Source: Williamsia sterculiae
GTDB taxonomy: Bacteria > Actinomycetota > Actinomycetes > Mycobacteriales > Mycobacteriaceae
NCBI RefSeq assembly: GCF_900156495.1
Contig: NZ_FTNT01000003.1
Location: 434,001 to 498,000 of the forward strand
Reading direction: 5' to 3'
DNA length: 64,000 nt
Position 1 is the first letter of the stretch, and every line of letters begins with the position of its first letter. Below are positions 1 to 64,000 of the stretch, piece by piece. The notes under the pieces are model-generated. The model saw only the letters and a list, made by a program, of their open reading frames with translations. It had not been told where the DNA came from and ran no database searches. A program made the position numbers and the translations under genes.

Positions 1-289
1 TCATCAACGAGAGATACGCGTGGTCTTCGGCCAGGGTGGGCATCATCCCGAGGTCCGGGCCGTGGTCGGCGACCGACGGGCTGCGAGCGATGTCGAGATG
101 TCTGACACGGATCTCGTCGCAGGGCCGAGGTGTCGACGACCCTTCGGCTGCGAACAACGTGACCCGGTGGCCGCGATCGGCCAGTGAGGTGGCCAGGGCA
201 TGGACATGCGCCTCGAGCCCGCCGGCGAACGGCTCGACGATGGGGAATCGCGACGGTCCCAGCAGCGCCACCCGCAGGCCGGCCGTCAT
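1..289 (-). CDS. Glycosyltransferase family 4, N-terminal part (cut by window edge)
   Basis: The minus strand is open from an ATG at 289 to the window edge, giving 96 residues without a stop. The start reads MTAGLRVALLGPSRFP, followed by a glycine-rich segment (FAGGLEAHVHALATSLADRGH, residues about 21-41) and VTLFAAEGS. This is the usual N-terminal Rossmann fold of a GT-B family 4 glycosyltransferase, where the GG before an H/V helix contacts the donor. The ATG overlaps the TGA of the upstream glycosyltransferase (ATGA at 286-289), so the two are translationally coupled. The donor and acceptor cannot be read, and the catalytic C-terminal half lies outside the window. Confidence 0.8.
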   Translation of the reverse strand, partial: MTAGLRVALLGPSRFPIVEPFAGGLEAHVHALATSLADRGHRVTLFAAEGSSTPRPCDEIRVRHLDIARSPSVADHGPDLGMMPTLAEDHAYLSLM

Positions 290-1368
290 ACGGCCACGCC
301 GACGCGGCGGTCGAGCACCTCGCGGTAGATCCGTTCGTGCGCCGCGGCGATCTGTTCGCGCTGGGATCGACGCGCCGCAGCGCTCACCTGCGGTGGCCTG
401 TCACGCATCTCGTAAGCGCTGCGTAGCGCCTCCCGCAAGCTCTCCGGGTCGAACCGGCGCGCGCCGAAACCGAATGTGCGGCAGGCCTGCTGCGACCGGT
501 GGTGTCCGCAGTCGGCCACCACCGCGGTCACGCCGAGATCATGGCATGCCTCCAGCCAACCCGAATGCGTACCGAAGCGATACGGCATCACCGATACGTC
601 GATGTCGGACAGGTACTCCCACAGCTGATCATCGGAGAAGCGTGGATGGACACGAACGTCGACACCGCGGACCGCCCGCCGCCGCAGCAGCGCGTGGGCG
701 ACGTCGCGGCGCGATGCGTCGGCGGCGTCGTCCAACACGTGGCTGTCCAGGTCGATGCGGACCGTCGCCGTCGGCAGGTCGCGTACCGCGTCGATCACGG
801 TGTCGACGACGGTCAGGGGATCCAGATTCGCTCGCAGACTCTTCGCGTGCAGACCGACGACGAACTCCTCCCGCGGCCGTCGGGCCATTCCGATGAGGTG
901 CAACGGGGCCACGTGTGGGTGCGCGATCACGGTCGCCGATCTCGACCATCGCCGCTCGATCTCGTCGGCCGCGGATGCGGTGAGGGTGATCAGCGCGTCT
1001 GCAGCCGGTATCAGCACGTCGAGTTGGGCGAGATGTGCGGTGTCGTCGGCGAAGTGGGGATTGTGCAGGTCGTGCACGGTGAACACCAGAGGTTTGCCCA
1101 GTCCACGCAACACCGTCACGAGCGAGGTCAACTCATCGGTCGAATAGTGTTCGAACCCGAAGTGCAGATGGATCAGGTCGAAAGTGTCCTGCTGTGAGAC
1201 AACGTATTCAGGTTCCAACCAGCGCGGGGGCCACCATTGTTCGGCGGTGAGTGCATCCGGCGGTACCGGGTCGGGAAGGCGGACGACGGCGACGTCAGCG
1301 AGATCACCAGGGACGCGCAGATGCGCGACATAGGCGTGTCCGGTGGGCACCGAGGCCACGGAGATCAC
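286..1368 (-). CDS. Glycosyltransferase, GT-B fold (GT4-like)
   Basis: This 360-residue protein has a GT-B-like layout. An N-terminal domain carries FDLIHLHFGFEHYS and KPLVFTVHDLHNPHF. A C-terminal domain carries VVGLHAKSLRANL and SVMPYRFGTHSGWLEACHDLG, the equivalent of the E-x7-E sugar-nucleotide region of GT4 enzymes. I chose the GTG at 1368, where VISVASVPTGHAYV begins. The frame stays open upstream to 1479, but that extension is low-complexity and proline-rich. No clear ribosome site is visible. It is first in a two-gene minus-strand unit with the GT4 gene ending at the window edge. It faces the plus-strand WcbI/GT genes, so the region probably builds one surface glycan. The substrate is unknown. 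Confidence 0.75.
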   Translation of the reverse strand: MISVASVPTGHAYVAHLRVPGDLADVAVVRLPDPVPPDALTAEQWWPPRWLEPEYVVSQQDTFDLIHLHFGFEHYSTDELTSLVTVLRGLGKPLVFTVHDLHNPHFADDTAHLAQLDVLIPAADALITLTASAADEIERRWSRSATVIAHPHVAPLHLIGMARRPREEFVVGLHAKSLRANLDPLTVVDTVIDAVRDLPTATVRIDLDSHVLDDAADASRRDVAHALLRRRAVRGVDVRVHPRFSDDQLWEYLSDIDVSVMPYRFGTHSGWLEACHDLGVTAVVADCGHHRSQQACRTFGFGARRFDPESLREALRSAYEMRDRPPQVSAAARRSQREQIAAAHERIYREVLDRRVGVAV

Positions 1369-1513
1369 AGGCGGGGGTCCTCCATCGACAGACGGGGTGT
1401 GAGGCAAGCGAGATATAAAGGGGTGTGTCAACCACCCGGCCCGACTGTTCGAGAGGGGGAATCGTGCTTCGGGTACCACCTTATCGTGCCCCTACGACGG
1501 CAGGCATCACCAC

Positions 1514-2446
1514 GTGACCGACATCGACCCGAGAACCCGCCATTTCGGGTCTTTTTACCGCCTGGACCAGCCACGACGTGACGAGCGCCCGCTGTGGGTC
1601 ATCTGGGGCAACTGCCAGGCCGAAGCCCTACGGGTACTCCTCGCGTCGGCACCCGACGTCGGCATCCGCACCGTCCGCGTCCCTCCGGTCCACGAACTCG
1701 AAGCCGGCGACATCCCCTTCGTCCGCGAGTTGCTCGCCGACACGCAGGTATTGCTGTCCCAACCGGTCCGCGACGGTTACCGGGAACTCCCCATCGGAAC
1801 CGCGGACGCCATCGCGATGATGCCGGTGACGTCGCGGGTGGTCCGTTGGCCGGTGGTGCGCTACGCGGGGCTACACCCGTTCCAGATCATCGTGCGTGAC
1901 CCGGCGGACATGTCGTCGAATCCACCCGTGGTCCCGTACCACGACCTCCGCACCGTGCTCTGCGCCCGCGATGCCGTGCGCGACCGTCGGATCTACGACT
2001 CCACAGTGGATGCGCACACCATCCGGGAGGTGGCGCAATGGAGCGTGGAGCAGTTGCACGCGCGGGAACGCCGGGACACCGACATCGCGGTCTCCGATGT
2101 GTTGTCGGCGCTGGGCGCGTCGGCCGCACACACGATCAACCATCCCGGCAACGCCGTTCTGATGATCCTGGCGCAACGGATGTTCGCGGCCCTCGATGTG
2201 CCTGCGCGGCCTGTCGAACCGGATAGGGACCTGCTCGGATCGGTGCGGGCGCCGTTGGACGGCCGTGTCGTGGACGCGCTGAACCTCGATGCCCGGGAGA
2301 GCTCGACGTGGACCGTCGACGGTGCCGTCATACCCGACGACGAGGTGTTCGCCCGGCAGATCGGTTGGTACGCCGATCATCCCGGCTTCTTCGCAGCCAC
2401 CGAGCGCAGGTATGCCGAGCTTCTCGAGATCATCGGCATCCGATGA
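1514..2446 (+). CDS. WcbI-like polysaccharide biosynthesis protein (putative acetyltransferase)
   Basis: This 310-residue protein starts at a GTG at 1514. Its N-terminal region reads PLWVIWGNCQAEALRVLLA, the GNCQA signature of the WcbI family of capsule biosynthesis proteins, which are thought to acetylate or otherwise modify a surface polysaccharide. A second block (VVRYAGLHPFQIIVRD) and a C-terminal part with NHPGNAVLMILAQRM also fit the family. Its stop overlaps the next glycosyltransferase start by four bases (ATGA), so it heads a three-gene plus-strand operon with two glycosyltransferases. The family assignment is fairly secure. The reaction is inferred, because WcbI proteins are poorly characterised. 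Confidence 0.75.
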   Translation: MTDIDPRTRHFGSFYRLDQPRRDERPLWVIWGNCQAEALRVLLASAPDVGIRTVRVPPVHELEAGDIPFVRELLADTQVLLSQPVRDGYRELPIGTADAIAMMPVTSRVVRWPVVRYAGLHPFQIIVRDPADMSSNPPVVPYHDLRTVLCARDAVRDRRIYDSTVDAHTIREVAQWSVEQLHARERRDTDIAVSDVLSALGASAAHTINHPGNAVLMILAQRMFAALDVPARPVEPDRDLLGSVRAPLDGRVVDALNLDARESSTWTVDGAVIPDDEVFARQIGWYADHPGFFAATERRYAELLEIIGIR

Positions 2447-3489
2447 CCACGGCCGTCCCGTCCGCCGTCCTCCACCTGGTGGTCGGTCCACATGATCACG
2501 GTGTCGTCCGGTATGCGCGCGCCGTACACGCGTCGTTGGCGATGGACGACTCCGGGCAGCGACTCACCCACGTGGCCGACGCCGACGCCGCGGTGGCCGT
2601 GGTGGCACAGCCCTGCGGACCGCTCGTGCACATCCACGTCACCGACAAGCTCTTCGGTTCCGGTGCCACCGCTGCCGCCACCGCGGTGGTCGCCGTCGTC
2701 GATGCGGCGCACGCCGCCGGGACCCGGGTGTCTCTGACCCTGCACGATCTACCGCAGCCATCCGACGGTGCCGGATTCCACCGACGACGCGACGCCTACC
2801 GAGCCATGCTGACGGCGGCGGACGGGGTCATCGTCTCCAGCGAGCACGAGTCACGTCTCATCGACGAACATCTCGGGTGGTCGCCGCGGCCCCCGACGGA
2901 TGTCGAGGTGATCCCACTGATGGTCGGCAGTCCCGGTGACGCGGTCGTCCGCGTAGCCGCGCCCACCTCCCGGTCCGTCGGCGTCCTCGGCTTCCTGTAT
3001 CCCGGCAAGGGACACGCAGAGGTGTTGCGAGCGATGGCGGCGTCGGCGCCCGACGTCGTGTTCGTGGCGTTGGGTACCCCGTCGCCGGGGCACACCGACC
3101 TGGCCGATCAGCTCACCACCGATGCTGCGGCGGTGGGCCGCGGTTGCGAGATCACCGGGTTCCTCGACGATGCGCAGCTGGCGGTGCGCCTTGCCGAGGT
3201 CGGGGTGCCGGTCGCCCATCATCGGCACCTGTCGGCATCCGGGTCGATCAACACGTGGCGGGCCGCCCGACGTCGTCCGCTGGTGCCGCGGCACCGCTAC
3301 TCCGAGGAGATGGATCGGATGTCCCCGCGAACCATGACCCTCTACGACGAGGACCGGCTGTCGTCGGCGATCGCCGAAGCTCTCGCCGATCCGGCGTCGA
3401 CGTGGATCGACGCCGGCCGTCCGGTGCATCCCTCGCCCGCGGAGGTCGCGATGGCGCACCGAACCACCTTCGCGCGGTGGTCACGGTGA
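2443..3489 (+). CDS. Glycosyltransferase family 4/1
   Basis: The protein is 348 residues from the ATG at 2443, which overlaps the preceding stop (ATGA). The N-terminal half has HDHGVVRYARAVHASL and VSLTLHDLPQPS. The C-terminal half has SVGVLGFLYPGKGHAEVLRAM (the GT-B nucleotide-sugar loop with a lysine), CEITGFLDDAQL and SASGSINTWRAARRRPLVPR, which stands in for the donor-binding E-x7-E region. The same frame is open upstream to 2308, but that part lies inside the WcbI gene and is not used. It is the middle gene of WcbI-GT4-GT2 and overlaps the next gene by a GTGA. It probably adds a sugar to a cell-surface glycan or glycolipid. Confidence 0.75.
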   Translation: MTTAVPSAVLHLVVGPHDHGVVRYARAVHASLAMDDSGQRLTHVADADAAVAVVAQPCGPLVHIHVTDKLFGSGATAAATAVVAVVDAAHAAGTRVSLTLHDLPQPSDGAGFHRRRDAYRAMLTAADGVIVSSEHESRLIDEHLGWSPRPPTDVEVIPLMVGSPGDAVVRVAAPTSRSVGVLGFLYPGKGHAEVLRAMAASAPDVVFVALGTPSPGHTDLADQLTTDAAAVGRGCEITGFLDDAQLAVRLAEVGVPVAHHRHLSASGSINTWRAARRRPLVPRHRYSEEMDRMSPRTMTLYDEDRLSSAIAEALADPASTWIDAGRPVHPSPAEVAMAHRTTFARWSR

Positions 3490-4862
3490 GCGGGCTCTGG
3501 CCGCTGGACGACGGTCACTGGGTGGTCGCCGACAACCGGTGGGATCTCGCACCGCCGCCTTCTCGCGAACCGACGGTGAGCGTGATCATCCCGTACTACG
3601 AACAGCCGTGGCAGCTGGAGTTGGTGCTGACCGCGCTGTCGATGCAGACTCACCCGGCCGATCTCATCGAGGTGATCGTCGCGGACGACGGGTCTCGCAA
3701 TGCTCCCGACGTGGCGCATCACGATCTCACGGTGTCGGTTGTCCGCCAGCCGAACAACGGTTTTCGAGCGGCGGCGGTGCGGAACCTGGGTGCCGCGGCG
3801 GCCGGCGGGGAGGTGTTGTGTTTCCTCGACGCCGACACCGTTCCCGAACCCGATTACCTGTCCCGCGCCACCCGACTCCCCGCCGCGGTGCCGGATGCCG
3901 TGGTCGTGGGGCGACGTCGGCACGCCGATCTGTCCGGGTGGTCGCCCACCCGGTTACGCGGTTGGTGGGATGGTGCACACGTCGGCCCGGCGGTTCTCGA
4001 GGAGCCGGGCTGGCTGGTCGAGGCGTACACCCGCACCCGCAATCTCCTGATTCCGGGTTGGGACGCGTACAAATACCTGATCAGCGCCGTGTTGACCTGC
4101 CACCGTTCCATGTTCGTCCACGCGGGTGGTTTCGACGAGTCCTTCGACCGATACGGCGGTGAGGACTGGGAACTGGCGAACCGGATGTTCATGTGTGGTG
4201 CGGTTCTCGCGCACGTTCCCGACGCGGTGGCCTGGCACGACGGCCCGGATTGGGGACTGCGCGCGGGGCCGGAACGCACCGAGGTCAAGAATGCCGAGGC
4301 GCAGGCGCTGGCCCCGCTGATCACCGATCCCGCCGCACGGACGTCGGGCCTGAGGTTTCGCATCCCCGACGTGGCCGTGACCCTCGCGGTCGACGGCCAC
4401 ACCCCGGCATCGCTGCAGCGAACCGTCGCGTCATTGCTCACCGGCCCTCAGGGGATACCGCTCGATCACGCGATCTGGTTGTGCGGTAACGGTGCCGACG
4501 AGATGCTCCGGGTCCTGGGGGTGTGCGACACGCGGGTTCGAACCGGCCTGCCGGACCAGGAGGTGGTGCGGCGTTGCCGGTACACCGTGCACATCTCGGG
4601 ACGCGTCGTCGTGGAGAGCGGAGCGCTGGGACGGGTGTTCGCCGATCTCGGTCCCGGTGGTGCCGGCGCAGCCTCGGTCGACGTCGGTGCGGACGGGTCG
4701 GTCACGGTGCACACCTCGCGGGCGCGCCATCGAGCACGCAGGCTGACCCCGTATGGGTGGTCGGAGGACACCGCCATCCGTGCGTTGTTCGGTGTGAACT
4801 CGCTGGTCGGAGACGACATCGGAATCCGGGTGGTCGGCGACGAACCGGACCTCTCGTGGTGA
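3486..4862 (+). CDS. Glycosyltransferase family 2
   Basis: This is a 458-residue protein from a GTG at 3486 that overlaps the upstream TGA. A GT-A domain occupies about residues 25-260. VSVIIPYYEQPWQLELVLTAL is the nucleotide-binding start, ADDGS follows, LDADTVPEPDYL carries the metal-binding DxD-type motif, and GGFDESFDRYGGEDWELANR is the acceptor/catalytic ED block typical of GT2 enzymes. The remaining 200 residues form a second region that I do not recognise, with repeated beta-like hydrophobic patches. It is the last gene of the WcbI-GT-GT operon. Its 3' end is 12 bp from the converging gamma-glutamyltransferase gene. Confidence 0.8.
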   Translation: MSGLWPLDDGHWVVADNRWDLAPPPSREPTVSVIIPYYEQPWQLELVLTALSMQTHPADLIEVIVADDGSRNAPDVAHHDLTVSVVRQPNNGFRAAAVRNLGAAAAGGEVLCFLDADTVPEPDYLSRATRLPAAVPDAVVVGRRRHADLSGWSPTRLRGWWDGAHVGPAVLEEPGWLVEAYTRTRNLLIPGWDAYKYLISAVLTCHRSMFVHAGGFDESFDRYGGEDWELANRMFMCGAVLAHVPDAVAWHDGPDWGLRAGPERTEVKNAEAQALAPLITDPAARTSGLRFRIPDVAVTLAVDGHTPASLQRTVASLLTGPQGIPLDHAIWLCGNGADEMLRVLGVCDTRVRTGLPDQEVVRRCRYTVHISGRVVVESGALGRVFADLGPGGAGAASVDVGADGSVTVHTSRARHRARRLTPYGWSEDTAIRALFGVNSLVGDDIGIRVVGDEPDLSW

Positions 4863-4874
4863 CCGAGCACGGCC

Positions 4875-6827
4875 TCACCGCACCGGGTCGCCCATCACCT
4901 CGCCCTCCCGGCGGGGGTCTGCCCCGCCGACATAACCGGTCCCGTCCCGTATCACGGCGGCGAGACCGGACGACTGATCGGCCACCGACACCTGATGACC
5001 TCGAGCACGCAGTCCGCGCACCAGTGGGTCGTCGGCCCCGTCGTTCGCGGTGTCGATCCCCGGATGTTCACCGCCGACGTTGGTGACGGGTGTGTTGGCT
5101 GCGCCGAAGTCCACCCCGGAGACCGCCTGCTGGGGGTCGAGGCCCCAATCCAGCAGATTGATGAGCGTCTTCACGACGAATTGGATGATCACCGACCCAC
5201 CTGGTGATCCCAGTGAACCGACCAACTCGCCGCGTGAGCCGTCCGGTTGACGGGCGAACAGCAAGGTCGGTGACATGGCGCTACGCGGACGTTTACCGGC
5301 CTCCACGCGATTCGCCACCGGCTTACCCGTGGAGTCGACGGGGGAGGAGGAGAAGTCGGTCAGCTGATTGTTGAGAATGAATCCGTCGACCATGTGGAAC
5401 GACCCGAAGGCCGACTCCACCGTGGTGGTCATCGTCGCCGCGTCACCCTTCTTGTCCACGACGACCACCTGACTGGTGCCGTGTTCCGGGGTGGGTGCGG
5501 CCGACCCGGGTGCGGCCGGGAAATCACCTGGTCTGGCCTCACCCATCGATCTGTCCGGATTGATCGACGACGCACGTTGTTTCAGGTAGTTCGGATCGGT
5601 GAGCGCGGCGGGAGATCCGCCGGGTAGAGGAACGAAGTCCGCATCGGCGACGTATTCGTCGCGGTCCGCGTAGGCGAGGCGTTCGGCTCCGGAGACCAGG
5701 TGGACCGCCTCAGCCTGTGGGATGCCCCCGTTGCGGTCGATCCTGTCGGGCCGCAGGGATGCCAGGTCGAAGTTCGACAGGATGCCCATCGTCGCGGCTA
5801 CAGCGATGCCACCCGAGGACGGTGGGGGCATACCGCACAGGATGCGGGTGCGGTAGGGCGTGCACAACGCCTCCCGCGTTCGTGCTGTGTACCCGGCCAG
5901 ATCATCGACTGTGGTCAGCCCCGGGGTGACCCCACCTTCGGTGGAGCCGATGGCATCGACGATGTCTCGCGCGACAGAGCCCGTGTAGAAGGCGTCCGCA
6001 CCGTCACCGGCGACGGCGCCCAACGTCTTCGCGTATGCCGGGTTGGTGAGGCGGGTTCCGGCGGTCTTGGGTGACCCGTCCGCGTTGAGGAAGTACGCGC
6101 GGGCATCCGCATCGACCGCGAGTTGCGCCCGACTGTCGGCGATGGCCGCGGCCATCCGTGGACTGATGTCGAAACCGTTGTCGGCGAGTCGGATCGCAGA
6201 CGTGAACAGGTCGCGCCACCGCTTGTCGCCGTGTTCGGACTGGGCCAACTGCAGCATTCGCAGCACTCCGGGGGTGCCGATGGACCGACCGCTGGCCCGC
6301 GCCGACGGCATCGGCGATCGATGGTCTGTGGGACTGATGTACCGGAGATAGTCTCCGGTCGCGGCCGCGGGCGCGGTCTCCCGACCGTCGTAGGCTCGCA
6401 GCGTTTTCGATGCGGCATCGTAGTAGACCAGGAATGCGCCGCCGCCGATCCCGGTGGCCTGGGGTTCCACCAACCCCAGTACCGCCTGCGCCGCGACCAC
6501 CCCGTCGGCGGCGCTTCCCCCGTCGCGGACCACCTCACATGCGGCCTGGGTGGCCAGCGGGTTGGCGGTGACCACCGCGAAGCTCGTGGTGTGCACCGGG
6601 GTCATCGCATCGCGGTATCCGGCGGCCACCTCGGGATTGGTGGCGATGTCGCGACTCGACCCGTCCGCGGACGCTGCCGCGACCACCGGAGTGCCGTTGG
6701 GAACCGTTGCGCAGGTGCCGCCTTCGGCGCCCGACCGCGGGACGGTGTCGTCACAGGCCACGGCGGTCAGGCCCAGCACCGTCGCGACCGCGACGGTCAG
6801 CGCCCGAGTGCGTGACGTCGGTACCAT
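4875..6827 (-). CDS. ggt: Gamma-glutamyltransferase (glutathione hydrolase), predicted lipoprotein
   Basis: GGT cleaves gamma-glutamyl bonds of glutathione-like thiols outside the membrane and is made as a proenzyme that splits itself. The protein is 650 residues from the ATG at 6827, chosen because it begins a signal peptide (RTRALTVAVATVLGLTAVAC) with a lipobox-like cysteine at about 28. A longer frame reaches 6890 but adds a non-signal extension. Family motifs are GGSAADGVVAAQAVLGLVEPQ, GIGGGAFLVYYD, MPPPSSGGIA, and the autoprocessing nucleophile Thr451 in EHGTSQVVVVD. GSLGSPGGSVIIQ near the end is the gamma-glutamyl pocket. The lipobox has Ala at -3, which is less usual, so lipidation is likely but not certain. 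Confidence 0.92.
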   Translation of the reverse strand: MVPTSRTRALTVAVATVLGLTAVACDDTVPRSGAEGGTCATVPNGTPVVAAASADGSSRDIATNPEVAAGYRDAMTPVHTTSFAVVTANPLATQAACEVVRDGGSAADGVVAAQAVLGLVEPQATGIGGGAFLVYYDAASKTLRAYDGRETAPAAATGDYLRYISPTDHRSPMPSARASGRSIGTPGVLRMLQLAQSEHGDKRWRDLFTSAIRLADNGFDISPRMAAAIADSRAQLAVDADARAYFLNADGSPKTAGTRLTNPAYAKTLGAVAGDGADAFYTGSVARDIVDAIGSTEGGVTPGLTTVDDLAGYTARTREALCTPYRTRILCGMPPPSSGGIAVAATMGILSNFDLASLRPDRIDRNGGIPQAEAVHLVSGAERLAYADRDEYVADADFVPLPGGSPAALTDPNYLKQRASSINPDRSMGEARPGDFPAAPGSAAPTPEHGTSQVVVVDKKGDAATMTTTVESAFGSFHMVDGFILNNQLTDFSSSPVDSTGKPVANRVEAGKRPRSAMSPTLLFARQPDGSRGELVGSLGSPGGSVIIQFVVKTLINLLDWGLDPQQAVSGVDFGAANTPVTNVGGEHPGIDTANDGADDPLVRGLRARGHQVSVADQSSGLAAVIRDGTGYVGGADPRREGEVMGDPVR

Positions 6828-6890
6828 GCGGCTCTCCTGTCCGAGGTGTGGTCCGACGCTAACAGTGATCCGGCGCGGACGAGACGACAA

Positions 6891-6920
6891 CGCCCCGCGA
6901 ACCGGGAGGCTCGCGGGGCG
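6891..6920 (-). terminator. Hairpin terminator of katG
   Basis: CGCCCCGCGA (6891-6900) and TCGCGGGGCG (6911-6920) are perfect 10-bp inverted arms around a 10-nt loop. They lie 13 bp past the katG stop and before the ggt start. No long T-run follows on the minus strand (only TTGTC), which is usual for actinobacterial terminators. Confidence 0.7.
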
Positions 6921-6933
6921 CAGTCTCGGGTGA

Positions 6934-9186
6934 TCAGCGCACGTCGAACCGGTCCAGCATCATGACCTTGTCCCACGCGGCGACGAAGTCGCGCACGAAC
7001 TTGTCCTTGGCGTCGTCGGCCCCGTACACCTCGGCCACCGCACGCAACTGGGTGTTGGACCCGAAGACCAGATCCGCACGGCTACCGGTGAACTTCTCCG
7101 CTCCGGTCGCCCGGTCGCGACCGACGTAGGTGGTGTTGTCGTCGCCCGCCGGCTCCCACGCGATCTCCATGTCGAGGAGATTGGTGAAGAAGTTGTTGCT
7201 CAACGTCTCGACATCGTCGGTGAAAACGCCGACCTTCGAGTTCTTGTAGTTGGCTCCCAATACCCGCAGCCCACCGATCAGGACGGTCATCTCGGGAGCG
7301 GACAGGTTGAGCAGGTTGGCCTTGTCGACGAGCAGATACTCCGCGCCCAGTTGCTGACCCTTGCCCTCGTAGTTGCGGAAGCCGTCCGCGGTGGGCTCGA
7401 GGTGGGCGAACGACTCGACGTCCGTCTTGTCCTGGGTGGCGTCGGTCCGGCCCGGGGTGAACGGGACGGTGATGTCGAAACCACCTGCCTTGGCGGCCTT
7501 CTCGACACCGGCGGCGCCGGCGAGGACGACGAGGTCGGCGAAGGACACCCGAGCACCGGCGGAACCGGTGAACGATTCGCCGATCCCCTCGAGAACCGAG
7601 ATCACCCGCGCGAGTTCGTCGGGCTCGTTGACCTCCCAGTCGACCTGGGGGTGCAGACGCAGACGGCCACCGTTGGGGCCGCCGCGCTTGTCGCTCTGCC
7701 GGAACGACGCGGCCGCCGCCCACGCGGTCTTCACCAGCTGCGAGACACTCAGACCGGATTCGAGCACCGTGGCTTTCAGTGCGGCGATGTCCTCGCCGTT
7801 GATCAGGTCACCCTCCGCCGGCGGCACGGGGTCCTGCCAGAGGAGTTCCTCCGATGGCACCTCTGGGCCGAGGTAGCGCGTGATCGGGCCCATGTCGCGG
7901 TGGGTGAGCTTGTACCAGGCGCGAGAGAACTGGTCGGCCAGGGCCGCGGGATCCTCGAGCCACGCGCGGGTGATCTCGGCGTAGATCGGATCGGTGCGCA
8001 GGGCGAGGTCGCTGGTCAGCATCATCGGGGGGTGCTTCTGTCCCTCGACGTGGGCGTCGGGCACCAGGTCGGCCGCGGCGCCGTCCTTGGGCTTCCACTG
8101 CCACGCGCCGCCGGGGCCCTTGTGGACCTCCCACTCGTACCCGTACAGGATCTCCAGGTAGGAGTTGTCCCAGGTGGTGGGCGTCGGTGTCCAGGCACCC
8201 TCGATACCGCTGGTGATGGTGTACTGGGCGTTGCCGGTGCCCAGGCTGTTCTTCCATCCCAGGCCCTGCATCTCCAACCCGGCACCACCGGGCTCGGGAC
8301 CGATGTACTGGTCCGGGTTGCCCGCACCGTGGACCTTGCCGAAGGTGTGGCCGCCGACGATCAGGGCGGCGGTCTCGACGTCGTTCATGGCCATCCGTCC
8401 GAAAGTCTCGCGGATGTCGTTGGCCGAGAGCTGCGGATCGGGATTGCCGTTGGGGCCCTCGGGATTGACGTAGATGAGACCCATCTGCGATGCGCCCAGC
8501 GGCTTCTCGAGCTCATGGTTCTCGTCGAACCGTTCGTCACCCAACCAGGTGTGTTCCGGTCCCCAGTACACGTCCTGGTCGGGCTCCCAACCATCCACCC
8601 GGCCGCCGGCGAAACCGAAGGTCTGCAGACCCATGGTCTCCAGCGCGACGTTGCCGGTCAGGATGATCAGGTCTGCCCAGGACAGCTTCTTGCCGTACTT
8701 CTGCTTGATCGGCCACAACAGACGACGCGCCTTGTCGAGGCTCGCGTTGTCGGGCCAGCTGTTCAGCGGCTCGAACCGCTGCATGGCCGCCCCGCCGCCA
8801 CCGCGCCCGTCGTCCACCCGGTAGGTGCCCGCCGAGTGCCAGGACATGCGGATGAAGAAGGGCCCGTAGTTGCCGTAGTCGGCGGGCCACCACGACTTCG
8901 ACTCGGTGAGCAGCGCGGCGAGATCCGTCTTCACAGCGGCGAGATCGAGGGTCGCGAATTCTTCGGCATAGTCGAAGTCCCCACCCAACGGGTTCGCGAC
9001 GGCCGGGTTCTTCTGGAGGATCCCCAGGTTGAGCTCCTCCGGCCACCAGTCGCGATTGCTCGCACCCTCGACCGGATACTTGCGGTTGTTGCCGGCGACG
9101 GGGCACGCAGAAGCGTCGACCGCGGAGTGTTCCTCCGGCTGGTCGGCATTCATTTCCTTGACGCGTGTCTCGTGTTCTTCGGTCAC
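6934..9186 (-). CDS. katG: Catalase-peroxidase
   Basis: KatG is a haem enzyme that destroys hydrogen peroxide by catalase and peroxidase activity. The protein is 750 residues, close to the family's 740, with the two homologous peroxidase domains of class I enzymes. The active-site set Arg113-x-x-Trp116-His117 is in [13 protein letters not shown]. The Trp116-Tyr239-Met265 covalent adduct residues are all present ([20 protein letters not shown]), and the proximal haem ligand is His280 in [12 protein letters not shown] chose the GTG at 9186 because AAAGGA lies 5-6 bases upstream; the frame runs on to 9276 without a better site. Unlike many actinobacterial katG genes it has no furA directly upstream. 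Confidence 0.97.
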
Positions 9187-9562
9187 GATGTTCCTTTCGT
9201 GGGGCCACTTGGCTGCGGCGACCACCGGGCTACGATGGTGGACTCGAACTCTTCGAACGATACCTGCGACACCCACTCGAATCGGTGTGTCGGGACATCT
9301 CGCGGCAGCCCCTCGTGCCTGGTTGTGGACGTTCTTATCGCAGTGAGAAAGTCGTCCTATCGCCGAAGCGGAAAGCGGTGCTGTGTTCGGGCGTCGGGGG
9401 TGGTTCTCCGTCGGTCCGTGGCGCCGGCGCCGGCGCGCGGGGGACTACCGGTCGCTCAACGGATCCGGAGCCCGTTCCCAGTGGATTCCCAGTGGCCTGT
9501 CCTATGTTTCTGGCCAGTCGGGAACCACCTGCCGCAAACACCGCACTGCAAGGGATGGACTC
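9187..9562. other. 376-bp region between katG and a small plus-strand ORF
   Basis: I see no convincing gene here. It must carry the katG promoter on the minus strand. A weak inverted repeat, CGACAC (9267-9272) with GTGTCG (9287-9292), lies about 80-105 bp upstream of katG. TTCCCAGTGG occurs twice near 9476-9496. No recognisable FurA or OxyR box and no furA gene fragment were found by eye. Confidence 0.4.
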
Positions 9563-9727
9563 ATGCTCGCCAGTCAGACCATCGACGTCGTCGGAGCCTA
9601 CGGGTCCGTGACCACGATCTCCCAACGACCGGACGGCACCATCGAGGTGGTGACCTCGGGCGGGTCGGGCGCGGTGATACGGGTCAGCGGCGACCTCCGG
9701 ACCGTCTGCGTCGGCGCCGATCGGTAG
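9563..9727 (+). CDS. Small hypothetical protein (54 aa)
   Basis: ATG at 9563 is preceded by AAGGGA about seven bases upstream. The 54-residue product begins MLASQTIDVVGAYGSVTTIS, continues with short beta-strand-like alternation (RPDGTIEVVTSGGSGAVIRVSGDLRTV) and ends VGADR. No domain is recognised. The frame extends upstream to 9383, but that part is Arg-rich and looks non-coding. It converges on the aminotransferase gene 18 bp away. It could be a real small protein or chance. Confidence 0.45.
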   Translation: MLASQTIDVVGAYGSVTTISQRPDGTIEVVTSGGSGAVIRVSGDLRTVCVGADR

Positions 9728-9745
9728 CGGCGAGGTGGGGCTCGG

Positions 9746-11134
9746 TCAGCCCGGGAGGTGAGCGTCGCCGACGGTCAACGCCGCGTCGAGCACGGTCAGA
9801 CCCTCGCGTACCTCCTCGGCCGTCACCGTGCACGGCGGCACCACATGGATGCGGTTGACATTCGCGAACGGCAACAGACCACCGGACCTGCAGGCCGCGA
9901 CGACGTCGTTCATCGCCGCACTGCTCGCGCCGTACGGCGCGAGCGGCTCGCGCGTCGTCCGGTCGCGCACCAACTCCAGTGCCCAGAAGACACCGCACCC
10001 GCGGACCTCACCGACCGAGGGATGCCGATCGGCGAGCTCTGCCAGACCGGGTCCGATCACCTCGGCGCCGATACGGGACGCGTTGCCGACCACATCCTCG
10101 TCGGCCATGGCGGTGATCGTGGCGACGGCGGCCGCGGTGGCCAACGGATGGCCGGAGTAGGTGAGTCCGCCCGGGTAGGGCCGGTGGTCGAAGGTGGCCG
10201 CGATCGCCGCGCTGATCGCCACCCCGCCCAGGGGCACGTATCCGGAGTTGACACCTTTGGCGAAGGTCAACAGGTCGGGGGTGACCCCGACGAGATCCAC
10301 CGAGAACCATGTGCCGCTACGACCGAATCCGGCCATCACCTCGTCGGCGATGTAGACGATGCCGTACCTGTCACAGAGCTCCCGTACACCGCGTAGATAC
10401 CCCGGCGGCGGGATCATGATGCCCGCGGTGCCCGGGATCGTCTCCAAGACGATCGCCGCGATCGTCGACGGACCCTCCATGCGGATCACCTCGTCGAGGT
10501 GATCGAGGGCTCGGGCACACTCCTGCTCCTCGGTCTCGGCGTGAAACCGAGAGCGGTACAGGAACGGTCCGAAGAAGTGGACCACTCCGCTGTCACCGTG
10601 ATCGTTCGGCCACCGTCGCGGGTCACCGGTCAGGTTGATCGCGGTGTCGGTGCCGCCGTGGTAGGAGCGGTATCGCGTCAACACCTTTCGACGACCGGTG
10701 TGCAGACGTGCCATCCGGACGGCGTGCTCGTTCGCGTCCGCACCTCCGTTGGTGAAGAAGATCTTGTCCAGATCACCGGGCGTACGTTCGGCGATCAGCC
10801 GGGCCGCCTCCGATCGCACATCGTTCGCGTACTGCGGTGCCACCGTGCACAGTTTCGCGGCCTGCCGCTGGATGGCCGCGATCACCCTCGGGTGCTGATG
10901 ACCGATGTTGGTGTTGACCAACATCGACGAGAAGTCCAGCAGGCGGCGGCCGTCGCCGTCCCACACGTACGAGCCCGCCGACGCGGTGATACCCATCGGC
11001 GAGATCTCGGCCTGGGCCGACCAGGAGTGGAAGACGTGCCGTCGGTCGAGGTCGTAGGCGCGCGCGGCCTCGACGCGCGCATCTTCGACACTGCGCCCGT
11101 CGGGCAGCGTGTCGAGGTGATCGATCGTGGTCAT
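9746..11134 (-). CDS. Class III PLP-dependent aminotransferase (omega-amino acid:pyruvate type)
   Basis: This is a 462-residue fold-type I aminotransferase. It carries the N-terminal signature FHSWSAQAEISP, the cofactor region NGGADANEHAVRMAR and YRSYHGGTD, the Asp of IADEVMAGFGRSG, and PLP lysine Lys293 in TFAKGVNSGYVPLGG. This variant is common in beta-alanine:pyruvate and taurine:pyruvate transaminases. ATG 11134 is preceded by GAGGAT; the frame to 11326 is discarded because it runs into the upstream gene. It lies 50 bp downstream of mmsA on the same strand and is divergent from PucR. With mmsA it could turn beta-alanine or a similar omega-amino acid into a semialdehyde and then acetyl-CoA or propionyl-CoA. 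The exact donor is inferred. Confidence 0.8.
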   Translation of the reverse strand: MTTIDHLDTLPDGRSVEDARVEAARAYDLDRRHVFHSWSAQAEISPMGITASAGSYVWDGDGRRLLDFSSMLVNTNIGHQHPRVIAAIQRQAAKLCTVAPQYANDVRSEAARLIAERTPGDLDKIFFTNGGADANEHAVRMARLHTGRRKVLTRYRSYHGGTDTAINLTGDPRRWPNDHGDSGVVHFFGPFLYRSRFHAETEEQECARALDHLDEVIRMEGPSTIAAIVLETIPGTAGIMIPPPGYLRGVRELCDRYGIVYIADEVMAGFGRSGTWFSVDLVGVTPDLLTFAKGVNSGYVPLGGVAISAAIAATFDHRPYPGGLTYSGHPLATAAAVATITAMADEDVVGNASRIGAEVIGPGLAELADRHPSVGEVRGCGVFWALELVRDRTTREPLAPYGASSAAMNDVVAACRSGGLLPFANVNRIHVVPPCTVTAEEVREGLTVLDAALTVGDAHLPG

Positions 11135-11184
11135 CGCTGCATCCTCGTGGTGATCAGAGCTCTGGGCGGCAGGTGTTCTGTACG

Positions 11185-12678
11185 TCAGGTGTTCTGGGGG
11201 AATCCGAGATTGATCCCGCCGTGGCTGGGATCGAGCCAGCGGCTGGTGACAGCCTTGGTGCGGGTGAAGAACTGCACTCCCTGGGTGCCGTGGGCGTGGC
11301 TGTCGCCGAACAGGGAGGCTTTCCAACCGCCGAAGCTGTAGTAGGCCATCGGGACAGGGATGGGGACGTTGATACCGACCATTCCCACCTCTACCTCGTT
11401 CTGGAATCGGCGGGCGGCGCCTCCGTCGTTGGTGAAGATCGCGGTGCCGTTGCCGTAGGGGTTGGCGTTGATCAACTCGAGCGCCTGGTCGTAGGTGTCC
11501 ACGCGCACCACGCTGAGCACCGGTCCGAAGATCTCGTCGGTGTAGATGCTCATGTCGGTGGTGACGTTGTCGATCAGGGTGGGGCCGAGCCAGAACCCGT
11601 CGGCACCTACGTCGGGCGTCACGGTGCGTCCGTCGACGACGATCGTCGCCCCGGCGGCCGCACCGGCGTCGACGTAGGAGCGGACCCTGTCGCGGTGGGC
11701 GCTGGTGACCAGCGGGCCCATGTCGGCGCCTCGGGTTCCGTCGCCGGTGATCAGCGGTCGGGTCCGGTCGGCGATCTTGGTGACCAGTTCGTCGGCGATG
11801 TCACCGACCGCCACACACGCCGAGATCGCCATGCAGCGTTCGCCTGCGGAACCGAAGCCTGCGTTGACCATGGCGTCGGCGGCCAGGTCGAGGTCGGCGT
11901 CGGGCAGCACGATGGCGTGGTTCTTCGCCCCGCCCAGTGCTTGGACCCGCTTGCCCGCTGCGGTGGCGGTGGCGTAGACGTACCGGGCGACCGGTGTGGA
12001 CCCGACGAAGCTGATGGCCTTGATCGCCGGGTTGGTCAGCACTTCGTCAACCGCCGTCTTGTCACCGTGCACCACGTTGAACACACCGTCGGGCAGCCCC
12101 GCCTCTTTCCACAGCTCGGCGATCCACATCGACGCCGACGGGTCCTTCTCGGACGGTTTGACGACGACGGTGTTGCCCGCGGCGATGGCCACCGGGAAGA
12201 ACCACATGGGCACCATGGCGGGGAAGTTGAACGGTGAGATGATCCCGACCGGCCCCAACGGTTGTTGGATGGAGAACACATCGACCTTGGTCGAGGCGTT
12301 CTCGGTATACCCGCCCCTGAGTAGATGGGGTATACCGCAAGCGAATTCGACAACTTCCTGACCGCGCGACACTTCACCCAGTGCGTCGGAGAGCACCTTG
12401 CCGTGTTCGGCGGTGATGATCTCGGCAAGTTCGTGTCGACGGCTGTTGAGCAGTTCGCGGAACCGGAACAGCACCTCCACCCGCTTGGCGAGGCTGGTGT
12501 CACGCCACGCCGGGAACGCCGCCGCGGCGGCGGCGATGACCGCCCGGGTGTCCTCCACCGCCGCCAACGCGACCTCTCCGGTCACCGCACCGGTGGCCGG
12601 ATTCGTCACCGGCGCGGTGGTCTCACCCGCACCGGGATACGGCTTGTTGTTCACCCAGTGGGTCACGGTGGTCGGCAT
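11185..12678 (-). CDS. mmsA: CoA-acylating methylmalonate/malonate-semialdehyde dehydrogenase
   Basis: MmsA oxidises malonate or methylmalonate semialdehyde, releasing CO2 and making acetyl-CoA or propionyl-CoA. The 497-residue length fits the family. Motifs in order are GPVGIISPFNFPAMVPMWF (which separates MmsA from ordinary aldehyde dehydrogenases), VVKPSEKDPS, FVGSTPVARYVY for NAD binding, LGGAKNHAIVLPDAD, and nucleophile Cys282 in GSAGERCMA. A typical general-base Glu of other aldehyde dehydrogenases is absent, as expected for CoA-dependent MmsA. It is the first gene of the operon with the aminotransferase, divergent from pucR by 131 bp, and probably activated by it. Confidence 0.92.
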   Translation of the reverse strand: MPTTVTHWVNNKPYPGAGETTAPVTNPATGAVTGEVALAAVEDTRAVIAAAAAAFPAWRDTSLAKRVEVLFRFRELLNSRRHELAEIITAEHGKVLSDALGEVSRGQEVVEFACGIPHLLRGGYTENASTKVDVFSIQQPLGPVGIISPFNFPAMVPMWFFPVAIAAGNTVVVKPSEKDPSASMWIAELWKEAGLPDGVFNVVHGDKTAVDEVLTNPAIKAISFVGSTPVARYVYATATAAGKRVQALGGAKNHAIVLPDADLDLAADAMVNAGFGSAGERCMAISACVAVGDIADELVTKIADRTRPLITGDGTRGADMGPLVTSAHRDRVRSYVDAGAAAGATIVVDGRTVTPDVGADGFWLGPTLIDNVTTDMSIYTDEIFGPVLSVVRVDTYDQALELINANPYGNGTAIFTNDGGAARRFQNEVEVGMVGINVPIPVPMAYYSFGGWKASLFGDSHAHGTQGVQFFTRTKAVTSRWLDPSHGGINLGFPQNT

Positions 12679-12774
12679 CGCGAGAACCTCTCAGTCGACA
12701 TGGTGGGCCGCCCGGACACAGCCGACCGCCCCTCGATCATCGACCACCGAGCTGCTGTCGAGTGACTACATCAT

Positions 12775-12800
12775 GTATCGAAATCGACCTATTCGAATAC
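12775..12800. promoter_or_regulatory. AT-richer palindromic segment in the mmsA/pucR intergenic region
   Basis: Immediately upstream of the pucR start, GTATCGAAAT and ATTCGAATAC form an imperfect inverted repeat, and ATTCGAAT itself is a perfect 8-bp palindrome. It is the least GC-rich part of the divergent 131-bp region. It is a candidate PucR operator or promoter; the match is by symmetry only. Confidence 0.35.
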
Positions 12801-12809
12801 ACTCTGTCA

Positions 12810-14414
12810 ATGCCAGTGACAGTCCGCGATGTCATCGACCTGCCCGAGGTACAGCACGGGCGTCCGCAGGTGATCTGCGACGATCGGCTCGGCGACGCGA
12901 TCCGGTGGGTGCACGTCAGTGACGTCGCGGATCTGTCGGGACTCCTGCAGGGTGGCGAACTGGTCTTGACCACCGGCGAGGCCCTCGTGCGGTCACCCGC
13001 GGCCTACCTGCGCGGGCTGGCCGCGGCCGGCGTGGTCGGGGTGATCGTCGAGATCGGCGAGACCGTTGCCGCGTTGTCGGACTCGGTCGGGACCGCTGCC
13101 CGAGACCACGGTCTCGCGCTCGTCGCTCTGCACCGGACGGTGCGCTTCGTCGAGGTCACGGAGGCCGTGCATCGCCGGATCGTCGCCGAGCAATATGACG
13201 CCGTCGCCTTCGATCGTGCGGTGCACGAGACCTTCACCGACCTCAGCATGCGGCGCGCCTCGATGGGCGGCATCGTCGATGCGGCCTCGCGCATGCTCGA
13301 CCAGCCCGTCGTCCTCGAGGACCTCGCACACCAGGTGCTGGCCTCGTCCAGCGGATCACAGACCGACATTGCCGGCGTGCTCGCCGACTGGGAGCGGCGG
13401 TCGCGACACCACCCCGACTCCGGGGTGGTGTCGGAGGGCTGGACCGCGGCGGTGGTGGGACCGCGAGGCGAGACGTGGGGACGCCTGGTGGTGCCGCGTG
13501 AGGTCGCCGCGCCCGCGCGAACCCTTCGGGTGCTGGAGCGAGCCGCGGTGGCGCTGGCACTGCACCGGATGATCGAACGCGATCGCACCGGCCTGCACCA
13601 GAAGGCGCAGAGTGGCCTCATCGACGACGTCATCGAGGCACGCGTCACCGGCGAGAACGAGATCGCCGCGCGTGCCCACGCCCTCGGTGTCGGCCGGGCG
13701 GCCGTCTACCACCCGATGGTGATCCGGTTGAACCGCTCCGTCCCCGACACCGATCCGGTGTCGGCACAACGACGTAACGTGCAGCAACTCGATGCCGTAT
13801 CCCATGCGATCCGAACGGCCGGACACACCGCCCTGTCGACGATCCGCCGCGAGGGCGAGGTCGACGCCGTGATCGCACTACGCGAAGCCCGTGCCGGCGC
13901 CGACCATGTCCTGACCGATGTGGCGAACCGCGTTCGCGCCGTCGTGACCCGAGTCGGCGGCGTCGTCGGTTGCACCGTCGCGGTGGGCGACAGCGAACCC
14001 CGAATCGGTGACGCCATCGGGAGTCTGCCCGCGGTCGCACATGTCGCCGAGGTCGCCGAGGCCATGGAAGGCGTCTCGCGTGCGTTCTATCGCGCCACGG
14101 ATGTTCGGCTCCGTGGCCTGCTCGCGTTGCTCAGGGACGACCCGCGAGTACAGGCTTTCGCGGAGAGCGAGCTGCGCACCCTGATCGCGTCGCAACCCCA
14201 ACTCCTGTCCGTTCTACGTGCGTATCTTCAGGTGAACGGGAACAAAGTCGCGCTCGCACGGCGACTACACATCAGCAGGCCCGTGTTGTACAAGCGGTTG
14301 CGGACCATCGAGGAGGTGGGCGGTATCGACCTCGCCGATCCTGAGTCGCTCGTCTCACTGCAGGTGGCCCTGATGGTCCACGACGCACAGCGGGCGGGAG
14401 CCGCAGCTGGGTGA
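12810..14414 (+). CDS. PucR-family transcriptional regulator
   Basis: The 534-residue protein begins MPVTVRDVIDLPEVQHGRPQV, the start of the PucR N-terminal ligand-sensing domain (about residues 5-125). A middle domain (about 280-400) resembles the degenerate GGDEF-like part of CdaR/PucR regulators. The C-terminal helix-turn-helix is clear at LRAYLQVNGNKVALARRLHISRPVLYKRLRTIEE (HTH_30 type). I chose ATG 12810 because the domain starts there; the frame extends to 12762. It is divergent from mmsA and the aminotransferase, the usual arrangement for a PucR activator of nitrogen-compound catabolism. Its stop abuts the stop of the converging TetR gene with no gap. Confidence 0.88.
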   Translation: MPVTVRDVIDLPEVQHGRPQVICDDRLGDAIRWVHVSDVADLSGLLQGGELVLTTGEALVRSPAAYLRGLAAAGVVGVIVEIGETVAALSDSVGTAARDHGLALVALHRTVRFVEVTEAVHRRIVAEQYDAVAFDRAVHETFTDLSMRRASMGGIVDAASRMLDQPVVLEDLAHQVLASSSGSQTDIAGVLADWERRSRHHPDSGVVSEGWTAAVVGPRGETWGRLVVPREVAAPARTLRVLERAAVALALHRMIERDRTGLHQKAQSGLIDDVIEARVTGENEIAARAHALGVGRAAVYHPMVIRLNRSVPDTDPVSAQRRNVQQLDAVSHAIRTAGHTALSTIRREGEVDAVIALREARAGADHVLTDVANRVRAVVTRVGGVVGCTVAVGDSEPRIGDAIGSLPAVAHVAEVAEAMEGVSRAFYRATDVRLRGLLALLRDDPRVQAFAESELRTLIASQPQLLSVLRAYLQVNGNKVALARRLHISRPVLYKRLRTIEEVGGIDLADPESLVSLQVALMVHDAQRAGAAAG

Positions 14415-15131
14415 TCAGTGCGCGGTAGGTGGGTCGCCGACCAGATCAAGATTGTCGATGGTCATGTCCGGGTCGATGTCGATACCGAGAATCCGGCAGT
14501 GCGCCTCGATCAGACTCCACAGCGATATCTGCAGGAACTCGGCCAGCTCCGTCGGTGAGATCCGCGGCTGGGACTGACTGAGCCAGCGATTGACCGTTGC
14601 GTCCACCGTGCCGATGAGGGCGAAGGCCAGGGGTTGCGCGAATCGAGGATCGGCACCTTTGGCCGACAAGAACTGGTACAGATAGTTCGCCACGTCCGAA
14701 CCGATGGACGTTCTGGCGCTCACGACGACATGCGATCCGGCCGTCGGTCGGGACGTGGAACCCGCACCCAGGAACAGGTGCAGGGTCTGGTTCTTCTCCA
14801 GCCATCCCACGTAACTCTCCACCGAGTCGCGGATGGCGTCGCGGATGGTGCCATGCGGGACCAGTGTCGGCGTCAGAGCCGACATCAGGTCCGCGACGAT
14901 GAACTCCCGGACCTGTTCGTCCAGGTCGTCACGGTCCTTGAAGATGCGGTACACCACCGAGCGGGGTAGTCGCGCGCGCTCCGCGATGTCCTTGACTCCC
15001 GCCTCGCGCCCACGCTCGGAGAACAACGCCACCGCGGCCTCCAGGATGCGCAGTCGACGTTCCTGCTTGTGTTCGTCCCAGCGACGGGTGCGGCCGTCGC
15101 CGGTCTCGACGGTCTCCTCGGAATCCGGCAT
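14415..15131 (-). CDS. TetR-family regulator of the adjacent beta-oxidation operon
   Basis: This 238-residue protein has an N-terminal TetR DNA-binding domain: RILEAAVALFSERGREAGVKDIAERARLPRSVVYRIFKDRDDLDEQV, residues about 27-75. An all-helical ligand domain follows, with a C-terminal WSLIEAHCRILGIDIDPDM. I used ATG 15131. An in-frame ATG at 15170, just inside an inverted repeat, is possible; neither has a strong ribosome site. It is divergent from the six-gene acyl-CoA operon beginning at 15283. A palindrome overlaps the promoter between them, so local repression relieved by an acyl-CoA is a reasonable inference. Confidence 0.85.
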   Translation of the reverse strand: MPDSEETVETGDGRTRRWDEHKQERRLRILEAAVALFSERGREAGVKDIAERARLPRSVVYRIFKDRDDLDEQVREFIVADLMSALTPTLVPHGTIRDAIRDSVESYVGWLEKNQTLHLFLGAGSTSRPTAGSHVVVSARTSIGSDVANYLYQFLSAKGADPRFAQPLAFALIGTVDATVNRWLSQSQPRISPTELAEFLQISLWSLIEAHCRILGIDIDPDMTIDNLDLVGDPPTAH

Positions 15132-15154
15132 CGCATCAGGATAGGGCGTGCCTA

Positions 15155-15193
15155 TTGACTTGGACGCCATGTCCCACATAGTTTGTGTGGGAC
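15155..15193 (+). promoter_or_regulatory. Promoter with overlapping TetR-type operator
   Basis: TTGACT (15155-15160) is followed after 17 bp by ATAGTT (15178-15183), a plausible sigma-70-type promoter reading toward the thiolase gene. A perfect inverted repeat, GTCCCACA (15171-15178) and TGTGGGAC (15186-15193) with a 7-bp spacer, covers the -10. This is the position expected for a repressor operator of the divergent TetR gene. Confidence 0.6.
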
Positions 15194-15282
15194 ATCGTGT
15201 CCACGCGTTGCGCAACAGCGGATTCCGTCCTGTCCGAAGAGTGCGCGATGCGTGGCCGCCATAATCACGGATTGGAGCCGAG

Positions 15283-16473
15283 ATGACGACCAGGGTCTTC
15301 GTCGCAGGGGTCGGGATGACCAAGTTCGAGAAGCCCGGAGCGATCGAGTGGGACTACCCGCAGATGGCCCAGCAGGCGGGCACGAAGGCTCTCGACGATG
15401 CCGGCATCGACTACACGGACGTCGAACAGGGTTACGTCGGCTACGTCTACGGCGAGTCCACCTCGGGTCAACGAGCGCTCTACGAATTGGGAATGACCGG
15501 CATCCCGATCGTCAACGTCAACAACAACTGCTCCACCGGATCCACGGCTCTGTTCCTCGCCACGCAGGCCGTGCGCAGCGGGACGGTCGACTGCGCTCTC
15601 GCGCTCGGTTTCGAGAAGATGCAAAAGGGTTCGCTCGGTTCGACTTTCGACGACCGCGAGCAGCCGATGATGCGACATCTGTTGGCCTTGGCCGAACTGC
15701 AGGAGTTCGCCATGCCACCGGCTCCGTACATGTTCGGTGCGGCCGGCCTCGAACACATGGAGCGCTACGGAACCACGGTCGAACAGTTCGCCTCGATTGC
15801 GGTCAAGAACCACCGTCACTCGCAGCACAACCCCTACGCCCAGTTTCAGGACGAGTACACGCTGCAGGAAATCCTGGAGTCCAAGCCGATCTATGGGCCG
15901 CTCACCAAGTTGCAGTGCTCGCCGACATCGGACGGTTCCGGTGCGGCGGTCATCGTCAGCGAGCGCTTCGTCGAACAGCACGGTCTCGGCGACCGCGCGG
16001 TCGAGATCGTCGGGCAGTCCATGGTCACCGACATGAACAGCACCTTCGACGACAAGAGCGCCATCAGCCTGGTCGGCGCGGACATGACACGCAAAGCCGC
16101 TGAGCGCGTCTATCAACAGGCCGGGATCACCCCCGACGACGTCGACGTCATCGAGTTGCACGACTGCTTCTCGACCAACGAACTGCTCACCTATGAGGCG
16201 CTGGGGCTCTGCGCGGCCGGAGACGGTGGAAAGCTGGTCGACGCGGGCGAAACCACCTATGGCGGCCGGTGGGTGGTCAACCCGTCCGGTGGCTTGATCT
16301 CGAAGGGACATCCGCTGGGCGCCACCGGTCTCGCACAGTGCAGCGAACTCACCTGGCAGCTCCGCGGTGCCGCCGACAAGCGTCAGGTCGACGGAGCGGC
16401 GGTGGCCCTCCAGCACAACATCGGTCTCGGCGGCGCGGTCGTCATCACGGCCTATCGGCCGGCCCAACGCTGA
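15283..16473 (+). CDS. Ltp1-type lipid-transfer protein / SCP-x-like thiolase
   Basis: The 396-residue thiolase-fold protein carries [20 protein letters not shown] with nucleophile Cys83. Its SCP-x-type HDCF motif is at His293-Asp-Cys-Phe, and His343 is in [10 protein letters not shown]. Segments such as [32 protein letters not shown] and [12 protein letters not shown] closely follow mycobacterial Ltp1. It would cleave the 3-ketoacyl-CoA or act as a retro-aldolase on branched side chains in the last beta-oxidation step. GGAGCCGAG precedes the ATG. It is the first gene of the operon controlled from the promoter at 15155. A strict thiolase reaction is an inference; some Ltp proteins are aldolases. 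Confidence 0.88.
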
Positions 16474-16525
16474 CCACCACGCTCGTCATTCTTCACTCTC
16501 AACTCTCATCACCAGGAGGAATTCC

Positions 16526-16960
16526 ATGGCATCCGTTTCCGTATCCACCGAGGTCGGCACCACCCCCGAGAAGGCGTGGGCTCTGCTCAGCGACCTCGAG
16601 CGCTGGGGTGAGTGGCTCACCATCCATCAGGGCTGGCGAGGTGAACTGCCCGCCGAGCTCAAGGAGGGCAACGTGTTCACCGAGGTGGTCTCGGTGATGA
16701 ACATGGCCAACAAGATCGAGTGGACGGTGGCCGAGGTCAGCGCGCCGAAGTTCCTGCGGATCACCGGAACCGGTATGGCGGGCGTCAAGATCGAATTCGT
16801 GTTGCGCGTCGAGCCCTCGGGTGACGCCGGTGCAACGGCGTCGTTCGATGCCACGTTCACCGGGTCGATGATCGTGGGACCCATCGGGAAGTCGGTCGCC
16901 AAACACTGCGAAGCCGACCTGCGCGAGTCGATGGACAAGTTCAACGCCCTGGCCGGGTGA
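16526..16960 (+). CDS. SRPBCC (START/PYR-like) family protein
   Basis: The 144-residue protein starts at ATG 16526 behind a strong AGGAGGA. It shows the SRPBCC pattern: ASVSVSTEVGTTPEKAWALLSDLERWGEWL at the N-terminus, beta-strand alternation in the middle (EWTVAEVSAPKFLRITGT), and a C-terminal amphipathic helix ESMDKFNALAG. The fold binds hydrophobic ligands in a cavity. In this operon a lipid or acyl-CoA carrier role, like that of the SCP-2 domain missing from the adjacent thiolase, is possible but not shown. Confidence 0.8.
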   Translation: MASVSVSTEVGTTPEKAWALLSDLERWGEWLTIHQGWRGELPAELKEGNVFTEVVSVMNMANKIEWTVAEVSAPKFLRITGTGMAGVKIEFVLRVEPSGDAGATASFDATFTGSMIVGPIGKSVAKHCEADLRESMDKFNALAG

Positions 16961-16999
16961 CCACCGTTCGCCGAACCCCCGACGAGCTTACGGAGAACT

Positions 17000-17899
17000 G
17001 TGTCGAGTACCGAGAGTGCCGCCCGCCCCGCGGCGAAGCCGGTCACCTTTGACGGTGACGCCATCGGCGAGTGGACGGATCCCGAACACTTCGCGGTGAC
17101 CGCGGAGCGGATCGCCGAGTACGCAGCCGCCACCAACGACCCGATAGCCACGCATCGCGAGGGTGCCGTGGCACCGCCGGTGTTCGCGGTCGTGCCGGTG
17201 TTCGGATCGATGGCCCCGGCCGCACTCTCGGTGGCCCCGGTTGAACTGCTGCCCAAACTGGTCCACGGCGAGCAGGATTTCGTCTTCCATCGTCCGATTC
17301 GTGCCGGTGACGACCTCACGGTGCTCGCGCGTCCCATCGGGTACGTGGGCCGCGAGAACGGGTCGACCGTCGCGGTGTACGCCGAGACCCGCGACGCCGC
17401 GGGCGAGTTGGTCAACGAGCAGTGGTTGACCGCCTTCTTCCGCAACGTCGACGCCGGCGTGGGAGAGGGTGACCCGACTCCCGAGCACCGTCTCGACCCC
17501 GCCGTCGCCGAGAAGGACCCGCTGGTCACCGTCGTCCAACACATCGACTCCGACCAGACATTTCGATACTCACCGGCGTCGGGCGATCCGATGCCGATCC
17601 ACCTGGACGACGAGATCGCCCGGATGTCGGGGCTTCCCGGCATCATCAACCACGGGCTGTGCACCATGGCGTTCACCTCTTGGGCGGGGTTGACCGAGCT
17701 CGCCAACGGTGACACCAGCCGGTTGCGTCGACTGGCGGTTCGGTTTGCGAAACCGGTGTTGCCCGGCAACGACATCACCACGTCGTTCTGGCAGGTCGAC
17801 GACCCGGAGGGCACCGACGACACGGTCTCTTACGGATTCCAGACGACCTCGGCCGACGAGATCGTCATCAAGGACGGATTGGCCGTGTTCACGGTCTGA
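17000..17899 (+). CDS. MaoC-family double-hotdog (R)-specific enoyl-CoA hydratase
   Basis: The 299-residue protein has two hotdog domains. The C-terminal one carries the hydratase-2 motif RYSPASGDPMPIHLDDEIAR, with Asp196 and His201 as the catalytic pair, followed by GLPGIINHGLCTM. The N-terminal domain (about 20-150) lacks that motif, as in MFE-2-type hydratases where one half only shapes the substrate pocket. The start is the GTG at 17000 behind CGGAGAA. It probably hydrates 2-enoyl-CoA to the (3R)-hydroxyacyl-CoA used by the SDR encoded next. Confidence 0.85.
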   Translation: MSSTESAARPAAKPVTFDGDAIGEWTDPEHFAVTAERIAEYAAATNDPIATHREGAVAPPVFAVVPVFGSMAPAALSVAPVELLPKLVHGEQDFVFHRPIRAGDDLTVLARPIGYVGRENGSTVAVYAETRDAAGELVNEQWLTAFFRNVDAGVGEGDPTPEHRLDPAVAEKDPLVTVVQHIDSDQTFRYSPASGDPMPIHLDDEIARMSGLPGIINHGLCTMAFTSWAGLTELANGDTSRLRRLAVRFAKPVLPGNDITTSFWQVDDPEGTDDTVSYGFQTTSADEIVIKDGLAVFTV

Positions 17900-17966
17900 C
17901 TCCGCGCACTCACCACGTGAGTGCCGCGTATCACCACCACCAACGACTTCGAGGAGATCAAGCGAC

Positions 17967-18836
17967 ATGGGACGGTTTGACGGAACGGTGGCCATCGTCA
18001 CCGGCGCCGGCCGCGGGATCGGCCGGGAGCACGCTCTGCTGCTCGCCGCCGAAGGTGCATCGGTCGTGGTCAACGACCTTGGCGGCGCCAACGACGGAAC
18101 GGGAACGGATGCCGGCCCGGCGCAGGACGTCGTCGACGAGATCGTCGCGGCCGGTGGCCGCGCCGTCGCCAACACCGACAACGTGGCCCAATGGGCCGGT
18201 GCCGGTCGACTCGTCGACCAGGCCGTGGCGGAGTTCGGGCGGCTCGACATCCTGATCAACAACGCGGGCATCCTGCGCGACGCATTCATCGCCGGCATCA
18301 CCGAGGATCAGTGGGATGCCGTGATCGCGGTACACCTCAAGGGTCACGCGGCCTGTCTGCACCACGCCGCGGCGTACTGGAAGGCCCGCTCCAAGGCCGG
18401 TGAGGACGTCTCGGCCGCCGTGGTGAACACCGCGTCCGCATCGGGCACATTCATGCCGAACGCCGGGCAGGCCAATTACGGCGCGGCCAAAGCCGGTATC
18501 GCCGCCCTCACCCAGGTCGCGGCCGAGGAACTCGAGCGCTACGGCGTCCGGGTCAACGCAATCGCTCCGATCGCGCGCACTCGCCTCACGTTGGCGACCC
18601 CGGGGATGAGTGCATTGTTCGCCGAAGAGGTCCCCGAGGGCGAATTCGACGCCTTCAGCCCTGCCAACATCGCACCGGTGGTCGCATACCTGGCCGACCC
18701 GAACTCCAAACTCACCGGCAAGGTGTTCGCGGTCCAGGGCGGCGCCATCTCCGAGCTCATCGGCTGGCACACCGCCGACGCCATCGAGTCCGATGGCCCG
18801 TGGACCATCGACGACGTCGCCGCGCGGCTCGGCTGA
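17967..18836 (+). CDS. SDR, (3R)-hydroxyacyl-CoA dehydrogenase (MFE-2 / 17beta-HSD4-like)
   Basis: The 289-residue SDR starts at ATG 17967 behind GAGGAG. The cofactor site is VTGAGRGIGREHALLLAAEG. VVVNDLGGANDGTG is the acidic NAD-selecting strand typical of the dehydrogenase part of peroxisomal multifunctional enzyme 2, and NNAGILRD is also present. The catalytic tetrad region has NTASASGTF (Ser) and NYGAAKAG (Tyr-x-x-x-Lys). It would oxidise (3R)-hydroxyacyl-CoA to 3-ketoacyl-CoA. The upstream MaoC hydratase and this SDR together correspond to one MFE-2 protein split over two genes. Confidence 0.85.
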   Translation: MGRFDGTVAIVTGAGRGIGREHALLLAAEGASVVVNDLGGANDGTGTDAGPAQDVVDEIVAAGGRAVANTDNVAQWAGAGRLVDQAVAEFGRLDILINNAGILRDAFIAGITEDQWDAVIAVHLKGHAACLHHAAAYWKARSKAGEDVSAAVVNTASASGTFMPNAGQANYGAAKAGIAALTQVAAEELERYGVRVNAIAPIARTRLTLATPGMSALFAEEVPEGEFDAFSPANIAPVVAYLADPNSKLTGKVFAVQGGAISELIGWHTADAIESDGPWTIDDVAARLG

Positions 18837-18845
18837 GGGGCCGAC

Positions 18846-21050
18846 ATGTCGAGAAATTCCTACGAACTCGGGATCGGCCTGAACGACGATCATTCCGCGC
18901 TGGCCGAGTCGGTGCGTCGCTTCGCCGAACGCGATGTCGATCACGACGAGATGCGCCGCGCGGTCGAGCGGTCCGGGGACGAGAAATTCCCCACCTTCTG
19001 GCAAGGCCTGGTGGACCAGGGTTTGCTCGGCCTTCATGTCCCTGAGACCGCGGGTGGCGACGGTGCCGGTCTGTTGACCCTCGCTGTGGCGCTGGAGGCT
19101 TTCGGGCGCACCATCGCCGAGGGGTCGTTCGTGCCCACTCTGCTGGCGAGTGCCGCGCTGTCGGCGACCGAATCCAAGGTCTCTCTCGAGTTGTTGCCCG
19201 GATTGATCGACGGATCGATCACCGGCACCGTCGCCCTGGGTGAAGCGATCACCGCACAGCGAGAGGGTGCAGATCTGGTGGCCTCGGGTGCCTACGACGG
19301 GGTGCTGACCGCCGTCACCGCCGACGTGTTCGTCGTGCCGTTCCTCGTCGACGACGAGATCGTCTGGGCCGCCGTCGACGCCGCGTCGGTCTCGATCAAG
19401 GCGCAGGACTCCATCGACCTCCTCCGTGGCGCGGGGCGCGTGCAGCTCGACACCGTCGTGGTGCCGTCTGACCGCATCCTGACCGGGCTGACCGCCACCC
19501 GGATGCATTCCATCGCCACCGTCATCCTGGGCGCAGAAGCGGTCGGCATCATCTCCTGGTGCGTGTCCACGGCGTCTGAGTACGCGAAGACGCGGGTGCA
19601 GTTCGGACGGCCCATCGGACAGTTCCAGGGAGTCAAGCACAAGTGTGCCTACATGGGTATCGCGCTGGAGAAGGCGCGGGCCGTTCTCTGGGACGCCGCC
19701 GGGGCCCTCGACCGCGGTGAATCGACGGCCGATTTCGCCGCCGATGTCGCTGCCGTCATCGTCCCGGATGGAGCTGTCGGCTGCGCTCAGGACTGCATTC
19801 AGGTACACGGTGGTATCGGGTTCACCTGGGAACACGATGCTCACCTGTATTACCGTCGCGCCCTGTCGATCCGGGCTCAGCTCGGCACCCACGAGGCGCG
19901 CGCCGCTGCTGTCGCCGATCGTGCGTTGGCGGGCGAGACGTTACCCACCGACATCGAATTGCCCGCCGAGGCCGAGGAGATCCGCGGTGCGATCCGGGAG
20001 AGCCTGGTCCCGCTCTCGGCGCTCGGCGAAGACGATCAGCTCATCGCCCTGGGCGACGGGGGTTGGGTGCAACCGCACCTGCCCGCGCCGTTCGGTCGGG
20101 GTGCGTCACCGTTGGAGCAGGTGGTCATCTCGGAGGAACTGGCGCGCGCCGAGATCGCGCTACCCCAGTTGCTGATGGGTGGCTGGGCCGTCGGCGCCAT
20201 CGTCGCCCACGGCACCGACAAGCAGAAGAAGGATCTTGCCATCCCGACCCTGCAGGGTGAGATCGTCTGGTGTCAGCTCTTCAGCGAACCCGGTGCCGGG
20301 TCCGATCTCGCGTCTCTGTCCACCAAGGCCGAGAAGGTCGACGGGGGATGGGTGATCAACGGGCAGAAGATCTGGACCACGGTGGCGCAGTTCGCGGAGT
20401 GGGCGATGCTCATCGCCCGGACCGACACGAGTCGTCCCAAACACCAGGGCATCACCTACTTCCTGTTGGACATGTCGGCCACGGGCGTGACCGTGCGTCC
20501 GTTACGGGAGATGACCGGTTCGGCGTTGTTCAACGAGGTGTTTCTCGACGACGTCTTCATCCCCGACGATTGCGTGGTCGGCGAGGTGAACGACGGGTGG
20601 AATGTCGCACGAACCACGCTGGCAGGCGAGCGTGTGGCGTTGAGCGCGAAGATGGAGGCCTACGCCACCGACAGCGACCTGCTCAAGTTCACGACGGGAC
20701 GCGATCTCGGCCCCACCGCGCGTGTGCGCGTCGGCGAGCTGATCGCGGAGAGTCGCGCCATCGACGTCATCAGTGCGCGCGTGGTGCTCAAACAGCTGTC
20801 CGGGGCGGATGTGAGTACCACCTCGAGTGTCGGAAAGCTGTTGGGGATGGCTCTAGGACAGGCCATCTCGGAATTCGTGGTGGCCGAGCTCGGCATCGCA
20901 GGTGCGGTGGTCGTTCCTGGGCAACCGAGTGACAAGGCCATCGAACAGCTGATCTCGGGCCGGGCCACCACCATCTACGGCGGGACCACCGAAGTGCAGC
21001 TCAACGTGATCGGCGAACGCATGCTGGGACTACCACGAGACGCCGCTTGA
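18846..21050 (+). CDS. Fused double acyl-CoA dehydrogenase (FadE6/FadE22/FadE34-like)
   Basis: The 734-residue protein contains two acyl-CoA dehydrogenase units in tandem. The N-terminal unit (about 1-370) has QFGRPIGQFQGVKHK and QVHGGIGFTWEHDAHLYYRRA. The C-terminal unit (about 380-734) has CQLFSEPGAGSDLASL, INGQKIWTT and ATTIYGGTTEVQLNVIGERMLGLPR. Single-domain family members are about 380 residues. Such fusions match one heterodimer of the alpha2beta2 dehydrogenases used on sterol and branched side chains. FAD-dependent introduction of the 2,3 double bond is expected. It starts 10 bp after the SDR gene and its TGA overlaps the TTG of the racemase gene. Confidence 0.9.
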   Translation: MSRNSYELGIGLNDDHSALAESVRRFAERDVDHDEMRRAVERSGDEKFPTFWQGLVDQGLLGLHVPETAGGDGAGLLTLAVALEAFGRTIAEGSFVPTLLASAALSATESKVSLELLPGLIDGSITGTVALGEAITAQREGADLVASGAYDGVLTAVTADVFVVPFLVDDEIVWAAVDAASVSIKAQDSIDLLRGAGRVQLDTVVVPSDRILTGLTATRMHSIATVILGAEAVGIISWCVSTASEYAKTRVQFGRPIGQFQGVKHKCAYMGIALEKARAVLWDAAGALDRGESTADFAADVAAVIVPDGAVGCAQDCIQVHGGIGFTWEHDAHLYYRRALSIRAQLGTHEARAAAVADRALAGETLPTDIELPAEAEEIRGAIRESLVPLSALGEDDQLIALGDGGWVQPHLPAPFGRGASPLEQVVISEELARAEIALPQLLMGGWAVGAIVAHGTDKQKKDLAIPTLQGEIVWCQLFSEPGAGSDLASLSTKAEKVDGGWVINGQKIWTTVAQFAEWAMLIARTDTSRPKHQGITYFLLDMSATGVTVRPLREMTGSALFNEVFLDDVFIPDDCVVGEVNDGWNVARTTLAGERVALSAKMEAYATDSDLLKFTTGRDLGPTARVRVGELIAESRAIDVISARVVLKQLSGADVSTTSSVGKLLGMALGQAISEFVVAELGIAGAVVVPGQPSDKAIEQLISGRATTIYGGTTEVQLNVIGERMLGLPRDAA

Positions 21051-22183
21051 GTGGGCCACTCGGGGGTGTCCGCGTCGTCGAGATCGCCAGTCTGGCTCCT
21101 GGACCCTTCGCCTGCATGATCCTGGCCGATCTCGGCGCCGACGTCATCCGCGTCGACCGAGCCGGACACGGTGGGGGGCTATTGTCCCCGTCCGGCGTCC
21201 TCGACCGCGGACGGCGCTCCATCTCGGTGGACCTGGGGACCGCAGCGGGACGCGATGTCGTCCTGAGGTTGGTGGAGACGGCGGACATCCTGGTCGAAGG
21301 ATTTCGTCCCGGTGTCGTCGAGCGACTGGGCATCGGCCCCGACGACTGTGCATCCCGTAACCCGCGCCTGATCTACGGCCGGATGACCGGATGGGGACAG
21401 AGCGGCCCCATGTCCCAGCGCGCGGGGCACGACATCAACTACATCGCGCTGTCGGGTGCACTGCACCTGATCGGTCGGACCGGTGAGCGCCCGGTTCCAC
21501 CGGCGAACCTGTTGGCCGACTTCGGTGGTGGCGGACTATTGCTCGCGATGGGTCTGATGGCGGCGCTGCACGAGCGGACGTCGTCAGGACTCGGTCAGGT
21601 CGTGGACGCATCGATGGTCGAGGGCTCGGCGTTGCTCACAGCCTTCGTCCACGCAATGCACGCATCCGGCCTGTGGGACGGCGATCGCGGTGAGAACCTG
21701 CTCGACGGTGGCGGGGCCTTCTACGACACCTACGAGTGTGCCGATGGGCGACACCTCGCCGTGGGGTGTGTAGAGCAGCAGTTCTACGCAGAGTTGCTCG
21801 TGACCCTCGGGCTCACCGACGCGGACCTACCCGAGCAGTACGACCTCGACGAGGCCGACGCATTGCGAACGCGTATCGCGGCCGTGATCGCCACCAGACC
21901 CCGCGATGAATGGGCGGCGATCTTCGCCGAGTCGGATGCGTGTGTGACGCCGGTCCTCTCGCCGTGGGAGGCCGCCGATCATCCGCACAATCAGGCCCGC
22001 GAGAGCTTCGTGAGCGTCGGGGGCATCACCCAACCCGCGCCGGCCCCGAAGTTCAGTCGCAGTGTGGTGGCCACTCCGACAGCGGGTTCGCGACCCGGAG
22101 CGGACTCGACAACCGTCCTCGCCGACATCGGCTACACCGCCGAGCAGATCGCGGAGTTGACGTCGGAGGGCGCGGTCGAATAG
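21047..22183 (+). CDS. mcr: Alpha-methylacyl-CoA racemase (CaiB/BaiF family III)
   Basis: The 378-residue protein belongs to the family III CoA-transferase fold. It has the racemase residues His128 in RAGHDINYIALSG, Asp158 in NLLADFGGGG and Glu243 in CVEQQFYAELL, which correspond to the catalytic set of mycobacterial MCR. It interconverts (2R)- and (2S)-methylacyl-CoA so that the dehydrogenase can act. The start is a rare TTG at 21047, overlapping the previous stop (TTGA); the nearby GTG at 21051 is out of frame. It is the last gene of the operon and indicates that the pathway handles 2-methyl-branched acids such as sterol side chains or pristanate. Confidence 0.88.
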   Translation: MSGPLGGVRVVEIASLAPGPFACMILADLGADVIRVDRAGHGGGLLSPSGVLDRGRRSISVDLGTAAGRDVVLRLVETADILVEGFRPGVVERLGIGPDDCASRNPRLIYGRMTGWGQSGPMSQRAGHDINYIALSGALHLIGRTGERPVPPANLLADFGGGGLLLAMGLMAALHERTSSGLGQVVDASMVEGSALLTAFVHAMHASGLWDGDRGENLLDGGGAFYDTYECADGRHLAVGCVEQQFYAELLVTLGLTDADLPEQYDLDEADALRTRIAAVIATRPRDEWAAIFAESDACVTPVLSPWEAADHPHNQARESFVSVGGITQPAPAPKFSRSVVATPTAGSRPGADSTTVLADIGYTAEQIAELTSEGAVE

Positions 22184-22305
22184 CCGATCGCGGGCACCTC
22201 GACGCGGATGATCCTGCCGTTCAGGAAATCCGACGCTGCGAGGAGTGAAACAGCGGGATACCCACGAGCGCGTCGGTGCGGCCCCGGCGGCCGATCGAGG
22301 TGCGG

Positions 22306-25300
22306 TCAGGTGAGCCCCAGATGACGCAGACCGCGGGCGTAGTTGGCGATGATGCCCGGAGTGATGTGTGGGATGTCCTTGTGTCGTCCCACCTTCGCAC
22401 GACGCACCGCATCGCGGAACCTGTCTGCGGGTGCGATTCCGCCAATGACGGCCGAGGTCGGTCGAGCGTAGTTGTCCAACAACGGAAGAAGCGAATGTCT
22501 ACGCTGTGTGTCGGGCAGGTTGGTGATCGCCTCACCGAACCGGGTGAACCATTCGTCGTAGTCGTCGACACGAGTGATCTCCGCGCCGTCGTCGATCAAC
22601 CAGTCGACGTAACGGTCGAGCCCCACGCCGTCCTCGTGTGGATTCATCGCGTGATAGGTACTGAATCCGTCGTCGTCCACCAGGGCGTTGATGGCGGCCG
22701 CCAGGAAGTCCACCGGGAGCGCGTCGTAGTGCGACGGTATCGGCGAACCGTCCGGCCCCAGCTCGTGAAAGGAGCGCGGTGCCAGTCCGGTGGCCAGCAC
22801 GCTCATGAGGAGCCGCGTGAACATGTCCGGCAGATTGAGTTGGCCGAGATCGTGATCGTCGGCCAGGATCATGTCACAGCGGAACACGGTGACGGGCAAG
22901 CTCAGGTGTTCGTGCGCCTCCCGCAACAAGACCTCACCTGCCCACTTGCTGTTGCCGTAGCCGCTTGCGTAACCGTGGTCGAGTCTCCGGGTAGCGCTGA
23001 TCTCGCGGATGTCGGCGTCCTCCACGAATTCCGCGGGCGCGATCTGGGTCGCCACACCCACCGTCGACACATACACATAAGGCTTCACGCATTCGGTGAG
23101 GGCCAACTCGATGAGCTCCGCTGTTCCCACCACGTTGGGGCCGAACAGTTCGTGGTAGGGGAGTACGTGATTGACCAGCGCGGCCGGGTCCACGATCAGG
23201 TCGACCGTCTCCGCTAGCTCCTGCCAGGTGTCGTCGTCGAGGCCGAGGTGACGAGCCGATTTGTCGGCGACCACCACACGTAGATGCCGGCCGGCGAGCC
23301 GGTGATATTCGGCGAGCAGCTCGTCGTCACCGGTGTCGAAGGCGTCGTCCAGGCGAATACGTCCGGCGTCGGCGTCGGACGCACGCACGAGGCAGATGAC
23401 GGTCCCTCCGCTCATGTCCATGCGGCGCAACCAGTCCAGTGCCAGATAGCGCCCCAGGAATCCGGTGGCACCGGTCACCAGCACGGTTCGCGGCTCACCC
23501 GGTGCCGGGGGCAGATCCGACGCTCTCGCGATGGTCGACGGGTCCAAGAAGGCATCGAGCGTGAGGTCGGTGGCACGGATGGTCTCACCGTCGCCGTGTA
23601 TCGACGCCGCGGTCGGTCGCTGTCCGCCAGGAGCCGCGACGAACGCCGCAAGTCCGGACATGTCGGTCGTCGGGGAGGTGATGACTCCGACGGGCACCTC
23701 CACGTCGAAGATCTCCCGCAGTTCGGTTCCCAGGGTGACCGCAGTGAGCGAATCACCGCCGAGGTCGGTGAAATGCGACTGGGGTCCGATATCACCCTCG
23801 GCAAGGTCGAGCAGTGCGGTCGCGACGTCGATCACGGTCTGCTCGGCCGGACGCTCGGAGGCCTGTTCCCTGGCCAGGCGCAGCTTGTCATCTCTGCCCG
23901 CCTCCAACTCACCGTAGAGCGCTTCCAGGGCGTTGCCGTACCGTGCCTTGAGTGCCGGGCGCGCGAGTTTGGCCGTGTTGGTGAGCAATCCGTTGTGCTG
24001 GCTGAACGGGTCTCGTTCGATGATGACCTCGCGGGGGATCTCGACCGCCGACAGCCCGGCGTCACGCCCGATGTCGCGCAGCGCGGTGTTCACCCGGGCA
24101 CGGAGTATGTCGTCATCACCACCGGCGTCGACGACGGCGCCCGCGGTGGGGACGACGACAGCCAGCAGATACGGCCGAGAACTGTTCCCATACACGTAGA
24201 TCTGCTCGACAGGTGGCGCGACGAGTGCCGCCTCCGCATGCGATACGGTCACGAATTCGCCCTGGGACAGTTTGATCACGTTGTTGCGGCGATCCAGATA
24301 GCGCAACTCGTCGGGCGCGATCTCGGCGACGATGTCCCCGGTTCGGTAGAACCCGTCCTCGTCGAAGGCCTCGGCCGTCAGTTCGGGACGACGGTAGTAA
24401 CCGGCGAAGATGTCGGTGGTCTTGACCAGCAACTCACCACGCGGGTGCGGTCGGTCCGTGCTCCGGTAACCGAGTTCGGGGACGTCGCGCAGTCGGTACG
24501 CGATCACCGGCGGCCGCGTGATGTGACCGTTCAACAGCACGCCACCGGACTCGGTCGACCCGTAGCCCTCGATCAGTGGCTCGCCGAGCAGGTCCCCCAC
24601 GAAGGTGGCGACGTCGGGCGAGATCGGTGCCGATCCCGTGACGGCCCGTACCTCGCCCGCACCGAGGTAGCGGGTCCGCAGATCGGACAGCGCAGTGGCG
24701 TCGTCGGCGCCGCGGGCCCGGTCGGCGAGGTACTCCCGATACAGCATCTCCCAGACCCGCGGGACGAACTGCAATTGGGTCGGGTGTACCTCGGCGAGGT
24801 CGTCGAGCAGTTGGGACAGATCGCTCTGCGCCGTGAAGAATGCGGTCCCCCCGTTACCCAGCGTCTGCAGCAGGGTGGTACGACCCATCACGTGGCTCAT
24901 CGGCATGAAGTTCAAGGTCACCCAGCGCAGGGGATCGTCACGACTGAACGCGAGGCCGAATCCGTTGCGGAGCATGCGCGCGACGGCGGACTGCCGATAC
25001 ATCGCACCCTTGGGTGTCCCGGTGCTGCCGGACGTGTAGATCAGCAGTGCCAATGCGTCGGGATCCCGATCGCGACGCACGGGCGCAACCACGTCATGCG
25101 TGAGGTCGTCGTGGAGTGTGGTGGTGAGCTGCGCGACGGTACCTTCGATCTCCCGTCGTCGACGATCGAGATCGTCCACATCCACGTCTTCGGTATCGAA
25201 GATCAGCAGATGCTCGACGGTTGTCCGGCGCATGGCGGCGAGGATCCCGGTCACCGCGGGCAGGTGTTCGGCCGCGACGGCCAGGACACGCGGGGCAGTC

Positions 25301-25695
25301 TCCTCCAGAATCTGCTGCCAACTCGACGGTGACGCACCGGTCTGCAGCGGGACCGACACACCGCCCGCGGGACCGGTGACCGCTAGATCGACGATGCTGT
25401 ATCCGGGACTGGTGAAACCCAGAATGGCCACCGTATCGCCCTGCCCGAGGCCGAATCGGGTCACCAGAGACGTCGCTACGGCGTCGACGCGGGAAGCCAG
25501 TTGGGCGTATGTCAGGGTTCGCCAGGCCCTCGCATTTCCCGGTCGCCACGCCATCGCAGCGCGATCGCCGTATCCGTCCGCCAGAACGGATACGATGCCC
25601 GATACCGAAGTCTCAGCCGAAACACGTTCGACCACAGCAGGATCGGCACCAGCAGTGTCGATCGCGGACGCGGGCAGCAGGGAACCGGGCACCAT
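22306..25695 (-). CDS. car: Carboxylic acid reductase (adenylation-PCP-reductase)
   Basis: CAR reduces carboxylic acids to aldehydes using ATP and NADPH. The 1129-residue protein has the full order. An adenylation domain (to about 600) carries LLIYTSGSTGTPKGAMYR and EGYGSTESGGVLL. A carrier domain has the phosphopantetheine serine Ser649 in DLGGDSLTAV. A reductase domain from about 735 has VTGATGFLGRYLALDWL and catalytic Tyr913-x-x-x-Lys917 in GYGNSKWAGE. The ATG at 25695 has AAGAGG five bases upstream; the frame is open to 25872 without a better site. Known CARs are about 1170 residues, so the N-terminus is slightly short. No phosphopantetheinyl transferase gene is in the window. Confidence 0.93.
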   Translation of the reverse strand: MVPGSLLPASAIDTAGADPAVVERVSAETSVSGIVSVLADGYGDRAAMAWRPGNARAWRTLTYAQLASRVDAVATSLVTRFGLGQGDTVAILGFTSPGYSIVDLAVTGPAGGVSVPLQTGASPSSWQQILEETAPRVLAVAAEHLPAVTGILAAMRRTTVEHLLIFDTEDVDVDDLDRRRREIEGTVAQLTTTLHDDLTHDVVAPVRRDRDPDALALLIYTSGSTGTPKGAMYRQSAVARMLRNGFGLAFSRDDPLRWVTLNFMPMSHVMGRTTLLQTLGNGGTAFFTAQSDLSQLLDDLAEVHPTQLQFVPRVWEMLYREYLADRARGADDATALSDLRTRYLGAGEVRAVTGSAPISPDVATFVGDLLGEPLIEGYGSTESGGVLLNGHITRPPVIAYRLRDVPELGYRSTDRPHPRGELLVKTTDIFAGYYRRPELTAEAFDEDGFYRTGDIVAEIAPDELRYLDRRNNVIKLSQGEFVTVSHAEAALVAPPVEQIYVYGNSSRPYLLAVVVPTAGAVVDAGGDDDILRARVNTALRDIGRDAGLSAVEIPREVIIERDPFSQHNGLLTNTAKLARPALKARYGNALEALYGELEAGRDDKLRLAREQASERPAEQTVIDVATALLDLAEGDIGPQSHFTDLGGDSLTAVTLGTELREIFDVEVPVGVITSPTTDMSGLAAFVAAPGGQRPTAASIHGDGETIRATDLTLDAFLDPSTIARASDLPPAPGEPRTVLVTGATGFLGRYLALDWLRRMDMSGGTVICLVRASDADAGRIRLDDAFDTGDDELLAEYHRLAGRHLRVVVADKSARHLGLDDDTWQELAETVDLIVDPAALVNHVLPYHELFGPNVVGTAELIELALTECVKPYVYVSTVGVATQIAPAEFVEDADIREISATRRLDHGYASGYGNSKWAGEVLLREAHEHLSLPVTVFRCDMILADDHDLGQLNLPDMFTRLLMSVLATGLAPRSFHELGPDGSPIPSHYDALPVDFLAAAINALVDDDGFSTYHAMNPHEDGVGLDRYVDWLIDDGAEITRVDDYDEWFTRFGEAITNLPDTQRRHSLLPLLDNYARPTSAVIGGIAPADRFRDAVRRAKVGRHKDIPHITPGIIANYARGLRHLGLT

Positions 25696-25925
25696 CACAC
25701 CTCTTCGTCGAGACTTCATTAGCAACTCTAAGCAAACGCTCGGTTGCGACGGCTCGCCAGGAAACGTGAACCTTCTCACTCGCCGCCGCACCCGAAATGG
25801 CCGCGAAGTCCGATTGGGCGACATCCCACGAGATATGGGGGTGGATGTCCGGGTCATCCCCGATGACCGCACGTCCGTGGGGCGCTGTAATCGAGGGGAC
25901 CGGATACAACCGAGAGGACGTCACC

Positions 25926-26135
25926 ATGACGACAGCACCCGTACACCGCTCACCGCGCCTGGAGCGCTCGCGCACCGACAAGTGGTTCGGTGGTGTGTGC
26001 GGCGGTCTCGCCGCGCACTTCGGCTGGAGCCCGGCCCTCGTGCGCACGCTGTTCGTGCTGTCGGTGATCCTGCCCGGCCCTCAGGTGCTGGTCTACCTCG
26101 CGCTATGGATCGTCATTCCCAAGGCCCCTGCCTGA
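25926..26135 (+). CDS. PspC-domain membrane protein (69 aa)
   Basis: Residues 10-69 match the phage-shock-protein C domain: RLERSRTDKWFGGVCGGLAAHFGWSPALVRTLFVL, then a membrane segment VILPGPQVLVYLALWIVIP. PspC proteins sit in the membrane and are linked to envelope-stress sensing; stand-alone versions like this are common in actinobacteria. The ATG at 25926 is chosen over the upstream frame at 25797, which would add a non-conserved region. It faces away from car and converges with a permease gene. Confidence 0.85.
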   Translation: MTTAPVHRSPRLERSRTDKWFGGVCGGLAAHFGWSPALVRTLFVLSVILPGPQVLVYLALWIVIPKAPA

Positions 26136-26170
26136 CCCGTGGCACCCACCGATACCTATGGCGCCACGGG
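26136..26170. terminator. Possible bidirectional hairpin between pspC-like and permease genes
   Basis: CCCGTGGC (26136-26143) and GCCACGGG (26163-26170) are perfect 8-bp arms around a 19-nt loop, in the 51-bp gap between two converging genes. No T-run is present; the loop is long, so confidence is modest. Confidence 0.4.
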
Positions 26171-26186
26171 GTCTGCGGTCGGACGG

Positions 26187-27629
26187 TCAGGAGGTGGTCT
26201 CCGTGGAAGCGGTGGCGACCGTGCGACTCGCGTCGGGATCGATGACCTCGTCGGTACCCGAGCGGCGTGACCTCCAGCGCGTCAGCTCGTAGGCGACAAG
26301 TATCACCACCAGCGTGACACCGCTCATGATGAACTGCGAACGCGTGCTGGGCAGGAATGCCATCGCCAGGATGACGGCCACCATCACCGCGATGGTCGCG
26401 TAGCTGAGCCAGGGGAACAACCACATCTTCAGCCGCAGCGCCGTGGGATCCTGCCGCTCGACCCGCCGCCGCAACACGACCTGCGACACGGCGATGATCA
26501 GGTACACGAACAGCGCGACGGCTCCATACGAGTTGACGAGGAAGTCGAACACCACATCGCCCCAGATGTAGGTCGCCGCGACCGACACGTAGCCGACAAC
26601 GGTGCCCAGCAGGATCGCGCGTCGCGGTACACCGTTGGCCGACAGTCGGGTGAAGAACCGAGGCCCGTCACCATGTGTGGTGAGCGCGAACACCATTCGT
26701 GATGTGGTGTACAGGGCGGAGTTCAGGCACGACAGCACGGCGGTGAGGACGATGAGATTCATGATGGTGGACACCGCGGGGATGCCGAGTACCGACAGAA
26801 CCGAGGCGTACGGACTCACCCCCACGCTCTTGGTGTTCCAGGGCTGGACTGTGACCACCACCAAGATGGACCCGACGTAGAACAGGATGATCCGGAGGAT
26901 GATCGACCTCATCGCCCGTGACACGGCCTGTTCGGGCTCGTCGGACTCGGCGGCAGCGATGGTGACGATCTCAGCCCCGGTGTAGAAGGCGACGCAGGGG
27001 ACCACCGCCGCGAGCACAGCACCCCAACCCGACGGGGTGAAGCCGCCGTGGTCGACGAGATTCGACAGCCCCGGTGTGGAGTCCGGCCAGAGTCCGGTGA
27101 TCCAGAGGATGCCCACGAACAGGAAGACCACGATCGCCACGACCTTGATCGACGAGAACCAGTACTCGAACTCACCGAAGGAGCGCGCCGAGACGAGATT
27201 GGTTGCCGTCAGGGTGAGCATCAGGACCAGGCTCAACACCCAGAGCGGCACCTCGGGCAGCCACAGCTGGACGATGCGACCGCCGGCGACCGCTTCCACG
27301 GCGACCACGACGACGAAGAAGTACCAGTACAGCCATCCGGTGACGAAACCACCTCGGCGGCCCAGCGCCCGCCGGGCGTACACGTAGAACGACCCGACCA
27401 CGGGCTGGGCGACGGCCATCTCGGCCAGCATCCGCATGATCAACATCGTGATCAGGCCGCCGATGAGGAACGACACCACCGCCGCGGGGCCCGCGTCGGC
27501 GATGACCACACCGCTTCCGACGAACAGGCCCGCTCCGATGACCCCGCCGAGCGCGATGAGATTCATGTGACGGCGCCGCAAGCCCTTGCCCAGTTCGGCA
27601 TCGGATGCAGCCACGTCGGAGTCGGACAT
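26187..27629 (-). CDS. Amino acid permease, APC superfamily (GabP/AnsP-like)
   Basis: The 480-residue protein has about 12 hydrophobic segments. Its N-terminus is typical of the amino acid transporter family: GLRRRHMNLIALGGVIGAGLFVGSG, then AVVSFLIGGLITMLIMRMLAEMAVAQP and the cytoplasmic-loop motif around YTGAEIVTIAAAESDEPEQAVSRAM. It imports an amino acid, probably GABA- or asparagine-like, with protons across the cytoplasmic membrane. AGAGGCGC precedes the ATG. No adjacent catabolic gene fixes the substrate; the omega-amino-acid genes at 9.7-12.7 kb are far away. Confidence 0.85.
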   Translation of the reverse strand: MSDSDVAASDAELGKGLRRRHMNLIALGGVIGAGLFVGSGVVIADAGPAAVVSFLIGGLITMLIMRMLAEMAVAQPVVGSFYVYARRALGRRGGFVTGWLYWYFFVVVVAVEAVAGGRIVQLWLPEVPLWVLSLVLMLTLTATNLVSARSFGEFEYWFSSIKVVAIVVFLFVGILWITGLWPDSTPGLSNLVDHGGFTPSGWGAVLAAVVPCVAFYTGAEIVTIAAAESDEPEQAVSRAMRSIILRIILFYVGSILVVVTVQPWNTKSVGVSPYASVLSVLGIPAVSTIMNLIVLTAVLSCLNSALYTTSRMVFALTTHGDGPRFFTRLSANGVPRRAILLGTVVGYVSVAATYIWGDVVFDFLVNSYGAVALFVYLIIAVSQVVLRRRVERQDPTALRLKMWLFPWLSYATIAVMVAVILAMAFLPSTRSQFIMSGVTLVVILVAYELTRWRSRRSGTDEVIDPDASRTVATASTETTS

Positions 27630-27792
27630 GATGCGCCTCTCGAAACCCCCGTCACCCGGTCACCTGCGGGGATGGAAGCAAGATGTCAACGACCGACCGG
27701 GTTCGCAAGCGCTGGATTCAGCGTGGGTCAAACCAGGGTTGGGCTTGCAGCGCGCGGTTGCCATCGTCCGCGTCGTTCGGCACGGTGGTGTG

Positions 27793-28254
27793 ATGAGCGA
27801 GCAAACGAGCGTGACAGTGGAACGGATCATCGACGCACCGGTCGACCGAGTTTTCGACGTGCTCAGCAATCCCGAGCGCCATCTGGACCTCGACGGATCG
27901 GGTTTCGTCCGGGGGATCGACCACGCAGATCGCATCACCGCGGTAGGCGAGGTCTTCACGATGAACATGGACGGTCCGCACATGGGCGGTGAGTACAAGA
28001 CCGACAATCACGTCACCGGTTACGCCAAGGACAAGCTGCTGGCGTGGAAAACCGCACCCGCGGGTACCGAGCCTCCCGGGTGGGAATGGCTGTGGGAGCT
28101 CGAGTCCCAGGGGCCCGGCACCACTCTCGTCCGACACACCTACGACTGGTCCGCCGTCACCGACAAGGACCTGTTGCAGAAGGTCGGGTTCCCCCTGGTG
28201 TCCTCAGACCAACTCGAGGGGACTCTCGGACGATTGGCCGCGGCGGTCGACTGA
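27793..28254 (+). CDS. SRPBCC family protein (polyketide cyclase/AHSA1-like)
   Basis: The 153-residue protein begins MSEQTSVTVERIIDAPVDRVFDVLSNPERHLDLDGSGFV, the hallmark start of SRPBCC proteins. It has a C-terminal helix DQLEGTLGRLAAAVD. The ATG at 27793 is used; the frame is open upstream to 27586, overlapping the divergent permease. Such proteins bind small hydrophobic molecules or mediate chaperone contact; no specific role is evident. It converges with another SRPBCC gene at 28272, 17 bp away. Confidence 0.75.
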   Translation: MSEQTSVTVERIIDAPVDRVFDVLSNPERHLDLDGSGFVRGIDHADRITAVGEVFTMNMDGPHMGGEYKTDNHVTGYAKDKLLAWKTAPAGTEPPGWEWLWELESQGPGTTLVRHTYDWSAVTDKDLLQKVGFPLVSSDQLEGTLGRLAAAVD

Positions 28255-28271
28255 GACCGCCGCCCCGAGTA

Positions 28272-28745
28272 TCAACCGCGGGGCTGTCCCAGGTACGTGT
28301 CCAGGGCCTCGAGCAGGCCCAGCGTTCCGCGTTCGCGGTTCGGTCCGTCGGCCCAGAACTGGTCGAAGAACACGCCGTGTTCGACGTGGGTGAACCGGGT
28401 ACCCGTCCCGATGCGCTCGAATTCCAGTGTCGCGACCGACGTCGACATGTGGATCCCGTCGAGCCACATGTCGTACGTCGTGACGATCCGGACATGTTCG
28501 ACGATGTCGGTATACGTGGCTTCGTAGCGGGAGACCGGGCCGTCGTGGAACTTGCCCTCGGCGACATCGCGGCCACCCACCCGGAAGTCGAACGCCCACT
28601 GCCGAGGTTCGACGGCGTCCCCGGCCCCCCACCAGGCCAACTTGTTCTCCTCGTCCGCGAAAGCGTCCCATACCCGTTGTGGCGGGGCGTCGTAGTCCCG
28701 GGTCAACGTGAAACCGCTGTGCGCAAGCCGGCGTTCGATCGTCAT
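28272..28745 (-). CDS. SRPBCC / AHSA1-domain protein of the ArsR operon
   Basis: The 157-residue protein begins with FTLTRDYDAPPQRVWDAFADEENKLAWWGAG and has TRFTHVEHGVFFDQFWADGPNRERG near its end, the standard activator-of-Hsp90-ATPase-like pattern. It lies 7 bp after the reductase gene and is the third gene of ArsR-reductase-AHSA1. Coupling of an ArsR regulator with an AHSA1-type SRPBCC gene is very common in actinobacteria, although what these systems respond to is usually unknown. Confidence 0.8.
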   Translation of the reverse strand: MTIERRLAHSGFTLTRDYDAPPQRVWDAFADEENKLAWWGAGDAVEPRQWAFDFRVGGRDVAEGKFHDGPVSRYEATYTDIVEHVRIVTTYDMWLDGIHMSTSVATLEFERIGTGTRFTHVEHGVFFDQFWADGPNRERGTLGLLEALDTYLGQPRG

Positions 28746-28752
28746 CTGGCCG

Positions 28753-29400
28753 CTATCGGGTGAAGCTGACGTGGAGGGTGCCGCTCTCGGCGACCTCGGT
28801 GTCGACCTTGTGGCTCAGCTCGAGCCCGCGCAGGTCATCCCAGACACGGTTGCCGCGACCGAGGATCACCGGCGCGATGGCGACGTGCAGATCGTCGACC
28901 AGGCCGGCGCACAGGAATTCCCGCGCGGTGCCGATACCGCCACCGATGCGGACGTCCTGGCTCTCGGCTGAACTGGCTGCCTCGGCGAGCACCTCTTCGA
29001 TCGACCCACTCCGGAAGCGGAAAGTGGTACCGCCCGCCATCGGCAGGTCGGGTAGCGGAGCCCGGTGGGTCAGCACGTACACCGGTACGCCGAAAGGGGG
29101 TTCGTCTCCCCACCAGCCCTTCCATTCCGGGTCGTCCGGGAAGGTGTGGAATCCGAACATGGCCGCACCCAGGATCTCCGCCCCGATGTTGTCGAAGTAC
29201 GCCGCGGCGTGAGCATCGTCGACGCCGGTCGTGCCGGTGCCGGTGGTGTCGCCGAGAACCCTGCTCCGGAACGTCCGCGTACCGGTGTAGGCCGCCGTCA
29301 ATGCGCCCCAGTCCTCACCCATGGGGTTCTCCGGCGAGTGATCGGTGGCCGAGGTGTATCCGTCGAGCGAGATGTTGAGATCGATCCGGACGCGGGTCAT
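28753..29400 (-). CDS. Dihydrofolate reductase-like (RibD C-terminal domain) protein
   Basis: The 215-residue protein begins MTRVRIDLNISLDGYTSATD, the typical first strand of the DHFR/RibD-C family. It has a mid-region GAEILGAAMFGFHTFPDDPEWKGWWG and a cofactor loop DVRIGGGIGTAREFLCAGLVDDLHVAIAPVILGRG. Family members reduce pterin or nitro-type substrates with NADPH, but most of this subgroup is uncharacterised. ATG 29400 is chosen because of AGGAGAG upstream and because it overlaps the ArsR stop (ATGA), showing translational coupling. Confidence 0.82.
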   Translation of the reverse strand: MTRVRIDLNISLDGYTSATDHSPENPMGEDWGALTAAYTGTRTFRSRVLGDTTGTGTTGVDDAHAAAYFDNIGAEILGAAMFGFHTFPDDPEWKGWWGDEPPFGVPVYVLTHRAPLPDLPMAGGTTFRFRSGSIEEVLAEAASSAESQDVRIGGGIGTAREFLCAGLVDDLHVAIAPVILGRGNRVWDDLRGLELSHKVDTEVAESGTLHVSFTR

Positions 29401-29741
29401 GTCAGTCTTTCTCTCCTGGTGGTGCGGGTCAGGTGGATGCCCAGCCGATCGGCCTGGCGTTCTGCGGGGGTGCGCTGTTCGTCGAGCCATAGATGAACGA
29501 CATCGAGACCGCCGGGACGGAGGGTCACGGTGCGCACGCGTCCGTCCTTCTGCGAGCTGATGATCCCCGCGGATTCGAGCACGCGGAGATGCTGCATCAG
29601 CGAGGGCAGGGCCATCGAGAACGGAGCCGCCAGCTCGGACACGACGGCGGGCGATCTCGCCAAACGTTCCACGACGGCGCGTCGCGTCGGATCCGCGAGG
29701 GCACGGAGCACCGCGTCGAGCTCGTCGTGATACTTAGGCAC
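29397..29741 (-). CDS. ArsR-family regulator
   Basis: The 114-residue winged-helix protein has the core ELDAVLRALADPTRRAVVERLARSPAVVSELAAPFSMALPSLMQHLRVLESAGIISSQKDGRVRTVTL. No cysteine metal-binding motif is present in the recognition helix (SMALPSLMQHL), so it is probably not a metal sensor. The start is the GTG at 29741; an in-frame ATG at 29777 would put the operator inside the gene. The GTG sits inside a perfect palindrome, which suggests autorepression and a short or absent leader. The C-terminal tail WLDEQRTPAERQADRLGIHL is typical of the AHSA1-associated ArsR subgroup. Confidence 0.85.
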   Translation of the reverse strand: MPKYHDELDAVLRALADPTRRAVVERLARSPAVVSELAAPFSMALPSLMQHLRVLESAGIISSQKDGRVRTVTLRPGGLDVVHLWLDEQRTPAERQADRLGIHLTRTTRRERLT

Positions 29742-29752
29742 AGGCCTAAGTA
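29731..29752 (-). promoter_or_regulatory. Perfect inverted-repeat operator over the arsR start codon
   Basis: TACTTAGGC (29731-29739) and GCCTAAGTA (29744-29752) are perfect 9-bp arms with a 4-bp spacer. The GTG start of the ArsR gene lies at 29741-29739, inside the palindrome. Size and symmetry fit an ArsR dimer site; binding would block initiation directly. Confidence 0.65.
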
Positions 29753-29811
29753 TGTGCCCAGTCGCGAGCCACGTCAACCGTCCCGCGGATCGCCGCGCGA
29801 TCGAGCTCCGC

Positions 29812-30234
29812 TCAGGCGTTCTCGAGCGCCTCGATGTCGAGCTTGTCCATCGCGCGCAGTGCGGCGACGGTCCGCGCGGACTGCTCGGGATCGGGATGGT
29901 TCAGCAGCGCGGCGAGATTCTCCGGCACGATCTGCCACGAGACGCCGAACTGATCCTTGAGCCATCCACAACGGCCCGGCGTCCCGCCATCGGCCGTCAG
30001 CGCCGCCCAGTAGTGGTCGATCTCTGCCTGATCGGCGCACGACACCATGATCGAGAACGCCTCCGTCTGCGGGAACAACGGGCCACCGTCGAAGGCGATG
30101 AAGCGCTGCCCGAACAGTTCGAACTCCGGCCCCGACGCCGTGAGGTCATCGCCGAAGACCGACTGATAGAACGACACCGCGTCGGCGGACCGGTTGTCGA
30201 ACCACAGAAACGATGTCACCTTGTGCTGCGTCAT
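29812..30234 (-). CDS. VOC/PhnB-like glyoxalase-fold protein
   Basis: The 140-residue protein has VTSFLWFDNRSADAVSFYQSVFGDDL, FELFGQRFIAFDGGPLF and CGWLKDQFGVSWQIVPENL, the PhnB / 3-demethylubiquinone methyltransferase-like subgroup of the vicinal-oxygen-chelate fold. ATG 30234 is chosen because GAGGGAG lies six bases upstream. The function of this subgroup is unknown. It lies directly upstream of the ArsR operon on the same strand, without overlap. Confidence 0.85.
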   Translation of the reverse strand: MTQHKVTSFLWFDNRSADAVSFYQSVFGDDLTASGPEFELFGQRFIAFDGGPLFPQTEAFSIMVSCADQAEIDHYWAALTADGGTPGRCGWLKDQFGVSWQIVPENLAALLNHPDPEQSARTVAALRAMDKLDIEALENA

Positions 30235-30358
30235 GGCACTCCCTCTCGGATCCGGTTCTCGACGACGATTCTGCATCCGCGAACCGACTTCGGCCTCCGG
30301 TTGCGCACATCTCGGTGGAGACGGTATCGATGGCTGCCCACAGTCGACCGACGCGAAT

Positions 30359-30805
30359 TCACGGCGTGGATCTGATGGTTCCGTATTCGATCACGATGTC
30401 GCCGACATCGACGGGACCACCCGACCGGACTCCGAGGACCGACCGCGCGGCGGCGCGACCTCCGGCGATCTCACGCTCGGTGGCGGGATCATCATCCTGG
30501 TCGACGGTGACGTCGGCCAGGTTCACCAGCGCTTGCGCGGCCTGCGGGTATCCGACCGCAGGTGCGAGCTCGACGATGACGTCGATGAGGTAAGCCGTGC
30601 TGACGCCCAGTTGTCGCGCCATCGTCGTGTGCAGACGTAAGGGCAGCTCGACCAGTCCCAGGGCCAGGTCACAGCCGAGGAACGCCGCCGCGGTTTCCCG
30701 CGGGGTCCGTGTTGTCTGACCCCACGCACGCATGCCGAGAGCCTGTGCATCGGCGGCGAACGCGGGGCTCAGTGCCGAGAGGTGGTCGATCCCGGGGAGT
30801 GTCAT
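30359..30805 (-). CDS. Carboxymuconolactone decarboxylase-like helical protein
   Basis: The 148-residue helical protein contains SPAFAADAQALGMRAWGQTTRTPRETAAAFLGCDLALGLVELPLRLHTTMARQLGVSTAYLIDVI, which resembles the AhpD/CMD helical repeat. The CxxC redox pair of AhpD is missing; only one cysteine is present. Its ATG at 30805 overlaps the stop of the upstream SDR gene (ATGA), so the two are coupled and probably form one pathway step or stress function. Family membership is by overall pattern and is moderately sure. Confidence 0.6.
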   Translation of the reverse strand: MTLPGIDHLSALSPAFAADAQALGMRAWGQTTRTPRETAAAFLGCDLALGLVELPLRLHTTMARQLGVSTAYLIDVIVELAPAVGYPQAAQALVNLADVTVDQDDDPATEREIAGGRAAARSVLGVRSGGPVDVGDIVIEYGTIRSTP

Positions 30806-31683
30806 GATGCCGCCTTCTCGGTCGATGTCTGGTCAGAGAGTCGGAGCCGTAACGCGTCGAACGCGGGGTCGGGGAGTCGACCCAGAGCCGCGAGCAGTCG
30901 CGCGTGGCGCCCGACGAGGTAGCGGGTGCGCGGCCGTCGGACGCTGAGAACCCGCACCAGAACGCGGCCGACCACCTCGGGTTCGGAACCCGAACGTTCG
31001 TTCGCCACCGCAGTCGCGGTCGCCCGCTCGAATCTGGCGGCCAGCGACGCGTCGTGAGCCCTGATGCGCTCGGCCAGTTCGGCGGCCTGGCTCTCCACCT
31101 TGTCCACGGCCGCGGTGTGGATCGAACCCGGTTCCACCAGGACCACACCGATTCCCACCCCGCGCAGTTCGAGCCTGAACGCTTCGGCGATGGACGCGAT
31201 CGCCCACTTGGAGGAGGTCAGCGGACCCCCGAAGGGCATCGTGATGCGGTCACCCACCGATCCGATGAACACGATCCGGCCACCCGTGGCCATCAGGGGG
31301 AGTGCCTGCTGGGTAAGCGAGACGGCTCCGAAGACGTTGACATCGAACACGGCCCGCAGGTCATCGTCGTCGACGACCTGCATCGGCGCGAGCCGCCCTA
31401 TCCCCGCGTTGTTGACCAGCGCGTCGAGTGTCCGGCCGTTCAGAGTCGTGCGCATCTCGTGCAGCGCCTGTGCAACCGAGTCGGGCCGGGTCACGTCGAG
31501 AGCGATCGGGATGATGCATCCCGCCCCGGTGCCGCGTCCCGATGGCAGCCTCTCAAGATTGCGCCCGGCCGCGTACACCGTCCAACCGGCCGCGGCGAGC
31601 GCCGCGGTGGCAGCCCGGCCGATGCCGCTGGAGGCGCCCGAGATCAACACTGTCGGTGCGGAGTCGCTCGTCGTCGATGTCAT
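30802..31683 (-). CDS. SDR-family protein with the catalytic tyrosine replaced
   Basis: The 293-residue protein keeps the classical SDR cofactor site VLISGASSGIGRAATAALAAAG, NNAGIGRL and the active-site Ser142 in VFIGSVGDRITMP. The Tyr-x-x-x-Lys motif, however, reads GPLTSSKWA: Lys159 is present and the tyrosine position is Leu155 (codon CTG). Classical reduction or oxidation would be impaired, unless another residue serves. The C-terminal half is ordinary. It is divergent from a TetR gene only 39 bp away, with a palindrome between, and is co-transcribed with the CMD-like gene. Confidence 0.82.
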   Translation of the reverse strand: MTSTTSDSAPTVLISGASSGIGRAATAALAAAGWTVYAAGRNLERLPSGRGTGAGCIIPIALDVTRPDSVAQALHEMRTTLNGRTLDALVNNAGIGRLAPMQVVDDDDLRAVFDVNVFGAVSLTQQALPLMATGGRIVFIGSVGDRITMPFGGPLTSSKWAIASIAEAFRLELRGVGIGVVLVEPGSIHTAAVDKVESQAAELAERIRAHDASLAARFERATATAVANERSGSEPEVVGRVLVRVLSVRRPRTRYLVGRHARLLAALGRLPDPAFDALRLRLSDQTSTEKAAS

Positions 31684-31715
31684 GGCGCACAGCGTTGATC
31701 GATCCGGCCCTAGAC

Positions 31716-31730
31716 TTCAACGGTGTTGAA
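31716..31730. promoter_or_regulatory. Inverted repeat at the SDR/TetR divergent start
   Basis: TTCAAC (31716-31721) and GTTGAA (31725-31730) are perfect 6-bp arms with a 3-bp spacer. They overlap the GTG start (31723) of the TetR gene and lie 32 bp upstream of the SDR start. This is a compact TetR-type operator candidate for both genes. Confidence 0.5.
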
Positions 31731-32319
31731 TAAACGCGGGCGACCGGCACGGGGGAGTCCCGACATGCGTCAGCGGCTCGTCGCCACCGCGACCACAGCC
31801 TTCGTCGAACACGGTTACCACGGTGCGACTCTGCGGTCGATCGCCGATGCGACTGGATGCGACCCCGCGCTGATCGGGTACCACTTCGGATCGAAATCAG
31901 GCCTGTTCGCCGAGGTCATGCACCTGAGACTGGCACCTGCGGAGGTGCTCGCCGGGGCGCTGCGCGGCGATCCGCAGACGGTGGGCCGACGACTGGCGGA
32001 CGGGTTGCTCGAAGCGTGGGACGATCCGGTGTCCGGCCCGTTTCTCGCCGCGTTGATCAGGGAGGCGGGCAGCACACCTGCCGTGCGCGACGCATTGGCC
32101 GAGTACATCGATCGCGAGATCATGGATCCGCTCGTGGAATTCTTCGGCGGGTCGACCGGACGGCAGAACGCCACTGCGGCGCTGACGGTTCTCGCCGGCG
32201 CCATTTTCACCCGCTATCTGGTGCCGGTGGACGGGGTCGGGCGATTGTCCGGGTCGCAGTACCGCGAGGTCCTGCATACGCTGCTGGCACAACCGATCAG
32301 GCGCTCACGTCGGCTCTGA
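31723..32319 (+). CDS. TetR-family regulator
   Basis: The 198-residue protein has a DNA-binding domain: RQRLVATATTAFVEHGYHGATLRSIADATGCDPALIGYHFGSKSGLFAEVM, residues about 16-66. A C-terminal domain of the TetR_C_17 kind carries RRLADGLLEAWDDPVSGPFLAALIREA. The GTG at 31723 is the start. It is divergent from the SDR/CMD-like pair and probably represses it and itself through the palindrome overlapping its own start. Confidence 0.85.
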   Translation: MLNKRGRPARGSPDMRQRLVATATTAFVEHGYHGATLRSIADATGCDPALIGYHFGSKSGLFAEVMHLRLAPAEVLAGALRGDPQTVGRRLADGLLEAWDDPVSGPFLAALIREAGSTPAVRDALAEYIDREIMDPLVEFFGGSTGRQNATAALTVLAGAIFTRYLVPVDGVGRLSGSQYREVLHTLLAQPIRRSRRL

Positions 32320-32383
32320 CAGGCGGCAGTCGCCACCGGTGATCACGGGCGACGGGGCGCTCGGCCCGAGACCGAGCCCACGG

Positions 32384-33985
32384 TCACCTTCTGGGCGGCA
32401 GTTGTTTGGTGAACAGCGCGTGCCCGCGTGCATCGCGAAGTCGCACGGTCAGCGCTCGCGTCCAGGGGTCGATCGACACCTGGCCGAAGTGCTGAAACCC
32501 CTCCGCGGGAGACGCGTTCGCCTTGTCCGGGGCATGCACGAACTCGTACTGCGCGCCGAACGTGCCGTCCAGCGGACTCTTCGGGAACGCGCCTGCGTTC
32601 AGCGGTCCGGAAACGAATTCCCAGAAGGGCGCGAAGTCACGGAAACCCGCGCGGTCCGGGTGGTAGGAGATCGCGGCGGTGTAGTGGACGTCGGCGGTGA
32701 GATAGACGATGTTCTCGACGTTCTTGGTATGCGAGAGGATCCGGGAGAACGCGATCTCACGCCCGCGCGGCGCACCGTTGTCGCCCTGGGCGACGGCCTC
32801 CATCGATGTCGGGCCCTGCTTCGGGTCCGACAGCGCGTCCGGGACGACGATGCTCAACGGCAGATCGTTGGCCACGACCTTCCATACCGCTTTCGACGAG
32901 CGGAGACCGTTGATCAACCACTGTGTCTGTTTCGCGCCGAGGATCCCGCCGTCGTCGGCCGCGGCCCAGTTGTTCGGGTTCGGATCCTTGTAACTGCGCA
33001 TGTCCAGGACGAATACGTCGAGCAGGGGACCGTAGGAGATCTTGCGGTACACCCGACCGTCGACGGCCTCCGCAGGTTGTACCGGTTGCCATTCACGCCA
33101 CGCCTGGAACGCGCGCCCGGCGAGCGTGTTGACGTCGGTCTCGGTGTAACCCGTGCGCTGCTGCCCGGCGAGACTCTCGCCGGGGTACCAGTTGTTGAGT
33201 ACCTCGTGGTCGTCCCACTGGATCACCTGCGGAACGGTGGCCGCGAACCGCCGATAGTGGCGGTCGGTGAGGTTGTACGCGAAGTTTCCGCGGAAATCCT
33301 CGAGAGTCTGGGCGACGTGGTCTTTGGCGGGCGCGGTGACGCTGCGATACGTGTTGCCGTCGTTCTGCTTCTGCGTCTGCGGAACGGGATTGTCGGCATA
33401 GATCGCATCGCCCGAGTGCACGAAGAAGTCGGGACGGACATCCGCGATCGCACCCATGATGGACATACCGCCGTCGCGACTGATGCCCCAGCCTTGCCCG
33501 ACTACGTCACCCGACCAGACGAAGCTCACGTTGGTCGGGTAGACCGGCGCCGTCCGGAACGTGCCCGTGAGCGGCTGCGACCTCGCGCCGTTCTCTCCCT
33601 CCAGGGTCACGCGATAGTGCACGGTCTGGCCCGGCGGGAGCCCGCTGACCCGGAAACGTCCGGTACCTCCGGAGGACCCGTCGAGCCTGGGACCCTGGAA
33701 CCGTCTCGGGCGACCGAACGATTCCGACGATGCGGTTTCCACCACCATCCGTGCAGGGGTGTCGGAGCGGGCCCAGATCAGCGCGCCATCGGTACGAGGG
33801 TCCCCACTGGAGACACCGTGCGTGAGGTTCGGACGTGCCCGCACCAGGCCCGGTGCCGCGCCCGCGACTCCCGAGGTCGAGGATCCGCGCGGCGTCAGCA
33901 GCGAACCGGCAGGGACCAACAGAGCACCGGCGACACCGGTCTGCAGGAGGGAACGACGTGAGAACCGAGAGTCACCGAGGGGCAT
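32384..33985 (-). CDS. phoD: Alkaline phosphatase D (PhoD), Tat-exported
   Basis: The 533-residue protein has a twin-arginine signal (FSRRSLLQTGVAGALLVPAGSLL, residues 8-30). An N-terminal PhoD domain reads LTHGVSSGDPRTDGALIWARSD. The metallophosphoesterase domain has FVWSGDVVGQGWG, FFVHSGDAIYAD, QWDDHEVLNNWYPGE and VYLTADVHYTAAI, which supply the Fe/Ca ligands of PhoD. It releases phosphate from phosphodiesters outside the cell. The length fits the family. No PhoP box was identified in the 160-bp upstream region. Confidence 0.9.
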   Translation of the reverse strand: MPLGDSRFSRRSLLQTGVAGALLVPAGSLLTPRGSSTSGVAGAAPGLVRARPNLTHGVSSGDPRTDGALIWARSDTPARMVVETASSESFGRPRRFQGPRLDGSSGGTGRFRVSGLPPGQTVHYRVTLEGENGARSQPLTGTFRTAPVYPTNVSFVWSGDVVGQGWGISRDGGMSIMGAIADVRPDFFVHSGDAIYADNPVPQTQKQNDGNTYRSVTAPAKDHVAQTLEDFRGNFAYNLTDRHYRRFAATVPQVIQWDDHEVLNNWYPGESLAGQQRTGYTETDVNTLAGRAFQAWREWQPVQPAEAVDGRVYRKISYGPLLDVFVLDMRSYKDPNPNNWAAADDGGILGAKQTQWLINGLRSSKAVWKVVANDLPLSIVVPDALSDPKQGPTSMEAVAQGDNGAPRGREIAFSRILSHTKNVENIVYLTADVHYTAAISYHPDRAGFRDFAPFWEFVSGPLNAGAFPKSPLDGTFGAQYEFVHAPDKANASPAEGFQHFGQVSIDPWTRALTVRLRDARGHALFTKQLPPRR

Positions 33986-34146
33986 GAGTCGACGGTGCGG
34001 CAGGCGAGTTCCGGGACGGCGAACACGAGGTTACCGATGTGGGTGCAATGCGGTGTCCGACGCGTGAACGCCGAACCCGACAACCTCTGGACCGGCGCAT
34101 GTGCAGAGCAGTCAATACCCGTTGACCGCATCGCTACCGTCGAGTC

Positions 34147-34650
34147 GTGGGAATGCGGAACTATCTGATCGACGGTGGCTCCTGTACCGGCAAGACGTCT
34201 GTGTGTGCGGAGCTTCGCCGACGCGGGTTCCACGCGATCAACGGTGACAGCGAGTTGGCGTATCACGGGAACCCGGAGACGGGAGAGCCGTTGCCACGGT
34301 CGGAGAACCACCGCGCCACCCATGAGAACCACCTCTGGGAGGTGACCGCGGTTCACACGCTGCTCACCGACCGGACCCACCCGAGCACCTTCTTCTGCGG
34401 CGGTTCCCGGAACCGAGCGACGTTTGTCGACTTCTTCGACGCCGTCGTCGTGCTGCGAATTGATCGCGCCACCCTGCTCGAGCGGCTTGACGAGCGGTTG
34501 CCTGACGACTTCGGTGGTCAGGCCGACGAACGCGACCTCATCCTGCGATTGCACGACCACGTCGATGTGCTCCCGCCTACCGCGGTCGTCGTCGACGCAA
34601 CCGTGTCACTCGCCGACGTGGTCGACGACATCCTGCGTCGCACCGCTTGA
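34147..34650 (+). CDS. P-loop nucleotide kinase-like protein
   Basis: The 167-residue protein begins with the Walker A motif LIDGGSCTGKTSVCAELRRRG, residues about 7-27. It has FHAINGDSELAY, a lid-like segment around RIDRATLLERLDERLP and a C-terminal VVVDATVSLADVVDDIL, as in small adenylate/nucleoside-kinase-type proteins. The substrate is unknown. GTG 34147 and an in-frame ATG at 34153 are both possible starts; neither has a strong ribosome site. Confidence 0.7.
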   Translation: MGMRNYLIDGGSCTGKTSVCAELRRRGFHAINGDSELAYHGNPETGEPLPRSENHRATHENHLWEVTAVHTLLTDRTHPSTFFCGGSRNRATFVDFFDAVVVLRIDRATLLERLDERLPDDFGGQADERDLILRLHDHVDVLPPTAVVVDATVSLADVVDDILRRTA

Positions 34651-34721
34651 GGTGCACCGTCGTTCGACACACACGTCCGCTCCCTCGGCCGCTCCCGGTG
34701 CCATGGGCATAAGGTCTGCTC

Positions 34722-35375
34722 ATGCCAGAGAGCGGACGACGCAGAAGTACCGAGGGTTTGCGCCGGCTGATCACGTTCTGCGACGCGGTCGTCGCCATCG
34801 CGCTGACCCTGCTGGTCCTACCTCTGGTGGACGTCGTGGACGAACTGCACCGCAATTCCGTCACGGTGATCATCCACGACCACTCCAACGAGCTGGTCGG
34901 ATTCCTCATCTCGTTTGCGGTCATCTGGGAGTTGTGGCGCAACCACCATGCGATCATGGAGAACTTCGCGAGTTACGACGGAGTGCTGTTCAACCTGCAT
35001 GCGTTGTGGATCCTGACGATCGTGGTCCTACCGTTCGCGACGGCTCTCATCAGCGGCCCGGACAGCCACTGGTCGAATGTCTCGTACATGGTGTTGCTGT
35101 TCATCTCGATCTCGACGCTGTCGGTGATCGGGTGGTGGGGCAGGCACCATCGGGAGTTGCTCGACACCGGGACCGAAGTCCAGTGGTGGGTCGATCACGG
35201 CCTCGACATCGGCACCAATGTGACGCTCGCCATCGCGATCATCGTGGCGGTGGCGTTCCCGTCGACCGGCATGTGGCCGATCTTGCTGATGTTCACCGCG
35301 GGTCTGATCAATGCGTGGGTGGCGCGAGGCCGGAGGGCGTGGCGCAGCCGACACGATGGAACCGCGACCAGTTGA
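34722..35375 (+). CDS. TMEM175-family potassium channel-like membrane protein (DUF1211)
   Basis: The 217-residue protein begins with the channel signature helix ITFCDAVVAIALTLLVLPL, equivalent to the FSDxxxAIAxTLLxL pattern of TMEM175 channels. About six membrane segments follow (GFLISFAVIWELWRNHH, LHALWILTIVVLPFATAL, VTLAIAIIVAVAFPS and others). Bacterial members are tetramers with one six-helix unit, matching this length. The pore serine position is Cys here (FCDA), a small variation. It converges on hsp20 over a strong hairpin. Confidence 0.82.
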   Translation: MPESGRRRSTEGLRRLITFCDAVVAIALTLLVLPLVDVVDELHRNSVTVIIHDHSNELVGFLISFAVIWELWRNHHAIMENFASYDGVLFNLHALWILTIVVLPFATALISGPDSHWSNVSYMVLLFISISTLSVIGWWGRHHRELLDTGTEVQWWVDHGLDIGTNVTLAIAIIVAVAFPSTGMWPILLMFTAGLINAWVARGRRAWRSRHDGTATS

Positions 35376-35382
35376 TCCCGGT

Positions 35383-35418
35383 CGACATCGACCGACCCTG
35401 ACCGGTCGGTCGATGTCG
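35383..35418. terminator. Strong bidirectional hairpin terminator
   Basis: CGACATCGACCGACC (35383-35397) and its exact reverse complement (35404-35418) form a perfect 15-bp stem with a 6-nt loop between converging genes. CCGTAAAACG follows. It would stop transcription from both the TMEM175-like gene and hsp20. Confidence 0.8.
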
Positions 35419-35444
35419 CGCCGTAAAACGCCTGGCGTGCGGGA

Positions 35445-35888
35445 TCAGCTGGATGTGGCCTCGATGGACTGCGGGGTCTCCGAGTGTTCGATGGTGATGC
35501 GCCGCGGTTTCGCCTTCTCCGCGACGGGGATGGTCACGCTCAGCACGCCGTTGTCGTACCGGGCGGTGATCGCCGAGCCATCGATGCCGTCACCGAGCGT
35601 CAGCTGACGTCGGTACGTTCCGAAGAACCGCTCGCTGGTCAGCCATTGCACACCCTCGTCGGAACGGGGTGTTCGCTGTGCCGAGACAGTCAGCACGCCG
35701 TTGTCGACGCTGAGGTCGACTGATCCCGGATCGATTCCGGGGAGATCAGCGGTCAGTACGTAGTGGTCGTCGACCTTGTACAGATCCATGGGCATGAACA
35801 AGGGAGTCCGCGAGGACCCGGTCTGCTGAGCCCCCAGCAACCCACGGGTCACAGAATCCACCTGACCGAAGGGATCGAAACGCAGCAC
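35445..35888 (-). CDS. Small heat-shock protein (Hsp20/alpha-crystallin)
   Basis: The 147-residue protein has a short N-terminal arm (MLRFDPFGQVDSVTRGLLG) and an alpha-crystallin domain: FMPMDLYKVDDHYVLTADLPGIDPGSVDLSVDNGVLTVSAQR and RQLTLGDGIDGSAITARYDNGVLSVTIPV. A C-terminal extension with ITIEHSE completes it. It holds unfolded proteins in an ATP-independent way. I chose GTG 35888, which has AGGAGG nine bases upstream, over the longer frame to 35942. Control is suggested by a CIRCE element upstream at 35958. Confidence 0.93.
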   Translation of the reverse strand: MLRFDPFGQVDSVTRGLLGAQQTGSSRTPLFMPMDLYKVDDHYVLTADLPGIDPGSVDLSVDNGVLTVSAQRTPRSDEGVQWLTSERFFGTYRRQLTLGDGIDGSAITARYDNGVLSVTIPVAEKAKPRRITIEHSETPQSIEATSS

Positions 35889-35957
35889 AGCAACCCACCT
35901 CCTGACTGTCTCGGCCCGCCGCGGTGACGGGCATCCAATCACTGTGCGAAGACAGTT

Positions 35958-35984
35958 TTAGCACTCTCCCGGCCCGAGTGCCAG
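35958..35984 (-). promoter_or_regulatory. CIRCE element (HrcA operator) upstream of hsp20
   Basis: TTAGCACTC (35958-35966), a 9-bp spacer, and GAGTGCCAG (35976-35984) match the CIRCE consensus TTAGCACTC-N9-GAGTGCTAA at 16 of 18 positions. It lies 70-96 bp upstream of the hsp20 start. HrcA binding here would repress hsp20 until heat or unfolding stress. The hrcA gene itself is not in the window. Confidence 0.85.
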
Positions 35985-36062
35985 CCTTCGGGTGAACTTT
36001 TTCCGGGTACATTCTGGGCGGCGGACATGTTGTGGCACTGAACAACCGAGAGTTCGCGATCG

Positions 36063-37442
36063 TCACTGCCGACCGGGTAACCATCGGGCAACCCCCGCGG
36101 CGGCGAGAAGCAGGACGGTGAACGATCCGTACAGCCACGTGGCCGCCCAATCGGGTGCGAGGTGGTCGACGAGCAGTCCGGCGACTGTCGCGCCACCGGC
36201 CGCCGCGAGTTGCACGGTGATGAACAGCGAGGGCGTCGCGTAGGGAGCGCGATCGGGTGGGACGGTGCGGTAGATGCTGGAGAAGGTCGGCGCGGCGACT
36301 CCGCCGAACGTCAGCCCGAACACGACCATCAGAGAGAGCAGACCTGACAGCGGCAACCAGCTCGCGCTGACGGCGATCGCTACCGCAACACCTGCCGTGA
36401 GAACGGCAGCGGTGACGACGATGGGTCGCGTTCCCAGGCGGTCGGACATCCGACCGGCAGTGGTCATCGAGACCAGGCATCCCACGCCGAGCGCCGCCAC
36501 GGGCAGACCGGCCGCGATTCCGGTCAGCCCGTGGTCCTCGGCCGCGATCAACGGCAGGCCGACCAACTGGCCGTACATCGCGAACCCGACGGCCGCCATC
36601 GTCAACAGCGCGGCCCGGAACCCGCGGTGTCGCAGCAGAGTCAGATCCAGCACCGCATGGTGGCCACCCCGTAGCGAATATCGCCCGTATGCGGCGAGCA
36701 CGGCCACTCCGAATACACCCAGGAGTATCGGCAGCCAACCTCCGACGGATACCCCGACCCGGTCGATCGACAGCAGAACCGACACAAAACCCAACGGCAA
36801 CAACACCATCCCGATCAGATCGGGCCGAGAACCGCGTGGCTGCGCGCCATCCATCGGACGGACCACCACGGCTGCGCCGACGATCGCGATGGCACCGAGG
36901 GGAACGTTGATGAGGAAGATCCACGGCCAGTGCCCGCTTCCGGCGATCAGGCTACCGAGCAAGGGCCCGACGACCGGTCCGATGTTGATCGTGGAGCTGA
37001 GCACACTCATCACCGCACCCATCCGCGCGGCGGGTGCGGACGAGGCGGCCACGTTCACCGCGGTGGGCTCCAGCAACCCACCCGCGAAACCCTGCAACAC
37101 GCGGAACAGGATCAACACCGGCAATGACCAGGCGACACTGCACAGGATGGAGGCCGATACGAACAGGGCCAGCGACCAGAACAGGGTGCGGCGTGGACCG
37201 AGGCGGTCGATCACGCAGCCCGACAGGGGCATCGTGACCCCCGCAGAGATCAGATACCCCACGGTCAACCACACGACCTGCGACAGGGGAGCGCCCAGGT
37301 CGGCACCGATGTCACGCAGTGAGGCCGTGACGATGGTTCCGTCGATCACCGCCATCATGGCAGCGACCGAGACCACGACCACGAGAAGCACAGTACGAAT
37401 GCCGAGAGCGCCGGACGGCGCCTCCTGAGAAGTTGTCGTCAC
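36063..37442 (-). CDS. MFS drug exporter (DHA2/EmrB-like)
   Basis: The 459-residue protein has about 13-14 hydrophobic segments. It carries the DHA2 motif AMMAVIDGTIVTASLRDIGADLGAPLSQVVWLTVGYL in the first helices, motif C-like GPVVGPLLGSLIAG, and the intracellular motif GCVIDRLGPRRTL. It is a proton-driven exporter of drugs or metabolites. The start is GTG 37442. It is divergent from a TetR gene at 37506, the usual arrangement for a substrate-induced efflux pump. Confidence 0.88.
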   Translation of the reverse strand: MTTTSQEAPSGALGIRTVLLVVVVSVAAMMAVIDGTIVTASLRDIGADLGAPLSQVVWLTVGYLISAGVTMPLSGCVIDRLGPRRTLFWSLALFVSASILCSVAWSLPVLILFRVLQGFAGGLLEPTAVNVAASSAPAARMGAVMSVLSSTINIGPVVGPLLGSLIAGSGHWPWIFLINVPLGAIAIVGAAVVVRPMDGAQPRGSRPDLIGMVLLPLGFVSVLLSIDRVGVSVGGWLPILLGVFGVAVLAAYGRYSLRGGHHAVLDLTLLRHRGFRAALLTMAAVGFAMYGQLVGLPLIAAEDHGLTGIAAGLPVAALGVGCLVSMTTAGRMSDRLGTRPIVVTAAVLTAGVAVAIAVSASWLPLSGLLSLMVVFGLTFGGVAAPTFSSIYRTVPPDRAPYATPSLFITVQLAAAGGATVAGLLVDHLAPDWAATWLYGSFTVLLLAAAGVARWLPGRQ

Positions 37443-37452
37443 GTAAATAACA

Positions 37453-37475
37453 TTGAACTCTCCGGTGTAGTTAAG
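37453..37475. promoter_or_regulatory. Imperfect inverted repeat between efflux pump and TetR genes
   Basis: TTGAACT (37453-37459) and AGTTAAG (37469-37475) are 5-of-7 matched arms. On the minus strand a TTGACT lies just upstream (37479-37474), so a repressor here would cover the pump promoter. This is suggested by position and partial symmetry only. Confidence 0.35.
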
Positions 37476-37505
37476 TCAAGGGTTCGGTTCAGAACAGCAG
37501 GTAAA

Positions 37506-38156
37506 GTGGTCTACGTGGCCAGCCCGACACAGCAGACGACAACCCCGCGCGGATCCCGCGCGGGGAAGCGCCAGGCCATCCTCGACGCCGCGGCCGAGGT
37601 GTTCGCCGAGTCGGGCTATGAGCGGGCCGGGATCGACGTCATCGCCGAGCGCGCGAAGGTGTCGAAGCCCACCGTGTACAACCACTTTCACAGCAAGGAG
37701 CTGCTGTTCCGGGAATCGATTGCGGCGAGTGCAGAGTTCATAAACGCCGGTGCACTCGAGGCCATCCGTCTGCTCGACCCGCAGTGCCGCGAATGGCAAT
37801 CGGGGTTGTTCGCGCTCGGTGAGCGATTGGTTGCCTGCCAGCGCAGCCCGTGCGCGTCTTCGCTGCAGCAGCAGATGCACGCCGAGGTGCGGCGTGACCC
37901 GGAGGTTCTGCACTTGGTGCGCTCCCGAGTCGCCGAACCCATCATCGACGGTCTCGCGGGTCGCCTGGCCATGCTCGGCAACGCCAAGGTGTTGGACGTC
38001 CCCGACCCGGTCCTGGCCGCCAAACAGTTCATCGCCCTCATCGACGCCGAATTCCCCGATCTGACCGAGCTCGGTACCAGGGAGATCTCCGACGCGCGTG
38101 CACGTGAAGCAGTACATGCGGGGGTGACCACCTTCATCCGCGCCTATGCGGCATGA
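37506..38156 (+). CDS. TetR-family regulator of the adjacent MFS pump
   Basis: The 216-residue protein has the TetR domain RQAILDAAAEVFAESGYERAGIDVIAERAKVSKPTVYNHFHSKELLFRESI, residues about 22-72. The C-terminal domain resembles the AefR-like TetR_C. GTG 37506 is used; GTG 37515 is an alternative. It is divergent from the exporter gene at 37442 and probably represses it until substrate binds. Confidence 0.87.
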   Translation: MVYVASPTQQTTTPRGSRAGKRQAILDAAAEVFAESGYERAGIDVIAERAKVSKPTVYNHFHSKELLFRESIAASAEFINAGALEAIRLLDPQCREWQSGLFALGERLVACQRSPCASSLQQQMHAEVRRDPEVLHLVRSRVAEPIIDGLAGRLAMLGNAKVLDVPDPVLAAKQFIALIDAEFPDLTELGTREISDARAREAVHAGVTTFIRAYAA

Positions 38157-38194
38157 GTGCTCCGGCGGCGACCACGGGGTAGTCGACGCACAAC

Positions 38195-38653
38195 TCAGGC
38201 CGCACGCTGGTCGTCGGGTGGTTCGCCGAGGGGTATGCGGTGGAGGTCGTGTTCCCAGCGGCGGTCTTCGGAGAGATATGACACGGACGATCGCACGTCA
38301 CATCTGCGCGGACCGAAAACTGCCCCGACGTGACCCGAGGGAACCTGTCTCCCGGACACAGGCCCGGCTGGGGCGAGCGACGGGAGCACAGAGCTCCAGA
38401 ATTCGTCGGAGAGGGTGGCGCCGGAACGCAGTGCCAGAGACAACTCGACAGCCATGATCACCCCGAGAACCGCCAACCACACCGCACCCGTGATGATCAC
38501 GCCCCACACCGCGTACATCCACCCCGTTGGCACATCCAGAACAGCGACAACGGGGGAGACGACCAATCCCAGTCCGACGAACCACGCTGATCCCACCCGA
38601 TCACAGCGCATTGCCAACCGAAGGAACGGGCGATCGTGGACTGGTGCGGACAT
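38195..38653 (-). CDS. Hypothetical membrane protein (152 aa)
   Basis: ATG 38653 is preceded by AGGAGG eight bases upstream, a strong sign that this is real. Two hydrophobic helices are visible: WFVGLGLVVSPVVAVLDVPTGWMYAVWGVIITGAVWLAVLGVIMAVELSLAL, about residues 24-75. A polar C-terminal half with many Arg and Asp residues (GPRRCDVRSSVSYLSEDRRWEHD) follows. No family is recognised and nothing in the neighbourhood assigns a role. Confidence 0.65.
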   Translation of the reverse strand: MSAPVHDRPFLRLAMRCDRVGSAWFVGLGLVVSPVVAVLDVPTGWMYAVWGVIITGAVWLAVLGVIMAVELSLALRSGATLSDEFWSSVLPSLAPAGPVSGRQVPSGHVGAVFGPRRCDVRSSVSYLSEDRRWEHDLHRIPLGEPPDDQRAA

Positions 38654-38749
38654 GGTGTCGACCTCCTGCCGGGGGATTGTCCGTGCACCGTAACGGCGGA
38701 TCGCTCCTTCCCGCGATGACCTCCCACGTCATGCCCAGTCCACGCGCGT

Positions 38750-39784
38750 TCACACCACCGGAGGGTTCAACCGGGCGAAGCCCTCCTGCCTGCGGTAGGG
38801 AAAGTACGGATACGGTGCATCGGAGGCGGACACCTCGTCGAGGCGACTGACGTGCTCGTCGGAGAGGCGCCATCCGGTGGCGGCGAGATTGTCTCGCAAC
38901 TGTTCTGGCGTCCGGGCGCCCACGATGACGCTGGACACCGTCGGCCGGCCGGCCACCCAGTTGAGCGCAACCTGCGGCACCGTCCTACCGGTGTCCTCGG
39001 CGATCTCGTCGAGAACGTCGACGATGGCGTACAGGCGATCCGTGTCGACGGGTGGCCCGGCGTGTGCAGTCGTATGCAACCGCGACGTCGCGGGCAGCGG
39101 TGTGTCACGGCGAATCCTGCCGGTCAGACGCCCCCAACCCAAAGGACTCCAGACGATCGCTCCCACGCCCTGGTCATGCGCGAGCGGCATCAACTCCCAC
39201 TCGTAGTCACGACCGACCAGGGAGTAGTACACCTGATGTGCGACGTGACGGACGCGGAGGCGGTGATCGGCGGCAGACAGGGACTTCATCAGCTGCCAGC
39301 CCGAGAAGTTCGACACACCGGTGTAGCGGATCTTCCCGATGCGGACGAGTTCGTCCAGGGTGTCGACCACCTCGTCAACCGGTGTCGCAGCGTCGAACGC
39401 GTGCAGCTGAAACAGGTCGATGTGGTCGGTGTTCAGCCTCCGCAATGCTGCATCGACCGCAGTCACCAACCTGCTGCGCGACGTGCCGTAGTCGGCAGGA
39501 CCGTCGCCCGTGGGCAGTGCGGCCTTGGTCGACAACACCACTCGCTCACGTCGGCCCTGAAGCGCAGCGCCCAGCACCTCCTCCGACGCACCGTCGGAGT
39601 AGACGTCGGCGGTGTCGAACAATGTCACCCCGGCATCGAGGCACATGTCGATCATGGTCCGAGCCTCGGTAACGTCTGTGGCTCCCCAGGCGCCGAAGAA
39701 GTCTCCTCTACCTCCGAAAGTCGCTGCCCCGAAGCCGAGCTCGGACACCACCAACCCCGACTGTCCTACCCTGCGATATTCCAT
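38750..39784 (-). CDS. Aldo/keto reductase
   Basis: The 344-residue protein begins MEYRRVGQSGLVVSELGFGAATFGG. It has the AKR catalytic tetrad region: Asp and Tyr in TLFDTADVYSDGASEEVLG, Lys in ERVVLSTKAAL, and His in DHIDLFQLHAFD. A cofactor loop is present at IVGARTPEQLRDNL. It reduces aldehydes or ketones with NADPH. ATG 39784 is preferred over 39787 because AGGAG then has a 5-base spacing. It is divergent from a TetR gene with related half-sites between them. Confidence 0.9.
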   Translation of the reverse strand: MEYRRVGQSGLVVSELGFGAATFGGRGDFFGAWGATDVTEARTMIDMCLDAGVTLFDTADVYSDGASEEVLGAALQGRRERVVLSTKAALPTGDGPADYGTSRSRLVTAVDAALRRLNTDHIDLFQLHAFDAATPVDEVVDTLDELVRIGKIRYTGVSNFSGWQLMKSLSAADHRLRVRHVAHQVYYSLVGRDYEWELMPLAHDQGVGAIVWSPLGWGRLTGRIRRDTPLPATSRLHTTAHAGPPVDTDRLYAIVDVLDEIAEDTGRTVPQVALNWVAGRPTVSSVIVGARTPEQLRDNLAATGWRLSDEHVSRLDEVSASDAPYPYFPYRRQEGFARLNPPVV

Positions 39785-39806
39785 CATTTCTCCTAACAGA
39801 ACTTTG

Positions 39807-39867
39807 GTCCCGTTAGCGAGCGTACGGGACACCTGGTCTTATAGGAACCCCAGTTCCCTTAACGGGA
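39807..39867. promoter_or_regulatory. Two TetR-type half-site palindromes between aldo/keto reductase and TetR
   Basis: GTCCCGT (39807-39813) and ACGGGAC (39824-39830) form a 7-bp inverted repeat. A second near-palindrome, TCCCTTAACGGGA (39855-39867), carries a related half-site. TCCCGTTA (39808-39815) and TAACGGGA (39860-39867) are also exact inverses. Paired sites in a divergent region suggest two TetR operators, one per promoter. Confidence 0.5.
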
Positions 39868-39880
39868 TCAGAGGGTTACG

Positions 39881-40498
39881 ATGGCCGTCATGGTTGGCGA
39901 AGCGTTGTCACGTCCCGGAGGCCGTACCGCGGCGGTGCGTTCGGCAGTCCTGACGGCAACCGAAGACGCGTTGATCTACCGGGGTTTCGCGGGAATCGAT
40001 CTGCCGGAGGTTGCCGAGGCGGCGGGGGTGGGGAAGACGACCGTGTACCGGAGATGGGGGAGTCCACAGGCCCTCGTCGCGGATCTGCTCACCGACATGG
40101 CAACCCAGTCCGTGTCAGCGTCCGATACCGGTGATCTGCGAACGGATCTACACGCGAACGCCGCATTGGTGGTGCGGACATTACGACATCGACGTCAGGG
40201 CCCCCTCTTCTCCGCCCTGATCGCGGCATCCACACACGACGATGGCACCAAGCACGCTCTCGCGACGTTCTACGACAGACGCGTCGATGAGTGGTCCACG
40301 TGCGTCACATCGGCGATCAATCGCGGCGATATCCCTCGCGACACAGATTGTGGAGCGGTCATCCGCCATCTGTCGGCCCCGCTGTACTACCAGTTCCTCA
40401 CCACCACATGTCCACTGGCCGACCGCGACGTCGAGCGAACGGTCAACTCGACTATGGCGTCGGTGGCGGCGGAGGTCTTCTCGTCGGGTCCGCGCTGA
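39881..40498 (+). CDS. TetR-family regulator
   Basis: The 205-residue protein has AVRSAVLTATEDALIYRGFAGIDLPEVAEAAGVGKTTVYRRWGSPQALVADLL, a clear TetR domain with the AcrR-like VYRRWGSPQALVADLL end, residues about 17-70. A C-terminal helical domain follows, with HANAALVVRTLRHRRQGPLFSALIAAS. It is divergent from the aldo/keto reductase and likely represses it and itself. Confidence 0.87.
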   Translation: MAVMVGEALSRPGGRTAAVRSAVLTATEDALIYRGFAGIDLPEVAEAAGVGKTTVYRRWGSPQALVADLLTDMATQSVSASDTGDLRTDLHANAALVVRTLRHRRQGPLFSALIAASTHDDGTKHALATFYDRRVDEWSTCVTSAINRGDIPRDTDCGAVIRHLSAPLYYQFLTTTCPLADRDVERTVNSTMASVAAEVFSSGPR

Positions 40499-40602
40499 CG
40501 TGGCGGTGATGTCGACGTCGAGGTGCGGAAGCGAGCCGAGTCCTGTCGCCGTTGTCGGTACGGCGCGTTCGCCGAGCCACGAACACCGGCCGTGAGTCGA
40601 GG

Positions 40603-41484
40603 TCAAGAACCGCCGCACGACGGTGGTGACCGGACGTCAGCCGGTTCGCGGTCTCCTACGGGATGCTCGTGGCCGTACACCGTGGAACTCGTCGACACGA
40701 CGTCTCTGATAAGTGCGGCCAGCTCTGCCGGCGAACTCAGGTTCGCAGCGTGACTCTCGCCCTGCATGACGCGACGGCTGACTGCCGGCAAACGCCGGAA
40801 CAGCAATTCCGATCGCACCCGCAGATGAGACGGACTCAGAGCACCCTCGAGCAGAACTGTGGGTATGGTCATCGCGCTGAATCTCTGCCGGCCGATGACC
40901 AGGGCATCGATCGACTCCGTATCGGCCAGCTGTGCTGGTAAGTACGAGAGCATCCCACCGCTCAACCGCCGGTCGTTCATGATGTGCGCAACGACGCTCG
41001 CGGGAAGCTGCACGATCTGTTCCAAGTGGATCCGCAGGGCCTCCGAGGCATCGCCCCTCTTGAGCGCGTCTCGCGCCATGGTGCTCGAGTCACCACCCAC
41101 CGGCGTGACCATCGGCACAGGTGGTTCGTAAAGGATCAGCTGACGAAAGACGGACGGGCACGCTTCGGCTGCGACCAGAAGTGCCACGGCCCCGGAAGAA
41201 TGGCCAACGCCGACCACAGCGGGACCCATGTGTCGGGCCACCGTGATGACGTCGCGCATCTCGCGATCCATGGTATGCGGGAGTGAGATGAACGCTTCCG
41301 GTTCGTAAATCCGGCGCTGCACAACCGCCACGCGAAACCATGTCGACAGCGAGGTCGCCGTACTGCGCCATGTGGATGCATCGGCACCACCGGGTGGAAC
41401 GATCAAGACCGTCGGACCGACACCGGATACCTCGACCGACACGAGGTGGCCATCATCGGCGGGAATCTGCAAGCGTGTAATCAT
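40603..41484 (-). CDS. Alpha/beta hydrolase
   Basis: The 293-residue protein has the oxyanion region VLIVPPGGADASTWRS, the nucleophile elbow VVGVGHSSGAVALLVA (Ser), LYEPPVPM after strand 6, and a C-terminal His in MQGESHAANLSSP. The family hydrolyses esters, lactones or similar bonds; the substrate is unknown. I used ATG 41484. An in-frame ATG at 41505 would start inside an inverted repeat. It is the most downstream gene of the TetR/amidohydrolase/permease group on the minus strand. Confidence 0.8.
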   Translation of the reverse strand: MITRLQIPADDGHLVSVEVSGVGPTVLIVPPGGADASTWRSTATSLSTWFRVAVVQRRIYEPEAFISLPHTMDREMRDVITVARHMGPAVVGVGHSSGAVALLVAAEACPSVFRQLILYEPPVPMVTPVGGDSSTMARDALKRGDASEALRIHLEQIVQLPASVVAHIMNDRRLSGGMLSYLPAQLADTESIDALVIGRQRFSAMTIPTVLLEGALSPSHLRVRSELLFRRLPAVSRRVMQGESHAANLSSPAELAALIRDVVSTSSTVYGHEHPVGDREPADVRSPPSCGGS

Positions 41485-41490
41485 CGGCGC

Positions 41491-41519
41491 AGTCTGACAG
41501 GTCATCCTGTCGTCAGACT
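41491..41519. promoter_or_regulatory. Inverted repeat upstream of the alpha/beta hydrolase
   Basis: AGTCTGAC (41491-41498) and GTCAGACT (41512-41519) are perfect 8-bp arms. Inside them ACAGG and CCTGT form a second nested pair. It lies 7 bp upstream of the chosen hydrolase start. It could be an operator for the TetR encoded upstream, or a hairpin in the leader. Confidence 0.5.
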
Positions 41520-41598
41520 CACATCGACTGTCGTGGCATGTGAGTGGAGCTGAGCGCGAAGGCGCTATCGATTGTCAGGGGTCATCGCCGCCAGTTGT

Positions 41599-42222
41599 TC
41601 AGCGCCGCACACTCGCGTCCAGGTCATGTCGGAGACCGGCAAGAACCGTGTCGATGGCGAATGTGAAAGCGGTATCGACGCGCTGGCGCCCTTGCGGTGC
41701 ACTCCGGACTGACCGAGCCAACGCGCCGTCATCCGCGGACGCATCGATAGACCAGACATCGGCTGGGGCCGCGGCGTCGAGTGCACCCCCGAGCGCGACC
41801 ATATCCAGTAGCGCGATGACATGAATGACGCGGGCATCGGCGAACCCCGCGGCCGAGAGCACGCCGGCAAGGGCGTTGTACGCTTCCAGCACGGCTGGAG
41901 CGCTGATCGTGTGCGTGGTCAATTCGCGAATGAGTTCGGGATGAGCACCCAGCGCGTCGCGGTAGCCGATGAGCCACTGACGTATCACGTCGTCCCAGGA
42001 CGACTTCCAGTCGATCTTGGCGTTCAGATCACCAGCCACCGTGGTGCGAAGCAGCTCCATCAGTTCTTCGCGACTGTTCACATGGTGATACAGCGAGGAC
42101 ACCGCTACGCCGAGCTTTTTCGCCAGTCCGGGCATGGTGAACGTTTTGTCGGTGTCTAACATCTCAAGCGCTGCACGGGCGATCGTCGGGCGATCGAGCA
42201 ACGCGACGGTGGGCCGTGGCAT
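41599..42222 (-). CDS. TetR-family regulator (TetR_C type)
   Basis: The 207-residue protein begins TVALLDRPTIARAALEMLDTDKTFTMPGLAKKLGVAVSSLYHHVNSREELMELL, an N-terminal domain of the classic TetR/TetR_C subgroup, and ends with a helical ligand domain. It follows the amidohydrolase gene by 9 bp and may share its transcript. The hydrolase downstream has an inverted repeat in front of its start, so this TetR probably controls one or more of these catabolic genes. Confidence 0.85.
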   Translation of the reverse strand: MPRPTVALLDRPTIARAALEMLDTDKTFTMPGLAKKLGVAVSSLYHHVNSREELMELLRTTVAGDLNAKIDWKSSWDDVIRQWLIGYRDALGAHPELIRELTTHTISAPAVLEAYNALAGVLSAAGFADARVIHVIALLDMVALGGALDAAAPADVWSIDASADDGALARSVRSAPQGRQRVDTAFTFAIDTVLAGLRHDLDASVRR

Positions 42223-42231
42223 GGCCCGACC

Positions 42232-43830
42232 TTACCGGTGATACACCACCTGCCCGTCGACCACCGTCAGTACGACGGGCGCATCGGCCACCTCGTCGGG
42301 TGGCGCGGCCAAGGGGTCGACCGCGAACCCGGTGAAATCGGCACGATTTCCGACCTTGATCTGGCCTGCCCTCCTGGCCCCCTCGGCACGTGCAGCATGC
42401 AGGGTGTAACCCTCCAACGCCATTGCTGCGGTGAGAGCTTGATCGGCCACAATCGGCTCCTCGTCCACGTGGCCCGAGCGGCGCCTCAACCGCGCATCCG
42501 CCATGATCGACCGTGGATTGAAAGGCGCCACCGGCCAATCGGATCCCAGAGCCAGCGTGGCGCCCGCGTCGCGCAAGTCACGGGTACGAAACGCCCGCTG
42601 CGCCCGTTCGACGCCCAGCCGCTGTGACCAGTTGTCGGTGTGATCGGCGCGAGTGTAGTGAGTGCAATGCGTCGGCTGCATGCTGGCGACCACCCCTTGC
42701 TGCGCGAAACGCGGAACCAGATCGTCAGGCATGGTTTCAATGTGCTCTATGCGATGTCGGGCACCCGAGGTCGCGGGCGCGATGTCCACCAGGCTGTCCA
42801 GGGCATAGCGGATTCCCGCGTCGCCGATGGCATGTGTCACGGTCGGGACGCCCCGCCGGGCAAGGTGCCGCACCGCCGACCGATAGCGATCCGGTTCCGG
42901 CCAGAATGGTGCGGTCGATTCCCCGTAGGTGTCGGCGTGATCGAGCCAGGCGGTTCCCGCGTCGATGGTCCCGTCGATCAGGAACTTCACTCCGTCAACC
43001 CTCCACCGGCGACCCCGGCGCCTTTGTAGATCGACGATGTGGTCGAGCGCATCGCTGCCGAATCCGGGCATGCAGAAGGGGGCGAAACGAAGACGGATGG
43101 GTAGGTCGCCCTCATCTTCCAGTGCAACCACCAATTCAGCACTGTCACCCTCGAAGTCCATGGCGTTACCAGACGTGATGCCCGAATGCGCCATCGCGGT
43201 CAGCAGCTCACGGAATCTAATACGCCGATCGGCGGTCGCCTCGGCGGGCAGAACCGCGGTAACCAGTCCTATCGCCTCGAGTTCCAGCAGATGCCCCGTG
43301 GGAACACCATCCCGGCAAACGATGTCAGCACTGCTGGCGAAGTCGCGAGGTCCCGATATGCCCGCCAAGCGAAGCCCCGCTGGACTGACGAGCGCCGCGT
43401 GGGCGTCGAAGAGATTGATGAAAACAGGCACCTCGTCACCCACCGCCTCGACGATCGGGGCATAGGTGACCGGCCGGTCGCCGAACACGTTGGGATCCAG
43501 ACCCCATCCACGTAGCCAACCATCGTGCAGCGTCGCCGATTGCAAGGCAACGACGAGGTCGTCATAGCTGACAACCGTCGACAGATCGACCCCCACGGTG
43601 AGGTGCAGCCCTATCACCGGGTGAATATGACCGTCGATGAGCCCGGGTGTGAGGGTGCCGACCCCGAGGTCGAGGACCTGTGTGGTTCTACCGATCTGGT
43701 CGATGAGCGAGGCTCGGTCGCCGACCCCGGTGATGATCCCGTTGGTGACCGCGACCGCGGTGACCGGATCGGAATTGGTCAACGTGTGAATCGTTGCCGC
43801 GGTGATGACCGCGTCGGCCGAACGGCTCAT
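42232..43830 (-). CDS. Amidohydrolase family 3 (YtcJ-like)
   Basis: The 532-residue protein has the urease-superfamily start ITGVGDRASLI with VLDLGVGTLTPGLIDGHIHPVIG (His-x-His), HAIGDAGIRYALD, ARHRIEHIETMPDDLVPRFAQQGVVASMQPTH and LALGSDWPVAPFNPRSIM (Asp). A short C-terminal beta segment, LTVVDGQVVYHR, closes the small domain. Members hydrolyse amides or imides such as formamides; the real substrate is unknown. GGAGGA is upstream of the ATG. With the APC permease it forms an uptake-and-hydrolysis pair. Confidence 0.88.
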   Translation of the reverse strand: MSRSADAVITAATIHTLTNSDPVTAVAVTNGIITGVGDRASLIDQIGRTTQVLDLGVGTLTPGLIDGHIHPVIGLHLTVGVDLSTVVSYDDLVVALQSATLHDGWLRGWGLDPNVFGDRPVTYAPIVEAVGDEVPVFINLFDAHAALVSPAGLRLAGISGPRDFASSADIVCRDGVPTGHLLELEAIGLVTAVLPAEATADRRIRFRELLTAMAHSGITSGNAMDFEGDSAELVVALEDEGDLPIRLRFAPFCMPGFGSDALDHIVDLQRRRGRRWRVDGVKFLIDGTIDAGTAWLDHADTYGESTAPFWPEPDRYRSAVRHLARRGVPTVTHAIGDAGIRYALDSLVDIAPATSGARHRIEHIETMPDDLVPRFAQQGVVASMQPTHCTHYTRADHTDNWSQRLGVERAQRAFRTRDLRDAGATLALGSDWPVAPFNPRSIMADARLRRRSGHVDEEPIVADQALTAAMALEGYTLHAARAEGARRAGQIKVGNRADFTGFAVDPLAAPPDEVADAPVVLTVVDGQVVYHR

Positions 43831-43852
43831 TGTTCAATCCTCCTAGGTCGGT

Positions 43853-45340
43853 TCAGCGCTCGGCAGCAGCGGCGGGGTCGTCGTACAGACCGCCGATCTG
43901 TGCATACGTCCGCGGGCGGCGTACACGCAAGTACTGCGCTGTGACCATTCCGGCGACAAGCACGACTCCCACCACGCCGAGCAGGACAGTATTGGTGGCC
44001 GGTCCGGCGTTTGTGAGGAGAACGATGTTCTTGGTCAACACCACGAAGGCCCCGCCCAGCACCACCGTGGCCACGATGCCGGCGACCACTCCAACAAGTT
44101 CGCGCCCCACCCGACGCTTGCGGACGAAGTAGACGACGACGGCGACAGAGGTCAGCACCTGGAGACCGATGATGCCCACCACACCGGGGGTATTCACCAA
44201 CAGCAGCAGCTGGCGATACGGGTCGGCACCCGCCAACGCGAAACCTCCGACGACAATCACGGCGAGGACAGTCTGTACATCACCGGCACGCGACGGCGAC
44301 TTGTGTACCGGGTGCGTGTGATCCAAGAAGGAGGGCAGCACACCGTCCCTGGCCAACGAGTACGTGTACCGGTTGATGGCGTTGTGGAACGCGAGCTGCG
44401 AGGCAAGGGCACTGGTCACGATGAGCACCGACATTACATCGGCCGCCCAGGTGCCGACGTAGGTGCTCATCGCGCTGAAGAACAATCCGGAGACATCGGA
44501 CGTCGCCTGTTGTTGGATCTGGGCAGCGCCGAAGGCCTGCACGACAGACCAGACAATGAAGCAGTACGCGACGGCCATGAAACTCACCGCCCAGTACGTG
44601 GCCCGCGGAATGGTGCGGTCAGGGTCTCGCGCCTCCGAGCGATACAACGCGGTCGACTCGAAACCCATGAAAGCCGCGAAGGCGAACGCCAGGATGGCAC
44701 CCATCCCGGGGGCGGTGGCAACGGAAGGCGTGAACGACGAGAACTCGATTCGACTGGCTCCCCTGTCGACCAACACCGCTATCGCTAGGACCAGTAAGAC
44801 ACCTGTCTCCAGGGTGAGCAACACACCGAGGAACCGCGCACCGACATCGATGCCGCGACGGCCGATGAACCAGACGACGATGATCGACAGCAACGCCAGG
44901 ACCGACCAGGGCACCGTGACGCCGAACAACCGGTGTAGTGCGTCCTGGAACTGCACTGCCATGAGCCCGTAGACGCCGATCTGCAGCGTGTTGTAGGCGG
45001 TGGTCGCGAGGAATCCCGCTCCCAGTCGGACCGATCGGCCCAGCCCGAGAGTGATGTAGGAATAGAACGCACCCTTACCCCCGGTCGCCCTGGTCATCGT
45101 CATGAACGCCACCGCGAAGATCGCGAAAGCGACACCCGCCCCCAGATAGGCGGTCGGCGCGCCCGCACCACCGATGGACAGAGCAAGAGGCGCCACACCA
45201 GCCATGACGGTGAGCGGCGCCGCGGCCGCAACCACCATGAACGCGATCGCGGGCGCACCCAGCGCATTGCGTTTCAACGCGACATCTGGCGGCGGTGCCG
45301 AGTCGTGGATGACGATGGTGGGTTCTGCAGGTGAGCTCAT
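43853..45340 (-). CDS. APC-family amino acid/amine permease
   Basis: The 495-residue protein has about 12 membrane segments. It carries LGAPAIAFMVVAAAAPLTVMAGVAPLAL, GGKGAFYSYITLGLGRSVRLGAGFLATTAYN and the loop FAFAAFMGFESTALYRSEARDPDRTIPRATYWAV, typical of the large APC group. I chose ATG 45340 with GGAAGG upstream over the frame to 45445, which would run through an operator-like palindrome. It likely brings in the substrate of the amidohydrolase encoded 22 bp downstream. Confidence 0.85.
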   Translation of the reverse strand: MSSPAEPTIVIHDSAPPPDVALKRNALGAPAIAFMVVAAAAPLTVMAGVAPLALSIGGAGAPTAYLGAGVAFAIFAVAFMTMTRATGGKGAFYSYITLGLGRSVRLGAGFLATTAYNTLQIGVYGLMAVQFQDALHRLFGVTVPWSVLALLSIIVVWFIGRRGIDVGARFLGVLLTLETGVLLVLAIAVLVDRGASRIEFSSFTPSVATAPGMGAILAFAFAAFMGFESTALYRSEARDPDRTIPRATYWAVSFMAVAYCFIVWSVVQAFGAAQIQQQATSDVSGLFFSAMSTYVGTWAADVMSVLIVTSALASQLAFHNAINRYTYSLARDGVLPSFLDHTHPVHKSPSRAGDVQTVLAVIVVGGFALAGADPYRQLLLLVNTPGVVGIIGLQVLTSVAVVVYFVRKRRVGRELVGVVAGIVATVVLGGAFVVLTKNIVLLTNAGPATNTVLLGVVGVVLVAGMVTAQYLRVRRPRTYAQIGGLYDDPAAAAER

Positions 45341-45395
45341 CCGACTGCCTTCCAGCCAAGCGGTCTGGGGTTCAGCTGTGCCTCGCCGGTGAAGC

Positions 45396-45418
45396 GTTAC
45401 CGAATATGATTCGGTAAC
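45396..45418 (-). promoter_or_regulatory. Perfect 10-bp inverted repeat in the permease promoter
   Basis: GTTACCGAAT (45396-45405) and ATTCGGTAAC (45409-45418) are perfect arms around a 3-bp spacer, 56 bp upstream of the permease start. TTGACA lies upstream on the same strand (45445-45440), so a repressor bound here would sit at or just past the promoter. It is the longest perfect palindromic operator candidate in the window. The TetR genes at 41599 or 45538 are candidate binders. Confidence 0.7.
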
Positions 45419-45537
45419 TGTCATAGGTCGCCGGATGTTTGTCAAGGGGAATGCTGGCGGAGCGTCTCACACGCCAGGGCTCGGCCTGGCGAAACCGCAC
45501 GGGCTACGCCACTGGCGCGGACCGGACGTGATGACGA

Positions 45538-46101
45538 TCAGTGGGCGGGCGCCAGCATGCGCCTGGCCACGTCTCGTGCGTCTAGTCCAGCGTCCTCACT
45601 CGGATCGATGCAGGCAACGACACTGGCACCCTCGATGAGCAGTAACAGTTGGCGTGCGGTCTGCGCGGGGTCGGAGACGTCGGTCTGCTCGAGCATGTCC
45701 GACAGCAGTGCCCGGTAGCGCGCGAGGTGTCGACGGGCGATGACCGCGATGGCCGGATCGGCACGGGTGTCGGTGACGGTGTTGATCACCGCGCAACCGC
45801 GGTAACCGGGTTCGGCAAACCATCCCATCAACACGTCGAACAGTGCCAGGACGCGTTCGACGCCTTCGGGTGCGTCGGCCGTCTCGCGCTGGAGCCAATC
45901 GTGAATTCGGTCGCTGTGCGCCTGAAGCATGCTCTCGACCAGGATCTCCTTGGACGGGAAGTAGCGGTAGATGCTCAGCTTTGAGGCATGCGCCGTAGCA
46001 GCGATTTCGTTGACACCGACCGCGTGAACACCCTTGTCGTAGAAAAGTTCAGCGGCGACACCGAGAATCCGGTCGCGCGTCGAGGTGGTTGTCGGTGACA
46101 C
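45538..46101 (-). CDS. TetR-family regulator
   Basis: The 187-residue protein has TRDRILGVAAELFYDKGVHAVGVNEIAATAHASKLSIYRYFPSKEILVESML, a full TetR domain at residues about 8-60. A C-terminal domain follows, with GWFAEPGYRGCAVINTVTDTRADPAIAVIARRH, typical of the TetR_C_33-like group that often senses small organic ligands. It is divergent from an MFS gene and upstream of the permease palindrome, so either may be its target. Confidence 0.87.
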   Translation of the reverse strand: MSPTTTSTRDRILGVAAELFYDKGVHAVGVNEIAATAHASKLSIYRYFPSKEILVESMLQAHSDRIHDWLQRETADAPEGVERVLALFDVLMGWFAEPGYRGCAVINTVTDTRADPAIAVIARRHLARYRALLSDMLEQTDVSDPAQTARQLLLLIEGASVVACIDPSEDAGLDARDVARRMLAPAH

Positions 46102-46121
46102 GGTCCATTTCCATCGCCTTG

Positions 46122-46171
46122 GTTACACACCCACAGTAACACTCTGTACTTTAACGATACCGATCTGTACT
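46122..46171. promoter_or_regulatory. TetR/MFS divergent region with short repeats
   Basis: GTTAC (46122-46126) and GTAAC (46136-46140) form an inverted pair. CTGTACT occurs twice (46144-46150 and 46165-46171), 21 bp apart, close to two helical turns. These are weak signs of an operator for the flanking TetR gene. Confidence 0.3.
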
Positions 46172-46198
46172 GTCCCGCAGGTGGGGGAAGCGCGCGAG

Positions 46199-47350
46199 GT
46201 GCCGGTGCGACGGTTGTGGGTGAGCATCCTGTGCGGCTATCTGGCCCTCGGCGCTACGCTGCAGCAACTACCCGGTTACCTCGTCGAGCGTTTCGATGCG
46301 GGACCCGTCCAGGTCGGAACGGTGGTCGCCGCGGCATTTCTCGCCACCGCCTTGACGCGACCTTTCGCGGGTCGAGCCGGCGATCTGGGGTTCAGCCGGA
46401 CGCTTGCCACCGTCGGCGCAGTCACCGTGGTGGTGGCGGGGGTCGGGCACCTGGCGGCACAGTCGATCCCGGAGCTCTGCGTCGCCCGGCTAACAATGGG
46501 CGTCGGGGAAGGAGCGTTGTTCTCGGCGACGTTGCCGTGGGTCATCGGCGGCACCCCGGCCAGTCGTCGCGGGCGGGTGTCCGGGTGGTTCGGCTTGTCG
46601 ATGTGGTCGGGGCTCAGCATCGGTCCGTTGCTCGCGGGGGTTGCCCATTGGCTGGGTGGTGATGTCGCGGTGTGGACAACCGTCATCGGGCTCCCGGTTG
46701 TCTCGGTGATCCTGATGCTCACCATCGACCGATCTGAGCATCCGACGCGTTGGAGCCGCATCTTCGCTGTCCGGCCCAGGGAACTCATTCCCCCCGGCGT
46801 GGCCCGTCCAGCTCTGTGCCTCGGACTGTCGGCATACGGGTACGGCACGCTGACGGCTCTCCTCATTCTCTATATGTCGCACCCTGACCTGGCCGGCCGC
46901 GGTATCGCGTTGTCCATCTATGCCGCATCGTTTCTGGTTGCCCGAACCATCGGCAGCCCGCTCGTCGACCGCTGCGGTGCGGTAAAGATCGCAGTCGGTA
47001 CCCTCGGCATCCAGGCGGCCGGTCTCACGATGATCGCGGTAGGGTCCACATCGGCACTTGACCTCGTCGGTGTTGTCGTCACCGGCATCGGAGTCGGTAG
47101 CGTCTACCCGGCGGCCAGCGCGATGACGTTGCAGCAGAGCAACGCCGGTAACCCCGGCGCGGCAATGGGGTCCATGACCTCGTTGTGGGACCTGGGCATC
47201 CTCGTTGCGGGACCCATTGGTGGGGCGATTGCAGGATCTTCCGGATTCCATTGGGCCTTCGTGGTTGCCGCCGCGGCCGCCCTCGCCTCATGTGCGATAG
47301 CGGCAGCGCAGTATGTCCGACCGAAATCACTCACTGGAGAACGGCGTTGA
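46199..47350 (+). CDS. MFS transporter
   Basis: The 383-residue protein has about 12 hydrophobic segments. It carries VSILCGYLALGATLQQLPGYLVERFDAG, FAGRAGDLGFSRTLATVGAV (motif A-like loop) and MGVGEGALFSATLPWVIGGTPASRRGRVSGWFGLSMWSGLSIGPLLAG. The start is uncertain: I used GTG 46199, but GTG 46181 and 46205 are also in frame, and none has a perfect ribosome site. It is divergent from a TetR gene. It is probably a 12-helix exporter of the drug/metabolite type. Confidence 0.8.
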   Translation: MPVRRLWVSILCGYLALGATLQQLPGYLVERFDAGPVQVGTVVAAAFLATALTRPFAGRAGDLGFSRTLATVGAVTVVVAGVGHLAAQSIPELCVARLTMGVGEGALFSATLPWVIGGTPASRRGRVSGWFGLSMWSGLSIGPLLAGVAHWLGGDVAVWTTVIGLPVVSVILMLTIDRSEHPTRWSRIFAVRPRELIPPGVARPALCLGLSAYGYGTLTALLILYMSHPDLAGRGIALSIYAASFLVARTIGSPLVDRCGAVKIAVGTLGIQAAGLTMIAVGSTSALDLVGVVVTGIGVGSVYPAASAMTLQQSNAGNPGAAMGSMTSLWDLGILVAGPIGGAIAGSSGFHWAFVVAAAAALASCAIAAAQYVRPKSLTGERR

Positions 47351-47381
47351 CCCTGGTCGTGCGCGCATGGTCGACCAGGGT
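47350..47381. terminator. Hairpin between converging MFS and DUF692 genes
   Basis: ACCCTGGTCG (47350-47359) and CGACCAGGGT (47372-47381) are perfect 10-bp arms with a 12-nt loop, in the 48-bp gap between two genes that end toward each other. No T-run follows. Confidence 0.65.
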
Positions 47382-47398
47382 ACGAGACCTGGGCCCGC

Positions 47399-48628
47399 TC
47401 ACCCGGGGCCACCGACCTCGGTCGACGCCTGCGCTGGATCATCGCGTCGAGCCGGTCCGGTGAGCCGCACACCATGGTCCGCACCGCTGCGGAACCAACG
47501 GGCATCCTCTGCGGCCGAGATCCTGTGCGGGTGATCACGGGCGTAGTCGTCGAAGCGCGTTCGTACGTCGGGTACCTCACGAATGGTCGGATCGGCGCAT
47601 GCCGCTTCGAAGAAGCGTTTTCCCCACAGGGTGTCGGTGGTGGCACGCGCACCGACGGTTCCGAAATCGCGCGGGAGGTCACCGTGTAACAGGCAACGAA
47701 GGGTTGTGTTGAGCCGGTTCGCGTATGCGGTGATGCCGCGCCGCGGCAGACCACGAACGGGCATGTTCAGCGGTGCGACGCGCCCGGGGAACACCGCGAC
47801 ATCGTCACCCACGGTGGCGGAGAGCGTGGCGACCTCGTCGAGAACCCGATCTTGGTGGAAATTCCCGTCCCATTCGAGCATTACGTTGGTATGTCGCAAT
47901 CGCGGATTGCCCAGAGCGACACGTAACAGCGTCCAGGCGTCCGCATGGACCGTATGGGTGTGAGTGTCGCGGTAGAGCCGGTCGGAACCGTAGACGCCGC
48001 CGCCGATGTGCAGATACGCGACCCGTTCCAGGGGATATCGGGCGATGACCGTTGCCGGGTCGGTGCCGTGCAGGGACGCCGCGGCGAGAACGTTGGAGAC
48101 GTCGAGAATGAATCCGACATCGCTGATGGATGCAAGGTGGTCGAAGTAGTCGGCCTCCGTCCAGGTGGACTCGGCGAAGTCCATGGTCGAGGCGATGTTC
48201 TCCAGCACGAATGGACGCTCGACGATGTCGGCAACGACCCGCGCGTTCGCCGCGACCACGCGAGCCGAACGCTTGGTGAGCGGGGGAGCGAGGAGGTGGC
48301 CACTGTGCAGGAGACCACCGTGGGGACTGTTGGGCCGGCGGCCCGCACGGGTGAACGCTATGTGCTCGGAAACGACCGGCGAGTCGAGCATGCGCGCGAC
48401 GTCACGCAGGTGGACCGCCGTGGTGTGATCGTCGAGCGCATCGGGGGACGCGATCGACAGCGTGACACCGTGGGTGACAACGGGGACGTCGAGTGCACGC
48501 AGGTGGGCAAGGTCATCTGGAAGGTGGCAGCAGATGTTCTCGGCGATCACTTCGGTGAAGGCAATCCGCTCGTCGTCGAGCAGCACATCGGCGAGCTCAG
48601 GCCGCCACCCCAACCCGACCGCACCCAT
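47399..48628 (-). CDS. DUF692 multinuclear non-heme iron oxidative enzyme (MNIO) with C-terminal extension
   Basis: MNIO enzymes (MbnB, TglH, BufB) use two or three iron atoms to modify cysteine residues of ribosomal peptides. The 409-residue protein has the family residues: Glu26 and Glu30-Asn31, His53 (THGVTLSIAS), Glu88-His89 (VSEHIAF), Glu143-Asn144 (VLENIAS), Asp176 and Asn179 (ILDVSNV), His207 (AYLHIGGG), His228-x-Asp230, and Glu252 (MLEWDG). The core ends near 285; typical members are 280-300 residues, so about 120 residues (LNMPVRGLPRRG to the end) are extra and could be a fused partner domain. Its ATG follows the TGA of the peptide gene directly (TGAATG), with GGAGGAGG inside that gene. 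Confidence 0.88.
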   Translation of the reverse strand: MGAVGLGWRPELADVLLDDERIAFTEVIAENICCHLPDDLAHLRALDVPVVTHGVTLSIASPDALDDHTTAVHLRDVARMLDSPVVSEHIAFTRAGRRPNSPHGGLLHSGHLLAPPLTKRSARVVAANARVVADIVERPFVLENIASTMDFAESTWTEADYFDHLASISDVGFILDVSNVLAAASLHGTDPATVIARYPLERVAYLHIGGGVYGSDRLYRDTHTHTVHADAWTLLRVALGNPRLRHTNVMLEWDGNFHQDRVLDEVATLSATVGDDVAVFPGRVAPLNMPVRGLPRRGITAYANRLNTTLRCLLHGDLPRDFGTVGARATTDTLWGKRFFEAACADPTIREVPDVRTRFDDYARDHPHRISAAEDARWFRSGADHGVRLTGPARRDDPAQASTEVGGPG

Positions 48629-48973
48629 TCAGGATCCTCCTCCGCCGCAGCCTCCTCCGCCACAGCTACTTCCACCGCCACAGCTACTCCCACCACCGCA
48701 GCCGTGGTGACCTCCTCCGCCGTGATGATGACCGCCACCGCCCCCCGAACTCCCGAAGTCGGTTCCGGCGGCACCGGAACCGCCGGCAGCGAAGAAGCCC
48801 ATGCCATTGGTCGATCGTGTGCGTCGCCTCGGGGGTGGCGCACCGTCGGGGTTCGCTTCGGGGGTGTCCCAGTCAGGAAGTTGGGTGGGTCTCCGTCGTT
48901 CGGATGAACGAACCACGACCCACACCACCCCGACGACGACGAGTACGACCACGGCAACAGCGATGAATCCCAT
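48629..48973 (-). CDS. Membrane-anchored Gly/Ser/His/Cys-rich peptide, candidate MNIO substrate
   Basis: The 114-residue protein has one membrane helix (FIAVAVVVLVVVGVVWVVV, residues 3-21), a basic and proline-rich linker (RSSERRR, PPPRRRTR), then a tail from about 74 made almost only of Gly, Ser, His and Cys. Histidines are at 82-84 and 89-90. Cysteines are at 92, 98, 104 and 109, in hexad-like units CGGGSS, CGGGSS, CGGGG, CGGGGS. Charge distribution predicts the tail on the cytoplasmic side. AGGAGG precedes the ATG and lies inside the end of the TetR gene; the stop abuts the MNIO start. This is the layout of a substrate next to its modifying enzyme, but modification is inferred. Confidence 0.8.
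   Translation of the reverse strand: MGFIAVAVVVLVVVGVVWVVVRSSERRRPTQLPDWDTPEANPDGAPPPRRRTRSTNGMGFFAAGGSGAAGTDFGSSGGGGGHHHGGGGHHGCGGGSSCGGGSSCGGGGCGGGGS
48657..48688 (-). repeat. 18-bp tandem coding repeat in the Cys-rich tail
   Basis: CCGCCACAGCTACT occurs at 48657-48670 and again exactly 18 bp later at 48675-48688. It encodes the CGGGSS hexads of the peptide tail, so the tail has probably grown by in-frame duplication. Confidence 0.75.
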
Positions 48974-48976
48974 GGA

Positions 48977-49621
48977 TCACCCTCCTGACTCTCCGGACCC
49001 GAGGACCAGGACTTGTGGAGTTGCGTCGGAACTGAAGTCGCCACCTGTCGCCACCATCGCGTCGATCAGGTCGAAGACATGATCGGTGGTGACGCTGGGA
49101 TCGATGATGCGCCTCAGGGCCAGACCGAAGGCCAAGTCCAAGATCACCTCGGCAATCCGGTAGGGCGTGAACGGCTGTGGGCCGGGTACCACTTGTTCGA
49201 GCAGTCGGGCGATCCTGTCGGCCGCGGCACGATTGCGCTTCCCCTCGGTCGAGACAACGTCGGGATTTCTGCGGTTGGCGAGCGCGAACTCCAGCTCCAG
49301 ACGCGGCCATCCCGACGCCAGGACCTCCTCGGTCCATGCTCGCGTCGCTCGAATGGTCGTCGACACGTCCCGCCCACCCGCGAAGATCGCCTCCAAGCGT
49401 CCGGCAGCCTCGCTCTGCAGGTCATCCAGAACTTCCAACGCCAACGCACCCTTGCTGGGGAAGTTCGAATAGAACGCGCCCGTGGTGAAACCGGCCTCGG
49501 CGGCGATGGCACTCACCGAGGCGTCCGCATAGCCGAGCTCGAGCAGCATGGCGCGACCCTGCTGTTTCAGCAGGCGTCGCGTCGCCGCTTGCGAGACCAC
49601 CCGAGAATTCGGCACCCGCAC
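48977..49621 (-). CDS. TetR-family regulator, first gene of the MNIO operon
   Basis: The 214-residue protein has the domain RRLLKQQGRAMLLELGYADASVSAIAAEAGFTTGAFYSNFPSKGALALEVL, residues about 15-66, and a helical ligand domain. Its last codons contain the ribosome site of the Cys-rich peptide gene, whose ATG is 3 bp past the stop, so the two are translationally linked. It is also divergent from the SDR/acyl-CoA synthetase/monooxygenase operon at 49702, with a palindrome between, so it may control both directions. Confidence 0.87.
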   Translation of the reverse strand: MRVPNSRVVSQAATRRLLKQQGRAMLLELGYADASVSAIAAEAGFTTGAFYSNFPSKGALALEVLDDLQSEAAGRLEAIFAGGRDVSTTIRATRAWTEEVLASGWPRLELEFALANRRNPDVVSTEGKRNRAAADRIARLLEQVVPGPQPFTPYRIAEVILDLAFGLALRRIIDPSVTTDHVFDLIDAMVATGGDFSSDATPQVLVLGSGESGG

Positions 49622-49664
49622 ATCGTAACCGCTCGGGTATTGCGCCCCGGCTCATCACATATTA

Positions 49665-49683
49665 GCGTTATCCGAAATAACGC
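49665..49683. promoter_or_regulatory. Inverted-repeat operator between TetR-MNIO and the monooxygenase operon
   Basis: GCGTTAT (49665-49671) and ATAACGC (49677-49683) are perfect 7-bp arms with a 5-bp spacer. The site is 44 bp upstream of the TetR start and 19 bp upstream of the divergent SDR start, the expected place for a TetR operator acting on both promoters. Confidence 0.6.
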
Positions 49684-49701
49684 ACCAATGCGAGGAGGGT
49701 C

Positions 49702-50637
49702 GTGTCGCGGGAACCGTGGTCAGAGCGGCTGACGCTGCGGATGATCGGACCGGCGATGGAGCACGACGACACCCGGATTCAGGCGGCAGTGGGGGGCAAG
49801 ACGGTTCTCATCACCGGGGCGTCGTTCGGCCAGGGCGAAGCGACCGCCGAACTCCTCGCCCGGTCCGGTGCCACAGTCCTGCTGGTCGCACGGACGTCTG
49901 ACAAGCTCGACGAGGTTGCGGCCGGCATCACGGCAACGGGTGGGATCGCCCACACCTATGCGCTCGACCTCGCGGACCTCCCCGCGGTGGAGATCGTCGC
50001 GGCGGAGATCCTGCGCACCCACGGAAGCGTCGATGTGCTCATCCACAATGCAGGTAAGTCGTTACGACGCAGCATCTATCGCAGTGCGCAGCGGGTGCGT
50101 GACATGGAATCGATGGTGGGTGCCAACTTCACGGGTCCGATGCGCCTGACCCTCGCGCTACTACCCGCGATGCGCGCGAACGGGGGTGGTCAGATCGTCA
50201 ACGTGGCGACCGCCGGGTTGTGGATGGCGCCCGCCGCGCCGCGGTGGAGCTTCTACCTCGGGTGCAAAGCGGGTTTCGACACGTGGATCAGGTCGGTGGG
50301 ACTGGAGATACGTGACGACGGGATCACCGTGACCAGTGTCTACGCCGGCCACATCAAGTCCCGGATGGTTGCCACCGGCTGGGTCTCGCGCACTCCCGGC
50401 CACACTCCCGCGCAGGCGTCGCGCATACTCGCCTACGCACTCACCCACCGCCCCCGGGTGATGGCACCGCGCGGGATGGCCGTCCTTCGTGTGGCAGGCG
50501 TATGCCTCGAGGGCCCAGTGGGGCGGGTCCTGTCCTGGGTGCACGGACGTACCGACGAAACCCCCGCATCCGAGGCCGCATTCAGCCGCGCGGTGGCTGT
50601 TTCCGCACCGGGCGACTCAGGCGCATGCGATGCCTGA
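49702..50637 (+). CDS. SDR-family oxidoreductase
   Basis: The 311-residue SDR has the cofactor site KTVLITGASFGQGEATAELLARSG, HNAGKSLRRS, and the active-site pair VNVATAGLWM (Ser region, here Thr-Ala) with FYLGCKAGFDTW (Tyr-x-x-x-Lys). The GTG start has GAGGAGG upstream. It is the first gene of the five-gene overlapping operon and overlaps the acyl-CoA synthetase gene by 8 bp. It is similar in role to the SDR of the mymA locus, probably acting on a fatty or aromatic ketone or alcohol. Confidence 0.82.
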   Translation: MSREPWSERLTLRMIGPAMEHDDTRIQAAVGGKTVLITGASFGQGEATAELLARSGATVLLVARTSDKLDEVAAGITATGGIAHTYALDLADLPAVEIVAAEILRTHGSVDVLIHNAGKSLRRSIYRSAQRVRDMESMVGANFTGPMRLTLALLPAMRANGGGQIVNVATAGLWMAPAAPRWSFYLGCKAGFDTWIRSVGLEIRDDGITVTSVYAGHIKSRMVATGWVSRTPGHTPAQASRILAYALTHRPRVMAPRGMAVLRVAGVCLEGPVGRVLSWVHGRTDETPASEAAFSRAVAVSAPGDSGACDA

Positions 50638-52282
50638 CACGGGCCGGATACGCGGAATCGTCGCTCGTCAAAGGGAATTAGCCGAAGCCGTCGCCGCCCT
50701 GACCCGATCCGGCGCCTTATCCCCTTCGCCGCGGAAGTGGGGCGCGATCGCCCGTGTCGTCCTGCGCCACGGTGCGACGATGTCCACCCTTTACGCCATT
50801 GCGGCTGTTCGATGGCCCGATCGGGTCGCCGTCCTCGATGACGATGGCGAGCTCACCTACGACGAGTTGTATCGGCACGCGATGGCGTTGGCCGTCGACG
50901 TTCGTCACCGCAACGGACGACGGCCGTCGACCATGGCCGTGCTCTGCCGCAACCATCGCGGATTCGTGATCGGTGTCTGCGCTGCCGCGATGACAGGCGC
51001 CGAGGTCATCTCCGTCAACACCGAACTGCCGTCACGACAGTTGGCGGCCCTCATCGTCCGGCATCGCCCGGAGGTCCTCGTACTCGACGAGGATTTCCTT
51101 CTCGAGGTGGACGCCTACCGCGGGGTCCTGGTGTCCGTGGACTCCCTGAGTACACCGGGAGTTCCCAGCGGAGTGGCCCGCGATACGGTGAGCCGTCGGG
51201 CAGGTCGCATAACCCTTCTCACCTCGGGTACCAGCGGTCTGGCCAAGGGTGTGCCGCGGACGATCACCGCCTGGGGTGTGGCGCAGTTGGCGGGCACCGG
51301 TGCGGCACGGGTGGGTCTCCGTCACGACGACATCATCGAGGTGGCGCCTCCGTTCTTTCATGGATTCGGACTCCTCGCGGTACTGGGGGCCGCAGCCGTG
51401 GGTGCGACGGTCGTCTGTCATCGGCGGTTCGACAGTGCCACCGTGCTCGACGACCTCGTACGCCACCGGGTGTCGGTGTTGGTAGCGGTGCCCGTGATGG
51501 TGCAGCGTGTACTCGCCGACCCCGGGGTGGCCGCAGCGGCAGACCGCCACCACCTCCGCATCGCAGTGACAGGGGCGGCACCGATCACCAACACCACGGT
51601 GCGCGAGTTCCAGCGGAGATTCGGCCCGATCCTGATCAACGGCTACGGGTCCACCGAGGCGGGGCTGGTGTCGGTGAGCTCCATGGACGAGTTGGTCGAG
51701 ACACCCGACACCGTCGGGACACCTGCTCTGGGTGTCACCATCCGCATCGTCGACGACGCGGATCACGCTGTCCCGATTGGTCGATCAGGCCGCATCGTGG
51801 TGCGTGGACCCTTGAAGTACTCGGGTTACACACCGGATGCGACCACCCCCGCTCTCACGGACAAGGCCGTCGTCGACGGTTTCGTCGACACCGGTGACGT
51901 CGGTTACCTCGATGCGCGTGGCCGACTGTTCCTGTGCGGACGGTCCGACGACATGATCGTCTCCGGTGGCGAGAACGTGTTTCCCGGTGAGGTCGAGGAC
52001 GCGTTGTCCACTCACCCCGCCATCGCAGAAGCCGTCGTGGTCGGTGTCGACGACCGCGAGTTCGGCCAGGTTCTGCACGCTTTCGTGGTCCACCGACCCG
52101 GAGAACCGGTCGGTACCGAGGAGCTCACGCAGCACCTCCGACGACGGCTCGAGCGTTACAAGGTCCCGAAGCGGTTCGAGGTGGTCGACGAGATTCCTCG
52201 TAATGCCGGTGGGAAAGTTCTCCGTCACCAGCTCATCGGTGACGCATCCCTCTCCAACACGAAGGCGAGTAACTCAGAATGA
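50630..52282 (+). CDS. Acyl-CoA/acyl-AMP synthetase (FadD-like)
   Basis: The 550-residue ANL-family enzyme carries LLTSGTSGLAKGVPRTI (phosphate-binding loop), APPFFHGFGLLA, NGYGSTEAGLVS, VDTGDVGYLDARGRLFLCGRSDDMIVSGGENVFPGEVEDAL, and the C-terminal lysine in RNAGGKVLRHQL. It activates a carboxylic acid as acyl-AMP and then CoA ester. ATG 50630 lies inside the end of the SDR gene; the frame is open upstream to 50489 but is then shadow. FadD13 occupies the same place in the mycobacterial mymA operon. Confidence 0.88.
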   Translation: MPDTGRIRGIVARQRELAEAVAALTRSGALSPSPRKWGAIARVVLRHGATMSTLYAIAAVRWPDRVAVLDDDGELTYDELYRHAMALAVDVRHRNGRRPSTMAVLCRNHRGFVIGVCAAAMTGAEVISVNTELPSRQLAALIVRHRPEVLVLDEDFLLEVDAYRGVLVSVDSLSTPGVPSGVARDTVSRRAGRITLLTSGTSGLAKGVPRTITAWGVAQLAGTGAARVGLRHDDIIEVAPPFFHGFGLLAVLGAAAVGATVVCHRRFDSATVLDDLVRHRVSVLVAVPVMVQRVLADPGVAAAADRHHLRIAVTGAAPITNTTVREFQRRFGPILINGYGSTEAGLVSVSSMDELVETPDTVGTPALGVTIRIVDDADHAVPIGRSGRIVVRGPLKYSGYTPDATTPALTDKAVVDGFVDTGDVGYLDARGRLFLCGRSDDMIVSGGENVFPGEVEDALSTHPAIAEAVVVGVDDREFGQVLHAFVVHRPGEPVGTEELTQHLRRRLERYKVPKRFEVVDEIPRNAGGKVLRHQLIGDASLSNTKASNSE

Positions 52283-53169
52283 ACGTTCTGCAACTGTTCC
52301 GGACGCGCCGATCACCGGCATCGCTACGTGATCGCGTCGTGGTGATCACCGGTGCCGCTCGCGGGATCGGCGCCGCGACCGCCACGGCGTTCGCCGGTGA
52401 GGGGGCGCGCGTCTGGATCGCCGACATCGACGACGATGTCGCCGAGGCCACCGCCGCACGCATCGGTGGGCATCGCGTCCTCCACCTCGACGTCACCGAT
52501 CGTGAGTCCTGGGCGGCAGCCGTCGCTGCGGTCATCGACCGCGACGGGACGATCGACGTGTTGGTCAACAACGCGGGGGTCATGCCGCTGGGAGCGTTCA
52601 CCGAGGAAGACGAGGCGACCACAGAGCTGATCCTGGATGTCAATGTCCGGGGGGTGTTGAACGGAATGCGCGCGGTGCTGCCGTCGATGACCTCGGTCGG
52701 GCGCGGACACATCGTGAACATCGCGTCGATGGCGGGGAAGATCCCGATTCCCGGAATGGTCACCTACAACGCGAGCAAATATGCCGCGCTGGGGGCTTCG
52801 TTGGCTGCGCGTCGCGAATACGACGGCACCGGTGTCGACGTCTGTGCGGTACTGCCGTCGGCGGTGCGTACCGAGTTGTCGTCGGGTGCACAGCTCGGCG
52901 GTGGCATGCCGACCGTCGACCCCGATGACGTCGCCGACGCCGTGGTGCGCACGCTCACCACGCGTGCAGCGATCACCTCGGTCCCCGGCTGGGTGTCGCC
53001 GGCCTGGGCTCTGGTCGATGCCTTCGTTCCCGAGTCGGTCGAGCGACGGGCCCGCGGACTGGTCGACGATCGGCGGGCCCTGCGTACCGACGCCGCCGCG
53101 CGCCAGGCCTACACCGACCGCATCGGCCGACAGGCAGCCGATCATTCCGGCGCGGGGAGTATGTCGTGA
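52279..53169 (+). CDS. SDR-family oxidoreductase
   Basis: The 296-residue SDR has VVVITGAARGIGAATATAFAGEGARVWIADID (NAD-type acidic strand), NNAGVMPLGAF, NIASMAGKIPIPGMVTYNASKYAALG (Ser and Tyr-x-x-x-Lys), and a C-terminal extension with QAYTDRIGRQA. ATG 52279 overlaps the synthetase stop (ATGA), and its own stop overlaps the patatin start. It is the third gene of the operon. The substrate is unknown. Confidence 0.87.
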   Translation: MNVLQLFRTRRSPASLRDRVVVITGAARGIGAATATAFAGEGARVWIADIDDDVAEATAARIGGHRVLHLDVTDRESWAAAVAAVIDRDGTIDVLVNNAGVMPLGAFTEEDEATTELILDVNVRGVLNGMRAVLPSMTSVGRGHIVNIASMAGKIPIPGMVTYNASKYAALGASLAARREYDGTGVDVCAVLPSAVRTELSSGAQLGGGMPTVDPDDVADAVVRTLTTRAAITSVPGWVSPAWALVDAFVPESVERRARGLVDDRRALRTDAAARQAYTDRIGRQAADHSGAGSMS

Positions 53170-54107
53170 GCGCATTCGGACTGTGCATCGGATGCGGTGG
53201 GACCATCGGTGGTGCGTGGTCGGTGGCCGCGCTCGCGGCACTGGCCGAGGCCACCGGGCTAGACCCCCGCGATGCGGCCGTATTGCAGGGCACCTCCGCC
53301 GGTGCGGAGATCGTCACGATGCTGGCCGGCGGGTACAGCGTCGGAGACCTGGTGGCCATGCAGAGCGGAGCACCGCGCGACCATGTGCTGACTGCTCATC
53401 TCGCTGACACCCCATCGGGAATCCCACCTGTGCCGCGACCACGACTCACCGCCCCGAAGTCGATCCTGCGCAACCGTGGCAGCGGTGGCCATGCCGCGAT
53501 CGCCGGACTGGCACCACACGGGAACGGTGACAACACCTGGTTACGCCGACTCGCCGATGTGGTGGCCGGGCCAGGGGAGTGGTTGCCACATCCTGGAGCA
53601 CGGTTGGTCGCGTACGCGCCGACCACCGGTGAGCGAGTCGCATTCGGCTCTGCGGGTGCACCGACCAGCACCGCCGCGGATGCTCTCGCGGCGTCGTGGG
53701 CGGTTCCAGGGTGGATGCCCCCGGTCACCATCGGAGACCGGAAGTACGTCGACGGTGGCGCGGCCTCCACCGCATCGGTCGATCTGATCGACACGTCATC
53801 CCTCGACGCCTTTTACGTGATCACCCCGATGGCCTCCCCACCCGGTGTACGGGCACCCGGACTCGCCGGTCGGATAGAGGACCAACTGCTGCGTAGGCCG
53901 ATGAGCGCGGTGCTCGAGAGGGAGCTCGACGCGGTGCGTGGTGCCGGCGTCGCGGTCACCTGGATCCATCCCGCGTCCGACGACATGGCCGTGCTCGGAG
54001 CCAATTTCATGCGCCGCGGCCATCGCGCGGACGCTTTCGCGGGGGCACGGAGCACCGCGCGCTCGCGTGTCACCGAGGCGTTGAGCACCGACGAGCGGAG
54101 GGTCTGA
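53166..54107 (+). CDS. Patatin-like phospholipase/esterase
   Basis: The 313-residue protein has the patatin oxyanion motif CIGCGGTIGGAWSVAAL, the nucleophile Ser44 in QGTSAGAEIV, and Asp196 of the Asp-Gly-Gly motif in RKYVDGGAAST, giving the Ser-Asp dyad. It hydrolyses acyl esters, perhaps a lipid or the ester formed by the monooxygenase encoded next. GTG 53166 overlaps the upstream stop (GTGA). Its stop and the next ATG share one base (TGATG). Confidence 0.87.
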   Translation: MSAFGLCIGCGGTIGGAWSVAALAALAEATGLDPRDAAVLQGTSAGAEIVTMLAGGYSVGDLVAMQSGAPRDHVLTAHLADTPSGIPPVPRPRLTAPKSILRNRGSGGHAAIAGLAPHGNGDNTWLRRLADVVAGPGEWLPHPGARLVAYAPTTGERVAFGSAGAPTSTAADALAASWAVPGWMPPVTIGDRKYVDGGAASTASVDLIDTSSLDAFYVITPMASPPGVRAPGLAGRIEDQLLRRPMSAVLERELDAVRGAGVAVTWIHPASDDMAVLGANFMRRGHRADAFAGARSTARSRVTEALSTDERRV

Positions 54108-55561
54108 TGTCCCGCGATCCACGCATCGTCATCGTCGGCGCCGGGGTGGCCGGTTTGACGATGGCACATGTGCTGGACGACAACGGGTTCACCGACTACC
54201 AGATCCTGGAGAAGGGGAGCGACGTCGGCGGGGTGTGGCATTGGAACCGGTACCCCGGGCTCACCTGCGACGTGCCATCCCAGATCTACCAGTTCGGTTT
54301 CGCCCCGAAGGCGGACTGGGGCAGGATCTGGGCCACCGGAGCGGAGATCGCCGAGTACTTCCGCGACGTCGCCGACTCACTGCACATCACCGAACACATC
54401 CGCTTCGGCACCGAGGTCGTGTCGGCGGAATGGAGTGACACCGACAACGAGTGGTCGATCACCACGAGAGACGGCGCGGCCGTCGTCGCTGACATCTTCA
54501 TCTGTGCGACGGGGGTGCTGCACAACCCCGCCATTCCTGATATCGCAGGACTCGAGTCCTTCACCGGACCGGTGGTGCACACGGCCCGCTGGGACGACGC
54601 CGTCGTCACCGACGGTGCCCGGATCGGCATCATCGGAACCGGTTCCACCGGCGTGCAGGTGGTCTCGGCGTTGGCGCCCGCAGCGCGCTCGGTGACGCAC
54701 TTCGTCCGCAGCCCACAGTGGGTGTTGTGGGCGCCGATGAGGATGCGGCAGCCGGCCTTCGTGTCGTCGCTGTTGCGTCGAGCGCCGTGGCTACACGACC
54801 GGTTGTATGACGGATTGCTCTGGGGGTCCGGCATTCTCGCCGACATCACCACCCGGCCGTCGTGGCGGCGACGGTTGGTGCAGGACTATGCGAGGTTGTG
54901 TCTGCGACTGCAGGTTCGCGACCCCGCGATACGCCCCACGCTGCAACCCGATTACGAACCGTTGTGTAAGCGCCAGGTGGTGTCCGGAACGTACTACGCA
55001 GCGATCCGACAACCGCACGTCTCGGTGGTCACCGACGGCATCGATCGGGTCACGCCCTCCGGTATCGACACCGCCGACGGCATCCACCACGACCTCGATG
55101 TGATCATCCTGGCCACCGGTTTCCGTGCGCACGATTACATGCGGCCGATGACGATCACCGGTCGGGGTGGCAGGGCACTCGACGAGGTGTGGGACGACGG
55201 CCCGCGCGCCTACCGGATGACCGCCATTCCCGACATGCCGAACCTGTTCACCGTGCTCGGGCCGAACTCGCCCACCGGGTCGATCTCGTTGCAGTACTCG
55301 GCGGAACTGACCGCCAAGTACATCGTCGGCTGGCTGCATCGGTTCCGACGAGGTGAGCTCACCACGGTGGAGGTGACCGAGGAGGCGACCGACGAGTTCA
55401 ATCGGGAGGTCACCGAGGCCACCGGGCCCACGGTGTGGAACACGGGATGTAACTCGTGGTACCTGACGGAGTCCGGTGCCGTCGATCTGTGGCCATTTCA
55501 GAAGTCGACACTGACCCGCATGCTCAGCGAGACGGTGGACGACCACTTCCACATCACCTAG
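54107..55561 (+). CDS. Baeyer-Villiger-type flavin monooxygenase (MymA/EthA-like)
   Basis: The 484-residue protein has two Rossmann motifs, IVIVGAGVAGLTMAHVL and RIGIIGTGSTGVQVVSAL. Between them is the type I Baeyer-Villiger fingerprint F-x-G-x-x-x-H-x-x-x-W-D: Phe152-Thr-Gly154, His158, Trp162-Asp163 in SFTGPVVHTARWDD. It inserts an oxygen atom next to a ketone, using FAD and NADPH. It is the last gene of the SDR-synthetase-SDR-patatin-monooxygenase operon, in which an alcohol could be oxidised to a ketone, converted to an ester and hydrolysed. Confidence 0.9.
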   Translation: MSRDPRIVIVGAGVAGLTMAHVLDDNGFTDYQILEKGSDVGGVWHWNRYPGLTCDVPSQIYQFGFAPKADWGRIWATGAEIAEYFRDVADSLHITEHIRFGTEVVSAEWSDTDNEWSITTRDGAAVVADIFICATGVLHNPAIPDIAGLESFTGPVVHTARWDDAVVTDGARIGIIGTGSTGVQVVSALAPAARSVTHFVRSPQWVLWAPMRMRQPAFVSSLLRRAPWLHDRLYDGLLWGSGILADITTRPSWRRRLVQDYARLCLRLQVRDPAIRPTLQPDYEPLCKRQVVSGTYYAAIRQPHVSVVTDGIDRVTPSGIDTADGIHHDLDVIILATGFRAHDYMRPMTITGRGGRALDEVWDDGPRAYRMTAIPDMPNLFTVLGPNSPTGSISLQYSAELTAKYIVGWLHRFRRGELTTVEVTEEATDEFNREVTEATGPTVWNTGCNSWYLTESGAVDLWPFQKSTLTRMLSETVDDHFHIT

Positions 55562-55672
55562 GGGACCGACTCCACAGGTGCGGCGACCTACGTGACAGGG
55601 CGGACGCTGCGTGTGGACGTCGACGGCGCGTTTGCAGTGCGGCTGTTCGCCTTCAACCCCCACGGGCGATCG

Positions 55673-56131
55673 TCAGCGGTGGATGAACATTCCCTTGCCG
55701 ACCGCCGGTTCGGTGTCACGATCAGAGATCTCCTCGCCACACTCCGAACACACCACGCGGGCGTGCATGCGGTGCCCACACGGTTTGTGCAGCAGGTCGA
55801 CCGGCGGCGCCGTCAGTCCCGTCCAGTGATTACCCCACTCCATCATCGCGACATACACCGGGAACAGGGCGTGCCCTTTGGGCGTCAACCGGTAGTGCGC
55901 TCTCGCACCACCGTCAGGATCCGATCGGCGCTCCAGAATATCGTTGTCGATCAATGTGTTCAGCCGGTCGGACAGGATGTTGCGTGCAAGACCGATGCCG
56001 CGTTGAAACTCTTCGAAGCGATGAGCACCGTTGAACGCTTGTCGCAGGATCGGCCAGACCCATCGCTCACCGAGGACCGCTGATGCTCGGGCGACTGCGC
56101 AGTTCTCTTCGAACAACTCTTCGTGCTTCAT
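55673..56131 (-). CDS. HxlR-family regulator with C-terminal Cys/His cluster
   Basis: The 152-residue protein has the winged helix CAVARASAVLGERWVWPILRQAFNGAHRFEEFQRGIGLARNILSDRLNTLIDNDILERRSDPDGGARAHYRLTPKGHAL. The C-terminal tail KPCGHRMHARVVCSECGEEI adds Cys/His residues in a Cys-x-His...Cys-x-x-Cys arrangement that could bind a metal; plain HxlR proteins end before this. A 20-bp motif lies upstream of its start at 56150 and again upstream of the enoyl-CoA hydratase, so it may control both. Confidence 0.87.
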   Translation of the reverse strand: MKHEELFEENCAVARASAVLGERWVWPILRQAFNGAHRFEEFQRGIGLARNILSDRLNTLIDNDILERRSDPDGGARAHYRLTPKGHALFPVYVAMMEWGNHWTGLTAPPVDLLHKPCGHRMHARVVCSECGEEISDRDTEPAVGKGMFIHR

Positions 56132-56149
56132 GGTGCCAAGAATATGGAT

Positions 56150-56169
56150 GAACGTTGCGATCTGCTACT
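56150..56169 (-). promoter_or_regulatory. Shared 20-bp motif upstream of hxlR-like gene
   Basis: On the minus strand this reads AGTAGCAGATCGCAACGTTC and matches 16 of 20 positions of the element at 57093-57112. It lies 19-38 bp upstream of the HxlR ATG, where autorepression would act. Confidence 0.5.
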
Positions 56170-56221
56170 GCAGATGGGCCTGCGTCATGCGAGCCGACGG
56201 TCGCGAGGCTCGCGGGTCAGC

Positions 56222-57046
56222 TCAGCTGCCCGTGAACCGGGCATCTCGTCGCTCGATGAACGAGGCCACCCCCTCGTGGCCATCAGCCGTGTGCAGTAAC
56301 GCGGACATGTCCGGCTCGAGTCTGGCAAAGGCGGCGGCCTCGCCCTCCAACCGAGCACGATGGGCCGACCCCAGGGTGGTCCTGACCCCCAGCGGCGCCG
56401 CCTTCTCGCTGATGTGTTCCGCGATCTCGAGGGCGCGTTCGACGTGTCGACCCGGTTCGACGACCTCCTGTACCAGCCCTATCCGCAGCGCTTCAGCGGC
56501 GTCGTACTCTTCACCGGTCAGCAGCCACCGCATCGCATTTCCCCAACCTGCATCGCGTGGTAGGCGAATTGTGGCCCCACCGAACGCGTAGATTCCGCGG
56601 TTCACCTCCATCTGCGCGAATCTCGAATCAGATGCGGCAACGCGTATATCGGCGGCCAGCATCAATTCGATGGCCAGCGTCATCGACAAACCATGAACCG
56701 CCGTGATCAACGGGGTCGTCCATATCCCGTCTTTACGCCAGGGGTCGCGCATCCCCGGCCGCGAGGGATCGAGCACCCCCTCTTCGATCTTCGGACCCAC
56801 CTCGGCCAGGTCGAGCCCGCTGGTGAAATGCTTGCCGTTACCGAACAACACGCCGCACCGCAGGTCCGGATCGTTCTCCAACTCGTAGTAGGCCCGAGCG
56901 AGATCGTTGATCAGCTCGACGTTGAACGCGTTGTATTTGTGTGGTCGATTGAGACCGATCAGCAGCACGTGGCTCCTACGCTCGAGTGTGACCACCGGTC
57001 CTGATTGGCCCGGCTTCGGAACTTCTCGCGCGCTCGTGTCACTCAT
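56222..57046 (-). CDS. Enoyl-CoA hydratase/isomerase family protein
   Basis: The 274-residue crotonase-fold protein carries VLLIGLNRPHKYNAFNVELINDL, the oxyanion segment FGNGKHFTSGLDLAEVG, and the second oxyanion region HGLSMTLAIELMLAADIRVAASDSRFAQMEVNRGIYAFGG. Glu in FAQMEVNRG is a plausible catalytic acid. ATG 57046 is chosen because of AAGGAG upstream; the frame runs on to 57100. It is monocistronic or follows the epoxide-hydrolase-like operon across a 261-bp gap rich in palindromes. Confidence 0.87.
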   Translation of the reverse strand: MSDTSAREVPKPGQSGPVVTLERRSHVLLIGLNRPHKYNAFNVELINDLARAYYELENDPDLRCGVLFGNGKHFTSGLDLAEVGPKIEEGVLDPSRPGMRDPWRKDGIWTTPLITAVHGLSMTLAIELMLAADIRVAASDSRFAQMEVNRGIYAFGGATIRLPRDAGWGNAMRWLLTGEEYDAAEALRIGLVQEVVEPGRHVERALEIAEHISEKAAPLGVRTTLGSAHRARLEGEAAAFARLEPDMSALLHTADGHEGVASFIERRDARFTGS

Positions 57047-57307
57047 CGACCACTCCTTGGGTTGCTGGGCATCGTCGCATGGGATGCTTTTTAGTAGCAA
57101 TACGCAACGTACTATAGCGCGATGACGTGCCCGTGGAAGCCATCACGGAACAAATGTCGTGTGCAACAGCGTCCCGCCAGGCACGGTTTGCGTGCCCGAG
57201 GCATGTGCACGTGCAGTAATTGAGTACTGCTTTGCAACGCAACATTGCAGCGTTGTCGATCTGGGAGTGTGCGGCTGTTCCCGGGTCCGCGAATCGTTCG
57301 GCAATCC
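57047..57307. promoter_or_regulatory. 261-bp gap with several small palindromes
   Basis: No gene is visible. It holds the enoyl-CoA hydratase promoter, with TATAGT on the minus strand at 57116-57111. Two perfect hairpins lie in it: GCAGTA/TACTGC (57213-57218 and 57225-57230, 6-bp spacer) and CAACGC/GCGTTG (57235-57240 and 57250-57255, 9-bp spacer). The base composition is lower in GC than the genes around it. Confidence 0.45.
57093..57112 (+). promoter_or_regulatory. Shared 20-bp motif upstream of enoyl-CoA hydratase
   Basis: AGTAGCAATACGCAACGTAC is 16 of 20 identical to the motif in front of the HxlR-like gene. It also has AGTA and TACT as outer inverted arms (57093-57096 and 57110-57113). 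It sits just downstream of the TATAGT box of the hydratase gene, a repressor position. Confidence 0.5.
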
Positions 57308-58213
57308 TTACGGTCCGTCGTCAGCGGGCACAACGATGCTGTGGCGGGCAACCCACTCCACGATCGCGTCGCCTACGGCACCCGGGTTGTATGTCGGCGC
57401 CCAGTGGCCGCCGAGGATGTCCCGGATCTCGATGGTGGAGATCGCGGGGTGCGGGTCGCGCTGCGTGACGGATGGGATGAAGATGTCACGCTGCGGTGTC
57501 AGCACCAGAACAGGTACGTCGGTGCCGTCACGCTCCGGCTTGGCCAGGCGGGGCAACACGTTGGCAGCGTAGATCCGGATCGAGGCGGCGTTGCGGCGCG
57601 CGCTGGGGCCCGGCGGTCGGGGGCTGTCCGAATCCGGGCGCTCGAAGGCGTTGATCGCGAGTCTGATCGTCGGGTCGATCAGCCCCAGACGGGCCAGGAT
57701 GGGCGCGACCACCGGGATCGAGAAGAATCCCATGTAGAGCGGCGATTTCCACATCGCGACGATGTCGCGGAATCGGCGTTGCTTGGCCTTACGCGCCACC
57801 CATCCGGGCACGTGGTCGATACACGGGCCGGAGATCGAACTGTAGGAGAGGACTCCGTGTAGATCATGGCCGGTGATCAGGTGCCAAGCCTGCACGGAGC
57901 CCCAATCATGACCGACGAGGTGTACCCCCTCGTCGGTGCCCGCCTGCTCGATGGCGTGGTCGATGACTCGCTGGAGGTCGTCGGCGAGTTGATCGAGACG
58001 GTAGTCGACGATGCGGTTCGGCTTGTCGGACACACCGGTGCCACGGGTGTCGTAGGTGACCACGTGGTGGTCGACGACCAGCCGTTGGACGATGCCATCC
58101 CAAGCGGAGTGGTCGTCAGGGAATCCGTGGACGAGGACGACGGTCGATCGGGTGGGGTCGCCTGCGGTCTGGACGGCGAGCTCGATACCGTCACTCGTGG
58201 TCACCGTGCTCAT
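57308..58213 (-). CDS. Alpha/beta hydrolase, epoxide hydrolase-like
   Basis: The 301-residue protein has the oxyanion motif LVHGFPDDHSAWDG and, in the nucleophile elbow, Asp103 in LVGHDWGSVQAWH, the aspartate typical of epoxide hydrolases and dehalogenases rather than the serine of esterases. The His is in LGGHWAPTYNPGAV near the end. ATG 58213 has AAGGGA upstream and overlaps the stop of the MpaB-like gene (ATGA). It is the last gene of a five-gene minus-strand operon, so it could open an epoxide made by the upstream oxygenase. Confidence 0.85.
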   Translation of the reverse strand: MSTVTTSDGIELAVQTAGDPTRSTVVLVHGFPDDHSAWDGIVQRLVVDHHVVTYDTRGTGVSDKPNRIVDYRLDQLADDLQRVIDHAIEQAGTDEGVHLVGHDWGSVQAWHLITGHDLHGVLSYSSISGPCIDHVPGWVARKAKQRRFRDIVAMWKSPLYMGFFSIPVVAPILARLGLIDPTIRLAINAFERPDSDSPRPPGPSARRNAASIRIYAANVLPRLAKPERDGTDVPVLVLTPQRDIFIPSVTQRDPHPAISTIEIRDILGGHWAPTYNPGAVGDAIVEWVARHSIVVPADDGP

Positions 58214-59163
58214 GCGATTTCCCTTCTCGAGGTGAGTGCTTCGGCGGAGAAGCGCTTGCGCCAAGCAGGTCTGGACCAGCGTGCCCTTGTCGACATCCAT
58301 GCCAGTCCGATGCGGTAGGAGATCTCGCGGGGCAGGACCATGCGCCAGAAGGCCAGGTGGATGCGCTCGCTGAGCCGATCGCTCGGACGCTCACCGAAGC
58401 CGATCATGTCGCGCTCTTCGGGGAGCAATCCGATCATCACGGCCACCCGGAGGAAGTGTCGGATCGGAGCACTGATAACCGCCCACACCGGCAGCGGTAG
58501 CCACCGCAGCGTGGCCGGCGCGGGCATTCCCTCGGCGCGTGTCAACCCGATCAGGATCCGCACGCCGTCGTTGCGAGGATCGGCGACGCGGTCACGTTCC
58601 GCGGGCCACGTGGCAACGAACTCGTCGTACGAATCCGGCATGCCGAGCACCCCGAACCGCCTGCCCACCTCGATGAATCCGAGGTACGCGTCATCCCGGA
58701 ACTGTTGTGACGGCCAACCGCGCAGTTTCGCGAACCCCTGCAGGTAACTGGCGGTGATGGCCGCCCAGTTCCAGGTCCAGATGTCGCGCGTCCACGCGTG
58801 GTATGTCGATCCGCGAGTGTCCTCGCCCTTCATCGGTCTGTGCAATTCGCGCATTGCGTACGCGACGTGGTCGGCCTCGTCGCCGGCATGGGCAACACCT
58901 GAGATCATCTCGAGGGTGTCGCGCAATCGGCGTACGAAGTCGAAGACGTCGGCACCCGGATCGGCGAAGACCTTGTCGTGCGTCAGCGTCGCCGCCGCTG
59001 TTGCTGGGTGCATCAGGGGCAACAGGAAACCCGGCAACCCATAGAGCGGGATCAGCGGTTCGGCGAGCACCCGACGGACGGGCGAACCGGTCACCAGTAG
59101 CTCGGGGCGCCTGTCCGCGCGAGTGGGGGAGAAGCCGCCGGAACGGGGATTGACGGAGGTCAT
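58210..59163 (-). CDS. MpaB/rubber-oxygenase-like protein (DUF2236)
   Basis: The 317-residue protein matches the oxygenase-MpaB/DUF2236 group, which includes haem-binding rubber oxygenases and the MpaB prenyl-chain oxygenase. Indicative parts are LIPLYGLPGFLLPLMHPATAAATLTHDKVFADPGADVFDFVRRLRDTLEMIS, AYAMRELHRPMKG and TYHAWTRDIWTWNWAAITASYLQGF. Reactions are oxidative C=C cleavage or related. It overlaps both neighbours by four bases (ATGA), so it is tightly coupled in the catabolic operon. Confidence 0.75.
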   Translation of the reverse strand: MTSVNPRSGGFSPTRADRRPELLVTGSPVRRVLAEPLIPLYGLPGFLLPLMHPATAAATLTHDKVFADPGADVFDFVRRLRDTLEMISGVAHAGDEADHVAYAMRELHRPMKGEDTRGSTYHAWTRDIWTWNWAAITASYLQGFAKLRGWPSQQFRDDAYLGFIEVGRRFGVLGMPDSYDEFVATWPAERDRVADPRNDGVRILIGLTRAEGMPAPATLRWLPLPVWAVISAPIRHFLRVAVMIGLLPEERDMIGFGERPSDRLSERIHLAFWRMVLPREISYRIGLAWMSTRARWSRPAWRKRFSAEALTSRREIA

Positions 59164-59825
59164 ACCGCACCGACTTCTGTCAGGGCGGTGACGGCTTCAG
59201 CGAACATCGTCGACTTGATCTTGCCGAGTGTCTCCGTCGACTTTCCTGCCAGCGGAACCACACGCTCCACTGCCCGGTCGACCAGGTCGGACTCGGTCAC
59301 GGCGTGGTCGACCAGACCCACCGCAACCGCGTCGGCGCCGCTGAATCGGCGCCCGGTCGTCATCGAATCCACGGCAGCTCGCGGCGTCACCTTGCTCTGG
59401 ATCAGTGCCGCCATACCCGGCGTGAACGGAATCGAGATGTCCACCTCGGGAAAGCAGAAGAACCCACGGTCGTCGCGCATGACGCGCCAGTCGAACGCCA
59501 TTGCCAGCATCGCCCCCGCGCCGAAGGCGTGACCGTTGATCGCGGTCGCCGTCGGGACGGGGAGCGTGAGGACTCGAGCGAACAGCGCCTGCACCCGGGT
59601 GACGTACGCGAGGAACTGGTTAGGGTTGCGACCCAGCCAGTCGAGGTCGAGTCCATTGGAATAGAACTTCCCGGTCGCGGTTACGACCAACGGCGCGGGC
59701 TCCGAGAGGACTTCGTCGAGAGCGGCACCGAATTCCTCCATCCATTCCGGGCTCAATCGGTTCTCGGTGTCACCGATGTCGAGCACGTGAACGCTGTCGC
59801 GCTTGCTCAGCTGGGGCGTGGACAA
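59160..59825 (-). CDS. Enoyl-CoA hydratase/isomerase family protein (short)
   Basis: The 221-residue crotonase-fold protein is shorter than most hydratases (250-270). It has VVTATGKFYSNGLDLDWLGRN, ATAINGHAFGAGAMLAMAFDWRVMRDDRGFFCFPEVDISIPFTPG and a helical end. Pro-Glu-Val-Asp in FPEVDIS is where isomerases of the ECI type place their acid. The start appears to be a TTG at 59825 behind AAGGA with a long spacing; the frame is open to 59984 through the SRPBCC gene but no ATG or GTG fits. Confidence 0.8.
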   Translation of the reverse strand: MSTPQLSKRDSVHVLDIGDTENRLSPEWMEEFGAALDEVLSEPAPLVVTATGKFYSNGLDLDWLGRNPNQFLAYVTRVQALFARVLTLPVPTATAINGHAFGAGAMLAMAFDWRVMRDDRGFFCFPEVDISIPFTPGMAALIQSKVTPRAAVDSMTTGRRFSGADAVAVGLVDHAVTESDLVDRAVERVVPLAGKSTETLGKIKSTMFAEAVTALTEVGAV

Positions 59826-59842
59826 TTCGTCATCAATCCTTA

Positions 59843-60304
59843 TCAACGGTGGTGGGGTCCTGGGGTAGCGGTGCGGTCGATCTCCCGCAGGACCAAGGCA
59901 AACCCGACGTGCGAGACGATCACGGCGACCCTCGCGATCACTCCACCGATCAACGGTTGTTCGAAGGCAAGTTCCGACGTCCAAACCGCCTCGGTGTGGC
60001 CGTCACGATCGTGAAACTCTATGCGGCCGAACCGATGGTCGAGCGACACCGGAGCGTCGCGGATCAGGTAGTCGAAGCGTATTGGCGCCCCGACGTCCAC
60101 GATCTCCTCCACCAGGTAACCGCCGACGAACTCGATGCGGCGGACCGTACCCACACCGGTCGGCCCGTCTGACCCCGCCTCGATGATCCGGACAGCGCGT
60201 ATGCCGCGTACCTGGGTGAAGAGCTCCGGGTCGGTGAGGGTGGCAAAGAGGTCGCGCGCGTGCGCGCCCAGCCGGCGACGGACGGTGACGGTTCGCGTGG
60301 CCAT
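59843..60304 (-). CDS. SRPBCC family protein (paralogue of the upstream gene)
   Basis: The 153-residue protein begins RTVTVRRRLGAHARDLFATLTDPELFTQVRGI and has GVGTVRRIEFVGGYLVEEIV and RFGRIEFHDRDGHTEAVWTSELAFEQPLIGGVI. The pattern G-x-V-R-R, G-R-[IV]-E-F and P-[LI]-I-G is shared with the next gene upstream, so the two are tandem paralogues. ATG 60304 is used. It lies 17 bp before the isomerase-like gene. The ligand-binding fold suggests handling of a hydrophobic catabolic intermediate. Confidence 0.75.
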   Translation of the reverse strand: MATRTVTVRRRLGAHARDLFATLTDPELFTQVRGIRAVRIIEAGSDGPTGVGTVRRIEFVGGYLVEEIVDVGAPIRFDYLIRDAPVSLDHRFGRIEFHDRDGHTEAVWTSELAFEQPLIGGVIARVAVIVSHVGFALVLREIDRTATPGPHHR

Positions 60305-60386
60305 CAGCGGTCGCGCCCCGAGGGGAGCGCCCGATTCTCGACCGCGCGCGGGGTTGGGATGATGCGGGTGACGCGCACTGTGCGCA

Positions 60387-60848
60387 TCAGCGTCCCTCGC
60401 GGCCGGCCCGCGCAACGGATCTCTTCTCCATCTGATGGAGCACCGTGGCGAACACCTTGGAGAACAACAATGAGAATGCGCGGTCGACACGATCGCCGAT
60501 GATGGGAAGCTCCACGGTGAACACCGTTGACCAGGTGACGCGCGTGCCGCCGTTTACCTCGCTAAACTCCACCCGGCCCAGTTCGTGGCGAGCCTTCGGA
60601 AAAGACCAAATGATCCGATACTCCATCAGACGCGGACGGTCGAATGCGGTGATCTCCTCACGCAACTGGACGACGACGGCGTTGAGTCGACGGACCGCCC
60701 CGAGCCCGTTCTTCTCCGTCTTGCCCGGTACCACCACTGTGGACGAGACCGCCATCGGGAGATCGGAGAGTCGCTCGTGGTCGGTGAATTCATCGAAAAC
60801 TATGTCGATGGGCGCCGGAATGAATCTACTGAGGTTGATGGTCTGCAA
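60387..60848 (-). CDS. SRPBCC family protein, first gene of the catabolic operon
   Basis: The 153-residue protein begins NLSRFIPAPIDIVFDEFTDHERLSDLPMAV and has GLGAVRRLNAVVVQLREEITAFDRPRLMEYRI and ELGRVEFSEVNGGTRVTWSTVFTVELPIIGDRV. The start is a TTG at 60848 with a strong AGGAG at the right spacing, so the unusual codon is well supported. It is the first gene after the operator-like element at 60934, followed by its paralogue and the enoyl-CoA hydratase, MpaB-like and epoxide-hydrolase-like genes. Confidence 0.78.
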   Translation of the reverse strand: MQTINLSRFIPAPIDIVFDEFTDHERLSDLPMAVSSTVVVPGKTEKNGLGAVRRLNAVVVQLREEITAFDRPRLMEYRIIWSFPKARHELGRVEFSEVNGGTRVTWSTVFTVELPIIGDRVDRAFSLLFSKVFATVLHQMEKRSVARAGREGR

Positions 60849-60933
60849 CGGATCTCCTGTTCGTACCCGCGGGTCACCGCGAGTACCGGTGGGACTGAAC
60901 GCTGTCTCGATCGCGCAACGGTAGCAAAACGTT

Positions 60934-60953
60934 CGCTCTAGATCGATCGTTCT
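60934..60953 (-). promoter_or_regulatory. 20-bp element upstream of the SRPBCC-first operon
   Basis: CGCTCTAGATCGATCGTTCT here matches 17 of 20 positions of the element at 61074. It lies about 85-105 bp upstream of the minus-strand operon start. It probably serves as an operator for the divergent TetR. Confidence 0.55.
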
Positions 60954-61073
60954 GAAATATCGGGTGTCAACGCCGCGCCTTCGAACGACAGCAACGCGAA
61001 GGCTCCGCGACGGACGGGAGAACCCTGCCAGTGGTGCCTACGGCATACGGCGGGCACTCTCTATTCGGCCCGT

Positions 61074-61093
61074 CGCTCTAGATCGGTAGCTCT
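61074..61093 (+). promoter_or_regulatory. 20-bp element upstream of the TetR gene
   Basis: CGCTCTAGATCGGTAGCTCT lies 21-41 bp in front of the TetR start and differs from the element at 60934 at only three positions. The pair brackets the divergent region, as expected for a TetR that controls both the minus-strand operon and its own. Confidence 0.55.
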
Positions 61094-61114
61094 ATTACGG
61101 TTATGGTGTTGGCC

Positions 61115-61762
61115 ATGGCCCGCCCGAGACTCCATACCCTGGACGACCTGCTCGACGTTGCCGAACACATTGTGACCAGTGGCGACCCTGCTGGGCTCAC
61201 GCTGCGCTCTCTCGCCACCGCAGCAGGTGCGTCGAACGGCTCGATCTATCACGCGTTCAAGTCCAAGGATCAGCTTCTGGCCCGTCTGTGGCTGCGGTCG
61301 TGGTCACGGTTGGGCGACCTGATGGGCGAGGCGTTGTCCGCAGCAACCGACGGAGGCCGAGACGGTGTCGGCCGCGATGCCGTGGTTGCCGTGGCGCTGG
61401 CGCCCGCGGAGTTCGCCGACCGCTTCCCGGCGAGCGCGCGCTTGTTCTTCGCGCAGCGTCGAGACCAGTTGTTCTCGCTGGATCTTCCCGACGATCTGGA
61501 AGCCGAGCTTCAGTCGGTGCAGAAGCGCTTCGTCGAATTGCTGATCACGTTGGCGAAGGGCGTGTGGGGGCGCGCGGACCGCGAGGCGGTCGAAGCCATC
61601 TCGGTGTGTGTCGTCGACATCCCCACCGGCATCCTGCGTCGGTTGATCCTCGAGGACCGCGAGGTCGATCCCGCTTCCCGCACGCGACTAGAAGCAGCCG
61701 TACGGGCCGTTGCCACACTTTCGCCTCCACCCCCCACCCGCACATCGAGGAGCAACTCGTGA
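61115..61762 (+). CDS. TetR-family regulator of the flanking catabolic genes
   Basis: The 215-residue protein has HTLDDLLDVAEHIVTSGDPAGLTLRSLATAAGASNGSIYHAFKSKDQLLARLWLRS, a TetR domain at residues about 6-60. The ligand domain contains FADRFPASARLFFAQRRDQLFSLDLPDDLEAELQS. ATG 61115 is used; ATG 61103 is also in frame and neither has a ribosome site, so the mRNA may be leaderless. Its stop overlaps the OYE gene start (GTGA), so it is co-transcribed with it. Confidence 0.85.
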   Translation: MARPRLHTLDDLLDVAEHIVTSGDPAGLTLRSLATAAGASNGSIYHAFKSKDQLLARLWLRSWSRLGDLMGEALSAATDGGRDGVGRDAVVAVALAPAEFADRFPASARLFFAQRRDQLFSLDLPDDLEAELQSVQKRFVELLITLAKGVWGRADREAVEAISVCVVDIPTGILRRLILEDREVDPASRTRLEAAVRAVATLSPPPPTRTSRSNS

Positions 61763-63042
61763 CAACCCATTCAGAAACCACCGCAGGGCACGCCCGATCG
61801 GGGGCCGCGTCAGCCCGCTCGGTACTAAGCCGGTCATTCGAGCTGCCCAACGGATTCGTGATCCCGAACCGGCTCGTCAAGGCCGCATTGAGCGAGGGGC
61901 TCGGCGATCGTGACGGAGCGCCCGGAGCGCGGATCCAGCGTCTCTACCGGCGCTGGGCAGGCTCCGGTGTCGGGCTGAGCATCACCGGCAACGTGATGAT
62001 CGACCGACGACACGGGCTCGGTGAGCCCGGCAACGTCGTCGTGGAGGACGAGCGCCACCTCGAACAGCTGCATGCCTGGGCCGAGACCACGAAGGCCGGC
62101 GGCTCGAAGGCGTGGGTGCAGATCAATCATCCCGGCCGCCAGACACCGCGCACCCTCACGCCGCACCCGGTCGCGCCGTCCGCGGTCGGACTGCAGGGTT
62201 CGGCCAAGATGTTCGCCACGCCACGCGAACTGAACGGTGCCGAGATCGAGGATCTGATCCGTCGGTATGCGACCACCGCTCGGATAGTGACGGAGGCGGG
62301 CTTTGACGGTGTACAGATCCACGGGGCCCACGGTTACCTTGTTTCGCAGTTCCTGTCGCCGCTCGCCAATCAGCGCACCGACGCCTGGGGTGGTACGCCG
62401 GAGAAGCGGCGTCGCTTCGTGATCGAGGTCCTCGGAGCGATGCGAGCCGAGGTCGGCCAGGACGTACCCGTCTCCATCAAGCTCAACTCCGCCGACTTCC
62501 AGAAGGGCGGCTTCGGTGAGGACGAGTCGCTCGAGGTGGTACACGCGCTGGCCGACGAGGGCATCGATCTGTTGGAGGTCTCCGGAGGCACCTACACCTC
62601 GGCGGCGATGCTGGGCGTCGACGCCTCTCTGAAAGAGAGCACGCGTCGACGCGAGGCCTACTTCCTGGAGTACGCCGAAAAGGTGCGGGCCCAGGTTCCG
62701 CGGCTACCGCTCATGCTGACCGGTGGCTTCCGCACCGCCGACGGCATGAGCGACGCACTCGCCTCGGGCGCGATCGATCTCGTGGGGCTCGGCCGACCGC
62801 TCACGGTGCAGCCCGACTTCCCGGCCGACCTGCTGGCCGGTCGCAACGAAGAGAGCGTGGTCAACCCGCGCCGCTCCGGCATCAAGCTGCTCGACAACCT
62901 CACCGAGCTCACCTACTACAGCGTCCAGATGTGGCGGATGGCCGCGGGCAAGGAGCCTGCGCCCGACCGCCACGCGGCCATCAACGTCACGCAGTACCTG
63001 CTCAACAACGGCTTCGAGAGCCTGCGCTCACCGCGCGGCTGA
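61759..63042 (+). CDS. OYE-family NADH:flavin oxidoreductase
   Basis: The 427-residue FMN protein has SFELPNGFVIPNRLVKAALSEGLG, WVQINHPGRQ, the substrate motif VQIHGAHGYLVSQFLSPLANQRTDAWGG (His-x-x-His region at its start) and a C-terminal FMN phosphate loop, MLTGGFRTADGMSDALASGAIDLVGLGRPL. OYE enzymes reduce activated C=C bonds with NAD(P)H; the 2,4-dienoyl-CoA reductase group is similar but here no iron-sulfur C-terminal domain is visible. GTG 61759 has GAGGAG upstream. It follows the TetR gene in the same operon. Confidence 0.88.
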   Translation: MTTHSETTAGHARSGAASARSVLSRSFELPNGFVIPNRLVKAALSEGLGDRDGAPGARIQRLYRRWAGSGVGLSITGNVMIDRRHGLGEPGNVVVEDERHLEQLHAWAETTKAGGSKAWVQINHPGRQTPRTLTPHPVAPSAVGLQGSAKMFATPRELNGAEIEDLIRRYATTARIVTEAGFDGVQIHGAHGYLVSQFLSPLANQRTDAWGGTPEKRRRFVIEVLGAMRAEVGQDVPVSIKLNSADFQKGGFGEDESLEVVHALADEGIDLLEVSGGTYTSAAMLGVDASLKESTRRREAYFLEYAEKVRAQVPRLPLMLTGGFRTADGMSDALASGAIDLVGLGRPLTVQPDFPADLLAGRNEESVVNPRRSGIKLLDNLTELTYYSVQMWRMAAGKEPAPDRHAAINVTQYLLNNGFESLRSPRG

Positions 63043-63196
63043 TACCAGGGAGACCACCCAAGCAGACCATCGAAAGCCGCGAGGTATCAGGCAGGTGTTG
63101 CGCTCCGACGTACCACCCGGATGTCGCGGGTGAGGAGATCGCCGGCTGGGTCGCTCCCCACAACGGCTGTGCCCGCGCCGATCACGAGGAGGCACG

Positions 63197-64000
63197 ATGA
63201 GCAACCAGAAACACGCCCGCGACGAGCGCCAGGTCGCGCTGCACGCGCGCAACGTCCGGTGGGACTGGACCGGTCTGCCGATGCATTTCATGGGCGGCGA
63301 CCCGATGGCCACGCACATTGCCAACGGCATGAACATGCTGCTGCCCGAGGGTGAGGTCTTCTTCGTGCAGACGTTCCAGGAGGCGCTGCCGCTGATCAAG
63401 GACGAGGCGATCCGCGAGGACGTCGTCGGGTTCATCGGCCAAGAGGCGATGCACTCCAGCTCACATCAGTCGATCCTCGATCACCTCCAGGCCGAGGGCC
63501 TCGATGTCGAGCCGTTCACCCGGGAGATCGAGCGGTTCTTCCGCAGGGTCCTCGGGCCGCGTGACCTGACCGGTCGGGCTCGGCGCTCGTGGCTGATCGA
63601 ACGCGTCGGAACCGTCGCGGCGATCGAGCATTTCACGTCCTGGCTCGGCGACTGGGGCCTGAACGCGAAGGGGTGGGACGAGGGACTCGACCCCACCGTC
63701 CTCGACCTGTTCCGCTGGCACCTGGCCGAGGAGGTCGAGCATCGTCATGTCGCGTTCGACCTGTTCACCCACCTCGACGGCAGCTACTTTCGCAGGATCC
63801 GAGCCTGGGTGATGGCGTCCGCCGGGCTCGCGATCCTGTGGGTCAAGGGAGTCGCCTATCTCATGTCCGTCGACCCGGAGCTGTCCGAGGGCAATCGCCG
63901 GGCAACCTGGCGCGCCTACCGCCGCGCGTACAGGAAGGGCTACGTGTTCACGCCGCGTGAGACGTTGATGATGTGGCTGCAGTACTTCCGGCCGTCCTAC
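63197..64000 (+). CDS. PF10118-type metal-dependent hydrolase, C-terminus cut by window edge
   Basis: ATG 63197 with GAGGAGG upstream opens a frame that runs to the window end with no stop, 268 residues. It has VRWDWTGLPMHFMGGDPMATHIANGMNMLLPEGEVFFV and the metal-ligand sequences GQEAMHSSSHQ, AIEHFTSW and AEEVEHRHVAFDLF (Glu/His positions of a ferritin-like di-iron site). It also has a membrane-like helix AWVMASAGLAILWVKGVAYLM. The family is annotated as metal-dependent hydrolase, with oxygenase-like relatives. It lies 154 bp after the OYE gene in the same direction. Confidence 0.85.
   Translation, partial: MSNQKHARDERQVALHARNVRWDWTGLPMHFMGGDPMATHIANGMNMLLPEGEVFFVQTFQEALPLIKDEAIREDVVGFIGQEAMHSSSHQSILDHLQAEGLDVEPFTREIERFFRRVLGPRDLTGRARRSWLIERVGTVAAIEHFTSWLGDWGLNAKGWDEGLDPTVLDLFRWHLAEEVEHRHVAFDLFTHLDGSYFRRIRAWVMASAGLAILWVKGVAYLMSVDPELSEGNRRATWRAYRRAYRKGYVFTPRETLMMWLQYFRPSY

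Follow-up and report, generated by a model that had tools for sequence, protein, structure and literature searches.

Does the MNIO (DUF692) enzyme of Williamsia sterculiae act on the small membrane peptide encoded immediately before it, and if so, what would the pair make? We analysed a stretch of 64,000 nucleotides of this genome (the window) together with relatives of its genes. The parts of the peptide and MNIO genes are as follows.

48629..48973, reverse strand: mini precursor peptide, 114 aa, with an N-terminal TM helix, an Arg-rich linker and a Gly/His/Ser/Cys tail
48911..48970, reverse strand: TM helix of the peptide, residues 2-21, with no Lys or Arg ahead and R22 and R26-R28 straight behind
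48632..48751, reverse strand: G/S/H/C tail of the peptide, residues 75-114, from the composition count
48981..48986, reverse strand: Shine-Dalgarno AGGAGG of the peptide gene, within the 3' end of the TetR gene
47399-48628, reverse strand: MNIO gene, 409 aa, from its PF05114 match
47804..48628, reverse strand: MNIO TIM-barrel, residues 1-275, from profile, motif alignment and model
48636..48641, reverse strand: Shine-Dalgarno AGGAGG of the MNIO gene, built from tail Gly codons
47456..47731, reverse strand: partner (PME-type-2-like) helical domain, MNIO residues 300-391, from a profile match

The final 40 residues of the peptide consist of 24 Gly, 7 Ser, 5 His and 4 Cys, with no other residue. 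Each of the cysteines (Cys92, 98, 104 and 109) is followed by Gly, the histidines are clustered (H82-84, H89-90), and residues 2-21 form the single hydrophobic segment. The composition count and the Cys positions thus agree with an earlier note on this DNA, which had described a tail almost entirely of Gly, Ser, His and Cys with four cysteines. The adjacency that it described is also seen, as the TGA of the peptide gene is directly followed by the ATG of the MNIO gene (gap of 0 nt).

The tail is neither a GC-rich artefact nor the product of a wrong frame, as judged by frame controls and by a codon comparison with a Williamsia MAG. Among 893 stop-bounded frames of at least 40 aa in the window, the peptide itself is the only one with a tail of this kind, and none of the opposite-strand frames at the loci of 62 relatives carries one. 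The 17-residue tail core encodes the same protein in the window and in the Williamsia MAG, with 16 nucleotide differences between them that include Ser swaps between AGY and TCN; judged by its codons, it is the protein sequence of the tail that is conserved. A 165-aa ORF (48547-49044) that competes with the peptide overlaps its frame in a shifted register and is unsupported. Elsewhere in the genome the tail spacing motif has one looser match, on a different contig, and a second peptide of this tail type was not found.

The enzyme matches PF05114 (MbnB_TglH_ChrH) with E=4.6e-57 and 193.7 bits (cut-off, 25). In TglH the iron ligands are H71, H107, E151, D184, H216 and E258, together with N187, D229 and H231 (PMC10880893); all nine have counterparts by conserved motif in the window MNIO, namely H53, H89, E143, D176, H207 and E252, together with N179, D221 and H223. 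Hence the claim of a DUF692 enzyme with all metal-ligand motifs holds. An AlphaFold2 model, built from an alignment of 28 relatives plus partner proteins (pLDDT 81), superposes on 8hi7_B, 7fc0_B and 3bww with Z scores of 26.4, 25.4 and 23.8, respectively; TglH, MbnB and the H. somnus protein 3bww thus fall at Z 24-26, whereas sugar-isomerase folds reach at most 18. Among curated models, that of BufB matches best, followed by HvfB, ApyH and MbnB, all below their cut-offs (BufB, 140 bits versus a curated cut-off of 310; HvfB, 118 versus 360). Since these scores lie far under the cut-offs, the BufB and HvfB chemistry is not safely transferable to the window MNIO.

In one respect the earlier note fell short: it had taken the enzyme for a bare DUF692 protein. 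The MNIOs of relatives stop after the barrel, and a small separate gene mostly comes next. A profile seeded from 13 such stand-alone proteins, encoded beside relatives' MNIOs, matches residues 300-391 of the window MNIO with an i-E of 1.7e-10, whereas none of 2000 shuffles did better than 0.26. Given this homology to stand-alone partners, the window MNIO is, on profile evidence, a natural MNIO-partner fusion. The same fusion is carried by the Williamsia MAG, at 67% identity over the alignment, which rules out a sequencing error. The partner family is helical in make-up, and a Lys-Arg pair is invariant in all 20 aligned members. At 50 of 51 actinobacterial MNIO loci, a set limited to relatives of the window MNIO and including the 13 loci that seeded the profile, the partner domain is encoded on the MNIO strand; at the single exception, the fetched stretch stops just past the MNIO. 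This frequency is higher than the published 'at least 10%' for TIGR04222 clusters.

In position, in size and in giving no match to the DUF2063 profile, the stand-alone partners fit the published PME-type 2. PF09836 (DUF2063; PME-type 1) matches neither the window domain nor its stand-alone relatives, while a BufC-type protein of Roseateles, used as a control, is matched at 84 bits. An RRE is absent from the fused domain, and a BLASTP similarity between that domain and a DUF2063 partner carries too little signal to be used as evidence. When the domain was modelled in isolation, the top aligned PDB match was MbnC, at a Z of 5.4 over 77 residues, which is weak in absolute terms (next match, 3.1), and Foldseek returned no confident match (E 3.0); the structural likeness to MbnC is suggestive only.

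Fusions of this general kind have precedents: HvfB is at its most active when joined to HvfC in a laboratory construct, and MovX, an MNIO, naturally carries a fused recognition domain (PMC13419390). Three other MNIOs, Myxococcota included, carry part of the partner domain in frame with the barrel, and the fusion may therefore have arisen more than once. At two further loci, beside TIGR04222-type MNIOs, the partner domain has a 400-residue C-terminal extension (519 aa).

The pairing of an MNIO with a mini precursor recurs at 18 loci in five genera. Mini precursors are about 80-120 aa long, sometimes with two per locus, and the MNIOs of these loci fall on one side of a branch with support of 94/85, present in 97% of bootstrap trees; this support narrowly misses the level that the program stars, and the window and Williamsia sequences sit on a long branch. 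In this tree, mini precursors accompany one MNIO clade. Eight loci each encode two different minis, one with a Gly-rich and one with a Ser-rich tail, which suggests that a single enzyme acts on both. At the other sixteen mini loci, outside the window and the Williamsia MAG, the cluster lies directly after dapC, in the order fdxA-dapC where visible. In Tsukamurella tyrosinosolvens the order is fdxA-dapC-MNIO-mini precursor-partner, with both small genes annotated 'hypothetical', and a TIGR04222-MNIO pair is found at a separate site. These dapC-linked clusters in other genera suggest that the window pair descends from an ancestral unit next to dapC, having been moved and fused.

Most relatives' MNIOs lie next to a multi-TM protein of 280-360 aa with a Gly/Cys tail, and the three of these that were compared match the TIGR04222 profile at 83-104 bits. 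The arrangement of an MNIO beside a Gly/Cys-tailed membrane protein is known (Antoine et al. 2025, PMC12452194), so that the co-occurrence of DUF692 genes with Gly/Cys-rich low-complexity proteins in actinobacteria, which the earlier note had mentioned, is correct and already published. The window pair shares with the MNIO + TIGR04222 systems of that study an adjacent MNIO of the same family branch, a PME-type 2 partner, no signal peptide, and a C-terminal Gly/Ser-rich tail with spaced Cys beside the MNIO. However, the window peptide has one TM helix in 114 aa, no TIGR04222 domain and an extra His cluster; its tail is predicted on the opposite side, and the partner is fused in its MNIO. The TIGR04222 domain (229 positions, multi-TM) gave no match in the window peptide or in four mini relatives, and the window genome holds no TIGR04222 protein, which rules out a truncated TIGR04222 protein. 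The mini variant with a fused partner is apparently undescribed, and we found no literature on this architecture in mycobacteria. The published adjamnio-V group, very small proteins directly after MNIOs, of unknown function and not termed precursors (PMC12452194), could by its description take in mini precursors of the Tsukamurella type, whose genes come after that of the MNIO.

With 18 loci in five genera, a single clade, one MNIO gene in the window genome and no TIGR04222 protein in it, the enzyme-substrate pairing that the earlier note had proposed is well supported, and the peptide is the likely substrate of the adjacent MNIO. Alternatively, the Cys/His tail might work unmodified, as a metal ligand or a zinc/copper chaperone, with the MNIO acting on another residue or protein. 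Even unmodified, 4-7 Cys together with a His cluster would be able to bind Cu(I) or Zn(II); furthermore, a C-proximal Cys is missing from over a quarter of TIGR04222 proteins, and one third of TIGR04222-bearing genomes lack an MNIO (PMC12452194). We nevertheless regard this alternative as quite improbable, given that the sole MNIO of the genome is directly coupled to the peptide and that mini precursors follow a single MNIO clade. No copper or other metal genes were seen linked to these loci.

All 25 mini precursors carry at least three Lys or Arg within 25 residues downstream of the TM helix (mean 5.8) and nearly none before it. Since the charges stand after the helix and not before it, the positive-inside rule predicts that the tail probably faces the cytoplasm (N-out/C-in), the compartment that also holds the MNIO. 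The charge pattern also shows no positive n-region of a Sec signal peptide ahead of the TM helix of the window peptide, and no bufferin or oxazolin precursor profile in NCBIfam or Pfam matches it. The peptide might instead be N-in/C-out, its tail modified by the MNIO in the cytoplasm and then exported to the envelope like bufferins or TIGR04222 tails. In favour of export, the tails of TIGR04222 proteins, of the same Gly/Cys composition, are predicted to be periplasmic (PMC12452194), and known MNIO chelators work outside the cytoplasm (PMC13419390). Yet the Arg/Lys cluster behind the TM helix in 25 of 25 mini precursors is the opposite of what a C-out orientation requires, and the n-region of a signal peptide is absent from them. 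Export is thus unlikely.

Upstream of the peptide gene, the neighbourhood holds the following features.

48977..49621, reverse strand: TetR regulator, co-directional with the pair and ending 3 nt before the peptide ATG
49665..49683, no strand assigned: perfect palindrome GCGTTATCCGAAATAACGC, a probable TetR operator and the sole perfect copy in the genome
49702-53169, forward strand: divergent SDR / AMP-ligase / SDR cluster, with the palindrome lying between it and TetR

The TetR gene had been noted as part of the system, which the comparison with relatives contradicts. Eight TetR orthologues (about 41-61% identity) are divergent from the same SDR gene, seven of them with an acyl-CoA ligase next, and none has an MNIO nearby within the fetched stretches. 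Conversely, this TetR stands beside none of the other mini loci that were checked (on the Williamsia contig, the sequence covers 193 nt upstream); an unrelated member of the TetR family lies about 2.5 kb from one mini locus. By synteny, then, the TetR goes with the SDR and acyl-CoA ligase genes that diverge from it and is a passenger here, and its role as regulator of the peptide/MNIO system is rejected. Palindromes similar to GCGTTATCCGAAATAACGC occur in several relatives, and since the TetR-SDR arrangement recurs along with them, it is probably a conserved lipid-metabolism regulon. The unit could still be a lipid-stress module that TetR regulates and that is functionally tied to the SDR and acyl-CoA ligase genes on the other strand. 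The genes for TetR, peptide and MNIO run in the same direction, with gaps of 3 nt and 0 nt, and are therefore probably co-transcribed in the window genome, where the TetR promoter may also serve the peptide and the MNIO. However, we consider such a link highly improbable, because the eight orthologues adjoin the SDR gene, usually with the ligase, and lack an MNIO, and because the checked mini loci lack this TetR.

Taken together, we think it rather probable that the peptide and the MNIO form a two-gene maturation unit, in which a fusion MNIO oxidises the cysteines of a membrane peptide with a cytoplasmic tail to give a tethered soft-metal chelator. The N-terminal helix would insert the peptide in the cytoplasmic membrane, and the Gly/His/Cys tail would stay on the cytoplasmic side. 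The MNIO-partner fusion would bind two or three irons, use O2 and oxidise the tail cysteines, with 5-thiooxazole as the most likely product, a guess made by analogy because the BufB/HvfB enzymes score best. The modified peptide would then be a membrane-tethered chelator of soft metals, copper being the most plausible, aided by the His cluster. Both the oxidation to thiooxazole and the metal binding by the tail are proposed from analogies. Neither for mini precursors nor for TIGR04222 proteins is an activity, a mass shift or the binding of a metal known. What the computation itself shows is the gene pairing and its recurrence, the conserved ligands, the fold, the partner fusion and the pattern of charges; the substrate role of the peptide, its topology, the modification, the metal and the function in the cell are inferred from these.

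Those analogies have their limits. As in bufferins (BufA/BufB/BufC) and oxazolin (HvfA/HvfB/HvfC), whose MNIO models are the best-scoring curated ones for the window MNIO, an MNIO with a partner would act on several Cys of a small protein; their precursors, however, have Sec signal peptides and are exported, and their partners are of the DUF2063-RRE type (PME-type 1), both features being absent here. TglH/TglI and MbnB/MbnC share the barrel and iron ligands, and the window partner domain may resemble the N-terminal half of MbnC, but these systems turn short leader-core peptides into free natural products and use separate partners with an RRE. MovX of Vibrio is likewise an MNIO with a fused substrate-recognition domain, although there it is a C-terminal RRE/winged helix, whereas the window fusion carries a helical partner half. 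More tentatively, and with less confidence than we place in the maturation unit itself, the locus may represent a separate class of MNIO product: a single-TM, cytoplasm-facing, His/Cys-tailed peptide that is modified and retained in the membrane as an inner-face metal device; in this lineage its maker would be a natural MNIO-partner fusion without an RRE.

TIGR04222/MNIO systems are widespread in actinobacteria, and we found no report in the literature showing modification of their tails. Compared with multi-TM precursors, which are difficult to express, a precursor of 114 residues and four Cys whose enzyme comes in one piece offers a much easier test. The findings also bear on two stated puzzles. 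One is how MNIOs of the TIGR04222 type manage when no partner gene is apparent, to which the presence of a partner domain at nearly all actinobacterial loci examined is relevant; the other is whether MNIO products need to leave the cytoplasm.
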